DNA of 64,000 nt. Origin: Rhodospirillaceae bacterium (GTDB taxonomy: Bacteria > Pseudomonadota > Alphaproteobacteria > MPNO01 > UBA2964). This document shows, one piece after another, positions 1 through 64,000 of this stretch (position 1 is its first letter; every line of letters starts with the position of its first letter). The DNA is taken from assembly GCA_002720855.1 (NCBI GenBank), contig PBIN01000014.1, positions 581,619-645,618 of the forward strand. The letters run 5' to 3'. The position numbers were made by a program, and so were the translations under genes. The notes under the pieces were generated by a model. That model made no database searches, was not told the origin of the DNA, and was given only the letters and a program-made list of their open reading frames with translations.

Positions 1-623
1 ACATGATGGGTTATCTCGCGGGAAGCCTTCCTGAAGATCATCCATTCGCCAATGTTCGAGCGCAACCGGCTGGACCAACAGTTCCGGATGTTTGGATGTT
101 GGGATCGAGCGATCAAAGCGCATCGCTCGCAGCTTACTTCGGCGTACCATTCTCCTTTGCCCATTTTATCGTCGCCGAAGGCGGTCCCGAAGCAGTCGCG
201 GCATATCGGGAGAACTACCGTCCTTCCGAATCCTGGCCGGAGCCGATTGCCAATATTGGTGTGTTTGCAATTGCTGCGGACACGGAAGATGACGCTGAAC
301 GGTTGATGAAATGCCGCGACCTTTCTTCGGTTCGACAACGCACCGGCCGGGCCGGGCCAGTGCCTTCCGTCGAGGAAGCTGAAACTTATGAATACACCCC
401 GCAGGAGGAGGCATTACGCCGCTACAATCGACAGCGTTGCATCTGGGGGACGGGCGAGCAGGTTCGCGACGGTCTGCTTGAACTTGGCCAACTCTATGAC
501 ATCGACGAGTTTATCGTTCTCACAATTTGCCCGACGCTGGAAGCAAGATTGCGTTCTTACGAATTACTTGCGGATGCTTTCGAATTGGAGGCAAGGGACG
601 TTACCGCCTCTGCCGCAGAATAA
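1..623 (+). CDS. LLM-class flavin-dependent monooxygenase, 3' part only
   Basis: This is the C-terminal part (about 206 residues) of a bacterial luciferase-like monooxygenase; the 5' end lies outside the window and the frame is open to the left edge. Such enzymes use reduced flavin and oxygen to oxidise small organic substrates in the cytoplasm. The segment has the family's late signature, VWMLGSSDQSASLAAYFG, followed by the FAHF strand and the GTGEQVRDGLLEL / DEFIVLT elements that close the TIM barrel. It ends with TAA at 621-623. About 110 nt separate it from the next gene, so it is probably the end of its own transcription unit. The substrate cannot be told. Confidence 0.85.
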   Translation, partial: MMGYLAGSLPEDHPFANVRAQPAGPTVPDVWMLGSSDQSASLAAYFGVPFSFAHFIVAEGGPEAVAAYRENYRPSESWPEPIANIGVFAIAADTEDDAERLMKCRDLSSVRQRTGRAGPVPSVEEAETYEYTPQEEALRRYNRQRCIWGTGEQVRDGLLELGQLYDIDEFIVLTICPTLEARLRSYELLADAFELEARDVTASAAE

Positions 624-732
624 TAAACAATTTCAGTAATTTATATCTAAAATTCCAACAATTTCTGGGCTGATTGGAAACGATTTTTAATGCTGTCCGG
701 CTAGCGTGAGCCCCGAATGACGGGGAATATTT

Positions 733-1989
733 ATGGCGAGCACTGCCAGACAACATCAGGACCTTAGCAGTATTCTTCAGAGCGAAGATTCTTCTGCTTG
801 GTTGGAACTTGCCGTAGACCCAACGACACCCCCTGAAGTCCTTTACTTTCTTGCAGAGAACGGCGAAGTCGATATACGGCGGGCCGTCGCTGAAAATTCT
901 TCAACCCCTAACCAAGCCGATGTTTTCTTGTCGCGGGACGACGATGTGTCCGTGAGATGCGCTCTGGCACGAAAGATCGTCGGCGAAGGATTGGATCACG
1001 AAGCTCGAAGCAATCTTTGGCGTATGGGATTTACAATTTTAGAAACGTTGTTGCGGGACAAGGTCGTTGGTGTCCGCAAAATTCTTTCTGAGGCATTTTG
1101 CACGTCACATGATGCGCCACGACAGATTGTTGTTGGTTTGGCAGGTGATAAGGCAAGCGATGTCGCAGCACCGATTTTATCCGGATCGCCTATTTTGACC
1201 GAGGATGATTTAGCTGCCTTTATTCAAGATGATGCTCCCGACTGGGCTAAATCCGCAGTCGCAAGTCGGACCGATCTCTCTCCTCATCTTTGCGATATTT
1301 TGATCAGCGATGAATGTCCTGAGGTGATGACTGGACTGGCAGAAAATCTCAGCGTGAATCTGGATGAACCCGTGCTCGAGAAAATGGTTCAAAAGTCTGA
1401 GTCCGTTCCTGAAATTCAACCAGCATTGGTTAAACGGCACGACCTGACCGACAATGTACTGGTACGGATGGCCAAATTTGTCGCTGCTCCCTTGCTTTCT
1501 AAATTATGTCTTGGCCGTGCTGTTGATGCTGGTGTTGCGGCAAGGATGAACCGGGCGATTGAAAGCCGCAGCGATCAACCCGCGGAACGCGTAGTTTCAA
1601 ATTCGTTGAATGCAGAGCCTGTATCAAATGCCGGTCAGGCTGGGGGAGAAGCACCGCGTCACCGAGCCAAACACTTGTTTGAGAATGAGAAGCTGACCGA
1701 CGAATCCGTTGCAGCAGCACTTGATAAGAAGAATTTGGAATTTGTCTTGGCGGCACTTGCTTTGAGAGCCGGCCTTCCAATGCCCACTGTCGAGCGTATG
1801 GTCCGCGTTCAAAGTGTAAAAACGATCGTTGCACTGGCCTGGAAGGCGGGTTTTAGCGCGCGTTTTGCAATGGATCTGCAACGCGATCTGGCCTTCATAT
1901 CACCCAACAAGGTCATGAATGCGCGGGACGGTATTGATTTCCCGATGCGCACCGATGAGATGGAATACCAGCTTTCTCTTTTCGAATAA
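733..1989 (+). CDS. DUF2336 domain-containing protein
   Basis: A 418-residue soluble protein. The first half is made of HEAT-like helical pairs with repeated phrases such as PEVLYFLAENGEVDIRRAVA, RDDDVSVRCALA and DKVVGVRKILS, which is the pattern of DUF2336, a family found almost only in Alphaproteobacteria. No catalytic motif is visible, and a scaffold or protein-binding role is the usual guess for such repeats. The ATG at 733 follows a CGGGGA ribosome site at 721-726. There is no signal peptide or membrane segment. It stands alone between the monooxygenase fragment and the DMT array. Its function is unknown. Confidence 0.75.
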   Translation: MASTARQHQDLSSILQSEDSSAWLELAVDPTTPPEVLYFLAENGEVDIRRAVAENSSTPNQADVFLSRDDDVSVRCALARKIVGEGLDHEARSNLWRMGFTILETLLRDKVVGVRKILSEAFCTSHDAPRQIVVGLAGDKASDVAAPILSGSPILTEDDLAAFIQDDAPDWAKSAVASRTDLSPHLCDILISDECPEVMTGLAENLSVNLDEPVLEKMVQKSESVPEIQPALVKRHDLTDNVLVRMAKFVAAPLLSKLCLGRAVDAGVAARMNRAIESRSDQPAERVVSNSLNAEPVSNAGQAGGEAPRHRAKHLFENEKLTDESVAAALDKKNLEFVLAALALRAGLPMPTVERMVRVQSVKTIVALAWKAGFSARFAMDLQRDLAFISPNKVMNARDGIDFPMRTDEMEYQLSLFE

Positions 1990-2105
1990 CCTCTAATTCT
2001 TCGCACCGACTGGTGTGTTCGACACTAATTCCCGATACAATCTAACGTCTTTTTGCGGCGACCATATCGCCGCGCTAATTTGCTTTCGATTGGGTTTCCC
2101 TCAGT

Positions 2106-2990
2106 ATGAATTCAAGTGTTTTGTCGAGCGCAGTCATTCGTGGTGCCTTATGGATGGTGTTGGCAACCGGATTTCAGGCGACGGCCAGCGGGTTTGTCCG
2201 AAAGCTTTCATTCGAGTTTGGTGTTTCCGAACTGCTCTTTTTCTTCAGCAGCATTAGCGCAATTTTGCTGCTGCCCATGGCATTAAGACTGGGTAAGGGA
2301 TCTTTTGCGGGCGTTCGAAGGCGTTCAGGACTTTACCTAGTGCGTGGCCTGCTTTCCTTCGGTGGGATGTATGCCTCGTTTTATGCCTATTCAGTGATGG
2401 ACATTGCGAATGTACAGTCGCTGCTCTTTACTGTACCGCTGTTTACGATATTGCTCGCCGGTCTATTGCTGGGAGAATATGTCGGATTCCGTGGTTGGCT
2501 TTCCTGCCTCGTCGGGTTCTGCGGCGCCCTTATAATTGTCCGCCCAGGCATAATCCCGATGAACCCTGGCGCCATCGCAGCGCTCGTCGCGGCATTTGCG
2601 TTCGCCGCCGCAAATATTGCTATTCGCAAGCTTGGAACGACCGAAAGCCCGATCATGATTACAATGATCTCGAATTCGATCGTTGCCGTGCTCGCTGCAA
2701 TTCCAGCAGCATTGACCTGGGTGACACCGACATGGGAACAGGTGCCCGGGATTTTGACTATGGGATTTCTGTTCATGGGAGCGATGGTATGCCTGACATT
2801 TTCCATTCGAGAAGCCGAAGCGCGAATTGTTCAAACTATCAATTTCCTGCGTTTGCCGTGGGCGGTTTTGGTCGGTTGGATTATGTTTGCCGAATTGCCG
2901 GATATATGGACGTGGGTTGGCGCCGTTGTAATTTTCCTCGGCGCATATGATGTCTTGCGTCGTGAGACGAGTGGGGCGAACAAGAAATGA
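2106..2990 (+). CDS. EamA/DMT-family transporter, array copy 1
   Basis: A 294-residue inner-membrane protein with about ten hydrophobic segments in two EamA halves, the normal size for drug/metabolite transporters. It begins RGALWMVLATGFQATASG and carries the C-terminal signature shared by the whole array (ARIVQ, NFLRLPWA, ELPDIWTWVGA). It is the first of five tandem paralogues. Its TGA overlaps the ATG of the next gene in an ATGA, so the genes are probably translationally coupled. DMT proteins usually export or exchange amino acids, nucleotides or other small metabolites; the substrate here is unknown. The ribosome site before the ATG is weak. Confidence 0.9.
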   Translation: MNSSVLSSAVIRGALWMVLATGFQATASGFVRKLSFEFGVSELLFFFSSISAILLLPMALRLGKGSFAGVRRRSGLYLVRGLLSFGGMYASFYAYSVMDIANVQSLLFTVPLFTILLAGLLLGEYVGFRGWLSCLVGFCGALIIVRPGIIPMNPGAIAALVAAFAFAAANIAIRKLGTTESPIMITMISNSIVAVLAAIPAALTWVTPTWEQVPGILTMGFLFMGAMVCLTFSIREAEARIVQTINFLRLPWAVLVGWIMFAELPDIWTWVGAVVIFLGAYDVLRRETSGANKK

Positions 2991-3874
2991 CCGTTGGCGG
3001 CGAGTTAGCTTCCGATAAGAACGCGGCAATACGCGGCATTGCCTGGATGATTGTTGCAGCGATTGGATATTCGCTCAATGCCGGTATCGTCAAACAGTTG
3101 TCGTCCGATCTCAATACAATGGAAATGGTATTCTGGCGTTCGGTGATCGCGACGATTATTTTGCTTCCGTTTCTTTGCAAACATATCGGTTCTACCGGCA
3201 AGAAATCCCTGAAGCACTGGCATCTCTTCCTGTTTCGCGGCGTATTTACCTATCTGGCGATGGGTGCGACTTACTACGCATTGGCAAATATGCCGATTGC
3301 GGATGTGTATGCGCTGCAGTTCACGTTGCCCCTATTCATGATTATTGTGGCCGTTTTATTTCTCGGTGAAAAAGCGAGCTTCGGAAGTTGGGTGGCTTGT
3401 CTCGTTGGGTTTGGGGGAACCCTTATAATTTTACGCCCAGGATTTGAAGAAATCAGCATCGCTGCCATCGCTGCGCTTGCGTCTGCTGTGCTCTACAGCA
3501 CGACGAACGTTTTTATTAAAATTTTGTCCAGAACCGAAAGTACTACAACGATAACGGTATTCGGCAATTTGGTGATGCTGGTTATTGCATTGATCCCGCT
3601 ACTGTTCGATTGGCGGTGGCCACCTGTCGAAACCGTTGGTTGGATTATCGCGCTAGGCGTCTTCACAACGGGCGGACAATGGGCCTTGGCGCGTTCAATC
3701 GCAACGGCAGATGCGCGAATTGTTTGGCCGTTTGATTTTCTTCGCCTGCCGTTTACCGCAGCCATTGGTTTTGTGATGTTTGCTCAACTACCCGGTATTT
3801 GGACCTGGGTGGGCTCAGTCGTAATATTTGGTGCTGCTTATTACGTTATCCGCATGGAGGCAGCTGCCAAGTGA
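2987..3874 (+). CDS. EamA/DMT-family transporter, array copy 2
   Basis: A 295-residue paralogue of the preceding gene with two EamA repeats and about ten membrane segments. The first repeat ends with MPIADVYALQFTLPLF and FLGEKASFGSWVACLVGFGG. The second ends with ARIVWPFDFLRLPF and QLPGIWTWVGSVVIFGAAY. Trp replaces the Gln of the ARIVQP motif seen in copies 3 to 5, so its binding site may differ. The start overlaps the stop of copy 1 by 4 nt and the stop overlaps the GTG of copy 3 (GTGA). The substrate is unknown. Confidence 0.9.
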   Translation: MTVGGELASDKNAAIRGIAWMIVAAIGYSLNAGIVKQLSSDLNTMEMVFWRSVIATIILLPFLCKHIGSTGKKSLKHWHLFLFRGVFTYLAMGATYYALANMPIADVYALQFTLPLFMIIVAVLFLGEKASFGSWVACLVGFGGTLIILRPGFEEISIAAIAALASAVLYSTTNVFIKILSRTESTTTITVFGNLVMLVIALIPLLFDWRWPPVETVGWIIALGVFTTGGQWALARSIATADARIVWPFDFLRLPFTAAIGFVMFAQLPGIWTWVGSVVIFGAAYYVIRMEAAAK

Positions 3875-4734
3875 CGGAATCTGCATATTCCGATTCAATA
3901 AAAGGTGCGATGTGGATGCTGGCGGCATCGCTTTGCTATGTCTTATCGGCAACACTTACTCGTTACCTGGCAGGCAGCTATCCCGTATATGAACTAACTT
4001 TTTTACGCTGTGTCGTAGGCGTTATGGTCCTGACACCCCTGGTGTTGCGTGGCGGTCTTGGTCAACTCAAGACCGCGGTGTTTCCGCTGCATTGTTTGCG
4101 CACCGTTATCACCTACGTGGCAATTTTGCTCTGGTTTTATGCAACGACAGAAGTGCAGGTCGCTGATTTCTTTGCGTTTCAGTTTGTTACACCGCTTTTT
4201 ACGATCGCCGTTGCTGCCATACTTTTGCGCGAGCAGGTCGGCGCAAAAAGTTGGCTGGCGGCCCTGATCGGCTTCGCGGGTGTTATGGTCATTATCCGAC
4301 CCGGCTATATTCCCATATCCTTGGGCGTGCTTGCGGCGCTTGGCACGGCTGCTGCATATGCTTTCGTAAATACATGCATCAAGGTGTTGTCACGTCATGA
4401 CTCGCCTACTGTAATGACCTTTTACGTCAATGTTCTGATCCTGCCGTTATCGGCGATTCCGGCCTATTTGACGTGGAAAACGCCGGTTGCTGAAGATTGG
4501 CCAGTTCTAATAGGAGTTGCACTATTTGCGACAATGGCGCAATTTTGCGTTGCGTCCAGTATTTCGTTGGCAGATGCAAGAATTGTTCAGCCAATGAATT
4601 TTTTACGTATGCCAATTGCAGCGGCGGTGGGTTTTATGGTCTTCGGTGAATTTCCCGATTTGTGGACTTGGTTTGGGGCAGTGATCATTTTTGGCGCCGC
4701 CTGGTACGCCGTTCAACAGGGTAAAAAAGCGTGA
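3871..4734 (+). CDS. EamA/DMT-family transporter, array copy 3
   Basis: A 287-residue ten-segment DMT carrier. I start it at GTG 3871 rather than at an in-frame ATG 72 nt upstream: GGAGG at 3856-3860 is ten bases before this GTG, the GTGA overlap matches the rest of the operon, and the protein then begins VTESAYSDSIKGAMWML like its paralogues. It carries the motifs QVADFFAFQFVTPLF, ARIVQPMNFLRMPIAAAVG and EFPDLWTWFGAVIIFGAAW. It is the middle copy of five and closer in sequence to copies 4 and 5 than to 1 and 2. The substrate is unknown. Confidence 0.88.
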   Translation: MTESAYSDSIKGAMWMLAASLCYVLSATLTRYLAGSYPVYELTFLRCVVGVMVLTPLVLRGGLGQLKTAVFPLHCLRTVITYVAILLWFYATTEVQVADFFAFQFVTPLFTIAVAAILLREQVGAKSWLAALIGFAGVMVIIRPGYIPISLGVLAALGTAAAYAFVNTCIKVLSRHDSPTVMTFYVNVLILPLSAIPAYLTWKTPVAEDWPVLIGVALFATMAQFCVASSISLADARIVQPMNFLRMPIAAAVGFMVFGEFPDLWTWFGAVIIFGAAWYAVQQGKKA

Positions 4735-5612
4735 AATCGCTACCTGGTGCTGTTCTTGGGTCGCTCTGGATGTTGTCCAGCTGCGTTTTTTATGCGGCCG
4801 CTGCTTCGTTGGTGCGCGAGATCGGTGACAGCTACACCGCCTATCAAATGACCTTGATCCGTTCAGTGGTGGCTGTCGCGGTACTCGCGCCACTCTATAT
4901 GCGTGAAGGCGGAAAACTGTTCTTTATTCCTGAACGTTTCTTTATGCATTTCCTGACGGGGCTTTTTACCTATCTCGGCATAATCTTCTGGTTTATCGCG
5001 ACGGCCTCAATGCCGATTGCCGATTTTTTTGCGCTGCAATTCGTGACCCCGCTTCTGACGATGGCGTTCGCCGTTATTTTCCTGCGTGAGAGCGCGGACG
5101 CAAAAAGCTGGATTGCCGCCATGATCGGCTTTAGCGGCGTTTTGGTAATATTACGCCCTGGAATTATTGAAATTTCCTTTGCCGCGATGGCGGCACTCAT
5201 CAGTGCCGTGTTTTATGCGAGCGACAATACGGTCATCAAATCGCTTTCCAAAGGGGCGACGGCGGTCATGATCGTCTATTACGCCCACCTATTAATGATC
5301 CCAATCTCTGTTCCACTAGCAATTGTTACCTGGAAAGATCCGACGCTTTACGATTTTGGAATTATCGTGGCTATTTGTTTGTGCCTGACGATGGCCTATC
5401 TATCGGTAACAAAAGCCATTTCGCTAACAATTGCCCGCGTTGTTCAGCCGGTGAATTTTATGAGAATGCCGATAGCGGCGGTCTTCGGCTGGGTTTTGTT
5501 TAGCGAGTTCCCCGATATCTGGACTTGGGTCGGTGCGGTTATTATATTTTGTGCAACGACCTACGCAGTGCGGCGGGGTACTCAGAACAAGGAATCAAAA
5601 GAAGCTATATGA
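4731..5612 (+). CDS. EamA/DMT-family transporter, array copy 4
   Basis: A 293-residue DMT carrier starting at GTG 4731, which overlaps the stop of copy 3 by 4 nt. It has two EamA repeats and about ten membrane segments. The signature stretches are MPIADFFALQFVTPLL, ARVVQPVNFMRMPIAAVFG and EFPDIWTWVGAVIIF, almost the same as in copy 5, so these two look like the most recent duplication. The tail is basic and hydrophilic (RRGTQNKESKEAI), placing the C-terminus on the cytoplasmic side by the positive-inside rule. The substrate is unknown. Confidence 0.9.
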   Translation: MKSLPGAVLGSLWMLSSCVFYAAAASLVREIGDSYTAYQMTLIRSVVAVAVLAPLYMREGGKLFFIPERFFMHFLTGLFTYLGIIFWFIATASMPIADFFALQFVTPLLTMAFAVIFLRESADAKSWIAAMIGFSGVLVILRPGIIEISFAAMAALISAVFYASDNTVIKSLSKGATAVMIVYYAHLLMIPISVPLAIVTWKDPTLYDFGIIVAICLCLTMAYLSVTKAISLTIARVVQPVNFMRMPIAAVFGWVLFSEFPDIWTWVGAVIIFCATTYAVRRGTQNKESKEAI

Positions 5613-6481
5613 AAGCGCTTCCAGTAGCGGTTCAGGGCGCGCTCTGGATGCTGACCAGCGCCGTTTGCTATGTAGGATCAGCTACCCTCATTCGGTATAT
5701 CGGAGAGGATTATTCCCCGTTTTTGCTGACATTTTTTCGTGCTGTGATTGCGGTGATCATGCTCGCACCGTTGATGTTCCCCGTCAGAATTTCTTCATTG
5801 TGGCCGGAGCGCCCCTTCGCTGTTTTGATGACCGGCGTCATTTCATATGTCGGTATATTTTTATGGTTTTATTCCGCGGGCCGGATGCCTGTTGCGGAGT
5901 TTTTCGCGCTGCAGTTTGCAACACCATTATTTACGATCGCCTTTGCCATCATTTTTTTGCGCGAGCGGTCTGACATCGCGAGCTGGATTGCCACGTTTGT
6001 AGGATTTGCCGGCGTCCTGATCGTTTTGCGTCCCGGATTGATTGCGGTTTCTGTCGCGGCGATTGCAGCGATTGCGTGCGCCGCGAGCTATGCCAGTGTT
6101 AATACGATCATAAAATCGCTTTCAAGCAATGTTCCCACGACGGTCATTGTGTTCTATGCGAATTTTCTTCTCTTACCGATCTCCCTGCCGATGGCGATCG
6201 TCGATTGGCAAGCGCCGCTTTTGGCAGATGTACCGGCAATCGTAGGGGCTGCGGTATTATCGACGATCGGGTACCTCACGGTTTCCAAAGGAATCGCAAT
6301 GGCTGCCGCGCGGGTGGTTCAACCAGTGAACTTTTTGCGGATGCCAATCGCCGCCGTCTTCGGTTGGGTCTTGTTCAGTGAGTTTCCTGATATCTGGACA
6401 TGGATCGGCGCCATCGTCATCTTTTGTGCGACGACCTATACCGTGCAACGTGGCGCACGGAAAAAGGAGGCTGCAACATGA
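5609..6481 (+). CDS. EamA/DMT-family transporter, array copy 5
   Basis: A 290-residue DMT carrier. The start at ATG 5609 overlaps the TGA of copy 4 as ATGA; a longer in-frame reading begins 84 nt upstream but would overlap copy 4 heavily. It has motifs MPVAEFFALQFATPLF, ARVVQPVNFLRMPIAAVFG and EFPDIWTWIGAIVIF, nearly identical to copy 4. The basic tail (QRGARKKEAAT) overlaps the AAGGAGG ribosome site of the glutathione S-transferase gene, so the transferase is the sixth member of the operon. The substrate is unknown. Confidence 0.9.
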   Translation: MKALPVAVQGALWMLTSAVCYVGSATLIRYIGEDYSPFLLTFFRAVIAVIMLAPLMFPVRISSLWPERPFAVLMTGVISYVGIFLWFYSAGRMPVAEFFALQFATPLFTIAFAIIFLRERSDIASWIATFVGFAGVLIVLRPGLIAVSVAAIAAIACAASYASVNTIIKSLSSNVPTTVIVFYANFLLLPISLPMAIVDWQAPLLADVPAIVGAAVLSTIGYLTVSKGIAMAAARVVQPVNFLRMPIAAVFGWVLFSEFPDIWTWIGAIVIFCATTYTVQRGARKKEAAT

Positions 6482-7179
6482 TCACACTCTATGCATGGCC
6501 CACCCCCAACGCACATAAAGTCTCGATAATGCTTGAAGAATGTGGACTGGCGTATGAAGTCAGCGCCGTCGACATTACTGCGGGTGACCAGTTCGAGCCT
6601 GAGTTCCTGACTCTCAGCCCAAATAATAGAATGCCAGCCTTGGTCGATGATGAGGGGCCAGACGGTCAGCCGATCTCAATCTTTGAATCCGGCGCAATCC
6701 TCATATATCTCGCGGACAAGACCAAAAAATTCATGCCGGAAGCGGGTAACCCGCGCTATGACGTGATGCAGTGGCTGATGTTTCAGATGGCCAACCTAGG
6801 TCCGATCTGCGGTCAGGCGCACCACTTTCGTGATGCCGCACCGGAGCGTGTTCCCTATGCCATTAATCGGTTTACTGATGAGGCGGGACGCCTCTATGGC
6901 GTGATGGATCGGCGTTTGGCGGAAGTCGCCCATTTGGCTGGCGAAGACTATTCGATAGCAGATATGGCCTGTTGGCCGTGGATCAGGGTGCACCGTTATC
7001 ACGGTCAGCCGTGGGAAGATTATCCGAATGTAAAACGCTGGTTCGATGAGATTGCCACCCGCCCCGCCGTGCAAGAAGGTATGAAGCTGCTCAGCGAAAA
7101 ACGTGCGAAAACACGCGACGTTCTCGATGAGCAAGCCCGCGACATTCTTTTTGGTGAAATCCAAATGGCGCGGCGTTGA
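6478..7179 (+). CDS. Glutathione S-transferase family protein
   Basis: A 233-residue cytosolic protein with an N-terminal thioredoxin-like domain (YAWPTPNAHKVSIMLEE, then NNRMPALVDDEG and the glutathione-contacting FESGAIL at about residues 70-76) and a C-terminal helical domain ending with GEDYSIADMACWPW and NVKRWFDEIATRP. The closest match by eye is the Ure2p/YfcG-type bacterial GSTs, which act as disulfide reductases or conjugating enzymes. The ATG at 6478 has AAGGAGG upstream and overlaps the stop of the fifth DMT gene, so it is co-expressed with the array. The link could mean that the exported compound is a glutathione conjugate, but this is only inference. Confidence 0.92.
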   Translation: MITLYAWPTPNAHKVSIMLEECGLAYEVSAVDITAGDQFEPEFLTLSPNNRMPALVDDEGPDGQPISIFESGAILIYLADKTKKFMPEAGNPRYDVMQWLMFQMANLGPICGQAHHFRDAAPERVPYAINRFTDEAGRLYGVMDRRLAEVAHLAGEDYSIADMACWPWIRVHRYHGQPWEDYPNVKRWFDEIATRPAVQEGMKLLSEKRAKTRDVLDEQARDILFGEIQMARR

Positions 7180-7246
7180 ACTCTTTCAACTTCTGAGTGA
7201 TAGTGTGGATCACGAAAATGTAACGCAATTTTTGGGAATTTGAGTT

Positions 7247-8047
7247 GTGGAAAAACTGCCTGTATCAAAAGTTCTCGTCTTTGCGTTTATGTTTCCTATT
7301 CAGCATTTCCAACAGTTTTTGCGCATGATCCGATTGCCAATCATTTATTCCGGCGTTTGGCTCGCAATTTGGTATTTATTTGGAGACGGTTTGGGGGATG
7401 ATCGATTTGGTGATATCGGACATTTTATAATTTTCCCACTGATGGCGTTATTGTTCATCGTTTCCTGGCACAGATTGGTTTTGTTGGGGGAAGAAGCCGT
7501 CCGTCGAACCTATTTTCCCATGGTCGAAAAAAGAGATTTAATATTTATAGGTTACGCGGTGCTTTGTATCGCGCTCCCTATTGGCGGTATGACTGTTTTC
7601 AGTATTTTCACTGCGTTGATATTTTCTTCAAGCGTTATTAACGAGGCGATAATTTTCGGGAGCCTCTTTATAATTTTAGGGCTTATATGCTTCTTCTTTT
7701 GTCATTGGTTTCTAATTTTTCCTGCTGTTGCCTAGGATAATTCTGGAGTTTTCACGCTGGTGCGTGGAATGATTAGTAATAATCGTCTTCGATTCTTCTG
7801 GGTGATATCCGTTGTGCTGATAGTTGTTTGGAGCTTGGAGTTGGTTCCGTATATCGCCGTTCAATATATTTCTGAACTATTTCCCATCACCGATGCCGAT
7901 TCATTTATGCTTCACTACCAAGTCGAAACACGATTGTTTGGCACTTTTTTTTATTTTTTGTGGGGGCTCATCGGCTCCGCGATATTCGCGTCCGCACTAT
8001 CCGCTTCTTTCCGCGAACTGAAGCGCATTGCCGATGCAGCCGAATAA
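7247..8047 (+). pseudogene. Multi-pass membrane protein gene interrupted by in-frame TAG
   Basis: One continuous frame from GTG 7247 to TAA 8045-8047 is interrupted by a single TAG at 7733-7735. The two halves (162 and about 95 residues) align end to end with the intact neighbour at 8034-8846: VSWHRL, ...CHWFLIFPAV, then the stop in place of an Ile, then ...FRELKRIADA. The protein would have about six hydrophobic segments. The downstream half could restart at GTG or ATG codons near 7760, but the simplest reading is a nonsense mutation in one of two duplicated genes. I do not recognise the family and no function is assigned. Confidence 0.7.
7997..8038 (+). repeat. 42-nt direct repeat, copy A
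   Basis: This 42-nt segment at the 3' end of the interrupted membrane-protein gene matches 8778-8819 at 40 of 42 positions, while the rest of the two genes has diverged strongly. It encodes LSASFRELKRIADA. The start codon of the next gene (8034) lies inside it. It marks the edge of a tandem duplication or a stretch kept alike by gene conversion. Confidence 0.85.
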
Positions 8048-8846
8048 ATTACCCATTCTGAAAATTATTATTTTCGCATTTGTATTTCCGGCCTTGCACC
8101 TGAAACAGTTCGTACGGATTGCATTCATACCATTTGTTTGTCTCGCGATTGTTTTTGCTGCCTCTCTCGGGTCAGCAACCATATTCGTGATAGGTCACTT
8201 TATCTCTTTAGTTTTTTTGGTGGCCTTTGTTGTTTCCTGGCATCGGCTCGCCCTTCTTGGGGAAAACGCAACCGCACGAAATATTTTTCCTTATTTTGAT
8301 GTGAGGGATCTCAAGTTTATCGGATATGCCCTGTTATTCGCAGTCCTCGCCGCGCTTATATTTTTTGCGATAGGATTCATAGTAATACTCGTTGTATCAA
8401 CGATTACTTCATTTCCACAACTGTCCTGGATTCCTCTGGTTGTCTCATACCTCTTGTCAGCTTTGATCTTCTATCTGCTATGTCACTGGCTTCTTGTGTT
8501 TCCCGCCGTAACGATTGACGAAAAAGGCGCTTATTCGCTAGCAGACACATTGATTGTGGGGAATCGGTTTCCGTTCTTCTTGGCCATGATATCCATTTTT
8601 ATTTTGCTGACGATTGCTGAGTGGCTGGCAGGTCTGGTTTTATTTGGCATATTCGTTCTGGAATTTGATCCCCATTTATTGGGTCTCCTAAAAAGTGATT
8701 CCACTGGAATTCCACAAATTGTTTCAATGATTTTTTTCGTGCTTGGCTTGTTTGTATCCGCAATTTTCGCTTCCGGCCTATCTGCTTCTTTCCGCGAACT
8801 AAAGCGCATTGCCGATGCACGTGAAGGCGCCGCAGAAGCCAGCTAG
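8034..8846 (+). CDS. Multi-pass membrane protein, intact paralogue
   Basis: A 270-residue hydrophobic protein with about six to seven membrane segments. I start it at ATG 8034 (MQPNKLPILKI); a TTG at 8028 is also possible. It overlaps the end of the upstream paralogue by 14 nt. The landmarks shared by both copies are VSWHRLALLGE near residue 68, a LLCHWLLVFPAV segment, and the cytoplasmic tail ASFRELKRIADA. No transporter or enzyme motif is recognisable. The last 4 nt overlap the convergent DMT gene on the other strand. Confidence 0.7.
   Translation: MQPNKLPILKIIIFAFVFPALHLKQFVRIAFIPFVCLAIVFAASLGSATIFVIGHFISLVFLVAFVVSWHRLALLGENATARNIFPYFDVRDLKFIGYALLFAVLAALIFFAIGFIVILVVSTITSFPQLSWIPLVVSYLLSALIFYLLCHWLLVFPAVTIDEKGAYSLADTLIVGNRFPFFLAMISIFILLTIAEWLAGLVLFGIFVLEFDPHLLGLLKSDSTGIPQIVSMIFFVLGLFVSAIFASGLSASFRELKRIADAREGAAEAS
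8778..8819 (+). repeat. 42-nt direct repeat, copy B
   Basis: Second copy of the repeat at 7997-8038, with two mismatches. It lies at the 3' end of the intact membrane-protein gene and encodes the same LSASFRELKRIADA tail. Unlike copy A it is not followed by another copy of the gene. Confidence 0.85.
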
Positions 8847-9745
8847 CTTTCGCTTTTCTCCGCGTCTTTTGCTTCCTTGTGGACTAAGAAATAGGTACTG
8901 ACGAAGATGACAAAGGCGCCGACAGCGACCCAGGGCGAGAACGTCTCGTCCCATATCAGATAGGCGATTACGGCGATAAACGGCAGGCGCAGAAAGTCGA
9001 TGGGGAAACACACCGACGTGTCGATCAGGACCAGCGCTTTGCTCAGGCAAAAATGCGTAATGATCCCCGAAAAGCCGAGCAGTAAAAGCCAGGGAACATG
9101 ATGCCATTGCGGTGTAACCCAAAGATAGATCGCCGGTCCGATCAGGATTAAGCACTGGATCGCATTCATGGTGAAGACCATCGTGCTTGCGCTGTCTGTT
9201 TGCGACAGCACCTTGACCATGACGTTCTGGGCGGAAAAAAGCAGAGTGCCTAAAATAACCACCATTATCGGTAGGGTAACGGGGACGATACCTGGTCGAA
9301 CAACAATCAAGACACCCATAAAACTAATGGCCATACCAATCCACCGATATCGTTTGACCTTTTCGCCAATGGTCATAGCGGCTATCGCAGCAGTAATTGC
9401 CGGAATAGTGTATTCAACGGAAGTCACGACGGCGAGCGGCACGTAGATCACGCCAAAGAATACGCAATATTGCGCCCCCACATGTGTAGCGTTACGGACA
9501 AACTGAAGCCCTGGCCGTTTTGTTATCAGCGCTCTGATCCCCTGTTTCGGTATCATAATTACCGAAATGGCGACGAGCCCGATAACTGCGCGCAAAAACA
9601 ACAGTTCAGGCACTGAAATATCAGGTTTTAGAGCCCGTACCGCGATAACGATGCCGGCGAGCCCGCCGGTCGCAATAACCGTCCAGCCTATTCCACGGAG
9701 TGTTTCCGCGCGTGTCGCGTTTGCGGTGCTTTTCGGCTCGGTCAC
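8843..9745 (-). CDS. EamA/DMT-family transporter upstream of UbiD
   Basis: A 300-residue DMT carrier with two EamA halves and about ten membrane segments. It differs from the five-gene array: the C-terminal signature reads CFPIDFLRLPFIAVIAY and FSPWVAVGAFVIFVSTY. The tail is HKEAKDAEKSES. It is divergent from the UbiD gene at 9905, with 159 nt between them that must hold both promoters. A second DMT gene lies just beyond UbiD, so this decarboxylase is flanked by two related carriers. The link suggests transport of the UbiD substrate or product, which is inference. Confidence 0.88.
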   Translation of the reverse strand: MTEPKSTANATRAETLRGIGWTVIATGGLAGIVIAVRALKPDISVPELLFLRAVIGLVAISVIMIPKQGIRALITKRPGLQFVRNATHVGAQYCVFFGVIYVPLAVVTSVEYTIPAITAAIAAMTIGEKVKRYRWIGMAISFMGVLIVVRPGIVPVTLPIMVVILGTLLFSAQNVMVKVLSQTDSASTMVFTMNAIQCLILIGPAIYLWVTPQWHHVPWLLLLGFSGIITHFCLSKALVLIDTSVCFPIDFLRLPFIAVIAYLIWDETFSPWVAVGAFVIFVSTYFLVHKEAKDAEKSES

Positions 9746-9904
9746 AGAAGTGTTGTCCGTCGATTTTCAGAGAGTAAAGAAGGTTCTTTCTTCTCATGAC
9801 ATGAAATCGCTGATTTTGCCAGTATGACAGAGAAAGCGTGATTTACAGATGTTGCGCGTCGGCTTAATTTGACTTCAACAAATTTCCCCTGGGAGGCCCT
9901 TGCC

Positions 9905-11398
9905 ATGGACGGATCGCCGGTCAGCAACCTTAAACATGAAGTCACTTTTGACGATCTCCGCGAATATATTGAAGAAGTCGACAAACTAGGCGAATTGCGG
10001 CGAATCGAAGGGGCGACCTGGGAGGAAGATATTGGGCTCGCCGCGGAACTCCTGCTGCATAGCGAGACGGCTCCATGCGCGTTATTCGATGAAATCCCCG
10101 GTTATCCCAAAGGTCATCGGGTTTTCACGAATTTCTTCGGTGGGCGCCGCCAAAACATAACGCTTGGGTTTCCGCCGCATCTCTCGAAATTTGAGTTAAG
10201 TGTCGCTTTCAACAGGGCCTATCAAAGTGTGGTCAATAATCCACTGCCCTACGAGACAGTTGAAACTGGTCCGGTAATGGAAAATATCATGGAAGGCGAC
10301 GACGTAGATGTGTTCGCCTTTCCGACGCCGCTTTGGCATGAAGGGGACGGGGGCCGTTATATCGGCACCGGTTCCTTCAATGTGACGCGTGACCCCGAAG
10401 AAGACTGGGTCAATGTCGGCACATACCGTGTGATGGTTCACGATAAAAATACCGTTGGATTTTATATCTCGCCCGGTAAACATGGTCGTCTTCATCGCCA
10501 AAAATATATGGCGAAGAACAAACCGATGCCGGTTTGCGTTGTCGTTGGTATCGACCCGCTTAGCTTTCTGATGTCGTCTTCGGAAATTCCCTATGGGGTC
10601 TGCGAATTTGACATCATGGGCGCCTATCGCGGGAAACCTTTGCAATGCGTCGTTGGCAAGCACACCGGCTTGCCTTTCCCAGCAAACGCCGAAATCGTGC
10701 TCGAAGGTTTTTGCTATCCGGACAAGCTGCATTCTGAAGGCCCCTTCGGCGAATGGACCGGTTATTACGGCAACCCAGAACACAATGGGCCGACTCTGGA
10801 TATTAAGGCGATCTATCATCGAAACGATCCGATTATGCTTGGCTGTCCGCCACAACGTCCGCCAGAGGAACAGTCCCGTTACCGGGCGGTCGTACGATCG
10901 GCACTACTGAAGGAGCAGATCGAAGCGGTTGGCGTGCCCGATGTGCAGGTGGCCTGGTGCCATGAATGCGGCGGTGGTCGCATGTTCACTGCCGTATCGA
11001 TTAAGCAGCGCTACCCTGGCCACGCGACGCAGGCGGGTCAGATCGCATCGCAATGCCGTCTCGGTGCTTATGCCGGTAAGTTCGTTGTGGTGGTTGATGA
11101 CGATATCGACGCTTCAAATCTTGAAGAGGTGATGTGGGCCCTATGCTTCCGCGCTGATCCGGCAACGGATATCGATATCATCCAACGTGGCTGGTCAACG
11201 GGTCTTGATCCTTCGATCCATCCTGATCGCAAAGCCATTGGCGATACAACCAACAGCCGGGCGATCATAAATGCCTGCAAACCCTATCACTGGATCGACC
11301 GCTATCCGAAAGTGAATATGCCAGATCCGGAAACCTATCAGCGTGCTCAGGAAAAATGGGGCTGGTTGCTCAATAGCAATTCAGCGCCGGCAAACTAA
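9905..11398 (+). CDS. UbiD-family decarboxylase 1
   Basis: A 497-residue member of the UbiD family, enzymes that use prenylated FMN to decarboxylate (or reversibly carboxylate) aromatic or unsaturated acids in the cytoplasm. The presumed catalytic residues are Arg175 in VNVGTYRVMV and the two Glu of SEGPFGEWTGYY (278 and 283), matching the Arg-Glu-Glu network known from Fdc1. I start at ATG 9905 because GGGAGG at 9891-9896 sits eight bases upstream; an in-frame extension 36 nt longer lacks such a site. The sequence is close to UbiD 2 at 21880 and less like UbiD 3 at 41332. No ubiX-like gene is present in the window, so the cofactor must come from elsewhere. The substrate is unknown. Confidence 0.92.
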   Translation: MDGSPVSNLKHEVTFDDLREYIEEVDKLGELRRIEGATWEEDIGLAAELLLHSETAPCALFDEIPGYPKGHRVFTNFFGGRRQNITLGFPPHLSKFELSVAFNRAYQSVVNNPLPYETVETGPVMENIMEGDDVDVFAFPTPLWHEGDGGRYIGTGSFNVTRDPEEDWVNVGTYRVMVHDKNTVGFYISPGKHGRLHRQKYMAKNKPMPVCVVVGIDPLSFLMSSSEIPYGVCEFDIMGAYRGKPLQCVVGKHTGLPFPANAEIVLEGFCYPDKLHSEGPFGEWTGYYGNPEHNGPTLDIKAIYHRNDPIMLGCPPQRPPEEQSRYRAVVRSALLKEQIEAVGVPDVQVAWCHECGGGRMFTAVSIKQRYPGHATQAGQIASQCRLGAYAGKFVVVVDDDIDASNLEEVMWALCFRADPATDIDIIQRGWSTGLDPSIHPDRKAIGDTTNSRAIINACKPYHWIDRYPKVNMPDPETYQRAQEKWGWLLNSNSAPAN

Positions 11399-11428
11399 GA
11401 TTCTGCAAAATTCCTTGGGATAAGCCGG

Positions 11429-12370
11429 TCAAGGTTGATCGATTTGTTTTGCCTCGTAAATCGTCATGTAATAAGTCGATCCAGCGATGATCGCGGCGCC
11501 GACCCAAACCCATAAATCAGTTGTTTGATTGAAGACCAGATAGGCAATGCCTGCCGTAATCGGGAGCCGCAGATACTCGATGGGTTCGACAATTGTTGCT
11601 TCGGTGTGAACGAAGGCGCGGACCAGGCAGTATGGCGCCACCGTCCCTGAAATTGCCAGCAAAAGAAGCGCGGGTACATCCGCGAGATTAGGTGTCACCC
11701 AATCAAACCAAGAAAGCGGCACACCCGTTCCAGGAAATTTCACCGCCATAATCCAGCCGATTAACATCGAGATGCCAGCAAAAACGGTTAGGTTAAACTG
11801 ATAGTAGAAGGTCGTTGTGGTTGGGTGGTCTGTTTTTCCCAATGATCGGGTATAGATGGCAACACCAGCATAAGACAATGCTGATCCGAGAACCAGAAAC
11901 GCCGCTGGACCGATCGGCACCGCTCCGGGCCGCAGGATTACCAGCACGCCACCAAATCCGATGAGTGTGCAAGCAATGCGAACAAATCCTGGCCGCTCTC
12001 GCAAAAAGAACACAGCCAGGACAACTACCATGAGCGGGACCGTAAAATGCAGAGCAACTGCCTTGGCGATGGGTAAAAATGCCAAACCGGCAAACCACAT
12101 CCACATTCCAGCAAAATTCAAAAAATTACGTTGGAGATGGAACCCCAACCTGTTGGTCTGCCAAAAACGAACACCGCGCCAGGCAATGATGCCGAGCAAT
12201 ATCACGAGCCCGATGAGGTTCCTAAAAAATACGAGTTCGATCGCTGGAATATGATGCAAAAGGCGGACGGCGATCGGTACAAACGAGTGCGCCGTTGCCG
12301 CACCGACGCCCCACGCCACGCCGATAAGAACCTGATTGCCGGCAGCTGCACCGGGGATTGGGTGGGTCAT
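11429..12370 (-). CDS. EamA/DMT-family transporter downstream of UbiD
   Basis: A 313-residue ten-segment DMT carrier, convergent with UbiD 1 (30 nt between the stops). Landmarks are LPIAKAVALHFTVPLMVVV and FFLRERPG in the first repeat, and ATIVEPIEYLRLPITAGIAY with TDLWVWVGAAIIAGSTYY in the second. A loop of about 20 residues (AVKFPGTGVPLSWFDW) between segments 6 and 7 is longer than in the other copies. It is the seventh DMT gene within 10 kb. The substrate is unknown. Confidence 0.88.
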   Translation of the reverse strand: MTHPIPGAAAGNQVLIGVAWGVGAATAHSFVPIAVRLLHHIPAIELVFFRNLIGLVILLGIIAWRGVRFWQTNRLGFHLQRNFLNFAGMWMWFAGLAFLPIAKAVALHFTVPLMVVVLAVFFLRERPGFVRIACTLIGFGGVLVILRPGAVPIGPAAFLVLGSALSYAGVAIYTRSLGKTDHPTTTTFYYQFNLTVFAGISMLIGWIMAVKFPGTGVPLSWFDWVTPNLADVPALLLLAISGTVAPYCLVRAFVHTEATIVEPIEYLRLPITAGIAYLVFNQTTDLWVWVGAAIIAGSTYYMTIYEAKQIDQP

Positions 12371-12410
12371 TCAGTATCGCTCTTACATCTGTGCGATGGA
12401 TTGGTACAAA

Positions 12411-13697
12411 TTATCTATAAAGCCCGATAGATTTTATCCGACGGTCTATTTCGCTTATGACCTTTTTATATTTCGGGCTATTAACATCGCCGTACCGCTT
12501 ACGAAATTGTGCCGTTGCCATCCCTTCGGGCAGATCCGTGAAAATTGGGAAGAAACGGCGTTCGGAAGTTACAGTCGATATCACCCGCTGGAATTCGAGC
12601 GCTTTGCTACGACCTTTTGTAGCTTTTTTGGCGAATTGTACTCCCATCCGATCAGCACCAATGTCGGTGAAACTAAAGCCACTCTTTTTACCGGCTGCGT
12701 CTTTCACCTCTTTTAACTCGCCAATAATATTTGCGGCATTTTCGCCCCCTGTGAGGGCGAGTCCTACCGAAATGGCAAAATGTTGGACGAAATCGTGACG
12801 ACCGTTTAATCGAACTTGTGAGAGTTTCTTGCGACTGGATTTTTGTTGAGGCGTCAGGACTTTTCCTACGAATCTTTCAAACCGTGGGTCTCCGAAATAG
12901 AGGGATAACGCCAATAATGCCGCTTCGTTTTCCTTTACCGGATCACCTGAAACGGAACGCTTTCCCGCCAATTTAAATAATGGGCGTAAAAACTGCGTGA
13001 GTGAGACTTTGCTCTTCGAAGCCTGTTGTGATCCGAGTTTGTCCAACAGGCTATAATAGGGCTTCACAGCTTGTGGACTGCTCACCTGGATACGTTTTTG
13101 CGCTGCGGTCTTTAGGTCTCTTATAAGGTTTTTTGGTGGCTGAAACTTTACATAAATTGTTGGGCCAAGAACTTTCACTGCCCTTACGCTATCGAGAATG
13201 GGGTCAGCTTTACCCTTGCCGACAAGATTATCCAGCGCATAGCGGAGCGCGGGTCGTATAAACTGGCGCGGTATTTCGACTTTTCCGACATACATTTTGA
13301 AAAACCGCAATCCACGCGATGAAGATGCGATAATTGTACGAATATTGAGGTACTGTCCCAATGAGGTTTCAGGGATTTTTACCGAAATTCCAACCAATAC
13401 CCCGAAACGTGCTGCTTTAACTTGAGTGGCAACATTGTCAAGCGATCCCATTACGCCTTTCAGAACAGTGTTCAATTCTCGGGTTGTGGCGCGGATTTCG
13501 GTAATTCGCTCTGGCGGCATAAGGCGGGGATCATAGCGTTTCGCGAGCTGCTGAGCGTTTTTTAAATCCTGAAGATTAATTTCTCCGGGTCGTTTGAGTG
13601 CCGGGCGATCTTGGATCGCGTTCATTGCAATTGTGACTGGAACCGCAATAAAAATTGCAATGAGAAAAAGACCGCAGAGTTTAATAATACAGCCCAT
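12411..13697 (-). CDS. Membrane-anchored protein of unknown function
   Basis: A 428-residue protein with one N-terminal hydrophobic segment (CIIKLCGLFLIAIFIAVPV) that would anchor it in the inner membrane or serve as a signal, followed by a basic, mainly helical periplasmic part. Near residues 305-360 it has the string HDFVQHFAISVGLAL, then ELKEVKD, then SGFSFTDIGADRMG. This D-x-x-x-H ... KE-x-x-D ... D-x-x-A order resembles the YfiM/DUF2279 pattern, but I would not assign it without a profile search. It stands alone between a DMT gene and a permease gene. No function is assigned. Confidence 0.65.
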   Translation of the reverse strand: MGCIIKLCGLFLIAIFIAVPVTIAMNAIQDRPALKRPGEINLQDLKNAQQLAKRYDPRLMPPERITEIRATTRELNTVLKGVMGSLDNVATQVKAARFGVLVGISVKIPETSLGQYLNIRTIIASSSRGLRFFKMYVGKVEIPRQFIRPALRYALDNLVGKGKADPILDSVRAVKVLGPTIYVKFQPPKNLIRDLKTAAQKRIQVSSPQAVKPYYSLLDKLGSQQASKSKVSLTQFLRPLFKLAGKRSVSGDPVKENEAALLALSLYFGDPRFERFVGKVLTPQQKSSRKKLSQVRLNGRHDFVQHFAISVGLALTGGENAANIIGELKEVKDAAGKKSGFSFTDIGADRMGVQFAKKATKGRSKALEFQRVISTVTSERRFFPIFTDLPEGMATAQFRKRYGDVNSPKYKKVISEIDRRIKSIGLYR

Positions 13698-13781
13698 GAT
13701 GATGTCACTCTATTTCGCTGATTACGCTTTCAACAAATTCCGGCAATCCAGATAGGGTTTGTTCTATCAAACTGGGCGCTT

Positions 13782-15122
13782 TTATACCACGAGAACCGGA
13801 TTAATTGCCGAGAGAATCAAAGCACATATGATCCCGCCCAAAAATGCATAAACGAGATTGCTCCAGCTGAGAGCTTTCGTTAGGGGGATTTCAAACATCG
13901 TTGCGCCAGTCACCACAGAAAGACTACTTAGTGAAACAGCTGTACATAGCCCCCAGCCGACGAGAACAGCCTGCATAAGGATGAGGTCTGAAACACCCGT
14001 TGATACATTTGTGAATATTACCAATAGAATTGTGCCCGAAACGATCGAGTGAATCGCCATCACTCCCATTAAATTCATCGCCGTAATCACGACAAATATT
14101 ACGATCGTCGGCGTCAGGTTTAGATTTTGCAGCCATGCCAATAAACCCATATCGGGAAGTGCCGATTCGAAAACGATCCCAAGCACCGTTGCAAATGTTA
14201 GAATGGTAGTTTCCGGTCCGATCCTGGTAAGCCGCAGACTCGTTTCCTTCAACGCCGTAGGAATAGATCCGCCCTGTGAGAAATAAACCGCAAGCAGGCA
14301 TGGCACCGGCAATGCCAGCACAAGAGATTGCAGTGTTGAAAGACCGGTACTTACCGCCGTGCCCACTACGATAAGGGCGGCGATTGCAATTGACGGGGCA
14401 ATCGGGGCGAGTGTCTGCAGTGACCGCCAGAGCGCCAATAAGCCTCCGTGCCGGTCAAAACAGATGATTGACAGAATTATGCAAAGTGCGGAAAGACCCA
14501 ACCCCATCAACATGATCTGCCAGACAAGAACTTGCGGCAAATACTGGCTTGTTACTGCCATGCCAACAACAAACGGCGACCAGAGAGGAACCAGCGCCAT
14601 CCCTCGCATTGCTGCCAGGAAAACTTCCTGACGTTCATTCTCATTGGCGTTTCTACCCAGAATTGGCGCCATAATGGCGAACACCCCAACCTGCAGAATC
14701 GAACCGATAAGGAAGCCACCGACCACCAGTCCGCTATCTCTTCTTTCCCGGTCAAGGGCCGTAAACAAATTTCGTGCAACGCTCACCTCCCGGCGTTGGT
14801 CGGCAGTTGCCCGTAAGAGAACGATTGTCGCGAGAAATGCGGGGAAAATGGTCGCTCGTGCGAGGCCGACTTCAATGGCCTCCCATTTGCCGTATGTATG
14901 TGCCAAAACAACCGTGATGCTCACAAGAGCACCGCACAGAATTTTGACGCTTGCTGTTGCCTGGGGCAGAGCAATGATCGCTGTGCAGGCGAGAAGTACC
15001 GTCAATATTTGTGCAAGGCCTTGGCTGGGGAACAACGCCTGAATTACATTCAATACCCAAAGTGCACAAATCAGGATCACAAGGGCTTTGGCGAGAAATG
15101 ACAGGTTTGCGGGTGCGTTCAT
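13782..15122 (-). CDS. Polytopic membrane protein, putative permease
   Basis: A 446-residue protein with about twelve hydrophobic segments and short loops; the longest hydrophilic stretch (ATADQRREVSVARNLFTALDRERRDSG) is near residues 105-130. The paired internal halves, and the conserved-looking GMALVPLWSPFVVGMAVTSQ and MNLMGVMAIHSIVSG turns, recall anion or carboxylate permeases of the ion-transporter superfamily, but no family was recognised with certainty. There is no substrate-binding partner gene beside it. It is oriented the same way as the unknown gene downstream, with an 84-nt gap. Confidence 0.6.
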   Translation of the reverse strand: MNAPANLSFLAKALVILICALWVLNVIQALFPSQGLAQILTVLLACTAIIALPQATASVKILCGALVSITVVLAHTYGKWEAIEVGLARATIFPAFLATIVLLRATADQRREVSVARNLFTALDRERRDSGLVVGGFLIGSILQVGVFAIMAPILGRNANENERQEVFLAAMRGMALVPLWSPFVVGMAVTSQYLPQVLVWQIMLMGLGLSALCIILSIICFDRHGGLLALWRSLQTLAPIAPSIAIAALIVVGTAVSTGLSTLQSLVLALPVPCLLAVYFSQGGSIPTALKETSLRLTRIGPETTILTFATVLGIVFESALPDMGLLAWLQNLNLTPTIVIFVVITAMNLMGVMAIHSIVSGTILLVIFTNVSTGVSDLILMQAVLVGWGLCTAVSLSSLSVVTGATMFEIPLTKALSWSNLVYAFLGGIICALILSAINPVLVV

Positions 15123-15303
15123 CGCGGCGGGCTATGATCTCCCAGTCAATACTGGGTTAGAGAGAAATAATTACGCGGCGGTTGGTGCTAACGGTTCCGA
15201 TTATGGTGCCACGCAAAAACTTGTACCATTTTGCCCTATAAACTCCATATTTCATACTTAGCGTCCCAAAATTCGCTGATTCACTGACCAAGGAAAAATA
15301 GTT

Positions 15304-16005
15304 ATGACACACAGATTGCTCGCGGGATTTGCTTTAATGCTGACGGTCGTCGCGACATTTCCAGCTATTGCCGACGATGACGGAAAGCGATTTATCGCCG
15401 TGGAGGGGCGGGGAACAGTTACCACTATTCCCGATATAGCCACCATAAACACAGGTGTGACAACCCGCGCAGATACGGCTCGGGCAGCGTTATCGGCGAA
15501 TAATGCGGCAATGACGGCTTTATTTGATCGCCTTTCTAAACACGGTATCGACGACAAAGATATCCGAACAAGCAATTTCAGCGTGGCTCCCTTTTACGAA
15601 TCATATCAACGTAACAAACCCCGGCGGATCGCAGGATACCGGGCGACCAACCAGGTGACAGTTACCGTTCGCGACCTGAAGAAGCTTGGTGGCCTTCTCG
15701 ATTCTGTCGTTTCTGCAGGATCCAACCGCGTCAACGGCGTTCAGTTCGGTGTCGCGGAGCCAGAAAAGCTTCTCGATCACGCACGGAGACTGGCTGTCAA
15801 GGACGCGATGCGGCGCGCAAATATATTGGCGAATGCCGCCGGCGCTCAGCTTGGTAAAATTCTTCAAATACGGGAACGCGGCACGCGATTTCCGCAGCCT
15901 CGTTTGATGGCGGCGGACGCGTTGCGGAAAGCGGAATCAGTTCCTGTTTCTCGTGGTACGCAATCTCTGTCGGCCTCGGTGGCCATTCGTATCGCTCTGG
16001 ATTAA
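15304..16005 (+). CDS. SIMPL domain (DUF541, YggE-like) periplasmic protein
   Basis: A 233-residue protein with a clear signal peptide (HRLLAGFALMLTVVATFPAIA, cleavage before DDDG) and a single SIMPL/DUF541 domain. Family hallmarks are VEGRGTVTTIPDIATINTGV, IDDKDIRTSNFSVAPFYE, GYRATNQVTVTVRDL and AVKDAMRRANILANAAG. YggE-like proteins lie in the periplasm or outer membrane and have been tied to oxidative-stress tolerance; no enzyme activity is established. It converges on the MFS gene with only 9 nt between the stops. Confidence 0.9.
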   Translation: MTHRLLAGFALMLTVVATFPAIADDDGKRFIAVEGRGTVTTIPDIATINTGVTTRADTARAALSANNAAMTALFDRLSKHGIDDKDIRTSNFSVAPFYESYQRNKPRRIAGYRATNQVTVTVRDLKKLGGLLDSVVSAGSNRVNGVQFGVAEPEKLLDHARRLAVKDAMRRANILANAAGAQLGKILQIRERGTRFPQPRLMAADALRKAESVPVSRGTQSLSASVAIRIALD

Positions 16006-16014
16006 CGCCCAGAG

Positions 16015-17178
16015 TTATTTTCGTGCAATGAGATTCAATAAAATAAGGATCAGAATTCCGGCGCCGGACATCGCTGTCATGACGTGGAAGGCGCCACCAA
16101 CATATACTTCGTAAAGCCATCCTGAAGCCAACATCGCACAAGCCATTGTCGTGCCCACAGCGAAACTGGAATAAATACTTTGTGCTGTTGCTGTGAATTC
16201 GGCGGGGACTGATTTCGCGATGTAATATAACGCCGCGAGATGGGTTGCGCCAAACGTGAAGGCATGCAGCCATTGTACGATTATAAGTGCATAAACATCG
16301 GTAGTTGTGGCGAGGATAGACCATCGAATTATTCCTGCCAGGCCGCCCAAAGTCAGAAAGAAGACGGGACCAAACCGTTCAACATACTTGCCGGCGATCG
16401 CAAACAAAATGACTTCGGCGATAACGCCCTCTGCCCAAAGCGCGCCAATTGTAAATTCATCCAGGCCGTTGGCCTGCCAATGGAGCGTGGAAAAACCGTA
16501 ATACACAGCATGGCTGGCCTGAATCAGGCTTGCCGACAACATAAAGACAATCAGTCGATGGTTTCGAACTATGCACAACAATGGTTCCAGGAAACTTCGC
16601 GCACCTTTTATGGTGACTTTTGGTACGACATGACAACTTGCGACCATCACGACTAGAAGTGCAACAACCAGCCAAAGTATTAGGTCCGCGGGTTGTCCTT
16701 TCAGGAATTGTCCTCCAGCAAGAGTGGCAGCAATGAAAGTGAGTGAACCCCAGAGCCTTACCCTGCCGTAATCGACTGCGCCCTCCCGGACCTTGAGCAT
16801 CGTCACTGCATCGGCCATTGGCATTAGCGCAAAGAGTAGAATTGAAGAAACAACGCTAATGGCAAAAAGGCTCCAAAAACTTTCGGAAAAGAAAAACAGG
16901 ATATGCGTTAGGAATGCCCCCCAGCCTAGTAGGACAATCATGAGATTGCGCCGGCCATGGCGGTCTGCGCTTTGGGCAAGGAGCGGGTTAATCGCGGCAC
17001 GGCTCCAAGTTGCAACCGCCAATATCCATCCGATTTCACTAGGAGTGATGCCCTTGGAACTCAGCCAAAGCGGCCAGAATGGCATCAGAATTCCGATGAC
17101 GGCAAAAATGGCGCCGTAAAACAAAGAAATTCTGAGTGCCAACAATTTCAGGCTCCTAATGGATTGCGGGCTGTGCAA
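16015..17178 (-). CDS. MFS transporter, HcaT/MFS_1_like type
   Basis: A 387-residue twelve-segment major-facilitator protein of the type typified by the 3-phenylpropionate transporter HcaT. It shows FYGAIFAVIGILMPFWPLWL at the N-terminus and the loop 2-3 motif SADRHGRRNLM. A VDYGRVRLWGSLTFI stretch near residue 130 is typical of this subgroup. It probably moves a small organic acid or nucleoside by proton symport; the substrate is inferred only from the subgroup. It is divergent from the ThDP-enzyme gene, with 58 nt between the starts, so the two may share regulation. Confidence 0.85.
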   Translation of the reverse strand: MHSPQSIRSLKLLALRISLFYGAIFAVIGILMPFWPLWLSSKGITPSEIGWILAVATWSRAAINPLLAQSADRHGRRNLMIVLLGWGAFLTHILFFFSESFWSLFAISVVSSILLFALMPMADAVTMLKVREGAVDYGRVRLWGSLTFIAATLAGGQFLKGQPADLILWLVVALLVVMVASCHVVPKVTIKGARSFLEPLLCIVRNHRLIVFMLSASLIQASHAVYYGFSTLHWQANGLDEFTIGALWAEGVIAEVILFAIAGKYVERFGPVFFLTLGGLAGIIRWSILATTTDVYALIIVQWLHAFTFGATHLAALYYIAKSVPAEFTATAQSIYSSFAVGTTMACAMLASGWLYEVYVGGAFHVMTAMSGAGILILILLNLIARK

Positions 17179-17236
17179 TCAAACGATCGTGGGACATACT
17201 CGTCTTAAACCAAATCCGGATTCGGGGAGACCCACA

Positions 17237-18973
17237 TTGGGAAAACAGACTATCAAGGCGGATACCACCGCCGAAGCATATCTTGCGCTCTTGGCTGATC
17301 GCGGCGTCGATTATTTGTTCGGAAATGCAGGGACAGATTTCGCATCTGTCATCGAAGCATTATCCAAAGCACAGTTGGGAGAAGCGAAAGCTCCCACGCC
17401 TGTCACGGTACCACATGAGAATGTAGCGGTTTCGATGGCGCATGGGTATTTCCTGGCAACCGGTCGGCCACAAGCGGTGATGTTGCATGTAACGGTCGGG
17501 ACGGCAAACGGCGTTTGTGGAATCATGAATGCCGCACGCGAGCGCATACCGATGTTATTTTCAGCGGGTCGGACGCCAATTACAGAAGATGGATTGCCCG
17601 GCGCGCGGAGTATTTATATTCACTGGGCGCAGGAAATGTTCGATCAGGCGGGCATGGTCCGTGAGCTGGTTAAATGGGAATACGAACTCCGAAATTTGGA
17701 GCAGCTCGAAACCGTTGTGGACCGCGCGCTCACGGTGGCGATGTCGGAACCGCGCGGTCCTGTCTATTTAACATTGCCGCGCGAAATTCTGGCCCAGGAG
17801 CCCGGCGATTTTTCTTTCACAAGCCCAAGCGTCGCAAACCCTTCTATTGCGGGGTGTCCAAATTCAAACGTTATCGATCAGGCAGCGGACCTGCTGAGCA
17901 AGGCTAAAAACCCACTGATTATTGCGTCGTCCTATGGGCAAAACCCCGATGACGTTGCGGATCTCGCAGATTTGGCGGAGCGCTTCGCAATTCCTGTGGT
18001 TTGTTACCGGCCGAGATATGTCTGCCTTCCAACGAGCCATCCGATGCATGTCGGATTTGAGCCGGCTGGAAGGCTTGGTTCGGCAGACGTCATATTGACG
18101 CTGGAGGCGGATACGCCGTGGATACCAAGTCTGCACAAACTCGCTCCTGATGCTCAGGTAATTCAGGCTGGCGTCGACCCGCTATTTGCCAATTACCCGA
18201 TACGGGGATTCCAAAGCGATCTGACCTTGGCAGGTGATCCGGGTTCGACGGTTCGCGCCATCGCGTCGGCCATGACAGAAAATGCAGACCGGATTGGCGG
18301 CACACGTAAAGAAATTGGTGCCGCCAAAGAAGAACTGGCCGAAACGCAGAAAACATTGCTCGAACGGCAATCCGTCGGCGGACCGATGGAGTATCCCTGG
18401 GTTGCTCATTGTATCGGACAGGTCATGAATGAGAGCGACGCGTTGGTGAGCGAGTCGCAGCTACCCATAGGTTTCCTCGGTTCCCGCAATCCTGGCACGG
18501 TATTCGGCACCAGCCCTGCAGGGGGTCTCGGATGGGGGAATGGTGCTGCTCTAGGGCTTCAACTTGGAGATCGTTCGCGGCGTGTGTTCAATGTGGCCGG
18601 CGACGGATCTTATATGTTCGGCAATCCGACACCGGCGCATTTTGTTGGTGCCGCGATGGAGCTGCCCGTGTGCACGGTAATCCTGAATAACCGGATGTGG
18701 GGATCGGTCCGCAAATCCACACTGGGAATGCATCCCGATGGTGCCGCTTCTCGTCTGAACCGGTCGCCCCTGACGGCGCTCGAACCCAATCCAGAATTCG
18801 AGAAAGTTGTCGAAGCGAATGGCGGTTATGGAGAGCGGGTGGACAATGCGGAAGATCTGCCAAACGCACTCGAGCGGGCGCTCAAGGCTGTTGATGTAGA
18901 AAAACGGCAGGCGGTTTTGAACGTTCAGACATCGTATGACGACGCTCAGGCGTTGGCGGACGCAAAGCGCTAG
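17237..18973 (+). CDS. Thiamine-diphosphate enzyme, acetolactate-synthase-like
   Basis: A 578-residue member of the ThDP-dependent acetolactate synthase / benzoylformate decarboxylase superfamily with the usual three domains. The PYR domain has VDYLFGNAGTDF and VPHENVAVSMAHGY (catalytic Glu in HEN). The central domain begins near residue 200. The PP domain has NVAGDGSYMFGN followed about 25 residues later by ILNNRMW, the GDG...NN metal and pyrophosphate motif. I use TTG 17237, seven bases after GGGGAG at 17224-17229; an ATG at 17159 is in frame but would overlap the divergent MFS gene. The actual reaction (2-keto acid decarboxylation or carboligation) is unknown. Confidence 0.85.
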   Translation: MGKQTIKADTTAEAYLALLADRGVDYLFGNAGTDFASVIEALSKAQLGEAKAPTPVTVPHENVAVSMAHGYFLATGRPQAVMLHVTVGTANGVCGIMNAARERIPMLFSAGRTPITEDGLPGARSIYIHWAQEMFDQAGMVRELVKWEYELRNLEQLETVVDRALTVAMSEPRGPVYLTLPREILAQEPGDFSFTSPSVANPSIAGCPNSNVIDQAADLLSKAKNPLIIASSYGQNPDDVADLADLAERFAIPVVCYRPRYVCLPTSHPMHVGFEPAGRLGSADVILTLEADTPWIPSLHKLAPDAQVIQAGVDPLFANYPIRGFQSDLTLAGDPGSTVRAIASAMTENADRIGGTRKEIGAAKEELAETQKTLLERQSVGGPMEYPWVAHCIGQVMNESDALVSESQLPIGFLGSRNPGTVFGTSPAGGLGWGNGAALGLQLGDRSRRVFNVAGDGSYMFGNPTPAHFVGAAMELPVCTVILNNRMWGSVRKSTLGMHPDGAASRLNRSPLTALEPNPEFEKVVEANGGYGERVDNAEDLPNALERALKAVDVEKRQAVLNVQTSYDDAQALADAKR

Positions 18974-18987
18974 AAAATACTAAGCAC

Positions 18988-19440
18988 CTAAAAATCGTCA
19001 GGATTAACACCTAACGCAGTACATATTCTCTGCATGATTTTGTCTTCCGTATCCCGCAACCGGGCGTCGGCGACAATTGCTGCCTGACAGGTAGAAAGAA
19101 TTAATTCGACGTTATCGTCATTCCCCTTTGCGAGACTGACAGCTTCCAACGCTATTTCTGTGCCCGTTTCTTCGTTCGCTTTGATGTTGTCAATCGCCGC
19201 TTTATAGGCGCTTTCAATATTCTCTGGCGGAACGCTTTGTAATGCCTCGACACCTTTAATTACTTCGAAATATTTTGCGGTTTCCAACGGGTCTACTTCG
19301 CCGTCCGCCGTCGCTATCAGTGCAAAGGCATTGGCAAAGGATTCCAAGATCACAAGTTCGGGCTGGGATCGTAGTTTTTCCAGCGTTTCCGCCGACAAGG
19401 TTCGTAATTCCAATTGAGAAAACCTTTCATCAAAATTCAA
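18988..19440 (-). CDS. TerB-like protein
   Basis: A 150-residue acidic helical protein with the TerB-family pattern: FANAFALIATADGEVDPLE near residues 34-52 and a second related half, AAIVADARLRDTEDKIMQRI. TerB proteins bind metal ions or act as scaffolds at the inner membrane, and many occur outside tellurite operons, as here. It follows the UbiD 2 / ligase / methyltransferase genes on the same strand after a 75-nt gap and may be the last gene of that transcript. It converges with the ThDP-enzyme gene. Confidence 0.75.
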   Translation of the reverse strand: MNFDERFSQLELRTLSAETLEKLRSQPELVILESFANAFALIATADGEVDPLETAKYFEVIKGVEALQSVPPENIESAYKAAIDNIKANEETGTEIALEAVSLAKGNDDNVELILSTCQAAIVADARLRDTEDKIMQRICTALGVNPDDF

Positions 19441-19515
19441 TTATTATACATCTTATGTGAGAATTATCAGGATGAAAGTCAACTTGATCGGAGCTGGTTT
19501 CCGGTCGTCTGCTTC

Positions 19516-20298
19516 TTATGAGACACCCTTTATGGCGACAGCACGGCTTTCAAATGAAATCGAACCATCGCTGTCAATCGGCAGGCTCTCTTTCAACTTT
19601 TGGAGAACGTCGGCGCGCTGAATTTCGGACAATGTGTCATAAAATTTGCCGACATTTTGGACATTGTTGGTAATGGGTTCCCAATAGTCGTCTATATCGC
19701 GGAACTTTGTTGAAAAAGAAATTGTTCTCTGTTCGATATTGCCAAGGCCGGATTGCTCAAAAAATTGAGCCAGTGATTCCGTTTCCGTCATCGGTGTGCG
19801 GTCGGTGGCGCGATCTTCCATGCGCTCGGGCGCAACTTCTGATACGGCGGACCAGAAGTGTCTTGTCGTATTCATGTTGCTGTCCATATCCCAATCATAG
19901 AGGGCGACAATCCCGCCGGGGCGGACGACACGTTTCATCTCGCGAATAGCTTTGACCTTGTCCGGAATGAATTTGATCATCAGTCCCGATATCGCGATGT
20001 CAAATTGATCATCGTCAAATGGCAGGTCTTGCGCGTCGCCAACTTCAAATACGATACCTGCATTGTTGGGATGCTGTCGTGCAGCAACAATCGAATTTTC
20101 CAGCGGGTCAATTCCGGTGACTTTTGACGATGTGGACTGTTCCGCCACTGATTGTGACAGCATGCCCGCGCCGCAACCAACATCCAACCAGCTCAACGCT
20201 TCGTCAGCATCGATCCATTCTACAAACTGTTTGGCAACTTCACGACTCCAGCGGCCCATGAAGTTATCATAGCGATCATATGTGCTGTCATCTGGCAT
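19516..20298 (-). CDS. Class I SAM-dependent methyltransferase
   Basis: A 260-residue cytosolic methyltransferase with the usual motifs: I, WLDVGCGAGMLSQSVAE (about residues 36-52); II, VTGIDP; the VGDAQDLPFDDDQFDIAIS segment; and VVRPGGIVALYDWD. It belongs to the UbiE/Methyltransf_11 group. The start is 6 nt after the ligase stop, and its AAAGGA ribosome site overlaps that stop, so it is coupled to the ligase and UbiD 2. The product of the pathway may therefore be methylated, though the acceptor is unknown. A second, only distantly similar methyltransferase is at 37054. Confidence 0.9.
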   Translation of the reverse strand: MPDDSTYDRYDNFMGRWSREVAKQFVEWIDADEALSWLDVGCGAGMLSQSVAEQSTSSKVTGIDPLENSIVAARQHPNNAGIVFEVGDAQDLPFDDDQFDIAISGLMIKFIPDKVKAIREMKRVVRPGGIVALYDWDMDSNMNTTRHFWSAVSEVAPERMEDRATDRTPMTETESLAQFFEQSGLGNIEQRTISFSTKFRDIDDYWEPITNNVQNVGKFYDTLSEIQRADVLQKLKESLPIDSDGSISFESRAVAIKGVS

Positions 20299-20304
20299 GA
20301 GTAA

Positions 20305-21861
20305 TTATCCTTTATTGTTGTCTTGCCATAGATCGCGGGCAGCATTGCGATCTATTTTGCCTCGATTGTTTTTGGGTATTTCTGTAACAATCTCGACATA
20401 CTTCGGACATTTGGCCTCCGGCAGCACTTCTGAGCAATACGAATTTAGGATTTCAGCGTCCAAATCAATTTCTGATGAAGCGGTCACCCAGCAAACCAGG
20501 TTTTCGCCATATACAGGATCGGGAATACCGAAAGTCACGGCTTCAATCACACCCGGATGCTTCGAAAGGGCGGCATCAATTTCAAGTGGTGAGATGTTTA
20601 CCCCGCCGCGGATGATGACATCCTTTGCGCGACCCGTAATGTGCAGAAACCCATTTTCGTCAAGATAGCCGAGGTCGCCAGTCTTAAGAGGATTTCCCCG
20701 GATTGTTTCAATGTCGCCGCCTGCATGAAGATAAGCCTGGGCGTGCTGAGCGCTGACAGTTTCGATTTCACCGATTTCGCCTTGTGGCACAGCGTTTCCG
20801 TCATCGTCTCTGATGATCATTTCGTGATATTTTCCCGGCTTCCCGACACTCCCGATTTTGCGTGATTCCGGTGCATTTGCAGCGACAATGCCGCCTTCGC
20901 TCATCCCATAGAGTTGCACGAGCTTAATGTCATACAGTTCTTCAAAGCGATGATGCGCATCCGGCATCAGAGGTGCGGTGCTGCAGGAAATAAAACGAAC
21001 GCTTGAGAATATCTCCTTGCCGTTTTCGATCGGCTGCTCCAACAGCATGTTAACGACGGTTGGTACTGCCACGATAATGGTTGGGCGATAACTCACTATC
21101 CAATCGACAAACCGCGAGCGCGAAAAGTTTTTAGCAATCAATAAGGTTGACCCTGCCAGCATGATTGAATTCAGCGAGATCATGTGCGCGGAAGCCCAGC
21201 TGATAGATCGGAATTCCAGAACTCTATCCGAGGGTTGTAACGTCCAGCGTTCAAGCTGATGTTGCGCAATTGCTTGGTAATTGCTGAAGCTGTGAAGGAC
21301 GCCTTTCGGTTGGGCCGACGTGCCGGAGGTAAAACAAATGGCGCAACGATCTTCAATGTCATTGCCCGCGTTTGGTGGTGTTTCAGCTTCGTCCGCCGCA
21401 AGGGACGCAAAAAGCCCAACCGCAAAATCCCCTCCTCTATAGTCAAGCCATTTGCCAACAGTTTCGTAACCAACGGCTTCCTTATCCAGTTTGTCATCCC
21501 AAAGAATGAGTTTTGGCGTGATCCGCTGCAGCATCTCAACCAGATGATTGCGATTGATTTCAGTGTTAATTGTGCAGTAGGTGGCGCCGTAGGCCTGGAT
21601 GCCATAATAGAGAATTAGGTGTTCGAGAGAGTTCTCACCAAGGACGACAATGCGGTCATTGGCTCGAATATTTTCATTGCTTAAATAGTTTGCGAGACGC
21701 GCTGTCCAGGAAGCAATTTCCTGCCATGTGATGCTGTCTCCGTTTTCAACAAATATTATTGCATCGTCGGCATCTGCGCGCTCTGCGTTATCCTTAATCT
21801 GATTGCCAACGGAAACGTAGTTATTCGGCAGCAAACCGGTCGGTTTTAGTGTTTCGACCAT
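20305..21861 (-). CDS. Acyl-adenylating ligase (AMP-dependent synthetase)
   Basis: A 518-residue class I adenylate-forming enzyme that would activate a carboxylic acid as acyl-AMP and then probably as the CoA thioester. Visible motifs are the phosphate loop CFTSGTSAQPKGVLHS (about residue 173), YGMSEGG, the hinge region GDLGYLDENGFLHITGRAKD, the VIIRGGVNISPLEID turn, and the C-terminal catalytic Lys in NNRGKIDR. It lies 18 nt downstream of UbiD 2 and 6 nt upstream of the methyltransferase gene. A decarboxylase beside an acid ligase suggests breakdown of an aromatic or unsaturated acid. The exact acid is not readable from sequence. Confidence 0.92.
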   Translation of the reverse strand: MVETLKPTGLLPNNYVSVGNQIKDNAERADADDAIIFVENGDSITWQEIASWTARLANYLSNENIRANDRIVVLGENSLEHLILYYGIQAYGATYCTINTEINRNHLVEMLQRITPKLILWDDKLDKEAVGYETVGKWLDYRGGDFAVGLFASLAADEAETPPNAGNDIEDRCAICFTSGTSAQPKGVLHSFSNYQAIAQHQLERWTLQPSDRVLEFRSISWASAHMISLNSIMLAGSTLLIAKNFSRSRFVDWIVSYRPTIIVAVPTVVNMLLEQPIENGKEIFSSVRFISCSTAPLMPDAHHRFEELYDIKLVQLYGMSEGGIVAANAPESRKIGSVGKPGKYHEMIIRDDDGNAVPQGEIGEIETVSAQHAQAYLHAGGDIETIRGNPLKTGDLGYLDENGFLHITGRAKDVIIRGGVNISPLEIDAALSKHPGVIEAVTFGIPDPVYGENLVCWVTASSEIDLDAEILNSYCSEVLPEAKCPKYVEIVTEIPKNNRGKIDRNAARDLWQDNNKG

Positions 21862-21879
21862 ACCGCCAAATCCAGACGA

Positions 21880-23358
21880 TCAACGGTTTTTCATCAAGTA
21901 ACCGAATTTCTCCTCGGCCTTGCGTGCGACTTCGGGGCTTGGCGCGTTGGACATCGGAAATTGATCCTTCCAGTCAAAAGGACGGCACGCATCGATTACG
22001 GCGACTGAATGTGTCATGTCACCTACTTCACGCTGTTTTGGTGTCAACATTGGGTCAGCAGGCGAATCCCAGGCATTGGAAATAAAGTCGATAGATCTTT
22101 TTGGATCAGTTCGGACCATCATTGCCCAGATCAGCTGATCAAGACGGGTCACATCGACATCCTCATCGGTGACGATAACGTACTTGGAAGCATACGCTGC
22201 GGCACGGCATTGCGCGGCGATCTGCCCAGCCTGCCGCGAATGCCCAGGATAACGCTGTTTAATGGATACACCATGCAGCATGCGCGATCCGCCCGTTTCG
22301 TGACACCAGACTTGGTGCACATCCGGTACACCGGCATCGATAATATTCTGCTTGAGCATCGCGGACCGCATTACGGCGCGGTACCTGGCCAACTCGTCTG
22401 GTCCCTGGCCCATCGGCGGAACACCCAACAGGATCGGATCGTTCCGGTGATAAATTGCTTCGATGCGTAAGAGAGTCCGTGGTTCCTTCCCACCCGCATA
22501 GTGACCGGTCCACTCTCCGAACGGCCCTTCAACCATAGTCTCCTCGGGATCGACATACCCTTCGAGAACGATCTCAGCGTTAGCGGGGAATGGTAAGCCT
22601 GTGACTTTACCTTCGACCATCTGAATGGGCTTGCCGCGCAAGCCACCGACATAGTCGAGTTCAAACTCTCCATAAGGTGTTTCGGTTCCGCCAAAATAGA
22701 AGGATAGCGGGTCACCGCCTAAAACCATACAGACAGGCATCTTCTTGCCCTGCGCCTTGTATTTTTCGCGATGGATATAGCCGTGATGACCGCGTGCGGT
22801 CAGAAAACCAACTTCTTTAGGCCCGTGCACCTGAGCGCGATAAGCGCCAGCGTTGAGCCATCCTTCTTCCGGGTCACGCGTCACGCTATAGGTGCCGGTT
22901 CCGATGTAGCGTCCACCGTCATTTTCGTGCCAGACAGGGGCAGGGAATTTTGTGACGTCGATGTCATCGCCGGTCAATACATTCTCGAAAATGGGGCCGT
23001 CATCGACGATCTCGTGTTCGCATTTTTTCTGATCGATCAGGAAATTCTCGCGGTATGCGTTCGACAGTTCCCATTTACTAAGATGTGTTGGAAAGCCAAG
23101 CGTCATATTGCGGCGCGTGCCGGCAAACATATTCATCAGCAACCGAAAACCTTTAGGACACCCCTCGACATCTTCGAATACCACACAGGGTCCGGTTTCT
23201 TCCCGGAGTACCGCTTCTGCTGCTAGGCCGATATCTTCCTGCCAGTTTGCGCCTTTGACGTACTCGACTTCACCGATCTTATCAGCCAACTCAAGCCATT
23301 CGCGCAAATCGTCATAGGCGATCTTGCCCGCAATATTACTGCCGGACTCTGGACTCAT
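21880..23358 (-). CDS. UbiD-family decarboxylase 2
   Basis: A 492-residue prenyl-FMN-dependent decarboxylase, a close paralogue of UbiD 1 (both have GGRYIGTG, VTRDPEE, TGLPFPANAEIVLEG and VEGPFGEWTG). The Arg of LNAGAYRAQVH and the two Glu of VEGPFGEW are the expected catalytic set. I choose ATG 23358, preceded by GGAGG five bases upstream; the longer reading starts at a TTG just before that ribosome site. It is the first gene of a four-gene run (UbiD, ligase, methyltransferase, TerB-like), unlike UbiD 1, which has DMT carriers on both sides. The substrate is unknown. Confidence 0.92.
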   Translation of the reverse strand: MSPESGSNIAGKIAYDDLREWLELADKIGEVEYVKGANWQEDIGLAAEAVLREETGPCVVFEDVEGCPKGFRLLMNMFAGTRRNMTLGFPTHLSKWELSNAYRENFLIDQKKCEHEIVDDGPIFENVLTGDDIDVTKFPAPVWHENDGGRYIGTGTYSVTRDPEEGWLNAGAYRAQVHGPKEVGFLTARGHHGYIHREKYKAQGKKMPVCMVLGGDPLSFYFGGTETPYGEFELDYVGGLRGKPIQMVEGKVTGLPFPANAEIVLEGYVDPEETMVEGPFGEWTGHYAGGKEPRTLLRIEAIYHRNDPILLGVPPMGQGPDELARYRAVMRSAMLKQNIIDAGVPDVHQVWCHETGGSRMLHGVSIKQRYPGHSRQAGQIAAQCRAAAYASKYVIVTDEDVDVTRLDQLIWAMMVRTDPKRSIDFISNAWDSPADPMLTPKQREVGDMTHSVAVIDACRPFDWKDQFPMSNAPSPEVARKAEEKFGYLMKNR

Positions 23359-23690
23359 ACGTGCCTCCAAAAAATTGTTGGAAGGACTTTTGCATGGCGA
23401 ACGCTGTTGGGCAAGGCGGCGGCCCCAATCGGATAAATTGATGTTGTATTGGCCGAACTTTTGGCAACAGAAACTCGACTTTCAGCCTGTGAATCCGCAC
23501 TAAATCTTTGAGGAAACCGGTTGTTAAGCTGACGAACCGACGCCGCGCGGCATCATGTATCCGTTTGCAAGGAAGCATTTCGCAAAGTTTTGGGTTATCA
23601 TTTGGTGACAGAGACCAGTCCGCTCGAATATGTGATTACGGAAGCGATGCAAATGGCGGGCATCCCCCTCAACGAGTGAGGAACCTCATT
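23359..23690. other. 332-nt intergenic region between divergent UbiD 2 and oxygenase
   Basis: No supported gene. It must hold the promoters for UbiD 2 (minus) and the oxygenase (plus). An open reading of about 50 codons on the plus strand, ending with TGA at 23677-23679, has protein-like composition (for example LEYVITEAMQMAGIPLNE) but no ATG start, and may be a gene remnant. No strong hairpin or promoter box was identified. Confidence 0.5.
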
Positions 23691-24656
23691 ATGATCATCT
23701 ACTCCGAACCAAAGACGGCGAGCAATATACCGGTGATCGATATTGGTCCGAGCTTCTCAGACGACCAATCCGCACGTGAACTCATAGCTGCTGAGGTTGG
23801 TAATGCCTGTCGCGATAACGGTTTTTTCTATATTTCCAACCACGGGGTGGATCAGTCGCTGATCGACGGCGCGTTTGCAGAGGCAAATCGATTTTTTGAC
23901 CAGCCTGCGGAATGGAAAGATCGATGGAAAAAGCAGGGATTCTCCAACGGTTACGAGCCTCCCGAGACCCAACGCCTTGACAACGAATCTCCGGGGGATA
24001 TCAAGGAGTCGTTTAATTTTACGATGGGCAATGTTCCGGGAACGCCCGGCTATAAAGCCAACATCTGGCCGGAAGATTTCCCCGAGTTTAGGGAACGCCT
24101 GGAAGCATACGAAGAGGGCGTGTGGCGGGCAGGTCTTCAAGTTTCCAGATTGATTTCCTTGTCGCTCGAAATGCCATTCAATTACTTCGATGACACCTTC
24201 GCCCCGCAAAAGTCACCATTGAGAATTCTTCGTTATCCGCCTCATCCGAGTGACGCAAAGTTCAATCAACTTGGTTGCGGCGCCCATACCGATTGGGGGT
24301 GGATTACTCTCTTGTCTCAGGATTCGCTCGGCGGTTTAGAAATTGAAACAGCGTCAGGTGATTGGGTTCGCGTGGACCCTATTCCGGGGACATTTGTCGT
24401 CAATCTCGGAGACATCATGTTGCGTTGGACAAACGGGCAATATCATTCGAGCCTGCATCGGGTCATGAATAATCGATCCGGTCGCAATCGGCATTCGATT
24501 GTCCTCTTCTTTAACCAGGCGCATGAAACGCATGTTGAATGTTTGCCGACCTGCCTGACGCCGGGCGAAATACCCAAATTTCCGCCCTGTACTGCAGGAG
24601 AGCATTCCACCCAGCGATATAACGAATCCCGCCCGCAGATTGACGTAGCCCAATAG
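23691..24656 (+). CDS. 2-oxoglutarate/Fe(II) oxygenase, isopenicillin N synthase family
   Basis: A 321-residue non-haem iron oxygenase with an N-terminal DIOX_N domain (IPVIDIGPSF, DNGFFYISNHGVD) and a C-terminal jelly-roll. The iron triad is His-x-Asp in GAHTDWGWITLL plus the His of YHSSLHRVMN, and RHSIVLFF supplies the Arg-x-Ser that binds 2-oxoglutarate. I start at ATG 23691, after a GTGAGGAA site; the frame is open upstream but nothing there resembles the family. Relatives oxidise amino acids, gibberellins, nucleobases and other small molecules. It precedes the FAD protein by 104 nt on the same strand and may be co-transcribed with it. Confidence 0.92.
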   Translation: MIIYSEPKTASNIPVIDIGPSFSDDQSARELIAAEVGNACRDNGFFYISNHGVDQSLIDGAFAEANRFFDQPAEWKDRWKKQGFSNGYEPPETQRLDNESPGDIKESFNFTMGNVPGTPGYKANIWPEDFPEFRERLEAYEEGVWRAGLQVSRLISLSLEMPFNYFDDTFAPQKSPLRILRYPPHPSDAKFNQLGCGAHTDWGWITLLSQDSLGGLEIETASGDWVRVDPIPGTFVVNLGDIMLRWTNGQYHSSLHRVMNNRSGRNRHSIVLFFNQAHETHVECLPTCLTPGEIPKFPPCTAGEHSTQRYNESRPQIDVAQ

Positions 24657-24760
24657 CGGAAAGATTGCTGGATTGCCTACTTATTGGCGTGCGGTTGCAC
24701 GGGTTTCTTTGCTGAGGCAAAGTGCATTTCACGAAAATTTAGTCGAGCAGGTAGGGCGAA

Positions 24761-26305
24761 ATGTCTGACGAACAAAGTAGTAACGGGTCCCCCAATTTTG
24801 ACGCCGAATATGATGTGGTGGTTGTCGGGTATGGATACTCCGGCGGCATCGCCGCAATCGAAGCATTTGATGCAGGTGCATCGGTGTTATTGGTCGATAA
24901 AATGGCGAACCCTGGTGGTATCTCCGTTTGTTCCTATGGTGCGATGCGTTCTGCTCACGACGCTGATCAGGCTTTCAAATATCTGGAAGCAACCAATGGG
25001 GGTCGTACGCCGTCTTCGGTAAATCGCGCACTGGCCGATGGTATGTCGAAAATCGAGCCCTATATGCGCCAGCTGGCAAAGGCAAACGGTGCTATCGTCA
25101 ATCCACGTGAGAAGGTCGCAAACTATCCTTTTGAAGGATATGACACGTTCTACCAAACCTTGATCGAAGAAATCCCCAACTTTGATCCTGCCACCTATTA
25201 TCCACACGTGCGTGGCGCACCCGGTGGCGCTCGTGTGTTCAAGACATTGGAAGACAACGTCGCTCAGCGCGATATCGAGATTTGGCTTGAAGCGCCGGTC
25301 CAATCCTTAATTTACAAAAAAGACGGTACCCGGGAGGTGCAGGGTGCCGTAATTCAAACCACCGGCGGCATTCGCAATGTAAAAGCCCGCAAAGCGGTTA
25401 TTCTGTGTTGTGGTGGCTTCGAGGCGAATGAGGAGATGAAGCGCCAATATTGGCAAATGAAGCCGGTATTGGCAGCCACGACAAATTCCAATACAGGCGA
25501 CGGTATTCGCATGGCGCAGGAGCTTGGCGCCAAGCTGTGGCATATGTGGCATTACCACGGATCATATGGGTTTGAGCATCCCGAATATCCCTATGCCATT
25601 CGTATGAAACGTTTGCCTGATTGGATCCCCGGTCGTGAGGCAACAGCGGTCGTTCAGATGACCTGGATAGTCGTCGACAAGTTCGGCAAACGCTACATGA
25701 ACGAAAACCCGCCCTATACCCAGGACACATCGCATCGTCCAATGGAGCATTTTGATCCCGTCACCCAGGATTTTCCGCGAATTCCATCTTACGTAATCTT
25801 TGATGAAGTTGGCCGCCGTCGTTATCGCGTTGGTGCGCCGACGCGGAACGACCCAGAAGCACATTATGACTGGAGCCTGGACAATATGCAGGAAATCGAG
25901 TCTGGGCTTATCAAGAAAGCGGATTCGATTGCTGAATTGGCCGGCATGATTGATATGGAGCCCGCAGAACTTGAAGCTACACTCGAACGGTGGAACGAGC
26001 TCTGTTCCTCAAAAAACGATGTCGATTTTGGACGTCCATCCGGCACAATGATGAAAATCCAGCGCCCGCCATTTTATGCGGGGCAGGTGTGGCCGGTTGT
26101 TTCCAACACCCAGGGCGGACCCGAACATGATGCTCGCCAACGGGTTATCGATGTCGAGGATAACCCCATTCCGAGGCTCTATGCCGCCGGCGAAATGGGC
26201 AGCGCCTGGGGTCATCTTTATATGTCAGGCGGAAATCTTGCCGAATGTCTCGTAACTGGTCAGATCGCAGGTAAGGAAGCCGCAGCTCTTGATTCCTGGG
26301 GGTAG
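24761..26305 (+). CDS. FAD-binding dehydrogenase/fumarate-reductase-type flavoprotein
   Basis: A 514-residue cytosolic flavoprotein of the FAD_binding_2 family (fumarate reductase, urocanate reductase, 3-ketosteroid dehydrogenase). The dinucleotide fold is at the N-terminus (YDVVVVGYGYSGGIAAIEA, then VLLVDK), followed by GGISVCSYG. The C-terminal FAD contact is RLYAAGEMGSAWGHLYMSGG, and NLAECLVTGQIAG closes the protein. No signal peptide or haem motif is present, so it is not a periplasmic flavocytochrome. It could add or remove hydrogens across a C=C bond next to a carbonyl or carboxyl group. It is preceded by the IPNS-like oxygenase gene. Confidence 0.88.
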   Translation: MSDEQSSNGSPNFDAEYDVVVVGYGYSGGIAAIEAFDAGASVLLVDKMANPGGISVCSYGAMRSAHDADQAFKYLEATNGGRTPSSVNRALADGMSKIEPYMRQLAKANGAIVNPREKVANYPFEGYDTFYQTLIEEIPNFDPATYYPHVRGAPGGARVFKTLEDNVAQRDIEIWLEAPVQSLIYKKDGTREVQGAVIQTTGGIRNVKARKAVILCCGGFEANEEMKRQYWQMKPVLAATTNSNTGDGIRMAQELGAKLWHMWHYHGSYGFEHPEYPYAIRMKRLPDWIPGREATAVVQMTWIVVDKFGKRYMNENPPYTQDTSHRPMEHFDPVTQDFPRIPSYVIFDEVGRRRYRVGAPTRNDPEAHYDWSLDNMQEIESGLIKKADSIAELAGMIDMEPAELEATLERWNELCSSKNDVDFGRPSGTMMKIQRPPFYAGQVWPVVSNTQGGPEHDARQRVIDVEDNPIPRLYAAGEMGSAWGHLYMSGGNLAECLVTGQIAGKEAAALDSWG

Positions 26306-26329
26306 ACGGTTGCAAAAAATCTGCAATCC

Positions 26330-27331
26330 CTAGGATATACAGGGGCGTGATTCAGTTGAATATTGCTTGGGAAGCTTGATTGCGGGGTTTCGAACTTTGA
26401 TTTCATTCAGGCTGATTTTTGCTCCGAAGTGACCTTGACGGGCCGCTTTGTCAAATTGCTGCGCAGCGAGCAATTTACTTCTGATTGTTCCGCGCCCTGT
26501 TTCCAGAAGTTTGCCGTATGCATATTGTGCCGGTGCATACCCATGCATTGCTGACCTCCTGTACCATAAGGCGGCGTGACCATCGCTCTTTTCAATACCT
26601 TTTCCCAATTGGTATAATCGAGCTAGCCGATACATTGGCCAATAATACCCCTGTTTAGCAGCAAGCAAGTAAAGTTGTGCTGCGCGTGAATAGTTTTGCG
26701 TGACTCCTCGACCAAGTTCATAGGCAAGGCCGAGGTTGTATTGTGCTGGACCGCCGCCGCTTTCAGCGGCTTTTCTATAATATTCTACAGCAATTCTGGG
26801 ATTCTTGGGGACACCTCTGCCACTTGAGTACATGTTTCCAATTTCATTAAAGCTGCCTGGGTAACCATTATTTCCGGCACGCACAAACCACTTTATGGCC
26901 AAGGCAATGTCTGGTTTTCCCTCCCACCATCCTTTTTCGAAACCTCGGGCGATGTTGAACATAGATTTGCCATAGCCGCGGGATGCGGCTCGTTTCCATA
27001 GTGCATGAGCGCGATTGGTGGCTCCATAGATATACTGGTGAGTCCACGCAGCGTGATTCATCGCATCAAGATGCCCCTGCCGAGCGGCTTTCGTTAGCCA
27101 AATAAGGGCTTTAGCGTAATCTTCCTTAAAACATGGTTTTCCATAAAAATAGAAGCTTCCAAGCTTGTATTGGGCTTCGGCACTTCCCGCATCTGCGGCC
27201 TTTTTCAATTTATCGTAATTGGCAGAAATCTTCTGATGATCAATGTTTTTTCGGTCTATGAGTTCTTGCGCGGCGGAAGGATGATTGGCGAAAGAAATCA
27301 GGAAAATAGAGATCAATATCGGTTTGAACAT
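26330..27331 (-). CDS. Sel1-repeat (SLR) periplasmic protein
   Basis: A 333-residue exported protein with a signal peptide (MFKPILISIFLISFANHPSAA, then QELID) and about seven or eight Sel1-like TPR-type repeats of 36 residues, for example AEAQYKLGSFYFYG, GPAQYNLGLAYELGRG and APAQYAYGKLLETGRG. Such proteins are scaffolds for protein-protein contacts in the periplasm. I start at 27331 because it begins the signal peptide; a GTG 24 nt upstream is an alternative, and the open frame extends to 27526 without coding look. It converges with the FAD gene. Its partner is unknown. Confidence 0.85.
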   Translation of the reverse strand: MFKPILISIFLISFANHPSAAQELIDRKNIDHQKISANYDKLKKAADAGSAEAQYKLGSFYFYGKPCFKEDYAKALIWLTKAARQGHLDAMNHAAWTHQYIYGATNRAHALWKRAASRGYGKSMFNIARGFEKGWWEGKPDIALAIKWFVRAGNNGYPGSFNEIGNMYSSGRGVPKNPRIAVEYYRKAAESGGGPAQYNLGLAYELGRGVTQNYSRAAQLYLLAAKQGYYWPMYRLARLYQLGKGIEKSDGHAALWYRRSAMHGYAPAQYAYGKLLETGRGTIRSKLLAAQQFDKAARQGHFGAKISLNEIKVRNPAIKLPKQYSTESRPCIS

Positions 27332-27418
27332 CGCAGCAAATTTCTTGAGCACTCCGTTAGAGGGACCATGGCATGCGTTGTTAAAGAAATCCAAAGAAAC
27401 ACGAAAAATGATTGCAAG

Positions 27419-27442
27419 AAAAAAGCGCCCCTTTTGGGGCGC
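27419..27442 (-). terminator. Rho-independent terminator of the tct operon
   Basis: On the minus strand, GCGCCCC at 27436-27442 and GGGGCGC at 27425-27431 form a 7-bp all-GC stem with an AAAA loop (extendable by a base or two), followed by six T (27419-27424). It is 26 nt beyond the tctB stop and just before the Sel1 gene, so it should end the tctCAB transcript. Confidence 0.9.
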
Positions 27443-27467
27443 CCGTGTATTTCGTTTGATTTTGTTG

Positions 27468-27971
27468 TTACCCGTACCAGTACAGGAATATCCCCGGATA
27501 GAGCTCGTATTGGAGAATGAGTTCAAACAGGACGTATACGAATACGATGGTTCCTATCGCAAGATAGGCGCTTTGCCGTACTGAATATCCACCGCGGTAT
27601 TTCATCCAGCAATAAACAAATACCGGCGTACATGGCAGAAAACCGATCAAGTAAATGCCGAGTACCAATGCGCCCATCCAGACAAAAATAATGAGTTCTT
27701 GTCCCAAAGTACGGGGCGTGGGATCTGCATCCTCATCGACCTGCTTTTGCGATTTGCCCGAAAAGAATAGCGAAATCTGTCCGCCAATCTTGGTATCTGT
27801 CAGTGACAACAGATCCATCAGGAGAAGGGGCACCGCGAAGTACCCGACCATGAGCGGAAACATCCGGTCCGTCAGGTTATACTTGTAGCTCGTGACAATA
27901 AACAAAACGACGAAGGCAAGAATGATCAGGATGTACCATGCCGTTGGTTGGCGTTGCTCAGGTATTCTCAT
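27468..27971 (-). CDS. tctB: TctB-family small membrane subunit of tripartite tricarboxylate transporter
   Basis: A 167-residue protein with four hydrophobic segments, the standard TctB layout. It pairs with the large permease TctA and the binding protein TctC for sodium-driven uptake of carboxylates. It starts MRIPEQRQPTAWY, then membrane segments near residues 13-27 and 41-56, a charged cytoplasmic loop (GKSQKQVDEDADPTPR) and two more segments. The ATG overlaps the TGA of tctA as ATGA, showing translational coupling. Substrate choice is set by TctC, not by this subunit. Confidence 0.88.
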   Translation of the reverse strand: MRIPEQRQPTAWYILIILAFVVLFIVTSYKYNLTDRMFPLMVGYFAVPLLLMDLLSLTDTKIGGQISLFFSGKSQKQVDEDADPTPRTLGQELIIFVWMGALVLGIYLIGFLPCTPVFVYCWMKYRGGYSVRQSAYLAIGTIVFVYVLFELILQYELYPGIFLYWYG

Positions 27972-29479
27972 TTGCCCGCCTCCTCTTTGGCGAGTTTTCG
28001 TTCTTTCATCTTTCGCCGGAAAGTGGGGAAAGCAAGGCTAAGAATTGTCAACGCAAACAGGAAGACCGATATCCCTCGTGTATAGAAGATTGACAGTTGA
28101 TCATCGGAAATAAGCATCGACTGGTGAAAGCTGAGCTCCGTAATACTGCCGAGAACAATTGCGATAGTGAAGGTGACCCGGGGATAGTTAAATCGGATCA
28201 TGAAATACCCGATAAAAGCAAAGATAAACGCGATAACGACATCGCCAATTTCCGTGTTGAGCGCGAAGGCACCAACAAGCGCAACTACAGTCACCGTAGG
28301 GATAAGCATGTGAACGCTAATTTTGGTCAATAGCACCATGTACTTCGCCAAAATCAGAACAACGAGTGTGGCGAACACAGCTGACACCGTAAGTGCGACG
28401 ACCAGTGTAAAGACCAGGTCCTGATGGTCCTCCAGCAGCTTTTGACCCGGTTCGATACCATGCAAAACCAACACGCCGAGGAAAACAGCGGTCTCTGCGC
28501 TACCTGGAATACCAAAGGCGAGAGTCGGGATTAGCGAGCCACCATCCTTCGCATTATTCGCCGATTCTGGCGCAATGACGCCCTTAATATTGCCCTCGCC
28601 ATATTCGACATCAGGCGCCGGATCGCGTTGCACCTGTGTGGAATAGCTCAGGAATGCCGCGACCGTGCCGCCAACACCTGGTACTGCGCCGATAAAGGTG
28701 CCGTATCCTGATCCGACAAGCATCGTCGACCAGTTTTTGAAAACCGATTTAACACCATCTGAAATGCGGCTGATTTTAACGTCTGCCGTTTCTTGCGAGA
28801 TCGATCCGCCCTTCATGGCGAGGTTAATCATCTCTGAAATTGCAAACAGTCCGATCAGGGCGGGAACGAGTTTGATACCATCCTCAAGAAGGGGAATACC
28901 AAAGTCATACCGGACGGTGCTCGTTACATCGTAATAACCAACGAAGCCGACCATGAGGCCGATAATCGCTGTTATGAGGCCTTGCAATAATCTGTCGCCC
29001 GATGACACAGCGATGGCGCAGAGACCGAATATGGCGAGCATAAAGAATTCGGGAGGCGTAAACAGAAGAACGATGGCCTTCATAATTGGAATAACGGCCA
29101 CCAGTGAAATCACGCCAATGACGCCACCTAAAGCGGACGCTGTTGCTCCAGCGCCAATAGCCATACCCGCTTTACCTTGCTGGGCGAGCGGATAGCCATC
29201 AAAGGTTGTTGCCGCGTTGGGGGCGATACCAGGTGTGTTCAAAAGTATGGCGCTCACAGAACCGCCCGTTGACGTCGCCGCCATCACACCGCCCATCAAG
29301 ATAATGGCCTGCCATGGTTCCATACCGAATGTCAGAGGAATTAGGAGAGCGACGGCTGTGGTTCCACCGAGACCGGGAATGGCGCCAAATAACAAGCCAA
29401 CAGCCGATCCTGCCGCCAACAACATCAATGAATGTGGCGTTCCGAGATTAATGATCCCTTCGATTAAAGCTTCAAACAC
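27968..29479 (-). CDS. tctA: TctA-family permease of tripartite tricarboxylate transporter
   Basis: A 503-residue integral membrane protein with about eleven or twelve segments and the TctA hallmarks: LFGAIPGLGGTTAVALLIPLT near the N-terminus, repeated in the second half as GTFIGAVPGVGGTVAAFLSY, and ESANNAKDGGSLIPTLAFGIPGS. The inverted-repeat halves are typical of the family. It starts at GTG 29479 with AAGGAAG upstream. It is separated from tctC by 161 nt that include a strong hairpin, and is coupled to tctB. Likely substrates are di- or tricarboxylates or aromatic acids. Confidence 0.93.
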   Translation of the reverse strand: MFEALIEGIINLGTPHSLMLLAAGSAVGLLFGAIPGLGGTTAVALLIPLTFGMEPWQAIILMGGVMAATSTGGSVSAILLNTPGIAPNAATTFDGYPLAQQGKAGMAIGAGATASALGGVIGVISLVAVIPIMKAIVLLFTPPEFFMLAIFGLCAIAVSSGDRLLQGLITAIIGLMVGFVGYYDVTSTVRYDFGIPLLEDGIKLVPALIGLFAISEMINLAMKGGSISQETADVKISRISDGVKSVFKNWSTMLVGSGYGTFIGAVPGVGGTVAAFLSYSTQVQRDPAPDVEYGEGNIKGVIAPESANNAKDGGSLIPTLAFGIPGSAETAVFLGVLVLHGIEPGQKLLEDHQDLVFTLVVALTVSAVFATLVVLILAKYMVLLTKISVHMLIPTVTVVALVGAFALNTEIGDVVIAFIFAFIGYFMIRFNYPRVTFTIAIVLGSITELSFHQSMLISDDQLSIFYTRGISVFLFALTILSLAFPTFRRKMKERKLAKEEAGK

Positions 29480-29599
29480 GGGCTTCCTTGCTCCCCAATA
29501 CCTGCTTTGACTTTAAATTTATTGTCCCGGTATGCCGAACTTCTTCCGTTCGTACTCAGTGAGTACGTCGGAACAATATTAACGGCCCCAGAAAGAAAT

Positions 29600-29625
29600 C
29601 GGCCGGTGCTCAAAAGCACCGGCCG
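29600..29625 (-). terminator. tctC-tctA intercistronic hairpin, attenuator-like
   Basis: On the minus strand an 11-bp perfect stem (CGGCCGGTGCT at 29615-29625, pairing with 29600-29610) with a four-base loop, followed by ATTTCTTTC. It lies 15 nt past the tctC stop and before tctA. A partial terminator or 3'-end stabiliser here would give more binding protein than permease, a common arrangement. Whether it acts as terminator or stabiliser cannot be told. Confidence 0.7.
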
Positions 29626-29640
29626 TTATCGGCAAATAAA

Positions 29641-30642
29641 TTACCGTGTCTTCTTGTTGCTTGCCGCGAGGAGGTCCTTGTACTGGGTGTAGTACGAGAA
29701 CAGCTCGCCAACGAGCTTGGTGGCGTCTTTAGCGTTTAACGGCGCGACAGGACGGCCAACCTTATTACCCCATGCTACAAACTCAGGATCTGTTACAGCC
29801 TTATACAAGGCGGTTGCAAGCTGATCCTTAATAGCTTTTGGCGTGCCCGGAGTGGTACCGACAATGCGGTCGCCGCCGAGAATTGAAAGATCTTTCTGAC
29901 CCATCTCGCCTGTGGTCGGAACACCAAATTCAGACTTGCCATTGGTGATCTCGAGGATAGGTTTCAAGTCCTTGAAAGCAGCCCGCTTTTTCTTTTTGCT
30001 GCTGATATATTTTTTGAAACTTCCCTTTGCGAGAATGGTCAGGTCGCCGTCACCACGGATGACGCCAAGTGCATAGCGAGAACTCGACTTATACCCAGTG
30101 ATGTATTTCGGCTGTACACCAAGCGCATTCCAAAGAATGGCACTAGCGAGATATCCAGTTGTACCTGGGCCGGTAATCGGAATTTTGATCTGGCTTTTAG
30201 ATTTCAGGACTTCCTGAATGTTCTTATATTTGCCCTTAGAGGCGCTTGTTACGATGACGTAGCGGAACTGAGCCACACGGCCGAGCCAGTCAATCTTGCG
30301 GACATCATAGCCAGCCTTTTCACCGATAATATTCGGCATTGCATGACCAGGCATATTGAACATCAATATGTGAGAACCATTGGCTTTACGTTTCGCAAGG
30401 AACTGCGCAGCTTTTTTGCCGCGCCCGCCGGGCAGGTTTTTGGCGACGATTGTAACTTTTCCGCCAAGATATTTTTTTAAATAAGGGCCAAGTTTACGGG
30501 TAATCGTATCGAAACCACCACCTGGGCCATATGCAATCAGGAACGTAATTTTTTTCCTGGGATAGTCGGCCATCGCCGGCGAACTTGCGAGCATTGCTGC
30601 GGCGCCCACAGCCAAGACGCTCGTTGTAATTTTACCAATCAT
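29641..30642 (-). CDS. tctC: TctC-family periplasmic substrate-binding protein
   Basis: A 333-residue exported binding protein of the Bug/TctC family. It has a signal peptide (KITTSVLAVGAAAMLASSPAMA, then DYP), the first ligand-pocket loop AYGPGGGFDTITRKL and the KNLPGGRGKKAAQFL element (about residues 65-80), all typical. The ATG at 30642 has GGGAGG six bases upstream. It is unusually lysine-rich (GSFKKYISSKKKKRAAF near residue 210). It delivers a carboxylate-type ligand to TctAB. The adjacent oxygenase and hydrolase genes suggest an organic acid that these enzymes process, which is inference. Confidence 0.9.
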   Translation of the reverse strand: MIGKITTSVLAVGAAAMLASSPAMADYPRKKITFLIAYGPGGGFDTITRKLGPYLKKYLGGKVTIVAKNLPGGRGKKAAQFLAKRKANGSHILMFNMPGHAMPNIIGEKAGYDVRKIDWLGRVAQFRYVIVTSASKGKYKNIQEVLKSKSQIKIPITGPGTTGYLASAILWNALGVQPKYITGYKSSSRYALGVIRGDGDLTILAKGSFKKYISSKKKKRAAFKDLKPILEITNGKSEFGVPTTGEMGQKDLSILGGDRIVGTTPGTPKAIKDQLATALYKAVTDPEFVAWGNKVGRPVAPLNAKDATKLVGELFSYYTQYKDLLAASNKKTR

Positions 30643-30854
30643 GAAATACCTCCCTCGTGTTTAATTAACTCCATTACTCCAAGTCGGAGCCTTTAATATG
30701 TTAGGCGGCAATAGCTTAGACGAACAATTCTGCCCTGTTAACCCGCAATAGAAGATATTTTGCGCAAGTCCAATCAGTGTCATTTTGCCTGTTGTGCTGC
30801 TGTGGTAAGGTCTCAGTATCGCTTATTCAGATGTAAATCATTTAAGTGGGGCAA

Positions 30855-31706
30855 ATGGCAGCGATCCTTCCATCTCTTAAACTAGATCCCATGCATCCAG
30901 CTGTCGGTGCTCGTGTCACAGGGGTCGATCTTGCGCGACAGATCGACACGGAGTTGGCTCAGGAAATCCGTGACGCCTTTACCCAATATTCTGTTCTTTG
31001 TTTTCCAGAGCAGGATATCACCAATGACCATCAGGCCGATTTTGCTGCTTTATTTGGTCGTGCGGACACCGCCGACAGAACCAAGGAAGACCCCGACAAC
31101 AAGCAATCGAAACGGGGCGTTATGTATGTCAGCAATATTAAGGAAAATGGTAAGGCCATAGGCGTTTTGCCAGACGGCGAGATGCATTTCCATTCAGACG
31201 GCGCTCATCGGGATACGCCATACCGTGCAACGACGCTCTTTGCCATTGAAGTGCCCAGTGTTGGCGGGGAAACCAAATTCGCAGGAATGGCGGCAGCATA
31301 TGACGCATTGCCAGCTGACAAACGTGCGAAGTTCGATACGCTTCAAGCACGACATGTCTTTAACTATAACAAGACCACCCGAGAGGAAATGCGACGGGAA
31401 GACGACGTTGCACATGCCATACACCCTTTGGTGAAGATTCACCCAGATTCCGGCCGGAAGTCGCTTTATGTCAGCCGCCTCATGACCTGCAATATTGTAG
31501 ATATGGAACCGGATGAGAGTGAGGAGGTGCTACAGTCCCTTTTTGATCATTGTGAGAGCCCGGAATTCGTTTATGAACACAAATGGACGCCCGGCGATCT
31601 CGTGATCTGGGACAATCGCAGCGTAAACCATGCGCGCAATGATTTTCCTGCTGACGAACGCCGTATGCTCAGGCGCTATACTGTGTCCGAGCCTGACGCT
31701 GACTAG
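30855..31706 (+). CDS. TauD/TfdA-family dioxygenase 1
   Basis: A 283-residue 2-oxoglutarate/Fe(II) dioxygenase. It opens with the family phrase MHPAVGARVTGVDLARQID. The iron ligands are His-x-Asp in MHFHSDGAHRD (about residue 117) and the distal His in DNRSVNHARNDF. RRMLRRYTV holds the Arg that binds 2-oxoglutarate. Relatives cleave taurine to sulfite plus aldehyde, or 2,4-D ethers. I start at ATG 30855 rather than GTG 30846. It is divergent from tctC, with 212 nt between, and is followed by a decayed sulfite-exporter fragment. The substrate is unknown. Confidence 0.92.
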   Translation: MAAILPSLKLDPMHPAVGARVTGVDLARQIDTELAQEIRDAFTQYSVLCFPEQDITNDHQADFAALFGRADTADRTKEDPDNKQSKRGVMYVSNIKENGKAIGVLPDGEMHFHSDGAHRDTPYRATTLFAIEVPSVGGETKFAGMAAAYDALPADKRAKFDTLQARHVFNYNKTTREEMRREDDVAHAIHPLVKIHPDSGRKSLYVSRLMTCNIVDMEPDESEEVLQSLFDHCESPEFVYEHKWTPGDLVIWDNRSVNHARNDFPADERRMLRRYTVSEPDAD

Positions 31707-31718
31707 TCGATAAATTTG

Positions 31719-31886
31719 TTGGATCTACAGGCGCTTGCCGTTATAGCCGGCGCCTTCTTTTTTGCTGCGTTTGTAAAAGGAAGCACCGGGTTGGGTTTCT
31801 CGACGTCGGCGTAGCCGGTATTGGCCCTTGCCATCGGCCTTAAAGCCGCATTGCCCCTCGTGATAGTCCCGTCGCAATCTAGTTAA
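31719..31886 (+). pseudogene. TauE/SafE (TSUP) exporter remnant with in-frame TAG
   Basis: The 3' flank of the dioxygenase gene still reads as the N-terminal first helices of a TSUP permease: LAVIAGAFFFAAFVKGSTG, then LGFSTSA, a TAG at 31812-31814, and PVLALAIGLKAALPLVIVP. It then stops at TAA 31884-31886 inside the end of the convergent PhyH gene. Only about 55 codons remain of a protein usually near 250 residues, so it is a relic. TSUP proteins export sulfite or sulfoacetate, which fits a nearby sulfonate-type dioxygenase. Confidence 0.75.
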
Positions 31887-32725
31887 TCAAAGCGATCGAC
31901 AGTACGATTTCCGAGCTCACGAACCTTATTTCGATATGCAGAAACGGCCTGCTCGTGACGCGCCGCATTTCCAGCATCGTCGTCGACAATTGGCGCTTGC
32001 TCATGATCGAATAAATCAAACCTGTCTTCGCCACGTACCAGAAGCGCGCTTGTCCGATCCTCACCAAGTTGCCCGATGTTCGGCGGATGATAGATAAAGG
32101 TAATGCCCATGCGTCGGTCATTTCCTTTGTTCGGGAGCGACCCGTGTACGAGAAAAGCATGATGAATAGATATTTCACCCGGTTGCAAAATAATTGGTAC
32201 GGGTTGGACTTGGTCCTCACTGACGTCAACGTTTTGACCGCTTGAAAGCATATTCTTTCCGCCGATATCGGGCGTATTTAACTGACGTAGCCCGCCCTTA
32301 TGCGTGCCTGGCATAAACTGCAAACAGCCGGTTTCTTTTGTCGCTGGAGATAGGGCCACCCACGCAGTTAGGACCTCGCAGGGATCGTGTCCAAAAAAAG
32401 TATTGTCCTGATGCCAACTCACATAGGCGTCGTCTTCTGGTTCTTTGATCCACGCCGTGTTGTGATAGATCATTATATTTGGACCGATGAGATCTTCGAC
32501 GGCATCCAACAATTTCGGATGTGTTGCCATTTCAAACGCCCAGGGGAATCGCAAATAAAATTTGGTTCCCCCGATTCCCCGAAAGAATTCGGTCATTGTC
32601 GCTTCTGTGTGTTCGACATTGTCGCGGCAAGCTTTCACCTCGTCCGCGCTAAAAATTGGTATAGGCGCGACAAAGCCGTCTTTGCGATATCCGCTAATCT
32701 GTTCTTCGCTTAAAACCTTGGGCAT
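31883..32725 (-). CDS. Phytanoyl-CoA dioxygenase (PhyH) family protein
   Basis: A 280-residue 2-oxoglutarate/Fe(II) enzyme of the PhyH family, a third oxygenase type in this cluster. It begins LSEEQISGYRKDGFVAPIPI. The iron site is His-x-Asp in VSWHQDNTFFG plus the distal His in ISIHHAFLVHGSLPN, and DRRMGITFIYHPP carries the Arg for the co-substrate. Bacterial members hydroxylate lipids, ectoine, or small secondary metabolites. It ends within the TSUP relic and is followed upstream by the alpha/beta hydrolase gene on the same strand, 24 nt away, so the two are probably an operon. Confidence 0.92.
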   Translation of the reverse strand: MPKVLSEEQISGYRKDGFVAPIPIFSADEVKACRDNVEHTEATMTEFFRGIGGTKFYLRFPWAFEMATHPKLLDAVEDLIGPNIMIYHNTAWIKEPEDDAYVSWHQDNTFFGHDPCEVLTAWVALSPATKETGCLQFMPGTHKGGLRQLNTPDIGGKNMLSSGQNVDVSEDQVQPVPIILQPGEISIHHAFLVHGSLPNKGNDRRMGITFIYHPPNIGQLGEDRTSALLVRGEDRFDLFDHEQAPIVDDDAGNAARHEQAVSAYRNKVRELGNRTVDRFD

Positions 32726-32749
32726 CTTTCCCTCCGGTAGCGTTGCGGT

Positions 32750-33526
32750 CTAGGCTTGAGCCGCCAGAAATGACTTCAATTCCGCTGTGAACTCATCAGG
32801 GCTGTCGATTGTCGCCAAATGTCCTGCATCCGGAACGACCTTAATCTCCGAGCCTGAAATGCCATCTCTAATAAATTCCGATTCTGCCATAGGTGTTGCA
32901 TCGTCTGAATCACCAATAATAACGACAGTAGGCACATTCACCAGCGATAGATCGCCACTCGCGTCGTAGGTCAGTAACGCTCTGATGGTGCTTACATATG
33001 CTTTTGGCGGGCATTTCGAAATTTCTTCTGCCAATTCATCCAGTTTTTCAATTGGGGTCGTTGGCATCAGGCGGTCGCCGGCATATTGGCTGCCAAATTC
33101 AAGCATTGAGAGATAGGCGACGGCTTCCTGTGTTGCATAAATCCGATCTTCGGAACCGTCACGCAGCCGTGCAAAGCTATCGGCAATCGTCATCGATAAC
33201 GCAACGTCAGGATGAAGCCTGTTAAAACAAAGACCAATTGGGCCACCCATTGATAGTCCCACAATGTGGCATTTCTCGACCCCGAGATGGTCCAGAACCG
33301 CCTTCAAATCTGCGGCGCAACCTACCATAGAAAACTCACTATTAAAGGAAGAAGCACCGTGGCCCCGACAGTCTGGCGCAATGCACCGAAAGTCAGAACT
33401 CAAAGCGGCAATTTGATCACGATAAAGGTAGCTGTTTGTTCCGAGGGAGTGGATAAACAGGATGGCGGGACCATCACCTTCATCCACGAAAAAAATCTGT
33501 TCACCGTTCGCTTCAATCGTCGGCAT
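32750..33526 (-). CDS. Alpha/beta hydrolase, enol-lactonase-like
   Basis: A 258-residue alpha/beta-hydrolase with the nucleophile elbow GLSMGG (Ser near residue 95), the oxyanion region LFIHSLGTNSYLYRDQI, and the His of DAGHLATIDSPDEF. The acidic residue is probably the Asp of VVIIGDSDDATP. Overall it resembles 3-oxoadipate enol-lactone hydrolases such as PcaD, which act late in aromatic-ring breakdown. Similarity to that family alone does not fix the substrate. It is upstream of the PhyH gene in the same operon and 87 nt after the TauD 2 gene's stop. Confidence 0.85.
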   Translation of the reverse strand: MPTIEANGEQIFFVDEGDGPAILFIHSLGTNSYLYRDQIAALSSDFRCIAPDCRGHGASSFNSEFSMVGCAADLKAVLDHLGVEKCHIVGLSMGGPIGLCFNRLHPDVALSMTIADSFARLRDGSEDRIYATQEAVAYLSMLEFGSQYAGDRLMPTTPIEKLDELAEEISKCPPKAYVSTIRALLTYDASGDLSLVNVPTVVIIGDSDDATPMAESEFIRDGISGSEIKVVPDAGHLATIDSPDEFTAELKSFLAAQA

Positions 33527-33613
33527 TTAACGGGTCTCCTAACGCGATTTCGACTTTAATTTTCTTGGCGCCAAACTAACATCGCGGCTTCGGCCTTGGA
33601 ACCCCGCTGGAAT

Positions 33614-34471
33614 TTAAGCTGCGCCGATCATTGCCGTGCCTTCAAGCGTGCAGCGGCGAAGAAGCCGAGTCTCATCAGCGGGAAAATCGGTTCGTGCGTG
33701 AGTGGAGCAGCGATTGTCCCACATCGCCAGATCGCCATCACGCCAGACATGTTCGTAGACGATCGATGGGTCTTCGGCGATCTCGATGAGTTGACCCAGG
33801 ATTTCGTCGCTCTCCTCACGAGGCAGGTCTTCGATAAGTGCAGAGATTAAACGGCTAATGTAAAGAGCCGTTCTGCCGGTCTCGGGATGTTTGACAAAGG
33901 TTGGTTGCCATTGATGTTGAATGCCCTCGAGCCCGTCCTTTGGGTCAATTTTCTCAAGCATCGTAAAGTTATATGCCTGTAGGACTTTGCGTGCGCCCAC
34001 ACGTTCTTTTATTTCCGCAGGTACGTTGTCGTATGCAAGATACTGGTTTGCAAACTTGGTATTTCCACCCGTTGATGGAAGCCTGAGCGCATAGAGTAAT
34101 GTTGCCTTATGCGGTTCCGGCTTGTAGCTCATGTCATGGTGAAACCACATTTCACCGTCTTGCAGCGATCCGATATAATTTCCTTTTTCATCACGCTGAT
34201 TGGTAACCAGCATAATGGTGCCGTCATAGCCATTGGCTACTTCATTTTGCTCTCTTTTGGGGGTGGCCCGTACACCGACATCACCAAAATAACCGGCAAA
34301 CGCGACTTGCTCGTCTTTCGATAATGACTGATCACGAAAAATAAGGACAATGTGATCCAGCCAAGCTTGATAAATTTCATCGATTTCAGATTGGTCAAGT
34401 GGATTGCGCAGATCGACACCGGTTACTTCGGCGCCGATCGGGGCGTCAAAAGGCGTTATTTTTAATGTCAC
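33614..34471 (-). CDS. TauD/TfdA-family dioxygenase 2
   Basis: A 285-residue 2-oxoglutarate/Fe(II) dioxygenase, first described member of a three-gene tandem on the minus strand (last in transcription order). It has GAEVTGVDLRNPLDQSE at the N-terminus, the iron motif EMWFHHDMSYKPEPHKATLL, the distal His in NRCSTHARTDFPADE, and RLLRRCTLEG for 2-oxoglutarate. It is very like TauD 3 and 4 and less like TauD 1. The 24-nt gap from the TauD 3 gene suggests one transcript. The substrate may be a sulfonate, sulfate ester or ether acid, none of which can be confirmed here. Confidence 0.92.
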   Translation of the reverse strand: MTLKITPFDAPIGAEVTGVDLRNPLDQSEIDEIYQAWLDHIVLIFRDQSLSKDEQVAFAGYFGDVGVRATPKREQNEVANGYDGTIMLVTNQRDEKGNYIGSLQDGEMWFHHDMSYKPEPHKATLLYALRLPSTGGNTKFANQYLAYDNVPAEIKERVGARKVLQAYNFTMLEKIDPKDGLEGIQHQWQPTFVKHPETGRTALYISRLISALIEDLPREESDEILGQLIEIAEDPSIVYEHVWRDGDLAMWDNRCSTHARTDFPADETRLLRRCTLEGTAMIGAA

Positions 34472-34495
34472 CTGTGCCTCCCGATTTTTAAGTTT

Positions 34496-35347
34496 TTAGG
34501 CCGCAGCCGATAATGTTTCCGATCCTTTAACAGTGCAACGTCGTAATAAGCGCAGTTGATCTTGAGGGAAATCTTGCCGCGCATGGATAGAACACCTGTT
34601 GTCGGCCATTAAAAAATCACGCGTTTGCCATTTATGCTCATAAATAATGTTCGGATCTTCAGAAATGTCGAACAATGTTGCAAGAATTTCATCGCTTTCC
34701 GATCGTTCCAGCCCTTCGATCACTGCGGTCATTAGGCGGCTGACATAAAGTGCGGTGCGACCTGACTCAGGATGCCGAATAAAAATCGGCTGCCAGCAAT
34801 TCTGTATTTCATCCAACCCTTTATCGACATCAACACGTTCTGTTGTTGCAAAGTCGTATGCGTGCAATGCGCGCCGCCCGGCAAGTTTTTCTTTCAATTT
34901 TGCCGGAACGTTCTCGTAAGCCAGATACATATTTGCGAACATCGTATTGCCGCCGGTATCCGGTACGGCAACGGCATGTAGCATTGTCGCCATGTGGGGG
35001 ATTTCCTGATAACTCAGGTCACTGTGGAACCACAGCTCTCCCTCGGGAATGGTCCCCACATATTTCCCCTCATCGTCCTTTTTATTGGTGACCAGCATAA
35101 CGGCGCCACCGTAATCATCAGTTTCGCGTCTGCGATCCACTGGTGTTCCACGCTCGCCCGTTGGGCCGAACTTACCCGCAAAAGCCAACTGGTCGTCCGC
35201 TGTAAGTTCTTGATCTCGAAAGACCAGGACCACGTATTCGTTCCAGGCTGCCTTTATTTCTCCCAGATCGTCATCTGAGAGCGGCTGCGCCAGATCAATA
35301 TTCGTGATTTCCGCGCCCGCGATGTTCGATAAGGGAGAAATTTTCAT
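34496..35347 (-). CDS. TauD/TfdA-family dioxygenase 3
   Basis: A 283-residue dioxygenase, the middle gene of the tandem. It has GAEITNIDLAQPLSDDD, iron motif ELWFHSDLSYQEIPHMATML, distal His in NRCSIHARQDFPQDQ and RLLRRCTVKG. I start at ATG 35347, which overlaps the TGA of TauD 4 (ATGA); the longer open frame to 35440 has no family similarity. Residues around the pocket differ from TauD 2 and 4 (QEIPHM in place of K/M-P-x-PHK), so the three copies may serve different substrates. Confidence 0.92.
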   Translation of the reverse strand: MKISPLSNIAGAEITNIDLAQPLSDDDLGEIKAAWNEYVVLVFRDQELTADDQLAFAGKFGPTGERGTPVDRRRETDDYGGAVMLVTNKKDDEGKYVGTIPEGELWFHSDLSYQEIPHMATMLHAVAVPDTGGNTMFANMYLAYENVPAKLKEKLAGRRALHAYDFATTERVDVDKGLDEIQNCWQPIFIRHPESGRTALYVSRLMTAVIEGLERSESDEILATLFDISEDPNIIYEHKWQTRDFLMADNRCSIHARQDFPQDQLRLLRRCTVKGSETLSAAA

Positions 35348-36216
35348 GATGCTGGTATCATTTCTTCGCCGAGCAGCGTGCATCTGCGGAGCAACCTGCG
35401 CTCCGTTGCCGGAAAATCCGTTCGTGCATGACAGGAGCAATAATTATCCCACATTGCGAGATCGCCCTCAGTCCAAACATGCTCGTAATAATTATCGGGG
35501 GCTTCGCTGATGGTATATAGCTCCTCAAGGATGGCATCACTTTCGTCCCTTGGAAGGCCATCGATCCTGGCTGTCATAAGCCTGTTGACGTAGAGCGCAG
35601 TGCGTCCGGTTTCTGGATGGCGCACGAAAATTGGCTGCGATTTATTGTGAATACCCGTCAGGTCGCCATCGATGTCGACAGTTTCCGTCGTATGATAATC
35701 ATAAACCTGTAACGCCGTACGGCCCTTAAGCTGCTTTTTCAAAGCATCCGGAATCAGGTCATAGGCACGGTACATGTTTGTGAACCGTGTGTTGCCGCCC
35801 GTTGAAGGAAGGTCGATGGCATAAAGCATCGTTCCCTTGTGCGGTTTCGGCATGTAGCACATGTCATGATGGAAATACATTTCGCCATCCGGCAGCGACC
35901 CGATATAGCGGCCCTTTTTGTCTTTAACGTTGGAGATCAGCATTATCGACGCGTTGTAGTCTGCACCCTCAGGCCTATCTTCTGCGCGGCGCGATCGCGT
36001 ACCGGTATCACCGAAATTTCTTGCGAAGGTGAGCTGTTGATCCTGAGTTAAATCCTGATCCGGAAATACAAGAATGATGTATTCGTGCCAGGCCTTTGTA
36101 ATTGCCGAAACGGTTTCTGCATCCAGTGTTTCGCCGAGGTCGACACCTGTGATTTGCGCACCGATTGAGTCTGAAACCGGTGTAACCGTTATCCGCGATT
36201 CTAAGACGCTAGCCAT
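35344..36216 (-). CDS. TauD/TfdA-family dioxygenase 4
   Basis: A 290-residue dioxygenase, first gene of the three-gene minus-strand tandem. Family landmarks are GAQITGVDLGETLDAET, iron motif EMYFHHDMCYMPKPHKGTML, distal His in NYCSCHARTDFPATE, and RLLRRCTLLG. It has an N-terminal extension of about ten residues (MASVLESRITVTPV). Translation of TauD 3 is coupled to its stop. The 121 nt upstream of its ATG, shared with the divergent unknown gene at 36338, must hold the promoter of the run. Confidence 0.92.
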   Translation of the reverse strand: MASVLESRITVTPVSDSIGAQITGVDLGETLDAETVSAITKAWHEYIILVFPDQDLTQDQQLTFARNFGDTGTRSRRAEDRPEGADYNASIMLISNVKDKKGRYIGSLPDGEMYFHHDMCYMPKPHKGTMLYAIDLPSTGGNTRFTNMYRAYDLIPDALKKQLKGRTALQVYDYHTTETVDIDGDLTGIHNKSQPIFVRHPETGRTALYVNRLMTARIDGLPRDESDAILEELYTISEAPDNYYEHVWTEGDLAMWDNYCSCHARTDFPATERRLLRRCTLLGEEMIPAS

Positions 36217-36337
36217 AACTACCGAAATCCTGATGTTTGCGACTTATTCCCATTATAGCTGCACGCCTCCGACGATTCCAGCTACTGTATAAGTGTTTTG
36301 AAAGAGCGGAATTCCTTCATTCCATATGAATTTGTAA

Positions 36338-37057
36338 ATGTCTTACGATCTATCCGAAATTTCCCATCAACTGTTCGAATTACTGAAACGGCAGGGCGCA
36401 GATATCGATCGCAGCGAGTTGATAGCGGAAATCCACGACTTCCTGGCCATGCTTTACGGTATTAAGCCGGTTTTTCTGCATGGCCGCGGATTGGCTCCGG
36501 AGAATTGGATTGAGGAGGTTCTTAATCTGGCGAGAGACCTTGAATTAGAAATAATTGAAGGGCCATTCTGGGACGCAACACCCTACGGAGAATTCCCCAA
36601 TTGGTATCACGAACATTGCCGTGCTGAATTAAAACCATATCGCGCCTGGTACATTTGTCAGGATGCGGAGACGGTTGATGCGGTTCAGTCAGTTAATAGC
36701 GCAAACGGCAGGCTTTCGATCCCCAAAGAGGCAAAATTGTTGGGTTACCCAGAGTGTTGCGTAAATGCACACTACGCGCGCGCGAGTCATTATCACCGCG
36801 GCACCTTGTCGATCCTTAAACGCCTGACCAAAGGAAACGAGAAACAAATGCAGGACCTTGTGCGCGGTGGTGCGCATTTGGCGCCTGAAACCGAAAAGGA
36901 AATCAAGCATTTCGACGCGGCTTTTGAAATTCACGAGCCTGAGTTGGGAAGTTGGAATATGTGTGCTTCCTGCGTTCGCTCAACAAACCAGGCTTCAGCA
37001 ACATTGGTTCAGCAGTATTTAAATTTGATTGAAGAATGCGGTTTGAAGCTCGGTTAA
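36338..37057 (+). CDS. Unknown cysteine-motif protein (GYPECC)
   Basis: A 239-residue soluble protein of no function I recognise. It has two cysteine clusters: LLGYPECCVNAHYA (about residues 132-145) and WNMCASCVR (about 205-213). The GYP-x-CC element recalls archaeal DUF483-type proteins, but the match is by eye only. Four well-spaced cysteines could bind zinc or an Fe-S cluster. Its start is divergent from the TauD tandem, and its stop overlaps that of the convergent methyltransferase by 4 nt (TTAA). No signal peptide or membrane segment is seen. Confidence 0.6.
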   Translation: MSYDLSEISHQLFELLKRQGADIDRSELIAEIHDFLAMLYGIKPVFLHGRGLAPENWIEEVLNLARDLELEIIEGPFWDATPYGEFPNWYHEHCRAELKPYRAWYICQDAETVDAVQSVNSANGRLSIPKEAKLLGYPECCVNAHYARASHYHRGTLSILKRLTKGNEKQMQDLVRGGAHLAPETEKEIKHFDAAFEIHEPELGSWNMCASCVRSTNQASATLVQQYLNLIEECGLKLG

Positions 37058-37872
37058 ACCGTCGCCAATGCCATATTTGCCGCTGTTATTACCCGCAACC
37101 CTTTCTCAGTGTCCATGAACTCGGCCAAGGTTTCTGAGACTTCGGCTTTCAGGTCGTCCAGCCCCTTCTCATCGAGTTTTTCAAGCGCAAGCCGGGAGGA
37201 CGGCCCCCCTGCGGCAAGACAATCGACAAAATTCTCCGCTGATGTGAAATAACTGTCCATTTGCTTGCGGACGACCGACACGTCGCGAAAACCGACATCC
37301 TGCAAAATATCGCCGAGAACAACAGGGTCGCCGTATGAAAAGGGATGCAGCACACCTTTTGCATCCACGCCACGTTTTTCAAGTGCGCTGCCAACCGCGG
37401 CGTGCGCTGGGTTTCGGTGGGGAGGGCAATAAACGTTGAGCGCAAGACGTCCGCCAGATGACAGAACCCTTTTCATTTCGGATAAACCGCTTTCTTTTTC
37501 CGGCAAAAATTGCAGCAATTGATTTCCCACAACGATATCAAATGACCCGTCGTCATAGGGCAGGTCCGTTACGCTGCCGAGCCGCCAGTCAATGGCACCT
37601 TCCATATCTGTTGATTTGGCATAGGCGATCATTCCTTCGTTGAGATCGATCGCGGAAACGACCCCCTGTTTGCCGACAGTTTTTGCGGCATAACGTGCTG
37701 CTGCGCCGCTTCCACATCCGACATCCAAAAGTCGGTGGTCCTTCTGTGTCCCTGCGTGGTCGACCATTGCCTGTGACCAGGGACCAAAAATTGTTGGCAC
37801 CAAAAATTTCTCAAACGCTGCCGCGGCTGAGGTGTCAATTTCATCTTTTTTTGTGTTGTCAGCCATTGTCAT
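37054..37872 (-). CDS. Class I SAM-dependent methyltransferase
   Basis: A 272-residue UbiE/Methyltransf_11-type enzyme with motif I RLLDVGCGSGAAARYAAK (about residues 45-62), VVSAIDLNEGMIAYAKS, the SVTDLPYDDGSFDIVVG segment and VLSSGGRLALNVYC. Two in-frame ATGs (37872 and 37866) compete and I cannot decide between them. It is convergent with the GYPECC gene and stands alone on its strand; the next upstream gene is divergent. The methyl acceptor is unknown. It resembles the methyltransferase at 19516 only in the common fold. Confidence 0.85.
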   Translation of the reverse strand: MTMADNTKKDEIDTSAAAAFEKFLVPTIFGPWSQAMVDHAGTQKDHRLLDVGCGSGAAARYAAKTVGKQGVVSAIDLNEGMIAYAKSTDMEGAIDWRLGSVTDLPYDDGSFDIVVGNQLLQFLPEKESGLSEMKRVLSSGGRLALNVYCPPHRNPAHAAVGSALEKRGVDAKGVLHPFSYGDPVVLGDILQDVGFRDVSVVRKQMDSYFTSAENFVDCLAAGGPSSRLALEKLDEKGLDDLKAEVSETLAEFMDTEKGLRVITAANMALATV

Positions 37873-38043
37873 CTTTCGTATCAACAACCGGTTGAAACAT
37901 CGTCGTATTTTGATAGCCTGAAAAATGGAGTTAGGCCAGCCATAGCGATCAAGGTGGGTTATTGTGTAGCTGTGGCTTTTGATCGTTAAGTTGTCCTTAA
38001 CGATGTCGGTTCAAATAGTTGAACCGCGTAGGGGGAAAGAATT

Positions 38044-38694
38044 TTGTTGTGTAGAAATCGCATCATCGCGATGGGTGTCATTTGTGTTGCCGGCACTATT
38101 TTATCCGCCTGCACCGGAGGATTAGGAGGAGGGCCAGTTGCGACCCAGGTCGTTACCGAGCCATCTGGCGCAACTTGCGACCTCACCGGAAATAAATTCG
38201 CCATCCGGGCTCAAACACCACTTAAAACACAGTTACCTAAGAGCGCCGGTGAAATTAATCTCTCTTGTGTTGCCGTTGGGTACAGAACATTTAACACGGT
38301 ATTGAAACCGACATTTAATGATCGCGTGCTCCGTAATTTTTTGGTTGGCAGCTCAATGGGAATGGCTGTCGATCTCATGAACGGAAACCATGAGCAATAT
38401 CCCAGGAGAGTGGTACTTCATTTGGAGCCACACTCATTTGCTTCTGCAGCCGAGCGGGATCGCTGGTACAGCCGCTATAAACAGTACATTGAGTTCAAGT
38501 GGCGGCGCGTTTTAGATGAGATTAGGTCAAATTGCTCAGAGTCTTCCGGCGAAGATGGCAATTGCCAGACAGACCTAATCAAAGCACAAGACGCGCGGCA
38601 AAACGAACTTCAACAGCTGGAACAACGCCGTCTTAGGGCGTTTTTGAAGCCTGACTATTTTCGACAGGTCACTAACCTCACCGGTTCGAACTAG
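38044..38694 (+). CDS. Putative lipoprotein with PEGA-like N-terminal region
   Basis: A 216-residue exported lipoprotein: hydrophobic leader RIIAMGVICVAGTILSACTGG with a lipobox ending at Cys (L-S-A-C), so Cys would be lipidated. The next 50 residues (VVTEPSGATCDLTGNK, INLSCVAVGYRT) look like a PEGA/carboxypeptidase-regulatory-like beta fold, and the C-terminal half is helical and charged. It starts at TTG 38044, eight bases after AGGGGG. The gene stands alone, convergent with the aldolase gene. No function is known. Confidence 0.75.
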   Translation: MLCRNRIIAMGVICVAGTILSACTGGLGGGPVATQVVTEPSGATCDLTGNKFAIRAQTPLKTQLPKSAGEINLSCVAVGYRTFNTVLKPTFNDRVLRNFLVGSSMGMAVDLMNGNHEQYPRRVVLHLEPHSFASAAERDRWYSRYKQYIEFKWRRVLDEIRSNCSESSGEDGNCQTDLIKAQDARQNELQQLEQRRLRAFLKPDYFRQVTNLTGSN

Positions 38695-38702
38695 CCAACT
38701 CT

Positions 38703-39629
38703 TTAGGCTGCTTTGCGGCGTGTCTTCGGTTTAATCAATCCCGCTCGCTTTAATACGCCATCAAGGCGTTTTTCCAATTCTTTGGATGCGGGCATCATTG
38801 GAAGACGATGTTCGTTTTTAGGCATAATGCCGAGTTTTTTCATCATGTATTTCATCGGCTGCGGATTGGTGTCGTAAAACACCGCCTGATTGATCTCGAA
38901 TAATTCATAGTGAATTTTCTGGGCCTGCTTCATTTTGCCCTCCCAAATGAGTTCGCACATTCGGGCGAGTTTTTTGGGCATCAGATTGCCAACAGCGTTC
39001 ATGAGGCCACACGCACCGACCGTCATCATCGGGTAGGACAAATCTTCGAGACCGACGAAAATCCGAAAATCTTTGCCAAAGTGATCGATACATTTGGAAA
39101 CAAAACCGAGATCGTCGACCGCATGCTTCATGCCGACGAAATGTGGACTCTCACGGCTGATCTGATCAAGGGCGTCGAGTGTCACGGACACCGCTGCTCG
39201 GCCAGGAATGTGGTAGATCATCCACGGTAAGCTGGTTTGTTTGGCGACCTCACCGTAATACGCCACAAGACCGCGCTGAGAAGGCCGAATGTAATAAGGC
39301 GTGACAATGAGCAATGCATCCGCACCGGCCTTGTCCGCATGAGCGGTAAGCGCTGCTGTCTCGGCAAGACTCTGTGATCCCGTCGCGGCGACGATAGGAA
39401 CCTTACCGGCGGCTGCCTCGATTGCGACATCAACAGTCCGGTTACGTTCTTCCACCGTCAGCGTGGATGGCTCCGAGGTTGTGCCGTTCACCAAAATACC
39501 GTGGGATCCATTTTTTACCTGAAATTCAACGAGCCCGGCGTAAGCGTCGTAATCAACCTCCCCTTTTTTGAAAGGCGTAATTAACGGCGGGATCGAACCC
39601 CTAAGGAACTTCCTCGGCAAGCGCATCAT
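38703..39629 (-). CDS. Dihydrodipicolinate synthase (DHDPS) superfamily aldolase/lyase
   Basis: A 308-residue (beta/alpha)8-barrel enzyme of the DapA/NAL superfamily. Visible are GSIPPLITPF, the substrate loop VNGTTSEPSTL (usually GTTGE, here Ser for Gly), the Tyr of VTPYY and of MIYHIPGR, and the Schiff-base Lys in VGMKHAVDD. The basic tail (KPKTRRKAA) is unusual. I start at ATG 39629, 4 nt after the cupin-gene stop; the open frame extends upstream into that gene. It ends a run of UbiD 3, MarR, double cupin and this aldolase. Superfamily members include hydratase-aldolases of aromatic breakdown, which would fit. It is unlikely to be the lysine-pathway enzyme given its context. Confidence 0.88.
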   Translation of the reverse strand: MMRLPRKFLRGSIPPLITPFKKGEVDYDAYAGLVEFQVKNGSHGILVNGTTSEPSTLTVEERNRTVDVAIEAAAGKVPIVAATGSQSLAETAALTAHADKAGADALLIVTPYYIRPSQRGLVAYYGEVAKQTSLPWMIYHIPGRAAVSVTLDALDQISRESPHFVGMKHAVDDLGFVSKCIDHFGKDFRIFVGLEDLSYPMMTVGACGLMNAVGNLMPKKLARMCELIWEGKMKQAQKIHYELFEINQAVFYDTNPQPMKYMMKKLGIMPKNEHRLPMMPASKELEKRLDGVLKRAGLIKPKTRRKAA

Positions 39630-39633
39630 TGGC

Positions 39634-40752
39634 TTAACTCGCGATCTTGCTGCGGTTCGTGTCAAATCCCATTTCAGCACCTAGAACGCTCCAGGGTTTT
39701 TTGAGATCCTCCTGCCACAGAAGCGACTCCATGACGATGTTTAGTGGTTGATCCTGGATGGTTAGTTCGTATATCGGCTCTGTCCCCGTGCTGGCGTGGT
39801 TGTGGACTCCCCAACCAGGCGCTGTGAGGAGAAGATCGCCGGACTGCCATTCGTAGACCTTGCCCTCGACAGTTGAACGACCTTCACCCTGGAATATATA
39901 GTTCATCGCCGCGGACACATGACGGTGCGGTTTATCGACAATTCCTGGCGGGCGGATAGTGATCGTTGCGAAGAAATTCGGTGTCGTGCCGTTGGTCCGG
40001 CCGGTCATCGGATTCCACAAGAGATACAATCTGCGGCCGACATAATCGGAGCCAAGCGCCGTAAGTTTGTCGAGTTCAGTCTTTACCTTCTTCCATGGCC
40101 AGTGAAGCGCATGTGATTCGACTGCCTCGGGTGCAATAAGAATTTCGTACGGCATAAGCCAGGCGCCATCATCGGTTAACTCGAATGTGCCATAAGGGCT
40201 TTTGCGCCGTGGATCGTCTTCAGCAATCGCGTCTTCCTTCTCTTCTTCAACGAGTTGTACCTCGGCTGCTGGATCCTCTTCGACAATATGAACATTCATT
40301 TTTTCGAGCAATGGCGCGTTGGTGTAGGTTAATCGAACCTGCACTTCATCGGTGTCATTGACGTGGATGTATGTTTGCATTGAGGGGAAGTTGAAAACGT
40401 CATACTGCTCAAAATCGATGCGTTTGCCACCAACAACGGAATGGCCACTACCCTGGATACAGAAATTCACCTGTGTCGAGTTGTGGCGGATGGGGCGGGT
40501 CTGTTCACCTGGATTGAGAACCTCGACGATGGGCCGTATCCCCGGGGCCAGTCCTAAACCCACGCCAAGCTTGTGGGAATCGGGATGGACGACCCAGCTT
40601 TGCCGGCGGCCATTATTTGGCGCTGGCATTTTGGAAAGGCGCTCTATTTCGGCATCAAAGTCCGCCTTTTTAACAATAGCGGGCTCCCAAAGTTCAGGGG
40701 CGGGTTCGGTTTTGCCCGATTTATCGATGAATATGCCTTTTTGCTCAGCCAT
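39634..40752 (-). CDS. Double-cupin dioxygenase, gentisate-1,2-dioxygenase-like
   Basis: A 372-residue bicupin protein of the gentisate / 1-hydroxy-2-naphthoate dioxygenase family. Cupin 1 (about residues 90-145) has PIRHNSTQVNFCIQGSGH and QTYIHVND, in which the usual metal-binding H-x-H is lost (R-H-N). Cupin 2 (about 270-330) retains KPHRHVSAAMNYIFQGEG and GVHNHAS, a full H-x-H...H set. Classic family members bind iron in cupin 1, so this looks like a shift of the active site. I start at ATG 40752 with GGAGG upstream; the longer frame has no ribosome site. It lies 4 nt before the aldolase start and 106 nt after marR. The likely role is ring cleavage of a hydroxy-aromatic acid or phenol. Confidence 0.85.
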   Translation of the reverse strand: MAEQKGIFIDKSGKTEPAPELWEPAIVKKADFDAEIERLSKMPAPNNGRRQSWVVHPDSHKLGVGLGLAPGIRPIVEVLNPGEQTRPIRHNSTQVNFCIQGSGHSVVGGKRIDFEQYDVFNFPSMQTYIHVNDTDEVQVRLTYTNAPLLEKMNVHIVEEDPAAEVQLVEEEKEDAIAEDDPRRKSPYGTFELTDDGAWLMPYEILIAPEAVESHALHWPWKKVKTELDKLTALGSDYVGRRLYLLWNPMTGRTNGTTPNFFATITIRPPGIVDKPHRHVSAAMNYIFQGEGRSTVEGKVYEWQSGDLLLTAPGWGVHNHASTGTEPIYELTIQDQPLNIVMESLLWQEDLKKPWSVLGAEMGFDTNRSKIAS

Positions 40753-40858
40753 GACTGTCCTCCAATGATTCTGCACCGCGGCCAAACAAAATCGGCAAAG
40801 CCACGGAAATCAGGGATATTAAATACTTTGATACCTTACTTATTCGCGATTTTAAAGA

Positions 40859-41335
40859 TCAACATTTGGTGTTTTCTTCGTCGCGATCGAGGTTTTGTTT
40901 CATTGCACGCATTAGACGTTTAAGCGTTTCAATCTCCTCAGTCGTAAGACCGCTCGTCGCGATATCATTGATATTGGTTGCCATTCGAAGGAGTTCGTTC
41001 TTTAGATTGCGGCCTTTTTGGGTAGGAAAAATATTTATCGTTCTCCGATCCCGCCGATTGCGCACACGCCTGACATGGCCATTTTTTTCCAGCAGACGGA
41101 GAACACTCGCGGTGGTTGGCTCGGTCGTGCCAACCCGTTTGGAAAGTTCCCTTTGGCTCAGCCCTTCTTCGATCCAAAGGGTACGCATAAAATAGTACTG
41201 ACCTAAGGTCATGCCGTACTTCGATAGATTGCGCCTCAATGCTTTGCCAACCGCGAGGTTGGTGTTGCGAACCAAATATCCGGCGCTTTCATTTGGATCG
41301 AGCCAATTTTCGTCTTCGGGGTTACGACTGGTCAC
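40859..41335 (-). CDS. MarR-family transcriptional regulator
   Basis: A 158-residue winged-helix regulator. The recognition helix is in LSQRELSKRVGTTEPTTASVLRLLEKNG (two parts, about residues 62-90), followed by the wing VRRVRNRRDRRTINIFPT. Members usually repress their own operon and release DNA on binding a phenolic ligand. The ATG at 41335 overlaps the TGA of UbiD 3 (ATGA), so it is co-translated with that gene, and it lies upstream of the cupin and aldolase genes. It is therefore probably the local regulator of this run. No operator was identified for certain. Confidence 0.93.
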   Translation of the reverse strand: MTSRNPEDENWLDPNESAGYLVRNTNLAVGKALRRNLSKYGMTLGQYYFMRTLWIEEGLSQRELSKRVGTTEPTTASVLRLLEKNGHVRRVRNRRDRRTINIFPTQKGRNLKNELLRMATNINDIATSGLTTEEIETLKRLMRAMKQNLDRDEENTKC

Positions 41336-42735
41336 GATAAAAAATCCTCAATGTCCACGGATGCGTAGTTCGTGGGCATAGCGCGGTCAAATCGTGTTCT
41401 GTCTTCGACGCGAGGACTCCAGGGCTTCGTTGCATCGATCGCCACCTTTGTTCCGATGCGATACATCGGGCTCATTCCCGGCACAATGTCAGAAACGTTA
41501 TCGAGTGACCAAATTCGGGTGTTGTCTACTTTAGATACGTCGTCGATAGCATTCACACGCGTTGTCAGTGACCAAAAGACCTGGTTGAGATTGGATGCAT
41601 CCATATCTTCATCGACTGCAATTGCGAGCTTTGGATGAAGGTAAGGGCTTGACAGTGCAGCCATCAGCGCCGTTTTGGCCTGTCCCGCAATTCGCGGTCG
41701 CAGCTTTATAATGACCGCCATCAATCCTGATACGCCGAGACAGCGAATGTCCAGCAAATCCAGACCACCTTCGACTTTCGCAAGGTGCTCATAAAGTGCC
41801 GCTTCAACACATGTTCCCGTAATCGATTGTGGATCGGTCATCGGCGCACCGGAATGCATGCCGTAAAAGATCGGGTCCTTACGGTGCGTGATCGCTTTGA
41901 CAACGAATATTTCTGTCGATCCCTCTTCAGCATAGCCACCAGTAACCTCACCGAACGGACCCTCTTCCGTCATGGCATCAGGCAAAATCTCGCCTTCGAT
42001 AATCATCTCGGCATCTGCCGGCACTTCGAGGTCGCATGTTTCGCATTTGACCAGTCTTACCGGGTCTTCGAGCAGGCCGCCCGCCAATGACAGTTCATCA
42101 ATTCCGTACCGTGTTGTGAATCCGGCGGCGTACAAAATGGCGGGATGGGCACCCACAACCATCGCAACCGGCATCGACTGTTTTCGTTCCTGGTATTTCT
42201 GATATGTCCGAAGAGCATGGCGCGGGCAAATGAGAAAGCCGCTGCGATCAGGGCCCAAAACCTGTTGCCGATGATACGACATGTTCCTTGTCCCGGATTC
42301 AGGGTCTTTGATCACCGCCATCCCGGCTGCAATATATGGTCCGGGGTCCTGTTCCGACGTCCACATCGCAGGAAGTTTGGTGAGATCAGCATCATCCCCC
42401 GTCAGGACGACTTCTTTTACCGGAGCATCTTTAGGTTGGACGATGACCGGTTCACGCGGCTCCTTGATTCTCTCCACGACAGTGGGAATAACGTCCTCTT
42501 CCGAAACCCCCAGGCCAATTGCCCATTTGCGACGATCAGTAATGACCTGGCTGGCCAGTCGCCACCCTGGAAAACCCTTTAGATTTGTAAATAGCGTGGA
42601 TTTGCCAAACTGGTCATATGTCTTCCACCCAATCGCCGAGACGTTTTGGTGTGGATCAGTCTCAGCATCAACGCGAACGAGTTCGCCTTGCTGGTCGAGG
42701 TTTTGGACATGCCCGCGAAAAGATTGATCGCGCAT
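41332..42735 (-). CDS. UbiD-family decarboxylase 3
   Basis: A 467-residue prenyl-FMN-dependent decarboxylase, clearly different from UbiD 1 and 2 (it lacks their GGRYIGTG and VTRDPEE strings) and shorter by about 25 residues. Catalytic landmarks are GPYIAAGMAVIKDPESG, the Arg region NMSYHRQQVLG, LEVPADAEMIIEGEI and TEEGPFGEVTGGY with the two Glu. The ATG at 42735 has GGGAGG about eleven bases upstream. It leads the UbiD-MarR-cupin-aldolase run and is divergent from the hydratase pair (169-nt gap). It might decarboxylate an aromatic acid whose product the cupin enzyme then opens. Confidence 0.92.
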   Translation of the reverse strand: MRDQSFRGHVQNLDQQGELVRVDAETDPHQNVSAIGWKTYDQFGKSTLFTNLKGFPGWRLASQVITDRRKWAIGLGVSEEDVIPTVVERIKEPREPVIVQPKDAPVKEVVLTGDDADLTKLPAMWTSEQDPGPYIAAGMAVIKDPESGTRNMSYHRQQVLGPDRSGFLICPRHALRTYQKYQERKQSMPVAMVVGAHPAILYAAGFTTRYGIDELSLAGGLLEDPVRLVKCETCDLEVPADAEMIIEGEILPDAMTEEGPFGEVTGGYAEEGSTEIFVVKAITHRKDPIFYGMHSGAPMTDPQSITGTCVEAALYEHLAKVEGGLDLLDIRCLGVSGLMAVIIKLRPRIAGQAKTALMAALSSPYLHPKLAIAVDEDMDASNLNQVFWSLTTRVNAIDDVSKVDNTRIWSLDNVSDIVPGMSPMYRIGTKVAIDATKPWSPRVEDRTRFDRAMPTNYASVDIEDFLS

Positions 42736-42904
42736 AAATTATTAACCTCCCTTTATTTCGCGGTCACTCTGTCGATGACGCGCAGCGCAAATGCGGCGGC
42801 ATTCTGCGTGGCCGTGATAGCGGAAGCAACCCCACCTATACCATTGACCGTTGCGGCGTGCGGTCTGAAAATGAGGCATATTTTAATTTGTTGGGATAAT
42901 ACCA

Positions 42905-43216
42905 ATGCAAAGACCTCATGACATGGGCGGTATGGATGCAGGCAAAATGGAAATTGCAGAGCATCCGGTTGAACTTTGGCAAAAAACAACCAATGCAATG
43001 CGACAAGTTCTTGGTGACGAGAGAAGGCGGCTCATTCGAGCAGATGAGCTCCGCCGGGCAATCGAAGACTTGCCACAAGATCAATATGAGGCCTTGCCGT
43101 ATTTTGATAAATGGATCAGGGCCGTGAGAGCGATCCTGGTTGAGAAGGGCGTTCTCACACACGAAGAAATCGATGCGCGCATTGAAGAGCTGCGCGCACA
43201 GCGCGCAGAGGCATAG
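42905..43216 (+). CDS. Nitrile hydratase beta N-terminal-like / thiocyanate hydrolase small subunit
   Basis: A 103-residue protein that matches only the N-terminal helical half of nitrile hydratase beta: RPHDMGGMDAGK at the start (the DMGGM signature), then a helical arm, YFDKWIRAVRAILVEKGVLTHEEIDARI. The normal beta C-terminal beta-roll (about 100 residues) is absent here and nowhere else in the window. Thiocyanate hydrolase has the same split of beta into two proteins, and cobalt nitrile hydratase activators also resemble this half. The DMGGM signature favours a structural subunit. It ends 9 nt before the alpha-subunit gene. Confidence 0.75.
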   Translation: MQRPHDMGGMDAGKMEIAEHPVELWQKTTNAMRQVLGDERRRLIRADELRRAIEDLPQDQYEALPYFDKWIRAVRAILVEKGVLTHEEIDARIEELRAQRAEA

Positions 43217-43225
43217 GAGTTAACG

Positions 43226-43876
43226 ATGGCAGAAGAACGCGGTTCTGGACATCACGATCATGATCATGATCATGATCAAACCTTTCAGCCCGATATTGAA
43301 GACAGTTCGCCGGGCGAAGGGGAGTTAATGGCGGAGGCTATTCGCAGTCTTCTTATCGAGAAGGAGGTGCTCACAGCAGAAGAGGTTAGAGCCGCTGTTG
43401 AGCAGATCGATAGTGTTGAAGCCTCGTTGGGCGGGCGTATCGTTGCAAGGGCGTGGTGCGATTCCGATTTCAAGGAACGCTTGCTCGAAAATGGTACGGA
43501 AGCCGTTCGCGAGTTTGGCGCAGATATGGGTGAAGCTGCGCTTATTGCCGTAGAGAACACGGAAGCCCGTCACAACGTAATTGTTTGTACCCTCTGTTCC
43601 TGCTATCCGCGCCAGGTACTTGGTTTACCGCCTGATTGGTATAAGAGCCGGGCCTATCGATCGCGCGTCGTCATCGAGCCGCGTGCTGTTCTGGAGGAAT
43701 TTGGTACTAAGATACCGGATGATGTTGGTGTTAGCGTCCACGATTCTACCGCGGATATCCGGTACATCGTTATACCGATGAGACCCGCGGGCACCGAAGA
43801 TATGAATGAAGATGAATTAGCGGCGCTTGTAACGCGTGATGCGCTGGTCGGCGTAACTTTGCCAAAAGCAGGTTAG
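43226..43876 (+). CDS. Nitrile hydratase alpha / thiocyanate hydrolase gamma-like subunit
   Basis: A 216-residue catalytic subunit. The metal site is VCTLCSCYPR (about residues 114-123); the C-T-L-C-S-C form is the cobalt type, in which two Cys are oxidised. Family landmarks also include LPPDWYKSRAYRSRVV, DDVGVSVHDSTADIRYIVIP and VTRDALVGV. The N-terminus has a His-Asp run, HHDHDHDHDQ, as in thiocyanate hydrolase gamma, perhaps for metal capture. A TAGGAG site precedes ATG 43226. Substrate could be a nitrile (to amide) or thiocyanate (to carbonyl sulfide and ammonia). The missing beta C-terminal module leaves the active site incomplete unless it is encoded elsewhere. Confidence 0.88.
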   Translation: MAEERGSGHHDHDHDHDQTFQPDIEDSSPGEGELMAEAIRSLLIEKEVLTAEEVRAAVEQIDSVEASLGGRIVARAWCDSDFKERLLENGTEAVREFGADMGEAALIAVENTEARHNVIVCTLCSCYPRQVLGLPPDWYKSRAYRSRVVIEPRAVLEEFGTKIPDDVGVSVHDSTADIRYIVIPMRPAGTEDMNEDELAALVTRDALVGVTLPKAG

Positions 43877-43885
43877 GAAGCACAC

Positions 43886-44908
43886 TTGGTTCAATTTCGA
43901 CGACCGACAATACAATCGGCAATACCGGTCTTCATTGCGTTTGTGGTACTTGTATTTTTGACAGGTATTGCATCGGCGCAGACGTCCGATGAAGATCAGA
44001 TCATAACGCTTCAACTTGAAAACGATTATTTCGGAAATACCGATCAACATTTCACGAATGGGTTTCGCGCCGCCTGGATGCCTTCAGCGAGGTCTGTACC
44101 CCAGTGGGTGATTGACGGGGCGTCTTTTTTTCCGCTCTTTGACCCTGCAGGGAAAAAGCGCGTCGTGTTTTCGCTCGGTCAAAGTATATTCACGCCAGAT
44201 GACCTCTCGGCGACAAATTTATTACGCGATGAACGGCCCTATGCGGGTTGGCTGTATGGCGGTGTCGGCCTCGTGTCGGTCTCAGAAGAGAGGTTGGACA
44301 ATATTGAATTAAATTTGGGTGTAATTGGCCCGGCGTCGCTTGCTGAGGACGTTCAGAAAACATGGCACGAATGGTTTGATTTCCAGAGGCCAAACGGATG
44401 GGACAACCAGCTAAAAAACGAACCCGGTTTTCTTCTCAATTATTAGCGCAAATGGCGCATGCGAACGCCGCGAAAGATTGGGGGGCTCGACGCAGATTTC
44501 ACGCCGCATGCTGGCGTTAGTCTGGGTAATGTTTTAACGCAGGCCTCGGTTGGTTTTACGGTTCGTGTCGGTGGAAATTTGCGTAATCACGACGATTATG
44601 GTCCGCCTCGTATTAGACCCAGCCTGCCGGGCTCAGATTATTTCGTTCGCAGCGACGGTTTGAGCTGGTACCTGTTTTTCGGCGCCGACGGTAGAGGTGT
44701 GCTCCATAATATATTCCTTGATGGCAACACGTTCAGTAGCAGTCACAGCGTCAGCAAAAAGCCGTTTGTTGGCGACATTCAGGGCGGGGTTGCCGTCATC
44801 TGGGGCCGTACACGGCTTGCCTACACCCACATTTTCCGAACCAAAGAGTTTGATTCCCAAGACGATACTGATCAATTCGGTTCCGTAAGCCTTTCATTTA
44901 TTTTCTAG
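43886..44908 (+). pseudogene. LpxR-like lipid A deacylase gene interrupted by in-frame TAG
   Basis: One frame from TTG 43886 (ribosome site AGGAAG at 43875-43880) to TAG 44906-44908, broken by a single TAG at 44444-44446. The product would be a 340-residue outer-membrane beta-barrel of the LpxR/DUF2219 family, with a signal peptide ending at ASA. It then has LQLENDYFGNTDQHFTNGFR, the family's first strand, and after the stop DFTPHAGVSLGNVLTQASVG and YGPPRIRPSLPGSDYF. The stop falls within NY-x-RKWR, where relatives carry Glu, so GAG-to-TAG is the simplest change. LpxR removes the 3'-acyl chains of lipid A. With the stop, only a truncated protein is made unless the codon is read through. Confidence 0.8.
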
Positions 44909-45009
44909 ATTTGCCGCCTAGACGTACTGGCAACTGGCGTTTTCGTTAAGAATTTTTTGCACTACGATGCCGCTCACATTCAATGATTTAACAAGAGAAA
45001 GTGGTTTCG

Positions 45010-46185
45010 ATGACGTCTTCGTTTAATCCGCCAGTGCGGCGGCTCATGGGGCCCGGCCCATCAGATGTTCACCCGCGGGTTCTTGGTGCCCTAGCGCGTC
45101 CAACGATCGGTCACCTGGACCCTGAATTTTCGCGAATGATGGAAGAGATTAAAGATCTTCTTCGCTATGCGTTTCGGACCAAGAATTCACTGACAATTCC
45201 GGTTTCCGGCCCCGGGTCGGTTGGTATGGAGACATGCTTTGTCAATCTTATCGAGGCTGGTGACACCGTAATTGTTTGTCAGAATGGCGCCTTCGGTGGG
45301 CGGATGAAAGAAAATGTCGAACGCTGTGGAGCCACAGCGGTGATGGTGATGGATGGTTGGGGCAAACCCGTTGATATTGAAAAGGTAGGCGATGTCTTGA
45401 AGGCTAACCCTGGCGCCAAGGCCGTGGCCTTTGTGCATGCGGAGACGTCCACTGGCGTGCAATCTGACGCCGCAGCGATTTGCGCCTTGGCGCAAGAGCA
45501 TGGCGCCCTTTCGATTGTCGATGCGGTGACCTCTTTGGGTGGGACACCCGTTTTAACAGACGAATGGGGAGCCGATGCTGTCTATTCGGGATCGCAGAAA
45601 TGCCTGTCCTGTATGCCGGGTATCTCGCCTGTGACAATTAGCGATAAAGCCGCCGATGTTGTGCGCAGCCGCAACCACAAGGTCCAAAGCTGGTTTATGG
45701 ATTTGAACCTGGTGATGGGATATTGGAGCGGTGAGGGCGCGCGCGTTTATCATCACACCGCTCCTATCAACCCACTCTATGCAATTCATGAAGCATTGGT
45801 AATGTTGCAGGAGGAGGGGTTGGAGGAGGCTTGGGCACGACACGCCGCCATGCATACCGCCCTTCGCGCCGGCATTGAAGCCATGGGCCTGTCATTTATA
45901 GTTGATGAAGATTGTCGCCTGCCGCAGCTCAATACAATTGCTGTTCCAGAGGGTGTCGACGAAGCGGCGGTGCGTGGCGCGCTGCTGACCCGGTATAATC
46001 TTGAAATTGGGGCGGGTCTTGGCGATCTGGCCGGCAAGGTATGGCGCGTTGGACTAATGGGCCAAAGCGCAACCGGTGAGCACGTTACCTTGTTTCTCAG
46101 CGCCATCGAGGATGCGCTGGCTGAACAGGGAGCGGCGATCAACGCTGGTGCCGCTCTGCCGGCAGCGCGGGCCATTCTCGGCTAA
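45010..46185 (+). CDS. Class V PLP-dependent aminotransferase, alanine-glyoxylate type
   Basis: A 391-residue fold-type I aminotransferase. Landmarks are MGPGPSDVHPRVL at the N-terminus, SGPGSVGMETCFVNLIEAGD, VHAETSTGVQ, the PLP Asp in SIVDAVTSLGG, and the Schiff-base Lys in YSGSQKCLSCMPGISPV. It resembles alanine-glyoxylate and serine-glyoxylate aminotransferases; amino donor and keto acceptor cannot be named. I start at ATG 45010, with an AAGAGAAAGTGG site before it; GTG 45001 is possible. It is followed 12 nt later by an unknown gene, so the two form a pair. Confidence 0.92.
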   Translation: MTSSFNPPVRRLMGPGPSDVHPRVLGALARPTIGHLDPEFSRMMEEIKDLLRYAFRTKNSLTIPVSGPGSVGMETCFVNLIEAGDTVIVCQNGAFGGRMKENVERCGATAVMVMDGWGKPVDIEKVGDVLKANPGAKAVAFVHAETSTGVQSDAAAICALAQEHGALSIVDAVTSLGGTPVLTDEWGADAVYSGSQKCLSCMPGISPVTISDKAADVVRSRNHKVQSWFMDLNLVMGYWSGEGARVYHHTAPINPLYAIHEALVMLQEEGLEEAWARHAAMHTALRAGIEAMGLSFIVDEDCRLPQLNTIAVPEGVDEAAVRGALLTRYNLEIGAGLGDLAGKVWRVGLMGQSATGEHVTLFLSAIEDALAEQGAAINAGAALPAARAILG

Positions 46186-46197
46186 CGGAGACAGAAA

Positions 46198-46944
46198 ATG
46201 GAAACCGCAATATTTGAACCAGGCGGCTATCGATATGTTCGTGGGCCGTTTCAGTATTCTGGTGGTGTAGCGGCAGAATCAGGCTTCGCTATTGAGCGGG
46301 CTCGATTTAAGTCGCCGGTCCCGCTTGTCGAGGGTTTTGAACAGATCGAGGCCCACTTGAAGGAACTAGAGCGGCCACTGACGTCTTTTTGCGCCTGTGA
46401 ATTACGGTCGCCGGCGCCGTTTACCGAACAGGGGTTTATCGATTTCAATCGCATCTATGTCGGCACGCTGGAACGCTGGGGAATTTTTAAGGATGAGGAA
46501 AACCCTGTTGCGCGCTCCAACGTATGTCCCGAAGTCGACCCGCCTTCGGAGCCGAGTTTCCAAGCATTTTCCTACACGGTTCCTGCTGAAATGGATGATG
46601 GTAGTTTCGTCATAGCGGGTTCCGCAGAAGCGCCCGAAGGTCAGGGCAGCTATAACGAGCGGATCATCCGGCTCGGCGATCAATCACCCGATGCCATGAA
46701 AGAGAAGGCGTATTATGTGTTGGGTGTTATGGAAGCCAGAATGGCTGCTCTCGGAAGGAGTTGGGCGGATGCAACGGTGACGCAGACTTATACGGTTTAT
46801 GATGTGCACCCATTTCTTGCCGACGAAATTGTTTCGCGCGGTGCGGCCAAAAGTGGGCTGACCTGGTACTTCGCCCGTCCGCCGGTCGAAGGCCTCGATT
46901 ACGAAATGGATGTCAGAGGAGTGCACACCGAGCGGGTGATTTGA
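46198..46944 (+). CDS. Unknown protein paired with class V aminotransferase, RidA-like
   Basis: A 248-residue soluble protein. Strings such as YVRGPFQYSGGVAAESGFAI, FCACELRSPAPFTEQGFIDF and VYDVHPFLADEIVSRGAAK are probably conserved, and the run WADATVTQTYTVYDVHP resembles the final strand and helix of a RidA/YjgF domain, so two fused RidA-like domains are a reasonable guess. RidA proteins hydrolyse reactive enamine/imine intermediates made by PLP enzymes, which would fit the aminotransferase gene 12 nt upstream. The fold call is by eye. It converges with the soeC-like gene. Confidence 0.6.
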   Translation: METAIFEPGGYRYVRGPFQYSGGVAAESGFAIERARFKSPVPLVEGFEQIEAHLKELERPLTSFCACELRSPAPFTEQGFIDFNRIYVGTLERWGIFKDEENPVARSNVCPEVDPPSEPSFQAFSYTVPAEMDDGSFVIAGSAEAPEGQGSYNERIIRLGDQSPDAMKEKAYYVLGVMEARMAALGRSWADATVTQTYTVYDVHPFLADEIVSRGAAKSGLTWYFARPPVEGLDYEMDVRGVHTERVI

Positions 46945-46956
46945 TTTCACAAAAAT

Positions 46957-47904
46957 TCAGGAATCTTCCGCACCGTAATACAGCATCACAGTGTGCTTGG
47001 CCTCGGCGAAGAAAAGCCAGCGCTCGATCATTGTCCCCACCATAACAAATCCAACGGCCAGTATGGCGGCGGGAATTTTGAGCCATGCTTCCGCCTCGAC
47101 GGTCATCAGGGCGAGGCAGTACGGAATCAAAAAGAAGGTGAGAAAAGCCCAACGTCGCAGCTTCACCGCGTGTTTTCGCGCGATTTTGAATCCCATTTCC
47201 TGCTGGATATAGTTTTCTTGCGTGTTCGGAGAATCCAGGAGCCGAACCGGTCCGAGATCGTTTAGCCCAGTGGCGGAATTTGGTGAAACCCAGCTCGGCG
47301 ATCCATCCAGAAACATCCAGTATTTCCGTTTGAACCACCAGATTAGGATGCCTGAGGCGAGGACGATGAACCCGATCCCTGGGGTGTGCAAATCGAAGAG
47401 ATGGGTCAACAGATTGAACCAAATGCTCCCGGTCCAGATCGCGAAAGCGAGATAGGCTCGAACCGTATGCGGATTAAACCAGGCGCGGATCGTACGCAGC
47501 GTGGCGTAAATCATTGAGGTGGCATACACAGTCAAAACCGCGAATAGTACCGTGAGAATCGCAAACAGCCGCCATGCACCATCGTGACTTTCAAGGATCA
47601 CCCATCCGAAGGCAAAAAGTGCGAATGGTCCAAATCCGGCCACGGCCAAAACACCTTCTCGGGAAAGCCAGGACGATTTCCATTGCGACAAGGCGCGCCA
47701 GGCTCGTTCGGGATGGCCGAGGTGATAGGTTGACGATATCAAACCACTGACAATCATCGTAAAAGCAAAAAAGAATCCAGTGAAACCGAACCAGCGATCG
47801 GGTTCGATCCACTGCCCGGCGGCGAACAGGCCCATTAGGAAAAGGAGGCCGTAACCGGCGCCAGAAAAAGTCGTAAATATTATAACGGAGTAGGCAGGAT
47901 GCAT
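46957..47904 (-). CDS. soeC: DmsC/SoeC-type membrane anchor subunit
   Basis: A 315-residue inner-membrane protein with eight hydrophobic segments, of the DmsC family that anchors a molybdoenzyme and passes electrons to or from quinone. It begins HPAYSVIIFTTFSGAGYG and includes YHLGHPERAWRALSQWKSSW, a loop typical of the family. It is the last of three genes in order A-B-C (48676, 47924, 46957) on the minus strand, 19 nt after the Fe-S gene. The anchor, with a cytoplasmic catalytic subunit, fits the sulfite-oxidising SoeABC better than periplasmic DMSO reductase. The symbol is tentative. Confidence 0.8.
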   Translation of the reverse strand: MHPAYSVIIFTTFSGAGYGLLFLMGLFAAGQWIEPDRWFGFTGFFFAFTMIVSGLISSTYHLGHPERAWRALSQWKSSWLSREGVLAVAGFGPFALFAFGWVILESHDGAWRLFAILTVLFAVLTVYATSMIYATLRTIRAWFNPHTVRAYLAFAIWTGSIWFNLLTHLFDLHTPGIGFIVLASGILIWWFKRKYWMFLDGSPSWVSPNSATGLNDLGPVRLLDSPNTQENYIQQEMGFKIARKHAVKLRRWAFLTFFLIPYCLALMTVEAEAWLKIPAAILAVGFVMVGTMIERWLFFAEAKHTVMLYYGAEDS

Positions 47905-47923
47905 GTCTTACGCAATTTCACGC

Positions 47924-48679
47924 TTATCGTGAAAGCACACGATCAAGCCACGGGAAAAGACCACCGGCGTCTTCGTTTTCCGAAGTGGGATTGATCGGCG
48001 TTAGCCGTTGCGGGCGCTCTTCTTCATAGCCAGTGCTCTTCGGGCGGGGCGGTAGGTATTTATTGACCGGCTGGTACTGCAGCTCCGGCATTAGATCGTA
48101 GCCGCCACGCTCCTCCACCATTCGTGAAACCTCCGAGCTCGGATCACCGAGGTCACCAAAATGGCGTGCATTTGCAGGGCAGGTTGCGACGCAGGCGGGC
48201 TCGCGTTCTTCCTCACTAAGGTTTTCGTTGTAAATTCGGTCGATACAAAGAGTGCATTTTTTCATGACCCCTGCATCACCATCATATTCCCGTGCGCCAT
48301 AAGGGCAGGCCCAGCTACACAATTTACAACCGATACAGATGTCTTCGTTGACCAGAACGATTCCATCTTCAGCCCGTTTGTACGATGCGCCTGTCGGACA
48401 CACCTCGACACAGGCAGGTTGTTCGCAATGTAAACAGGAGCGAGGGAAGTGAACTGTGCGACTATCAGCACCATTGCCACATTCGAAGGTATGTACGCGG
48501 TTGAACCATACCCCCTCGGCATTGTCACCGAACGGGTTGTTATCGGGAAGCGGTGCGGAATGTCCGCCCGTATTCCATTCCTTGCAATTTACGGCACAGG
48601 CGTGACAGCCAACGCAGATATCTAGATCGATAACGAGTCCGAGTTTCTTACCTGTAGTGTTCTGCGGAATTTGTGTCAT
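47924..48679 (-). CDS. soeB: DmsB/SoeB-type four-cluster iron-sulfur subunit
   Basis: A 251-residue electron-transfer protein with sixteen cysteines set in four [4Fe-4S] motifs: ICVGCHACAVNCKEW, CLHCEQPACVEVCPTG, ICIGCKLCSWACPYG and KKCTLCIDRI with PACVATCPANA. It has no signal peptide and thus lies on the cytoplasmic side with the catalytic subunit. The start overlaps the stop of soeA by 4 nt (ATGA). It passes electrons between the molybdenum subunit and the membrane anchor. The soe label depends on the whole operon. Confidence 0.9.
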   Translation of the reverse strand: MTQIPQNTTGKKLGLVIDLDICVGCHACAVNCKEWNTGGHSAPLPDNNPFGDNAEGVWFNRVHTFECGNGADSRTVHFPRSCLHCEQPACVEVCPTGASYKRAEDGIVLVNEDICIGCKLCSWACPYGAREYDGDAGVMKKCTLCIDRIYNENLSEEEREPACVATCPANARHFGDLGDPSSEVSRMVEERGGYDLMPELQYQPVNKYLPPRPKSTGYEEERPQRLTPINPTSENEDAGGLFPWLDRVLSR

Positions 48680-51573
48680 CCACCGCCGCCTTTTTTAAAG
48701 GTGCGGGAATACATTCGGCCATATCGAAGGATGCCAGGCCGTTTGGGAAGCGCTTCGGGTGGTTCCAATGTGGCGAATTGCGGTTCACTGACGTCGCTTT
48801 CATCAGCGCCGCATTTTTCGATTCGGACGCGCAGGTCGTACCAGGCAGCCTGGCCGGTAACCGGGTCTGAATTGGCGTAGCGGAATCCGTTTCCGCGCTG
48901 CGGCAGGAGTTCGGAAATCACATGGTTTAACAAAAACCCTTTTCTGGCCTCCGGCGAGTCCGGATCAAGGTTCCAGGCGCCAGATTGTTTGCCGATGGCA
49001 TTCCATGTCCAAACGGTGGCGTCATTGACGCCTTCCATCAATTTGGCCTGCGCTTTAACCCGGTTGTGGTGGCTTATTACCCATACCCAGTCGCCATCTT
49101 CAATGTCATGAATCTCGGCTGTTTGGCGGTTTATATATAATGGGTTGGCCCCATGGATTTGTCGTAACCATGCGTTCTGCGAGCCCCAACTGTGATACAT
49201 CGCCATCGGGCGTTGTGTCAGAGCGTGCATCGGATACTCGTTGGTATCGATGGCCTCGCCTTCGAAGGGCGGGTACCAGATCGGCATCGGATCAAAAAAC
49301 TTTTCGATCCGTTCGCGATGTTCATCGGGCGGTTGAACTTCGCCATGGCCTTGGGCCGCTAGCCGGAATTTTTGGAGCGGCTCCGAGTAAACCTGCAGAA
49401 TGATTTGATTTGCAGAACCGATGAAGCCAACCGATGCTGCGTATTCAAGATAGTCACGATTGGCGTGCTTAAAGTACTGCTGCTCCAACGGTATCTCGTG
49501 CTCCCAATAGCATCCGTTTTCGACATATTTGTCGAGCTGCCGTTTATTCGGCGCGCCGGTGCCGTGGCTTTTGCCATCCTCGCCGCGCCAGCCAGCGAGG
49601 GAGCCTATACCTGGTGCACGTTCATGATTGACAAGGTAATCAGGATATCCGCCCGGATATTTAGGACTGCCGTCTTCATTGGTTAGACCGGGCAATCCGA
49701 TACGCGACCCAAGATCAATGAGCACGCTCTGAAAGGCGCGTACGTCACGATCAGGCTCTACCACGGGCTGGCGGATTGAATCGGCGGCACATTCTGCGCT
49801 GCATATCGGACGATCGAGTAGGGACACACAGTCCCAGCGCTCAAGGTAAGTCGTATCGGGCAGTACAAGATCCGCGTACGCGACCATTTCCGAGAAATAC
49901 GCGTCTGCATACATTATCTTGGGGATTCGATATTCGCCGGTCTTTTCGTCTTTGGCGGTGAGCATCTCCTTGGTGCCCGACGTATTCATAGACGAATTCC
50001 AGCTCATATTCGCCATATACATAAACAGCAGATCAACGGGGTAGGGATCGTGATTGTGCGCGTTGGTGATGACCATATGCATCATGCCGTGCGCGGCTAT
50101 CGGCGCCTCCCAGGAATAGGCATGGTCAATTCGTCTCGGCGTTCCATCTTCTTCGACGAGTAAATCTTCCGGTCCTGCCGGGAAGCCGAGCGGCGGCCCA
50201 GGCATGGGCGTGTTGGGCACAATCTGGTCAGGCTTGCCGGTGGGTTTGAGCGGCGGCGGTGCTGGTTTTGGAAAGGGTGGTTTGTAACGGAAACCACCGG
50301 GACAATCGATGCTTCCCAAAAGTATCTGCAGCATGTGGATGGCGCGACATGTCTGAAAGCCATTTGAATGCGCGGAGATGCCGCGCATGGCATGCATCGA
50401 GACCGGACGTCCGATCATTTTCTCGTGTCGCCGTCCCGCCCAATCGGTCCATGGCTGGTCGATCTCGATCTGCTGCTCAAATGCGACGTCGGCAATCTCC
50501 GCGGCAATTCGGCGGATCGTGTGCGCAGGCACGCCGGTTTCTTTTTCGGCTGATTCAGGCGAGTAGCTCTCGTCCAGATAGCGTGTCGCCATTAGAGAGA
50601 AGGCAGGGACCGCTTTGCAGCCGTCTTCCAGAGTAAAGGTTCCGGTTAGCGCTGGTGACACCCCTGCAAGACGGGCATCAGCCGCCTGGTTGGTACCAGT
50701 GTCCCAGCAAATCGGTTCTCCATCGACACCGCGGGCAAAAAGGCCGTCGTCGGCGTGACCCGGATTTTCTATGACAAGCCAGGGAAGGTTGGTATAGCGA
50801 ACGATATAGTCGAGATCTATTTTGTCCGCTTTGAGAAGCTCGTGCACCAGCGCCAACACGAATTTTCCATCCGTCCCCGGACGAATACCAATCCATTCAT
50901 CGGCAATTGCTGAGTAGCCGGTGCGGATTGGATTTAAAGAAACAAATTTGGCGCCATTACTTTTAAGTTTGGAGAGACCCGCTTTGATCGGGTTGCTGTC
51001 GTGATCCTCCGCGACGCCAAACATCAACATATATTTGGTAAGATCCCAATCCGGGTCGCCAAATTCCCAGAAAGAGCCGCCTATCGTGTAAATGCCACCT
51101 GCCGCCATATTTACGGAGCAAAATCCGCCGTGGGCAGCATGATTGGGTGTGCCGAACTGACTTGCCCACCAGCCGGTCAGCGCCTGGCTTTGGTCACGGC
51201 CGGTAAAGAAAGCAAGTTTTCGCGGATCGGTTTCCCGAATGTCGCTGAGCCATGTGCTGGCGAGCTCTAGCGCTTCATCCCATTCGATTTCCTTGAATTC
51301 CGCCTTGCCCCGTTCGCCAACCCTTCTGAGTGGTTTGGTCAATCGCGCAGGCGAATAATGGTTCATTATGCCCGCGGAGCCCTTGGCGCACAGGACGCCT
51401 TTATTTACCGGATGGTCACGGTTTCCTTCGATATATCGAATACCGCCATCTTTCATATGTACTTTGATGCCACAACGGCAGGCGCACATATAACAAGTGG
51501 TGTACTTGATTTCGTCCGAGACCGTGGGTGACGTGTCGATCTCTTCGATTGGGTCGAAGTACCCGCGTGTCAT
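48676..51573 (-). CDS. soeA: Molybdopterin oxidoreductase catalytic subunit, SoeA-like
   Basis: A 965-residue bis-MGD molybdoenzyme. It binds one N-terminal [4Fe-4S] (C27, C30, C34 and C62 in TTCYMCACRCG and VLCAKGSAG). The presumed molybdenum ligand is Cys152 in HGGFCSVNM, as in polysulfide/sulfite-type members rather than the Ser of DMSO reductase. A TAT signal is lacking, so it works in the cytoplasm. By memory, the N-terminal segment DHPVNKGVLCAKGSAGIM and TGRDQSQA match SoeA of Roseobacter-group bacteria. SoeABC oxidises sulfite to sulfate and feeds electrons to quinone. An AGAGGAGC site precedes ATG 51573. It is divergent from a persulfide-dioxygenase-like gene. Another sulfur or arsenic substrate is possible. 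Confidence 0.8.
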   Translation of the reverse strand: MTRGYFDPIEEIDTSPTVSDEIKYTTCYMCACRCGIKVHMKDGGIRYIEGNRDHPVNKGVLCAKGSAGIMNHYSPARLTKPLRRVGERGKAEFKEIEWDEALELASTWLSDIRETDPRKLAFFTGRDQSQALTGWWASQFGTPNHAAHGGFCSVNMAAGGIYTIGGSFWEFGDPDWDLTKYMLMFGVAEDHDSNPIKAGLSKLKSNGAKFVSLNPIRTGYSAIADEWIGIRPGTDGKFVLALVHELLKADKIDLDYIVRYTNLPWLVIENPGHADDGLFARGVDGEPICWDTGTNQAADARLAGVSPALTGTFTLEDGCKAVPAFSLMATRYLDESYSPESAEKETGVPAHTIRRIAAEIADVAFEQQIEIDQPWTDWAGRRHEKMIGRPVSMHAMRGISAHSNGFQTCRAIHMLQILLGSIDCPGGFRYKPPFPKPAPPPLKPTGKPDQIVPNTPMPGPPLGFPAGPEDLLVEEDGTPRRIDHAYSWEAPIAAHGMMHMVITNAHNHDPYPVDLLFMYMANMSWNSSMNTSGTKEMLTAKDEKTGEYRIPKIMYADAYFSEMVAYADLVLPDTTYLERWDCVSLLDRPICSAECAADSIRQPVVEPDRDVRAFQSVLIDLGSRIGLPGLTNEDGSPKYPGGYPDYLVNHERAPGIGSLAGWRGEDGKSHGTGAPNKRQLDKYVENGCYWEHEIPLEQQYFKHANRDYLEYAASVGFIGSANQIILQVYSEPLQKFRLAAQGHGEVQPPDEHRERIEKFFDPMPIWYPPFEGEAIDTNEYPMHALTQRPMAMYHSWGSQNAWLRQIHGANPLYINRQTAEIHDIEDGDWVWVISHHNRVKAQAKLMEGVNDATVWTWNAIGKQSGAWNLDPDSPEARKGFLLNHVISELLPQRGNGFRYANSDPVTGQAAWYDLRVRIEKCGADESDVSEPQFATLEPPEALPKRPGILRYGRMYSRTFKKGGGG

Positions 51574-51600
51574 TAACGAACAGCTCCTCTGTTGCCCGCC

Positions 51601-51629
51601 TTGTTAAAAGAGAACGCCTCAGGCGTCAA
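51601..51629 (-). promoter_or_regulatory. Candidate soeA promoter with operator-like palindrome
   Basis: On the minus strand TTGACG (51624-51629) and TAACAA (51601-51606) are 17 bases apart, a fair -35/-10 pair. Between and overlapping them, 51614-51626 is a perfect inverted repeat, ACGCCT with one central base and AGGCGT. It lies in the 152-nt gap between soeA and the divergent dioxygenase gene. The -10 is weak (three of six), so this is only a candidate. Confidence 0.35.
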
Positions 51630-51725
51630 ATCCGCATTATTTAAACGGTCGGCGGTTATCAAGCCTTTGCATTATACAAACGCTCATGGTGTGATTGCAC
51701 GCCTAAGCAGGAAAAAGATTCGAAA

Positions 51726-52589
51726 ATGAATACTTCTATAAAAACCTTTTTTGATAACGAAACAAATAACGCAACGCATGTTGTTTTTGACGAGAATGCA
51801 AAATCATGTGCGGTTATTGATTCGGTCCTTAATTTCGATTTCGCGGCGGGAAAAACCTCAACTGAAGCGGCGGACGCAGTCATCGATTTCATTGGCGGTG
51901 CGGAATTAACGGTTGAATGGATATTGGAAACCCATATTCACGCTGACCATTTAACGGCGGCAGCGCATTTGAAGGATCGGTTGGGGGGTAAAACAGGAAT
52001 CGGCGCTGGCGTCGTCGATGTTCAGAAGACCTTTTCGCAGATTTATGGTTTAGGAGACGAATTCACGCCTGATGGATCCCAGTTTGACCATCTCTTTGCC
52101 GATGGTGAATCTTTTAAGATCGGTGATCTGGACGCGAGAGTAATTCATACGCCGGGCCACACTCCAGCATGCGCAACCTATGTGATCGGGGACGCCGCCT
52201 TTACAGGTGATACTTTCTTTATGCCCGATTCAGGGACGGCCCGGTGTGATTTTCCTGGTGGCAGCGCCGACGATCTTTACAGTTCTCTTCAGAAAATCCT
52301 CGATCTGCCTCCAGAAACAAGATTGTTTTTAAATCATGATTATGGCTGCGGAGGCTCGCGCGACTGTTCATGGGAAACAACGGTTGCGGAACAACGAGAT
52401 GCCAACATTCATGTTGGTGCCGGAAAGCCAGCGGAAGAGTTTATAGAAATGCGTACCGGGCGTGATGCGACGCTCTCAATGCCTCGATTGGTTTTGCCCG
52501 CAATACAAGTGAATATGCGGGCGGGGCAAATGCCACCGCCAGATGCAGATGGCAATCGGTTTCTTAAAATACCTCTGAATGCGTTCTAG
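51726..52589 (+). CDS. Metallo-beta-lactamase-fold persulfide dioxygenase-like (ETHE1/Blh type)
   Basis: A 287-residue MBL-fold protein with THIHADHLTAAAHLKDRLGG (the HxHxDH iron motif, about residues 69-75), HTPGHTPACATYVIGD (the third His), FTGDTFFMPDSGTARCDFPGG (bridging Asp) and FLNHDYGC (the final His). The DSGTARCDF string is typical of persulfide dioxygenases (ETHE1, Blh). They turn glutathione persulfide into sulfite and glutathione with one iron atom. The gene is divergent from soeABC, which oxidises the product, sulfite. It has no rhodanese domain. It converges on the RND permease gene, 7 nt away. Confidence 0.85.
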   Translation: MNTSIKTFFDNETNNATHVVFDENAKSCAVIDSVLNFDFAAGKTSTEAADAVIDFIGGAELTVEWILETHIHADHLTAAAHLKDRLGGKTGIGAGVVDVQKTFSQIYGLGDEFTPDGSQFDHLFADGESFKIGDLDARVIHTPGHTPACATYVIGDAAFTGDTFFMPDSGTARCDFPGGSADDLYSSLQKILDLPPETRLFLNHDYGCGGSRDCSWETTVAEQRDANIHVGAGKPAEEFIEMRTGRDATLSMPRLVLPAIQVNMRAGQMPPPDADGNRFLKIPLNAF

Positions 52590-52596
52590 CGGTCAG

Positions 52597-55500
52597 CTAT
52601 TCCGCTGCTGAAGCTACTGGTACTTCGTCCATCATCGAGCCGCGCTGGCGGCGCAGGAGTGGGGAGGCGAAGGAAAGCAATGGCGGAATAATCAATAAGG
52701 TTAAGATTGCCGACATCGCGAGTCCGCCCAGAACGACCGCACCAAGGCCGCGATAGAGCTCCGATCCGGCTCCAGGAACGACAACAAGCGGCATCATTCC
52801 AAATACAGTCGTCATAGTTGACATGAAGATTGGCCGAATACGGTTTCTGGTAGCTTCTGCGATTGCTTCAGCTGCCTCCAACCCTTCCTTGCGAACGTGA
52901 TGAAGGGTTTGATGGACGAGCAAAATGGCGTTGTTCACGACGATGCCAATCAAAATGACGAAGCCGAGTACAGTCAACATATCGAGCTTGTGAACTGCTA
53001 GCTTTTGCAGTGTCTCTCTTAATTCATGCATACTTCCTATCGGTTCGTATAAAAATGCCGATATACTTTGTATGCCCTCCTGGAAGGTGAATAGCTTCAA
53101 GTACTCTGAAAAATATTCCATATATCCGGGAAGGTTGAGGAAGCTGATCCCGATTACACCGCCCGCCGTTGCCAGTGGCACGGAAAACATAATGATTAAC
53201 GGAAACACAAAGCTTTCATACAGGATTGCCATGACGAGATAGACGATAGCAATTGCTATCAGCAGGTTGATCACCATTGCATCCCAGGTACGATTTAATT
53301 CATCGGCCGTTCCCGACATGGTCAACCTAACGCCCGGAGGTAAACCACCTTTTTCCAATGGCGCCATTACTTCGTTACGGACCATCTTAATGGCTTCTTC
53401 GAGAGCGACGTTGTTTTTGGGCCTAATTTGCAGAGTGACTGTGCGGATTCTTTCAAGATGGCGAATCTCCATTGGTCCTTCCGTGACATCGATATCCGCT
53501 AATGCGGACACAGGAAGAATATGACCGGTCCGCGTGACGACTGGCAGGTTTCCGATTTCTTGGGTCGTATTGGCTTGGCCAGGGCCCGTAAGCGTAAGGT
53601 CTATACGTTTGCTTCCTCGGGTAACCTCCTTTACGCGCAAGCCATCATTGGATGCATCTACGGTTAATGCGAAATCGCGCGCTGTTAGGCCAACGTCAGC
53701 GAGCCTCAATAAATTCGGGACTACCCGAACCTCCGGCGCACCAAGTTCCAATCCAGGTTTAGGTCTAATTTGATAACCATCACGCTTCGGCATGATACGG
53801 CTCAGTATTCCCATCCCCTGCCGGGCAACTTGCAGGAGGTCTTCAAGTTCAGGGCCCGTGATGTCAAGTTCGATGACACGAGAACCTCCGAATCCGCGCC
53901 CAAACAATGACGTTTGCCGCGCAAAACCAAATGTACCGGGTTCGCTGAATACTGCTCGGCGCATGATAGGAACAAGTTCGCGCGCGCGTGTCGGGTCAAG
54001 TGCATTGGCGCCCATGAACAAATAACTCGATCGTGCGACAAACCAGAAGCGCCCCATCTTCGGCGGTCCGATATCGCACTCTCTTAAATGGAACGGAAAC
54101 CATCCCTTTTCAAATCCGAACTCCATCCGCGTATACCAAGGGTCACATTTAACCGGTTGTTCACCTTCCTTGGCCCAGTAGCGGCGTACGCTGCCTTCCA
54201 CTTTGCTCGCCATGCCGTTTAATGTCTTGAGGTTGTATCCTGGCGGTGGATTGGCGATCGCAATCACAAAATTCCGATTGCCTTCGGGCAAATAGTTTAG
54301 ATTGGGCAATAAAAACCAGGTTGCCAAAGCAGCGAAACCTGAAATTCCGACGACGACCAGGAGTCCCGCTATTTGGTTCTTTGTGACCAGGAGCGTGAAT
54401 TTACCGATAAATCTCACGAAGATACCGGCAAACCAGTCGATTACAGGAATACGCCGGGTGCCTGCGATCTTATGTGTATTCTCGCCAAGGAGTTTGTTGG
54501 CAAGGGTGGGCACGACAGTGATGGAAACAATTAGTGATAAAAGAACAGCGACGGACAGAGCAACGGCAATATCTCGAAAAAGCTGGCCGACAACCAAATT
54601 CATCACCAGGATAGGCGCAAAAACCACCACGGTCGTTACCGCCGATGCCATGATTGCACCCCATACTTCGCCGGCACCCCGAACGGCGCCTTCGAATTTT
54701 GAACTGCCTTTTTCGCGATGCCTGTAAATATTCTCCAAAACGACAATCGCAGCATCGACAACCATGCCAACTGCAAAGGCGATACCTGCAAGTGAAATCA
54801 CATTTATCGATCTGCCGAGAGCCGCAAGTGCGACAAACGATCCCACCACTGAAACAGGAATTGCCAGCGAGACGACCGCAGTTGCGCCGAATGATCGCAG
54901 GAATAGGAGCAATATGATTGCGGCAAGTGTTCCGCCGACCCAAATATTTTGAGTTACCAGTTTGACCGCTGATTTTATATAGACCGTATCGTCATGTACC
55001 TGCTTCATGACGAGGCCTTCCTTGGGCAGGATGTCTCTGTTGAGCCGTTCAACAACCTTTTTTATGCCAGCCATTGTTTCAACGACATTTGCACCAGTAT
55101 CTCTAATGGCATTTACGGCGATTGCGGGGCTGCCCAAATTGCGAATTCGGGATTGTCGTTTTTTGTGGCCGAATTCTACGTGGGCAATATCCCCTACGCG
55201 AACACGGAAAACCCTCCCCGTACTTGGGTCGCGTTCAGTTCGAAGGACGACCTCCCGAACCCGCTCAACTGTATTGAGTTCACTTTCGGTTCGGACACGG
55301 TATTCGCGTTTTCCCTCGTCAACCTCGCCCGCTGAGACGCTTATACTGGTGCCACGAAGTGCATTATTTAGATCGGGTACTGTTATTCGATAGTGTGCAA
55401 GGCGTTTCGGATCCACGATGACCCGAATTTCAGATTCATTGCCGCCATATATGTTGGCGGCGGCAACACCTTCAACGCGCTCCAACCCGTCACGGACGAC

Positions 55501-55983
55501 GTCATCAAGAAAATCTCCATAAGACCGTATCGAACGATTGTTGCCGGGTAGCTTTTTGATGGAAAACCAGGCAATCGGATTGTCATCCGTGTCACGTGTT
55601 CTAAGTAGTGGCTCATCGGCTTCGTCAGGAAGTCCGGTTACCTGCTGCAACCTGTTGTTTATAAGTAGGATCGATCTGTTTCGATCCGAATCCACGCTAA
55701 ATTCAAGACTGATAGTTCCCCGTCCGCGACGGGCTCGTGATTCCATACGTTCAAGACCCTCAAGGCCTTTGAGTTTTTCTTCCTGGGGGATGATGATCTG
55801 ACGTTCTATTTCTGTGGGTGATGCTCCTGACCATAGTGTTTGCACTATGATTAGGGGCTTTCTGACGTCAGGTGTTAACTGAATTGGGATCGCTGTAATC
55901 GCAAGCGACCCCAACAGTAAAACCATCAAAACGATCGACAGAACGGCGACAGGACGCCGGACAGCAAGTTCAATGAGTTTCAT
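52597..55983 (-). CDS. RND efflux permease, AcrB/HAE1-like
   Basis: A 1128-residue RND-family inner-membrane pump with twelve membrane segments and two large periplasmic loops (about residues 35-340 and 560-890). It is somewhat longer than AcrB (1049). It starts with KLIELAVRRPVAVLSIVLMV. The proton-relay Asp is in GIAFAVGMVVDAAIVVLEN (segment 4); segment 10 has LIGIVVNNAILLVHQT. An extra stretch of about 60 residues (YMEYFSEYLKLFTFQEGIQ, SAFLYEPIGSMHELRETL) sits between segments 9 and 10. It works with the adaptor encoded 3 nt upstream and an unseen outer-membrane channel. The substrate is unknown. Confidence 0.93.
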   Translation of the reverse strand: MKLIELAVRRPVAVLSIVLMVLLLGSLAITAIPIQLTPDVRKPLIIVQTLWSGASPTEIERQIIIPQEEKLKGLEGLERMESRARRGRGTISLEFSVDSDRNRSILLINNRLQQVTGLPDEADEPLLRTRDTDDNPIAWFSIKKLPGNNRSIRSYGDFLDDVVRDGLERVEGVAAANIYGGNESEIRVIVDPKRLAHYRITVPDLNNALRGTSISVSAGEVDEGKREYRVRTESELNTVERVREVVLRTERDPSTGRVFRVRVGDIAHVEFGHKKRQSRIRNLGSPAIAVNAIRDTGANVVETMAGIKKVVERLNRDILPKEGLVMKQVHDDTVYIKSAVKLVTQNIWVGGTLAAIILLLFLRSFGATAVVSLAIPVSVVGSFVALAALGRSINVISLAGIAFAVGMVVDAAIVVLENIYRHREKGSSKFEGAVRGAGEVWGAIMASAVTTVVVFAPILVMNLVVGQLFRDIAVALSVAVLLSLIVSITVVPTLANKLLGENTHKIAGTRRIPVIDWFAGIFVRFIGKFTLLVTKNQIAGLLVVVGISGFAALATWFLLPNLNYLPEGNRNFVIAIANPPPGYNLKTLNGMASKVEGSVRRYWAKEGEQPVKCDPWYTRMEFGFEKGWFPFHLRECDIGPPKMGRFWFVARSSYLFMGANALDPTRARELVPIMRRAVFSEPGTFGFARQTSLFGRGFGGSRVIELDITGPELEDLLQVARQGMGILSRIMPKRDGYQIRPKPGLELGAPEVRVVPNLLRLADVGLTARDFALTVDASNDGLRVKEVTRGSKRIDLTLTGPGQANTTQEIGNLPVVTRTGHILPVSALADIDVTEGPMEIRHLERIRTVTLQIRPKNNVALEEAIKMVRNEVMAPLEKGGLPPGVRLTMSGTADELNRTWDAMVINLLIAIAIVYLVMAILYESFVFPLIIMFSVPLATAGGVIGISFLNLPGYMEYFSEYLKLFTFQEGIQSISAFLYEPIGSMHELRETLQKLAVHKLDMLTVLGFVILIGIVVNNAILLVHQTLHHVRKEGLEAAEAIAEATRNRIRPIFMSTMTTVFGMMPLVVVPGAGSELYRGLGAVVLGGLAMSAILTLLIIPPLLSFASPLLRRQRGSMMDEVPVASAAE

Positions 55984-55986
55984 TCG

Positions 55987-57414
55987 CTATCCCTCCCGCG
56001 AGGAATTGGGACTGCCACGCTTGCTTTGACCTCCTGAGCCACGGCGGTCACCTTTGCCGCCTTGCCAGCCGCCTTTTCCGCCACGACCGCGCTTGCCACG
56101 CAAGCCGCCTCGTCCTCGCCGTTGACCTGGTTTTACAACTTTAATTTTCTGCCGTGGCCGAAGTCGTTCATTGCCGCGGATGACGACGCGGTCTCCTGGC
56201 TTTAACCCTTTTAGAACTTCAAAACGGAGTCCGAAGGCGTCACCAAGTTGCACAGGACGCAAATTGGCTCGCAGACCATTGTCAGTTTCCTGGACAAGGA
56301 ATACGACTTTTTTCCCTCGGCGCTGGGTGATCGCATCTTTGTGAACCGTAACGGCCTCTTTGGCAGCGCCCGAAGGAATGTGAACCTCAACGCTTTGATT
56401 CGCAGCAATAGTATCGTTTGGTGTCAGGAACTTTGGCGTGAACCGCACAATACGCGTTCGTGACAATGCGTTTTCTTCTGGTACGACTGCGCGTACTGAC
56501 GCTTTAAAGGAAACACCGAACTCTGGTTTGACATCGATTTCTACACCGTCCGTCAAGCCGCCGAGACGGTTTGCAGGTACTTCAGCTTCGATCTCCATAG
56601 ATTTTTCGTTGAGCATCGTGACGACGGGTGAACCGACGGCGACATAATTTCCCGATTCAACGGCACGCTTTGTAATCACGCCGTCGAAGGGTGCAAGGAC
56701 TTTGGCGTTGTACAGGTTTATATCTGCCATACGTAATTCGGCCCGGGCTTGTTCTTGTTTGGCTCGCGCTTCAGCTAAAGCGCTGCGAAAGCGTTCAACG
56801 TCGCGCAGTTTGTCCTGGTATCGGGCGACTGAGAATGCGGCGGACTTTCGAAGCTTCTCAAGACGTTCCAACTCTTGTGCGGATAATCTCAGCTGTGCGC
56901 CAGCGGTACGTATCTTGGCGGAAAATTCCTTCAGTTCCGCCGCCTTGAGATCGCGCTCCGCGACCAGCATAGTTGAAACAAGGGTTGCAATGACGTCACC
57001 CTTTTTAACGCGATCCCCGACCTGCACCTTTACTTCGTCGATAGCGCCCCTTGTTCGCGAAGCAACCACCCCGGTTTGACGCGCGATGACCCGCCCATAG
57101 ACCTGAACCGTTTCAACCGCTGAGCCTTTCGTTACAGCGTCTACAAATACGGTTGCCGGACCTCCTCTGCCACGCCGGCCCCCGCGTCCTCGGCGGCGCT
57201 GACTCTTGCCGCTCTTTGCAGAATTACTGCCCTTTTTCGCATCATCAGGATTTGAGGTTGCCTTCTTTTCGGATTTTTGCGCATAGGCGACGGACTGAAG
57301 TACGTGCGTGGATAGCAATGTCGTTGTTCCAAAGATGGCACAGACGACACCTAAGCTACGCAGCAGTTCAGCCACCGTTGAATTACGGCAATTCTTTTTA
57401 GCTCTGTACCTCAT
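55987..57414 (-). CDS. RND periplasmic adaptor (membrane fusion protein) with RG-rich ends
   Basis: A 475-residue adaptor for the RND pump. After an N-terminal membrane segment or signal (LRSLGVVCAIFGTTTLL...AYA), it has a lipoyl half-motif (ARQTGVVASRTRGAIDEV, VQVGDRVKKGDVIATL), a long alpha-hairpin (LKAAELKEFSAKIRTAG...), the second lipoyl half (NLYNAKVLAPFDGVITKRAV) and a beta-barrel. Unusual for the family are two Arg-Gly-rich, very basic segments: residues 72-85 (QRRRGRGGRRGRGG) and the last 48 residues. I start at ATG 57414 (MRYRAKKN), though the ribosome site is poor and the frame is open to 57540. It is 3 nt upstream of the permease gene. Confidence 0.88.
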   Translation of the reverse strand: MRYRAKKNCRNSTVAELLRSLGVVCAIFGTTTLLSTHVLQSVAYAQKSEKKATSNPDDAKKGSNSAKSGKSQRRRGRGGRRGRGGPATVFVDAVTKGSAVETVQVYGRVIARQTGVVASRTRGAIDEVKVQVGDRVKKGDVIATLVSTMLVAERDLKAAELKEFSAKIRTAGAQLRLSAQELERLEKLRKSAAFSVARYQDKLRDVERFRSALAEARAKQEQARAELRMADINLYNAKVLAPFDGVITKRAVESGNYVAVGSPVVTMLNEKSMEIEAEVPANRLGGLTDGVEIDVKPEFGVSFKASVRAVVPEENALSRTRIVRFTPKFLTPNDTIAANQSVEVHIPSGAAKEAVTVHKDAITQRRGKKVVFLVQETDNGLRANLRPVQLGDAFGLRFEVLKGLKPGDRVVIRGNERLRPRQKIKVVKPGQRRGRGGLRGKRGRGGKGGWQGGKGDRRGSGGQSKRGSPNSSREG

Positions 57415-57614
57415 GGGGTCACAAACCCTGGTCAAATTTGGTGAAATTATAGGCCCGATTAACTTACCGGGAAAAGCGGAATGTCGATTGGACACAATAT
57501 GCAAAACGCGATTTTCCTGTTCCTTCGGTTTGTTTAACACGAAATGATTCGGTGTTTTCCGTCGACTGTTGGCGTTAACGTGGCTGAATTAGACTACGAA
57601 AGACGGGACGAAAT

Positions 57615-58544
57615 ATGCCGACGTTGATATTCGACCACCAGAGTTCTGAAGAACACGATATGGGGCAAGGACATCCTGAACGGCCCGATAGGATACGCGC
57701 AGTAAGGAAAGCGCTGGAAGCGGAGCGGTTTAAGGGCCTCGAACGCCGGCAAGCGCCGCAAGCGACGGTGCAACAAATTTCACGGGTTCACGAACAATCC
57801 TATGTCGAACATTTGATTGCAGCTGTCCCCGAAGAAGGTCTTGTACGCATTGACCCTGATACCGCGATGTGTCCCGCTTCCGGCGAAGCTGCGCTCCGGG
57901 CAGCCGGTGCAATTATTGGTGCAATAGACGCGGTTATGAATGGTGACGCCAATTCGGCGTTCTGCGCGGTTCGGCCGCCCGGTCATCATGCTGAGCCGAA
58001 CCAGGGAATGGGGTTTTGCCTCTTCAACAATGTTGCAATTGGCGTTCAGCACGCCCGGCAAATCCACAATTTAGAGCGGGTGGCTGTCGTGGATTTCGAT
58101 GTTCATCACGGCAATGGTACGCAGGCGGCATTTTGGTCAGATCCGAATGTGCTTTTTGCTTCTTCACACCAATATCCATTTTACCCAGGTACAGGCGGTG
58201 AGGATGAAACAGGTGCTGGGAATATTTTCAATGTGCCGCTTGGCGCCGGCACCGGATCAGCACTGTTTCGTCAAGGTATGGAACGTGTCGTGCTACCCGC
58301 ACTAGAAGATTTCGATCCTGATTTGATTATCGTCTCGGCAGGTTTTGATGCGCATGCGCGGGATCCTCTCGCTAATATTCGCCTGGATGAGGAAGACTTT
58401 GAGTGGATTACAGGTAAGCTGGTGGATGTTGCTGGCGAATTTTGCGATGGCCGAATCATTTCCTCTCTTGAAGGGGGATACGATCTCGAGGCCTTAGAAA
58501 ACAGCGTTTCCGCCCATTTAGCGGCCTTAATGCGGGCTCAGTGA
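57615..58544 (+). CDS. Histone-deacetylase-family (AcuC/acetylpolyamine amidohydrolase-like) hydrolase
   Basis: A 309-residue zinc-dependent deacetylase of the arginase/HDAC fold. The landmarks are GQGHPERPDRIRAV, the catalytic pair RPPGHHAEPNQGMGFC (His-His near residue 118), zinc ligands in VVDFDVHHGNGTQ, the Asp of SAGFDAHARDPL, and SLEGGYDLEAL near the end. Bacterial relatives remove acetyl groups from polyamines or proteins. Length and motifs are complete. It is followed by xseB after 128 nt on the same strand but probably not in the same operon. Confidence 0.92.
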   Translation: MPTLIFDHQSSEEHDMGQGHPERPDRIRAVRKALEAERFKGLERRQAPQATVQQISRVHEQSYVEHLIAAVPEEGLVRIDPDTAMCPASGEAALRAAGAIIGAIDAVMNGDANSAFCAVRPPGHHAEPNQGMGFCLFNNVAIGVQHARQIHNLERVAVVDFDVHHGNGTQAAFWSDPNVLFASSHQYPFYPGTGGEDETGAGNIFNVPLGAGTGSALFRQGMERVVLPALEDFDPDLIIVSAGFDAHARDPLANIRLDEEDFEWITGKLVDVAGEFCDGRIISSLEGGYDLEALENSVSAHLAALMRAQ

Positions 58545-58672
58545 CGCTTTTATCGTCAATTACGCTGGAAAATTCGATATCCGGTGGTTGAAAGACCGAA
58601 AATACTGTCTAAGTTGCTCTAATTTGCAGCAATCACTAAACTTTCACGCATATACAACAGGGATTCTGTTCG

Positions 58673-58924
58673 ATGGCCAAAAGCGATAAAAAGGCTGATA
58701 TCGCCTCCCTTTCCTTTGAAGGGGCGCTTGCAGAACTGGAAGAAATCGTTCGCAAGCTTGAACAAGGAAAAAGCGATTTAGAAGATGCTCTAGGTGCCTA
58801 TGAGAGAGGTGCAGCGCTGAAAAAGCACTGTGAAACAAAATTAAAAGAAGCTAAGGCCCGCGTTGAAAAAATAAAAATGGGAGCAGACGGGGCTGGAGGA
58901 TTGGAGCCAACGAACCTTGAGTGA
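58673..58924 (+). CDS. xseB: Exodeoxyribonuclease VII small subunit
   Basis: An 83-residue helical protein of typical XseB length, with LSFEGALAELEEIVRKLEQG and LEDALGAYERGAALKKHCE, the family signature. It partners XseA (not in the window) in degrading single-stranded DNA. Its stop overlaps the ispA start by 8 nt. The xseB-ispA-dxs order is widely kept in proteobacteria and marks the start of the conserved, housekeeping end of this window. Confidence 0.95.
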   Translation: MAKSDKKADIASLSFEGALAELEEIVRKLEQGKSDLEDALGAYERGAALKKHCETKLKEAKARVEKIKMGADGAGGLEPTNLE

Positions 58925-59822
58925 AGCGAAGGTTTTGGTGCCGCTACCCGAGGCCATGGCGGAGGGGGCGGCCGCTGTAGAACAGATTTTGGATGAAATA
59001 CTGACGACGCCTCAGGGTCATGAAGCGCGGCTGTTTGAGGCTATGCGCTACGCATCGCTCAACGGCGGTAAGCGTTTGCGGCCCTTTTTAGCGTTGGAGA
59101 GTGCACGGTTGTTTGACGTGCCCGATGACTATGCTCTTAGGGCAGGCGTCGCGGTAGAGCTTATCCACTGCTATTCATTAATACATGACGATTTACCAGC
59201 GATGGATGATGACGATCTACGGCGCGGCAAACCGTCATGTCATATTGCCTTTGATGAGGCGACTGCGGTCCTGGCGGGCGATGCGCTGCAAGCCGTCGCA
59301 TTCGAAATTCTCGCCGATCCGAAGACCCATCCCGATGCTGAGGTGCGCAATGCCCTTATAAAAGGGTTGGCGTTCGCATCTGGTGGTCACGGTATGGTGG
59401 GTGGTCAAATGATTGACCTGGCAGCAGAGCATAGCGATGCCGATGTTTCGACGATAACGCGCATGCAACGCCTCAAAACTGGTGCCCTTATTAGCTTCTC
59501 ATGTGAGGCTGGCGCTATTGTCGGAAGAGCGTCTGATGATGCACGTCAGGCATTGTTGCATTACGCCCATGACCTTGGATTGGCATTTCAAATTGCTGAT
59601 GATTTGCTGGATGTGCTTGGAACTGCCGAAGATACGGGAAAGGCCACGCAGAAAGATGAAGCGGCCGGAAAGGCCACTTTTGTGTCACTTCTCGGCGTGC
59701 CGGAGGCACAGGAACGCGCGAAGTTGCTCGTTGATCAGGCCATCGCGCGACTTGACATGTTCGGTGAAAAAGCTGCACATCTGCGGGCAATTGCAAATTT
59801 CGTCGTCGAACGGCGGACATAA
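58917..59822 (+). CDS. ispA: Polyprenyl (farnesyl/geranyl) diphosphate synthase
   Basis: A 301-residue all-helical prenyltransferase that joins IPP to DMAPP/GPP to form farnesyl diphosphate. The first Asp-rich motif is in [21 protein letters not shown] (split here as DDLPAMDD and DDLRRGK), the second is [11 protein letters not shown] near residue 220, and [13 protein letters not shown] supplies the pyrophosphate-binding Lys/Arg. Translation starts at TTG 58917, inside the end of xseB. It lies 10 nt before dxs, so isoprenoid precursor and chain synthesis are co-expressed. Confidence 0.95.
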
Positions 59823-59832
59823 GGAGGTTGCG

Positions 59833-61755
59833 TTGAGTAAGGGACCCGAAACGCCGTTGCTGGATACTGTCAAAGTTCCGGCGGATCTGCGTGAGCTAGA
59901 AGAAAAAGATTTAAAGCAGTTGGCGGATGAACTCCGGGCGGAAACCATTGATGCCGTTTCTACTACCGGTGGACATTTGGGTGCTGGTCTTGGCGTCGTA
60001 GAGTTAACCGTCGCCTTGCATTATGTATTCAATACGCCTGAAGATCGATTGGTTTGGGATGTCGGTCATCAGGCCTATCCGCACAAGATCATAACCGGAC
60101 GGCGCGAGCAAATCCGTACTCTGCGTCAGGGCGGCGGTTTATCTGGTTTTACGAAACGCTCAGAAAGTGAATATGACCCATTTGGCGCAGCCCATGCGGC
60201 GACCTCAATCTCAGCGGCGCTTGGCTTCGCGGTTGCCCGGGATTTAGACGGAGGCACCAATAATTCTATTGCCGTCATCGGCGATGGGTCTATGACGGCG
60301 GGAATGGCATATGAGGCTATGAACAACGCGGGGTCTATGGACTCCCGGCTCGTTGTCATTCTCAACGACAATGATATGTCGATTGCGCCACCCGTTGGAG
60401 CGATGAGCGCTTATCTCTCAAGACTCATTTCCTCGCGCTATTACCGTTCATTGCGTCATTTGATGCGTGATCTTGCCAAGAAGTTTCCCAAGCCGCTGGA
60501 GCAGGCGGCAACAAGATCTGAAGAGTATGCTCGTGGCCTCGTGACCGGTGGTACGATGTTTGAAGAGCTTGGCTTCTTTTATGTCGGCCCGATCGATGGT
60601 CATAACCTTGACCATCTCTTGCCCGTATTGAAGAACGTTCGCGATTCAGATGAGCCTGGTCCGGTATTAATTCATGTCGTGACCAAGAAGGGTGGCGGCT
60701 ATCCGCCAGCCGAATCTGCAGCTGACAAGTATCACGGCGTCGGCAAGTTCGATGTTGTTACCGGTACCCTGGCGAAGGCGCCGCAAGGTCCGCCGGCCTA
60801 TACTAAAGTCTTTGCGCAATCGCTCATTTCTGAAGCGGAAAAGGATGACAAGATTGTCGCGATAACCGGCGCGATGCCCTCCGGTACGGGCCTTGACCTG
60901 TTTGAGAAAGCTTATCCAGATCGTTGTTTCGATGTCGGCATCGCAGAGCAGCATGCCGTGACATTTGCAGCGGGGCTTGCAGCAGAAGGTTACAAACCGT
61001 TTGCGGCAATCTATTCGACATTTTTACAGCGGGCCTACGACTCGGTTGTCCATGACGTTGCAATCCAGAACCTTCCGGTGAGATTTGCAATGGATCGTGC
61101 GGGCATGGTTGGTGCTGACGGTGTTACCCATCAGGGGTCATTTGATATTGCCTATCTGGGTTGTCTGCCGGGTATGGTCCTTATGGCTGCCGCAGATGAG
61201 GCGGAACTCGTTCACATGGTGAAAACGCAAGTGGCGATAGACGACAGGCCTTCGGGGCTCCGCTATCCGCGCGGCAACGGCGTAGGCGTCGATATGCCAA
61301 AGACAGCGGAAATCCTTGAAATCGGCAAAGGCCGAATTATTCGGGAAGGGACCAAGGTTGCATTGTTGTCCTATGGAACCCGTTTGGCTGACTGTCTGTT
61401 GGCGGCCGACGATCTTGCAGCACGCGGATTGTCCACGACCGTTGCGGACGCGAGGTTTGCGAAACCGATCGACGAAGATTTGGTTCGGCGTTTGGCAAAT
61501 GAACATGAGGTTTTGTTAACCGTCGAAGAAGGGTCAATTGGTGGTTTTGCCAGTCAGGTCACCCATGTTCTTGCCTTTAACGGGCTGCTCGACAATGGTC
61601 TTAAATTCCGCCCTATGTACCTTCCTGACATTTACATCGATCACGATACCCAGCCTAAGCAAAATGAGATTGCTGGTCTGGATGCGGCGAACATCGTTGA
61701 TACGACTCTCAAGGCGTTGGGACAGGAAATCAGTGAAGCGCCCGCCCGGGCCTAG
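59833..61755 (+). CDS. dxs: 1-deoxy-D-xylulose-5-phosphate synthase
   Basis: A 640-residue ThDP enzyme that makes DXP from pyruvate and glyceraldehyde-3-phosphate, the entry step of the MEP isoprenoid pathway. Visible are [33 protein letters not shown], the ThDP motif [34 protein letters not shown], and the transketolase C domain ([12 protein letters not shown]). The start is TTG 59833, five bases after AAGGAGG at 59821-59827; the open frame begins 351 nt earlier inside ispA but is not coding there. The length is normal. Confidence 0.96.
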
Positions 61756-61767
61756 CCGGATTAAATA

Positions 61768-62511
61768 ATGGCGGCGAAACAGCGCGTTGACCAGCTTCTG
61801 GTGACGCGCGGTCTCGCCGAAAATCGAACGCGTGCGCAGGCGCTCATCCTTGCAGGCACAGTTTATGCTGGCGAAATACGGCTGGACAAACCCGGCCATC
61901 AAATAGCGGAAGATATTGATATAGAAGTTCGCGGTCGGCCACACCCTTGGGTGTCCCGTGGCGGCATCAAACTTGCACATGGCCTGGAACGTTTCTCACT
62001 ATCAGTTGCTGGCAAGATTTGTGTAGATATTGGGTCATCGACAGGTGGCTTTACCGATGTCCTTCTTCAGAACGGCGCGGCCAGGGTATATGCCGTGGAC
62101 GTGGGGCGTGGTCAGCTGGACTGGAAACTTCGAAACGATGACCGGGTCGTCGTGCTTGAAGGTGTTAACGCTCGACACCTCAATGAGAGTAACGTGTCTA
62201 AAGCGGCGTCTATAGTTGTGTGCGATGCCAGTTTTATCGGTTTGCGAACGGTGTTGCCGCCGGCTTTAAACATGGCGGCCCCCGAGGCTGCGCTCATCGC
62301 ACTCATCAAGCCTCAGTTTGAAGTAGGTAAGGGGCGCGTTGGTAAAGGCGGCGTTGTCAGAGACGAGAGTTTGCACGAAGAGGTGTGCCAGACCATCCGC
62401 GACTGGTTGACGGACGATATGGAATGGGAGGTGGGCGGTATTGAAAAGAGTCCCATTACAGGCCCAAAAGGAAATATTGAGTTCCTTATATATGCGACAC
62501 GTCGGCCGTGA
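61768..62511 (+). CDS. tlyA: TlyA-family rRNA 2'-O-methyltransferase (hemolysin A-like)
   Basis: A 247-residue protein with an N-terminal S4 RNA-binding domain (QRVDQLLVTRGLAENRTRAQALILAG read in two parts, residues 6-30) and a C-terminal FtsJ/Rossmann methyltransferase domain (CVDIGSSTGGFTDVLLQNGA). The linker WVSRGGIKLAHGLE is the TlyA signature. The enzyme 2'-O-methylates ribosomal RNA. It follows dxs by 12 nt, and its TGA overlaps the GTG of the next gene. Confidence 0.93.
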   Translation: MAAKQRVDQLLVTRGLAENRTRAQALILAGTVYAGEIRLDKPGHQIAEDIDIEVRGRPHPWVSRGGIKLAHGLERFSLSVAGKICVDIGSSTGGFTDVLLQNGAARVYAVDVGRGQLDWKLRNDDRVVVLEGVNARHLNESNVSKAASIVVCDASFIGLRTVLPPALNMAAPEAALIALIKPQFEVGKGRVGKGGVVRDESLHEEVCQTIRDWLTDDMEWEVGGIEKSPITGPKGNIEFLIYATRRP

Positions 62512-63788
62512 CTGAGCTCGAACTGAGAATTTCCGCTCTGGGTTCCAGAGGTGACGGTATTGCAGAGTCTTCTGACGGCCCCGTTTTCGTGCCTTATTCT
62601 CTGCCTGGCGATTTGGTGACCGTGAGAATAGAGAAATCGAAATCAGGTCCCGGCCGGGGAAAGTTACTATCCGTCCTTGAGAGCGGTCCAAATCGCGTCG
62701 AGGCGTCTTGCGAACATTATACCAAGTGTGGCGGATGCTCAGTGCAACAACTGTCTCTGCCGGATTATTACGACTGGAAACGGGAAATTGTTTGTGATGC
62801 CTTGAAGCGGCAGGGCCTGGATAGAAATGTAGTCCATGAACTCGTCACCGGAAGAACTGAGGAACGCCGCCGGGCCAGGTTTTCGGCGAAGAAACTGGTG
62901 TCTGGAACCGTTCTTGGTTTCTTGGAGGCACGAAGCCACAGAATTGTTTCGTTGTCACAATGTCCTGTCTTGTCGCCGTCCATCACTCAAATAATGTCGC
63001 CTTTGCGCGATCTTTTGGGCAGCTTGCTAAGTCACCGCCCTTCAGCGGAAGTTGCTGTAACAGAGACGGATTCGGGTTTGGATATCTGTCTGTATATGCC
63101 GATGGGTCCTGAGTTGAATGCCAGGATGCTATTGGCAGAATTTGCGGCCCGTCATGATATCGCGCGTATCAGTTGGGATTCTTTTAGATCTAGTTCCTCC
63201 GAATTTTCTGAACCGATCGTTTCCAATCATATGGCAGTGATGGAATTTGGCGATATTCCTGTTGCGGTTCCACCCGATGCTTTCGTGCAACCGACGAAAT
63301 TTGGCGAGGATGTCTTGCGGGAGTGCATCATAACAGCGGTTTCGGACTCCAAAAAAATTGTCGAACTGTTTGCCGGGTGTGGCTCCTTTACGCTGCCCAT
63401 GGCAGTAGAGGGGCATCACATATCAGCATTCGACTATGCCGACGATCACATGATGGCATTATTAGCGGCAGTGCGGTCCAATGGACTAGCGGACAGGGTT
63501 TCCGTTGCTGAGAGAAATCTCAAACGCCGACCTTTGGATGCCTCAGAGTTTGACGGCGTTGATGCCGTTGTTCTGGATCCGCCACGCGCCGGGGCACCGG
63601 AACAAATAAAACACCTCGCCCAGAGTGAGGTGCCGGTAATTGCCTACGTTTCCTGTAATCCACTTAGTTTTGCGCGGGACGCAAGAGTGTTGGTTGAAGG
63701 TGGTTACCGGCTTGATCGCGTCGTACCGGTCGACCAGTTTCTTTGGTCGCCCCACGTAGAGTTGTTTGGCGTTTTAAAACGCGCATAG
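62508..63788 (+). CDS. RumA/TrmA-like RNA (uracil-5-)-methyltransferase
   Basis: A 426-residue SAM enzyme with a TRAM-like N-terminal domain (LGSRGDGIAESSDGPVFVPY), a cysteine set CEHYTKCGGCSVQQL for a [4Fe-4S] cluster, FAGCGSFTLPMA (SAM motif I), LDPPRAGAPEQIKHLA, and the catalytic Cys in YVSCNPLSFARD. It corresponds to the RlmC/RlmD group that makes 5-methyluridine in 23S rRNA. Start GTG 62508 overlaps the tlyA stop as GTGA. Which uridine it modifies cannot be told. Confidence 0.9.
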   Translation: MTELELRISALGSRGDGIAESSDGPVFVPYSLPGDLVTVRIEKSKSGPGRGKLLSVLESGPNRVEASCEHYTKCGGCSVQQLSLPDYYDWKREIVCDALKRQGLDRNVVHELVTGRTEERRRARFSAKKLVSGTVLGFLEARSHRIVSLSQCPVLSPSITQIMSPLRDLLGSLLSHRPSAEVAVTETDSGLDICLYMPMGPELNARMLLAEFAARHDIARISWDSFRSSSSEFSEPIVSNHMAVMEFGDIPVAVPPDAFVQPTKFGEDVLRECIITAVSDSKKIVELFAGCGSFTLPMAVEGHHISAFDYADDHMMALLAAVRSNGLADRVSVAERNLKRRPLDASEFDGVDAVVLDPPRAGAPEQIKHLAQSEVPVIAYVSCNPLSFARDARVLVEGGYRLDRVVPVDQFLWSPHVELFGVLKRA

Positions 63789-63790
63789 GT

Positions 63791-64000
63791 TCAACCGCAT
63801 TGGCCGCGATGTCGCAACAGATGGTCGGCGAGAACGCAGGCCATCATTGCTTCACCCACTGGAACGCCACGAATTCCAACGCATGGATCATGGCGACCTT
63901 TGGTTGCTATTGTTGTATTTCGGCCCTGTCTCGAAACGGTATCCCTGGGTGTCAGAATTGAACTTGTCGGCTTAACAGCAAACCGAACCACGATGTCCTG
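63791..64000 (-). CDS. aroC: Chorismate synthase, C-terminal end (partial)
   Basis: The last 70 or so residues of chorismate synthase, cut by the right edge of the window; the N-terminal part lies beyond it. The segment [15 protein letters not shown], then [18 protein letters not shown] and [14 protein letters not shown], is the strongly conserved end of the family (FMN and EPSP contacts). It converts EPSP to chorismate in the shikimate pathway. Its stop is 2 nt from that of the convergent RNA methyltransferase gene. Confidence 0.93.

Follow-up and report, generated by a model that had tools for sequence, protein, structure and literature searches.

A nitrile hydratase-type betaN-alpha gene pair without a betaC gene in an alphaproteobacterial genome

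Two adjoining genes of the nitrile hydratase type lie on the plus strand of the window, by which we mean the whole 64,000-nt stretch of DNA that was analysed (C14:581619-645618, from a 3.6-Mb assembly of 15 contigs that is 98.21% complete). The first gene (42905..43216, + strand) is AnhD-like and encodes a 103-aa protein equal to the N-terminal half of nitrile hydratase beta (betaN), as judged from PF21006, phmmer matches, and conserved columns. The second gene (43226..43876, + strand) is AnhA-like and encodes a 216-aa alpha subunit with the cobalt-type motif VCTLCSCYPR, as judged from PF02979 and PDB matches. They are separated by a 9-nt spacer (43217..43225, + strand) with a GGAG ribosome-binding-like sequence ahead of the alpha start; gene order comparison places the gene for the C-terminal beta module (betaC) at the position of this spacer in relatives ordered betaN-betaC-alpha. 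The divergent neighbour is a UbiD-family decarboxylase gene (41332..42735, - strand, assigned by Pfam and NCBIfam), followed by a block shared by some relatives that encodes a DapA-like aldolase/synthase, a double-cupin protein, and a MarR regulator (38703..41335, - strand). Directly 3' of the alpha gene, an LpxR-like outer membrane gene (43886-44908), the second half of which is matched by PF09982, is broken by an in-frame stop; an uninterrupted copy is present in the sister genome G007 (L167:10652-11671).

Pfam NHase_beta_N (PF21006) covered residues 1-99 of the small protein (E 1e-18, 67.9 bits, cut-off 21.5), and NHase_alpha (PF02979) covered residues 34-211 of the larger one (E 3.5e-77, 258.4 bits, cut-off 27.2), which had one additional weak Pfam match under its cut-off. 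The NCBIfam model nitrile_beta was aligned to the small protein over the N-terminal 101 of 226 model positions only (60.5 bits); of the N- and C-terminal modules that make up the complete beta of a cobalt-type nitrile hydratase, NHase_beta_N alone was matched. The alpha carries the C-T/S-L-C-S-C metal motif of cobalt-type alphas, and its best PDB matches were Co-type nitrile hydratase alphas (top E 8e-62). For the small protein, the best PDB match obtained with phmmer was the thiocyanate hydrolase beta 2dd4_B (E 5e-8), which we take to be a betaN protein. Against TIGR01323, the window alpha scored 243.8 bits, narrowly under the cut-off of 249.85, and the alpha of the second set in this genome, on contig C3, was under it too (245.0). 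The open reading frames, Pfam, and the metal motif agree with the first-pass annotation of a 103-residue beta N-terminal half 9 nt ahead of a full cobalt-type alpha. The His-Asp head to which that annotation drew attention is present at residues 9-17 of the alpha and is not peculiar to the pair, being found also in the C3 alpha and in many related alphas (74/125 carry HDH or HEH among the first 40 matched-domain residues). The betaN gene, its TAG stop, the spacer, and the alpha gene share one frame. A read-through fusion was ruled out: TAG is an ordinary stop here, ending 19 of the 56 long non-overlapping ORFs of the window, and the spacer of the same pair in a second genome, G009, is 4 nt, so that the frame between the two genes is not conserved. 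Also ruled out was the identification of betaN as an ordinary nitrile hydratase activator, since it scored 16.8 bits against TIGR03889 (cut-off 46); this was the sole match in the whole genome, in which no activator gene was found over that cut-off.

A search of the whole genome with PF02211 found one betaC (C3:83719-83985), and the genome holds two betaN genes and two alphas, one of each on C14 and on C3. The C3 genes form one betaN-betaC-alpha set with short overlaps, each gene being confirmed by Pfam and NCBIfam; the window alpha and the C3 alpha are 60% identical. The earlier observation that the window holds no beta C-terminal module was borne out by this search, the sole match lying on another contig. 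A betaC close by and overlooked was rejected on the same ground, the betaC profile being silent in 4 kb around the pair, and a second betaC may lie in the unassembled part of the genome. Because the only betaC found sits in a complete paralogous set, it is no lone partner gene of the window pair. As judged from sequence, the pair is a second, paralogous member of the split-beta family (AnhD-AnhE-AnhA type), one that lacks betaC. The first-pass annotation had proposed a reduced enzyme, or one with its third subunit elsewhere, and a whole-genome search for a stand-alone betaC: the unit is reduced and a betaC does exist elsewhere in the genome, within a complete set rather than alone, and the idea of a split thiocyanate hydrolase minus one gene did not hold. 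A large gene, presumably molybdenum hydroxylase-like, follows the complete C3 set (L006:5651-7984), and a protein end resembling it is encoded on the short contig of one of the betaN-alpha fusions described below (L165:2-676).

In nitrile hydratases the active site is formed with the help of both beta halves, each giving one arginine. Arg50, Arg51, Glu54, and Tyr66 are kept in the window betaN and are 92-100% conserved across 92 other betaN sequences. Arg50 was aligned with the beta Arg52 position of PDB entries of the Pseudonocardia enzyme (9d65 and 9d6j, BR52 mutants), with part of that numbering assumed by us. The second arginine, mutated in the BR157 entries 9d6k and 9d6m, presumably lies in the betaC half and hence is absent from the pair. 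In the alpha, Arg129 of the CYPR motif was aligned without gaps with position 136 of thiocyanate hydrolase gamma (PDB entry 3vyg is 'mutant R136W') and with the site of the W116R nitrile hydratase mutant in 3vyh. The residue at this position is Arg in 120 of the 125 alphas of our tree, the window included, and Lys in 4 more, so Arg129 marks the whole group and is not specific to thiocyanate hydrolase; a Streptomyces alpha with the AnhDEA gene order, AnhDEA being a proven nitrile hydratase, also has Arg there (L094, likened by order alone). The read-through chain betaN-Q-ELT-alpha was modelled using AlphaFold (pLDDT 88.3, pTM 0.77). In VIA-align comparisons, the alpha part of the model matched chains of nitrile hydratase alpha and of thiocyanate hydrolase gamma at Z 24-26, and its betaN part matched the N-terminal region of a beta chain (Z 8.8, 72 residues); Foldseek also placed the parts on nitrile hydratase alpha and the beta N-terminus. 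All 40 betaN alignment rows were split between betaN and the first helices of alpha, and the packing of the two parts in the model is unusable as evidence.

A match to the pair was found in 25 of 27 genomes of the order. Among the examined loci of the order, which leave out seven weaker alpha matches, the betaC-less arrangement is confined to the window genome (G000) and G009, a member of a different genus of the same family in which the same pair is intact in the same neighbourhood. In G017 the alpha is truncated by the start of its contig and no betaC was found, so this locus was left unassigned. The other genomes have betaN-betaC-alpha, betaN-betaN-betaC-alpha, or alpha-betaN-betaC in one frame order. 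Several of the betaN-betaC-alpha and betaN-betaN-betaC-alpha sets adjoin UbiD, cupin, MarR, and DapA-like genes just as the pair does, which points to a longer ancestral unit from which betaC was removed. The two betaN genes of four-gene relatives differ from each other (betaN1-betaN2-betaC-alpha; L027, L029, L036, L038, L039, L040, and L120); the window betaN is closer in kind to betaN2, and betaN1 is possibly a partner dedicated to assembly. A further split-beta gene order, betaC-alpha-betaN, was seen in six loci of diverse proteobacteria (L115, L130, L131, L141, L151, and L159).

Our own HMMs of the three modules were scanned over all gathered loci (180 distinct alphas, 4 of them cut by contig ends). 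A betaC was present within 3.2 kb at 169/176 assessable alpha loci and absent at 7/176, in a pool that, having been assembled from proteins similar to these, is no random sample. A few alpha matches with internal stops whose alignment begins in the betaN portion of the query (G179, G486, and G363) were left out of this classification; at another such match, in G750, betaC is present (L265). Among the best 80 of 589 GTDB loci encoding a relative, 77 have betaC, the other 3 are truncated by the start of the contig, and no betaC-less locus was seen. Each of the five genomes with a betaC-less unit has exactly one betaC match, beside betaN and alpha (in G051 this alpha is cut by the contig end). 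Within the family, a C3-type betaN match was found in 12 of 13 genomes, and since complete sets are thus nearly universal, the co-occurrence of the pair with a complete set is weak evidence and proves little. A canonical nitrile hydratase with full-length beta, recognized by ORF length, is present in 7 of the 13 and in neither genome with the pair; mutual exclusion of the two was considered and is not significant (p about 0.19 by hand).

The remaining betaC-less units are five single genes, each a betaN-His/Asp-alpha fusion, found among the matches listed in three genomes, all from a single genus in another family (L041:3813-4769, L165:2158-3159, L175, L176, and L206; two each in G051 and G182 and one in G279). 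They surfaced among the matches listed when 385 genomes of the class were sampled, and no further fusion was found among the matches listed from 398 genomes of the phylum. Two fusions were scanned with Pfam, and both contained NHase_beta_N and NHase_alpha with no NHase_beta_C. In the alpha tree (125 rows, four of the five fusions included, bootstrap not fully settled), the window and G009 alphas form a clade (100/99) within a 23-row clade (99/95) that lacks fusions and contains, around the window alpha, alphas of three- and four-gene sets, and the fusions form a clade of their own (100/98). Since the fusions fall outside the window/G009 clade, two separate losses of betaC are the simplest reading of the tree. 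The existence of the fused form in more distant bacteria hints that betaC may be supplied from another set or not be needed.

Between G000 and G009, the pair alpha is 75.3% and the pair betaN 60.2% identical, compared with 66.5% for alpha, 58.0% for betaN, and 76.6% for betaC of the C3-type set and 58.7-85.7% for seven neighbours of the pair. The values of pN and pS were 0.186 and 0.782 for alpha and 0.271 and 0.778 for betaN; pS is saturated in both, and the ratios are only indicative. By these comparisons, the pair is constrained about as much as the complete enzyme. The absence of betaC is, judging by the intact pair in the same neighbourhood of a second genus, old and tolerated, with clean junctions in both genera. 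In sister species of the same genus, the pair is lost to varying extents. G001 has a betaN stub of codons 1-32 that carries a stop, the stub in G007 spans codons 1-18, and in G002, G006, and G008, where UbiD and AGXT are both kept, the pair has left no detectable trace between these two genes. In G003 none was found within 1.2 kb upstream of UbiD, and G004 and G005 have no UbiD match. The pair is gone from sister species that retain the C3 set and is dispensable there; other lineages have a use for it. A sequence signature of betaC loss was sought in the alpha and no signal was found: of 74 columns with >=85% conservation across the remaining 119 alphas, the window and G009 alphas both deviate at 3 (E41S, A70G, and R170S), against 1-9 in 11 other related alpha pairs picked by hand, the two fusion pairs lying at the top end of that range with 8 each. 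Changed columns are not in excess, and there is thus no sign of decay in the betaC-facing surface of alpha; a stand-alone complex or slow change would give the same picture.

The nitrile hydratase of Streptomyces canus CGMCC 13662 consists of AnhD (betaN), AnhE (betaC), and AnhA (alpha), with no activator according to the available text of its description (PMC7329996). The window genome is like this system in its separate betaN gene adjoining a cobalt-type alpha and in the lack of a detected activator gene, and the order D-E-A is that of most three-gene relatives; unlike AnhDEA, to which it is likened by gene content and description, the window unit has no AnhE, and no separate betaC is present in the G009 unit either. 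The same text gives purified AnhDA as AnhD2A, stable and with 0.67 Co per protein, with an activity on acetamiprid of 0.21% (holo) or 1.97% (reactivated) of the full enzyme, and able to bring apo-AnhDEA to 54% of holo activity, which was read as alpha exchange; AnhA alone held 0.57 Co per protein and had no activity, and self-subunit swapping is described as subunit-specific (PMC7329996). The pair has the composition of AnhD2A, which is a laboratory subcomplex there and a natural gene unit here. It is also like the alpha(activator)2 mediator complexes NhlAE and alpha-P14K2 in combining an alpha with a small betaN-like partner, and unlike them in that the partner fits the structural beta model and not the activator model. 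The fused nitrile hydratase of Monosiga brevicollis joins beta to alpha via a His-rich stretch, as the five fusions do, but both of its subunits are described as complete in the available text (PMC2603476), whereas the two scanned bacterial fusions lack betaC. ToyJKL, of the toyocamycin pathway, has three small subunits with the strongest contact between alpha and beta in the part of its description seen (PMC8574189), and all three are present, unlike in the pair. No natural betaC-less nitrile hydratase was found in a literature search that reached few subscription journals.

About 3-9 kb from the pair lie genes for a DmsC-type anchor, a 4Fe-4S protein, a molybdopterin oxidoreductase ('SoeA-like' is our label; Pfam gives Molybdopterin oxidoreductase), and a persulfide-dioxygenase-like metallo-hydrolase. 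On the strength of such neighbours, the first-pass annotation considered thiocyanate a plausible substrate. In 19 related loci on contigs of unequal length, the UbiD orthologue adjoins nitrile-hydratase-type genes in 9. The molybdopterin oxidoreductase, which belongs to a sulfite-oxidation-like block, is near such genes in 2 of the 19, those of G009 and G015, and 3 further loci show a weaker anchor-subunit match. A gene at 46198-46944 matches CnbZ, 2-amino-5-chloromuconate deaminase (NF049982, 384.5 bits, cut-off 220), and adjoins an aminotransferase gene, which hints at aromatic amine breakdown nearby. The neighbourhood case for thiocyanate is weak; a pathway for aromatic or unsaturated acids seems likelier, and as a guess the substrate would be a nitrile-type compound of the neighbouring UbiD/cupin pathway.

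An ordinary three-subunit thiocyanate hydrolase with its third subunit encoded elsewhere is a very improbable explanation of the pair. The beta of thiocyanate hydrolase is divided between two proteins, the beta of the Thiobacillus thioparus enzyme (2dd4) is the top PDB match of the small protein, the sulfur-type genes lie near, and the window alpha shares the Arg at gamma 136 that is mutated in 3vyg. That residue is Arg or Lys in nearly every alpha of the tree, however, and Leu49 stands where beta has Arg90, the role of which in thiocyanate hydrolase we assume. Moreover, unlike 2dd4, the locus has no third subunit, the alpha scored 198.3 bits against the gamma model TIGR03887 (cut-off 291.45), lower than against the nitrile model, and the only betaC found belongs to another complete set; these points and the two loci of 19 with the oxidoreductase count against the earlier suggestion of thiocyanate. 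A relic, left by the loss of betaC from a complete unit and now decaying, would account for the stubs in G001 and G007, for the missing traces in G002, G006, G008, and the 1.2 kb of G003, and perhaps for the in-frame stop in the downstream LpxR-like gene, but we consider it decidedly unlikely, as G000 and G009 have intact reading frames for both proteins and retain the conserved motifs, the pair alpha is better conserved than the C3 alpha between these genomes, and amino-acid changes are far below silent changes. It is also unlikely that the pair is a maturation donor, in which betaN2-alpha loads cobalt and the alpha is swapped into the C3 enzyme of an activator-less genome. Its composition is that of AnhD2A and of alpha plus activator complexes (available text of PMC7329996 and PMC3511329), and no activator model is over its cut-off in the genome; sister species without the pair nevertheless retain the C3 set, a fused betaN-alpha is unable to release alpha alone, the pair alpha and the C3 alpha are different proteins, and cobalt enters AnhA alone too (0.57), so that a special loader is unneeded (PMC7329996).

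The main rival to the sharing of betaC, a possible but doubtful one, is a stand-alone reduced enzyme, in which the betaN-alpha complex is itself the hydratase, with the betaC side open or otherwise covered and perhaps with a bulky or unusual substrate. On this rival explanation, nitrile hydratases would have a natural minimal form, betaN-alpha, that evolved two or more times, as a split pair here and as a betaN-His/Asp-alpha fusion in another family of the class, and that is competent alone on some substrate. It draws on the two separate betaC-less lineages with alpha and betaN intact and on the five fusion genes (three genomes of one genus, among the matches listed). Activity of the toyocamycin nitrile hydratase alpha on its own is also reported, by Nelp 2014 as cited in PMC7329996. 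Against it stand the missing second active-site arginine of betaC and the activity of AnhD2A, only 0.21-1.97% of that of the full enzyme, with none for alpha alone (available text of PMC7329996). The reading that we prefer, and hold tentatively, is that the pair is a selectively maintained betaC-less split-beta unit completed by the C3 betaC into a hybrid hydratase. By analogy with AnhD2A, betaN and alpha would form a cobalt-loaded complex with no activator gene needed; the alpha cysteines would bind the metal, and betaN would give the first of two second-sphere arginines (Arg50). Most likely, and with moderate weight, this complex would act as a satellite of the C3 enzyme and take up betaC made there, giving a hybrid hydratase with the pair's own alpha and substrate pocket. 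This reading draws on the constraint on the pair, on the natural fusions, in which betaN and alpha stand at 1:1 with no betaC, and on the properties of AnhD2A. Sharing of the C3 betaC is suggested by the single betaC in each of the five genomes, by the near inactivity of AnhD2A, and by the lack of excess alpha changes. Against it weigh the near universality of complete sets in the family, the loss of the pair from sister species with the C3 set, and the subunit specificity described for self-subunit swapping (PMC7329996); the C3 betaC would, moreover, have to bind an alpha 60% identical to its own partner.

Two separate lineages in which betaC is missing while betaN and alpha stay constrained make the role of betaC testable, be it in catalysis, in maturation, or in sharing between paralogous enzymes. 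With betaN and alpha joined in one gene, the fusions would also offer a convenient minimal scaffold in a family of enzymes that industry uses widely.
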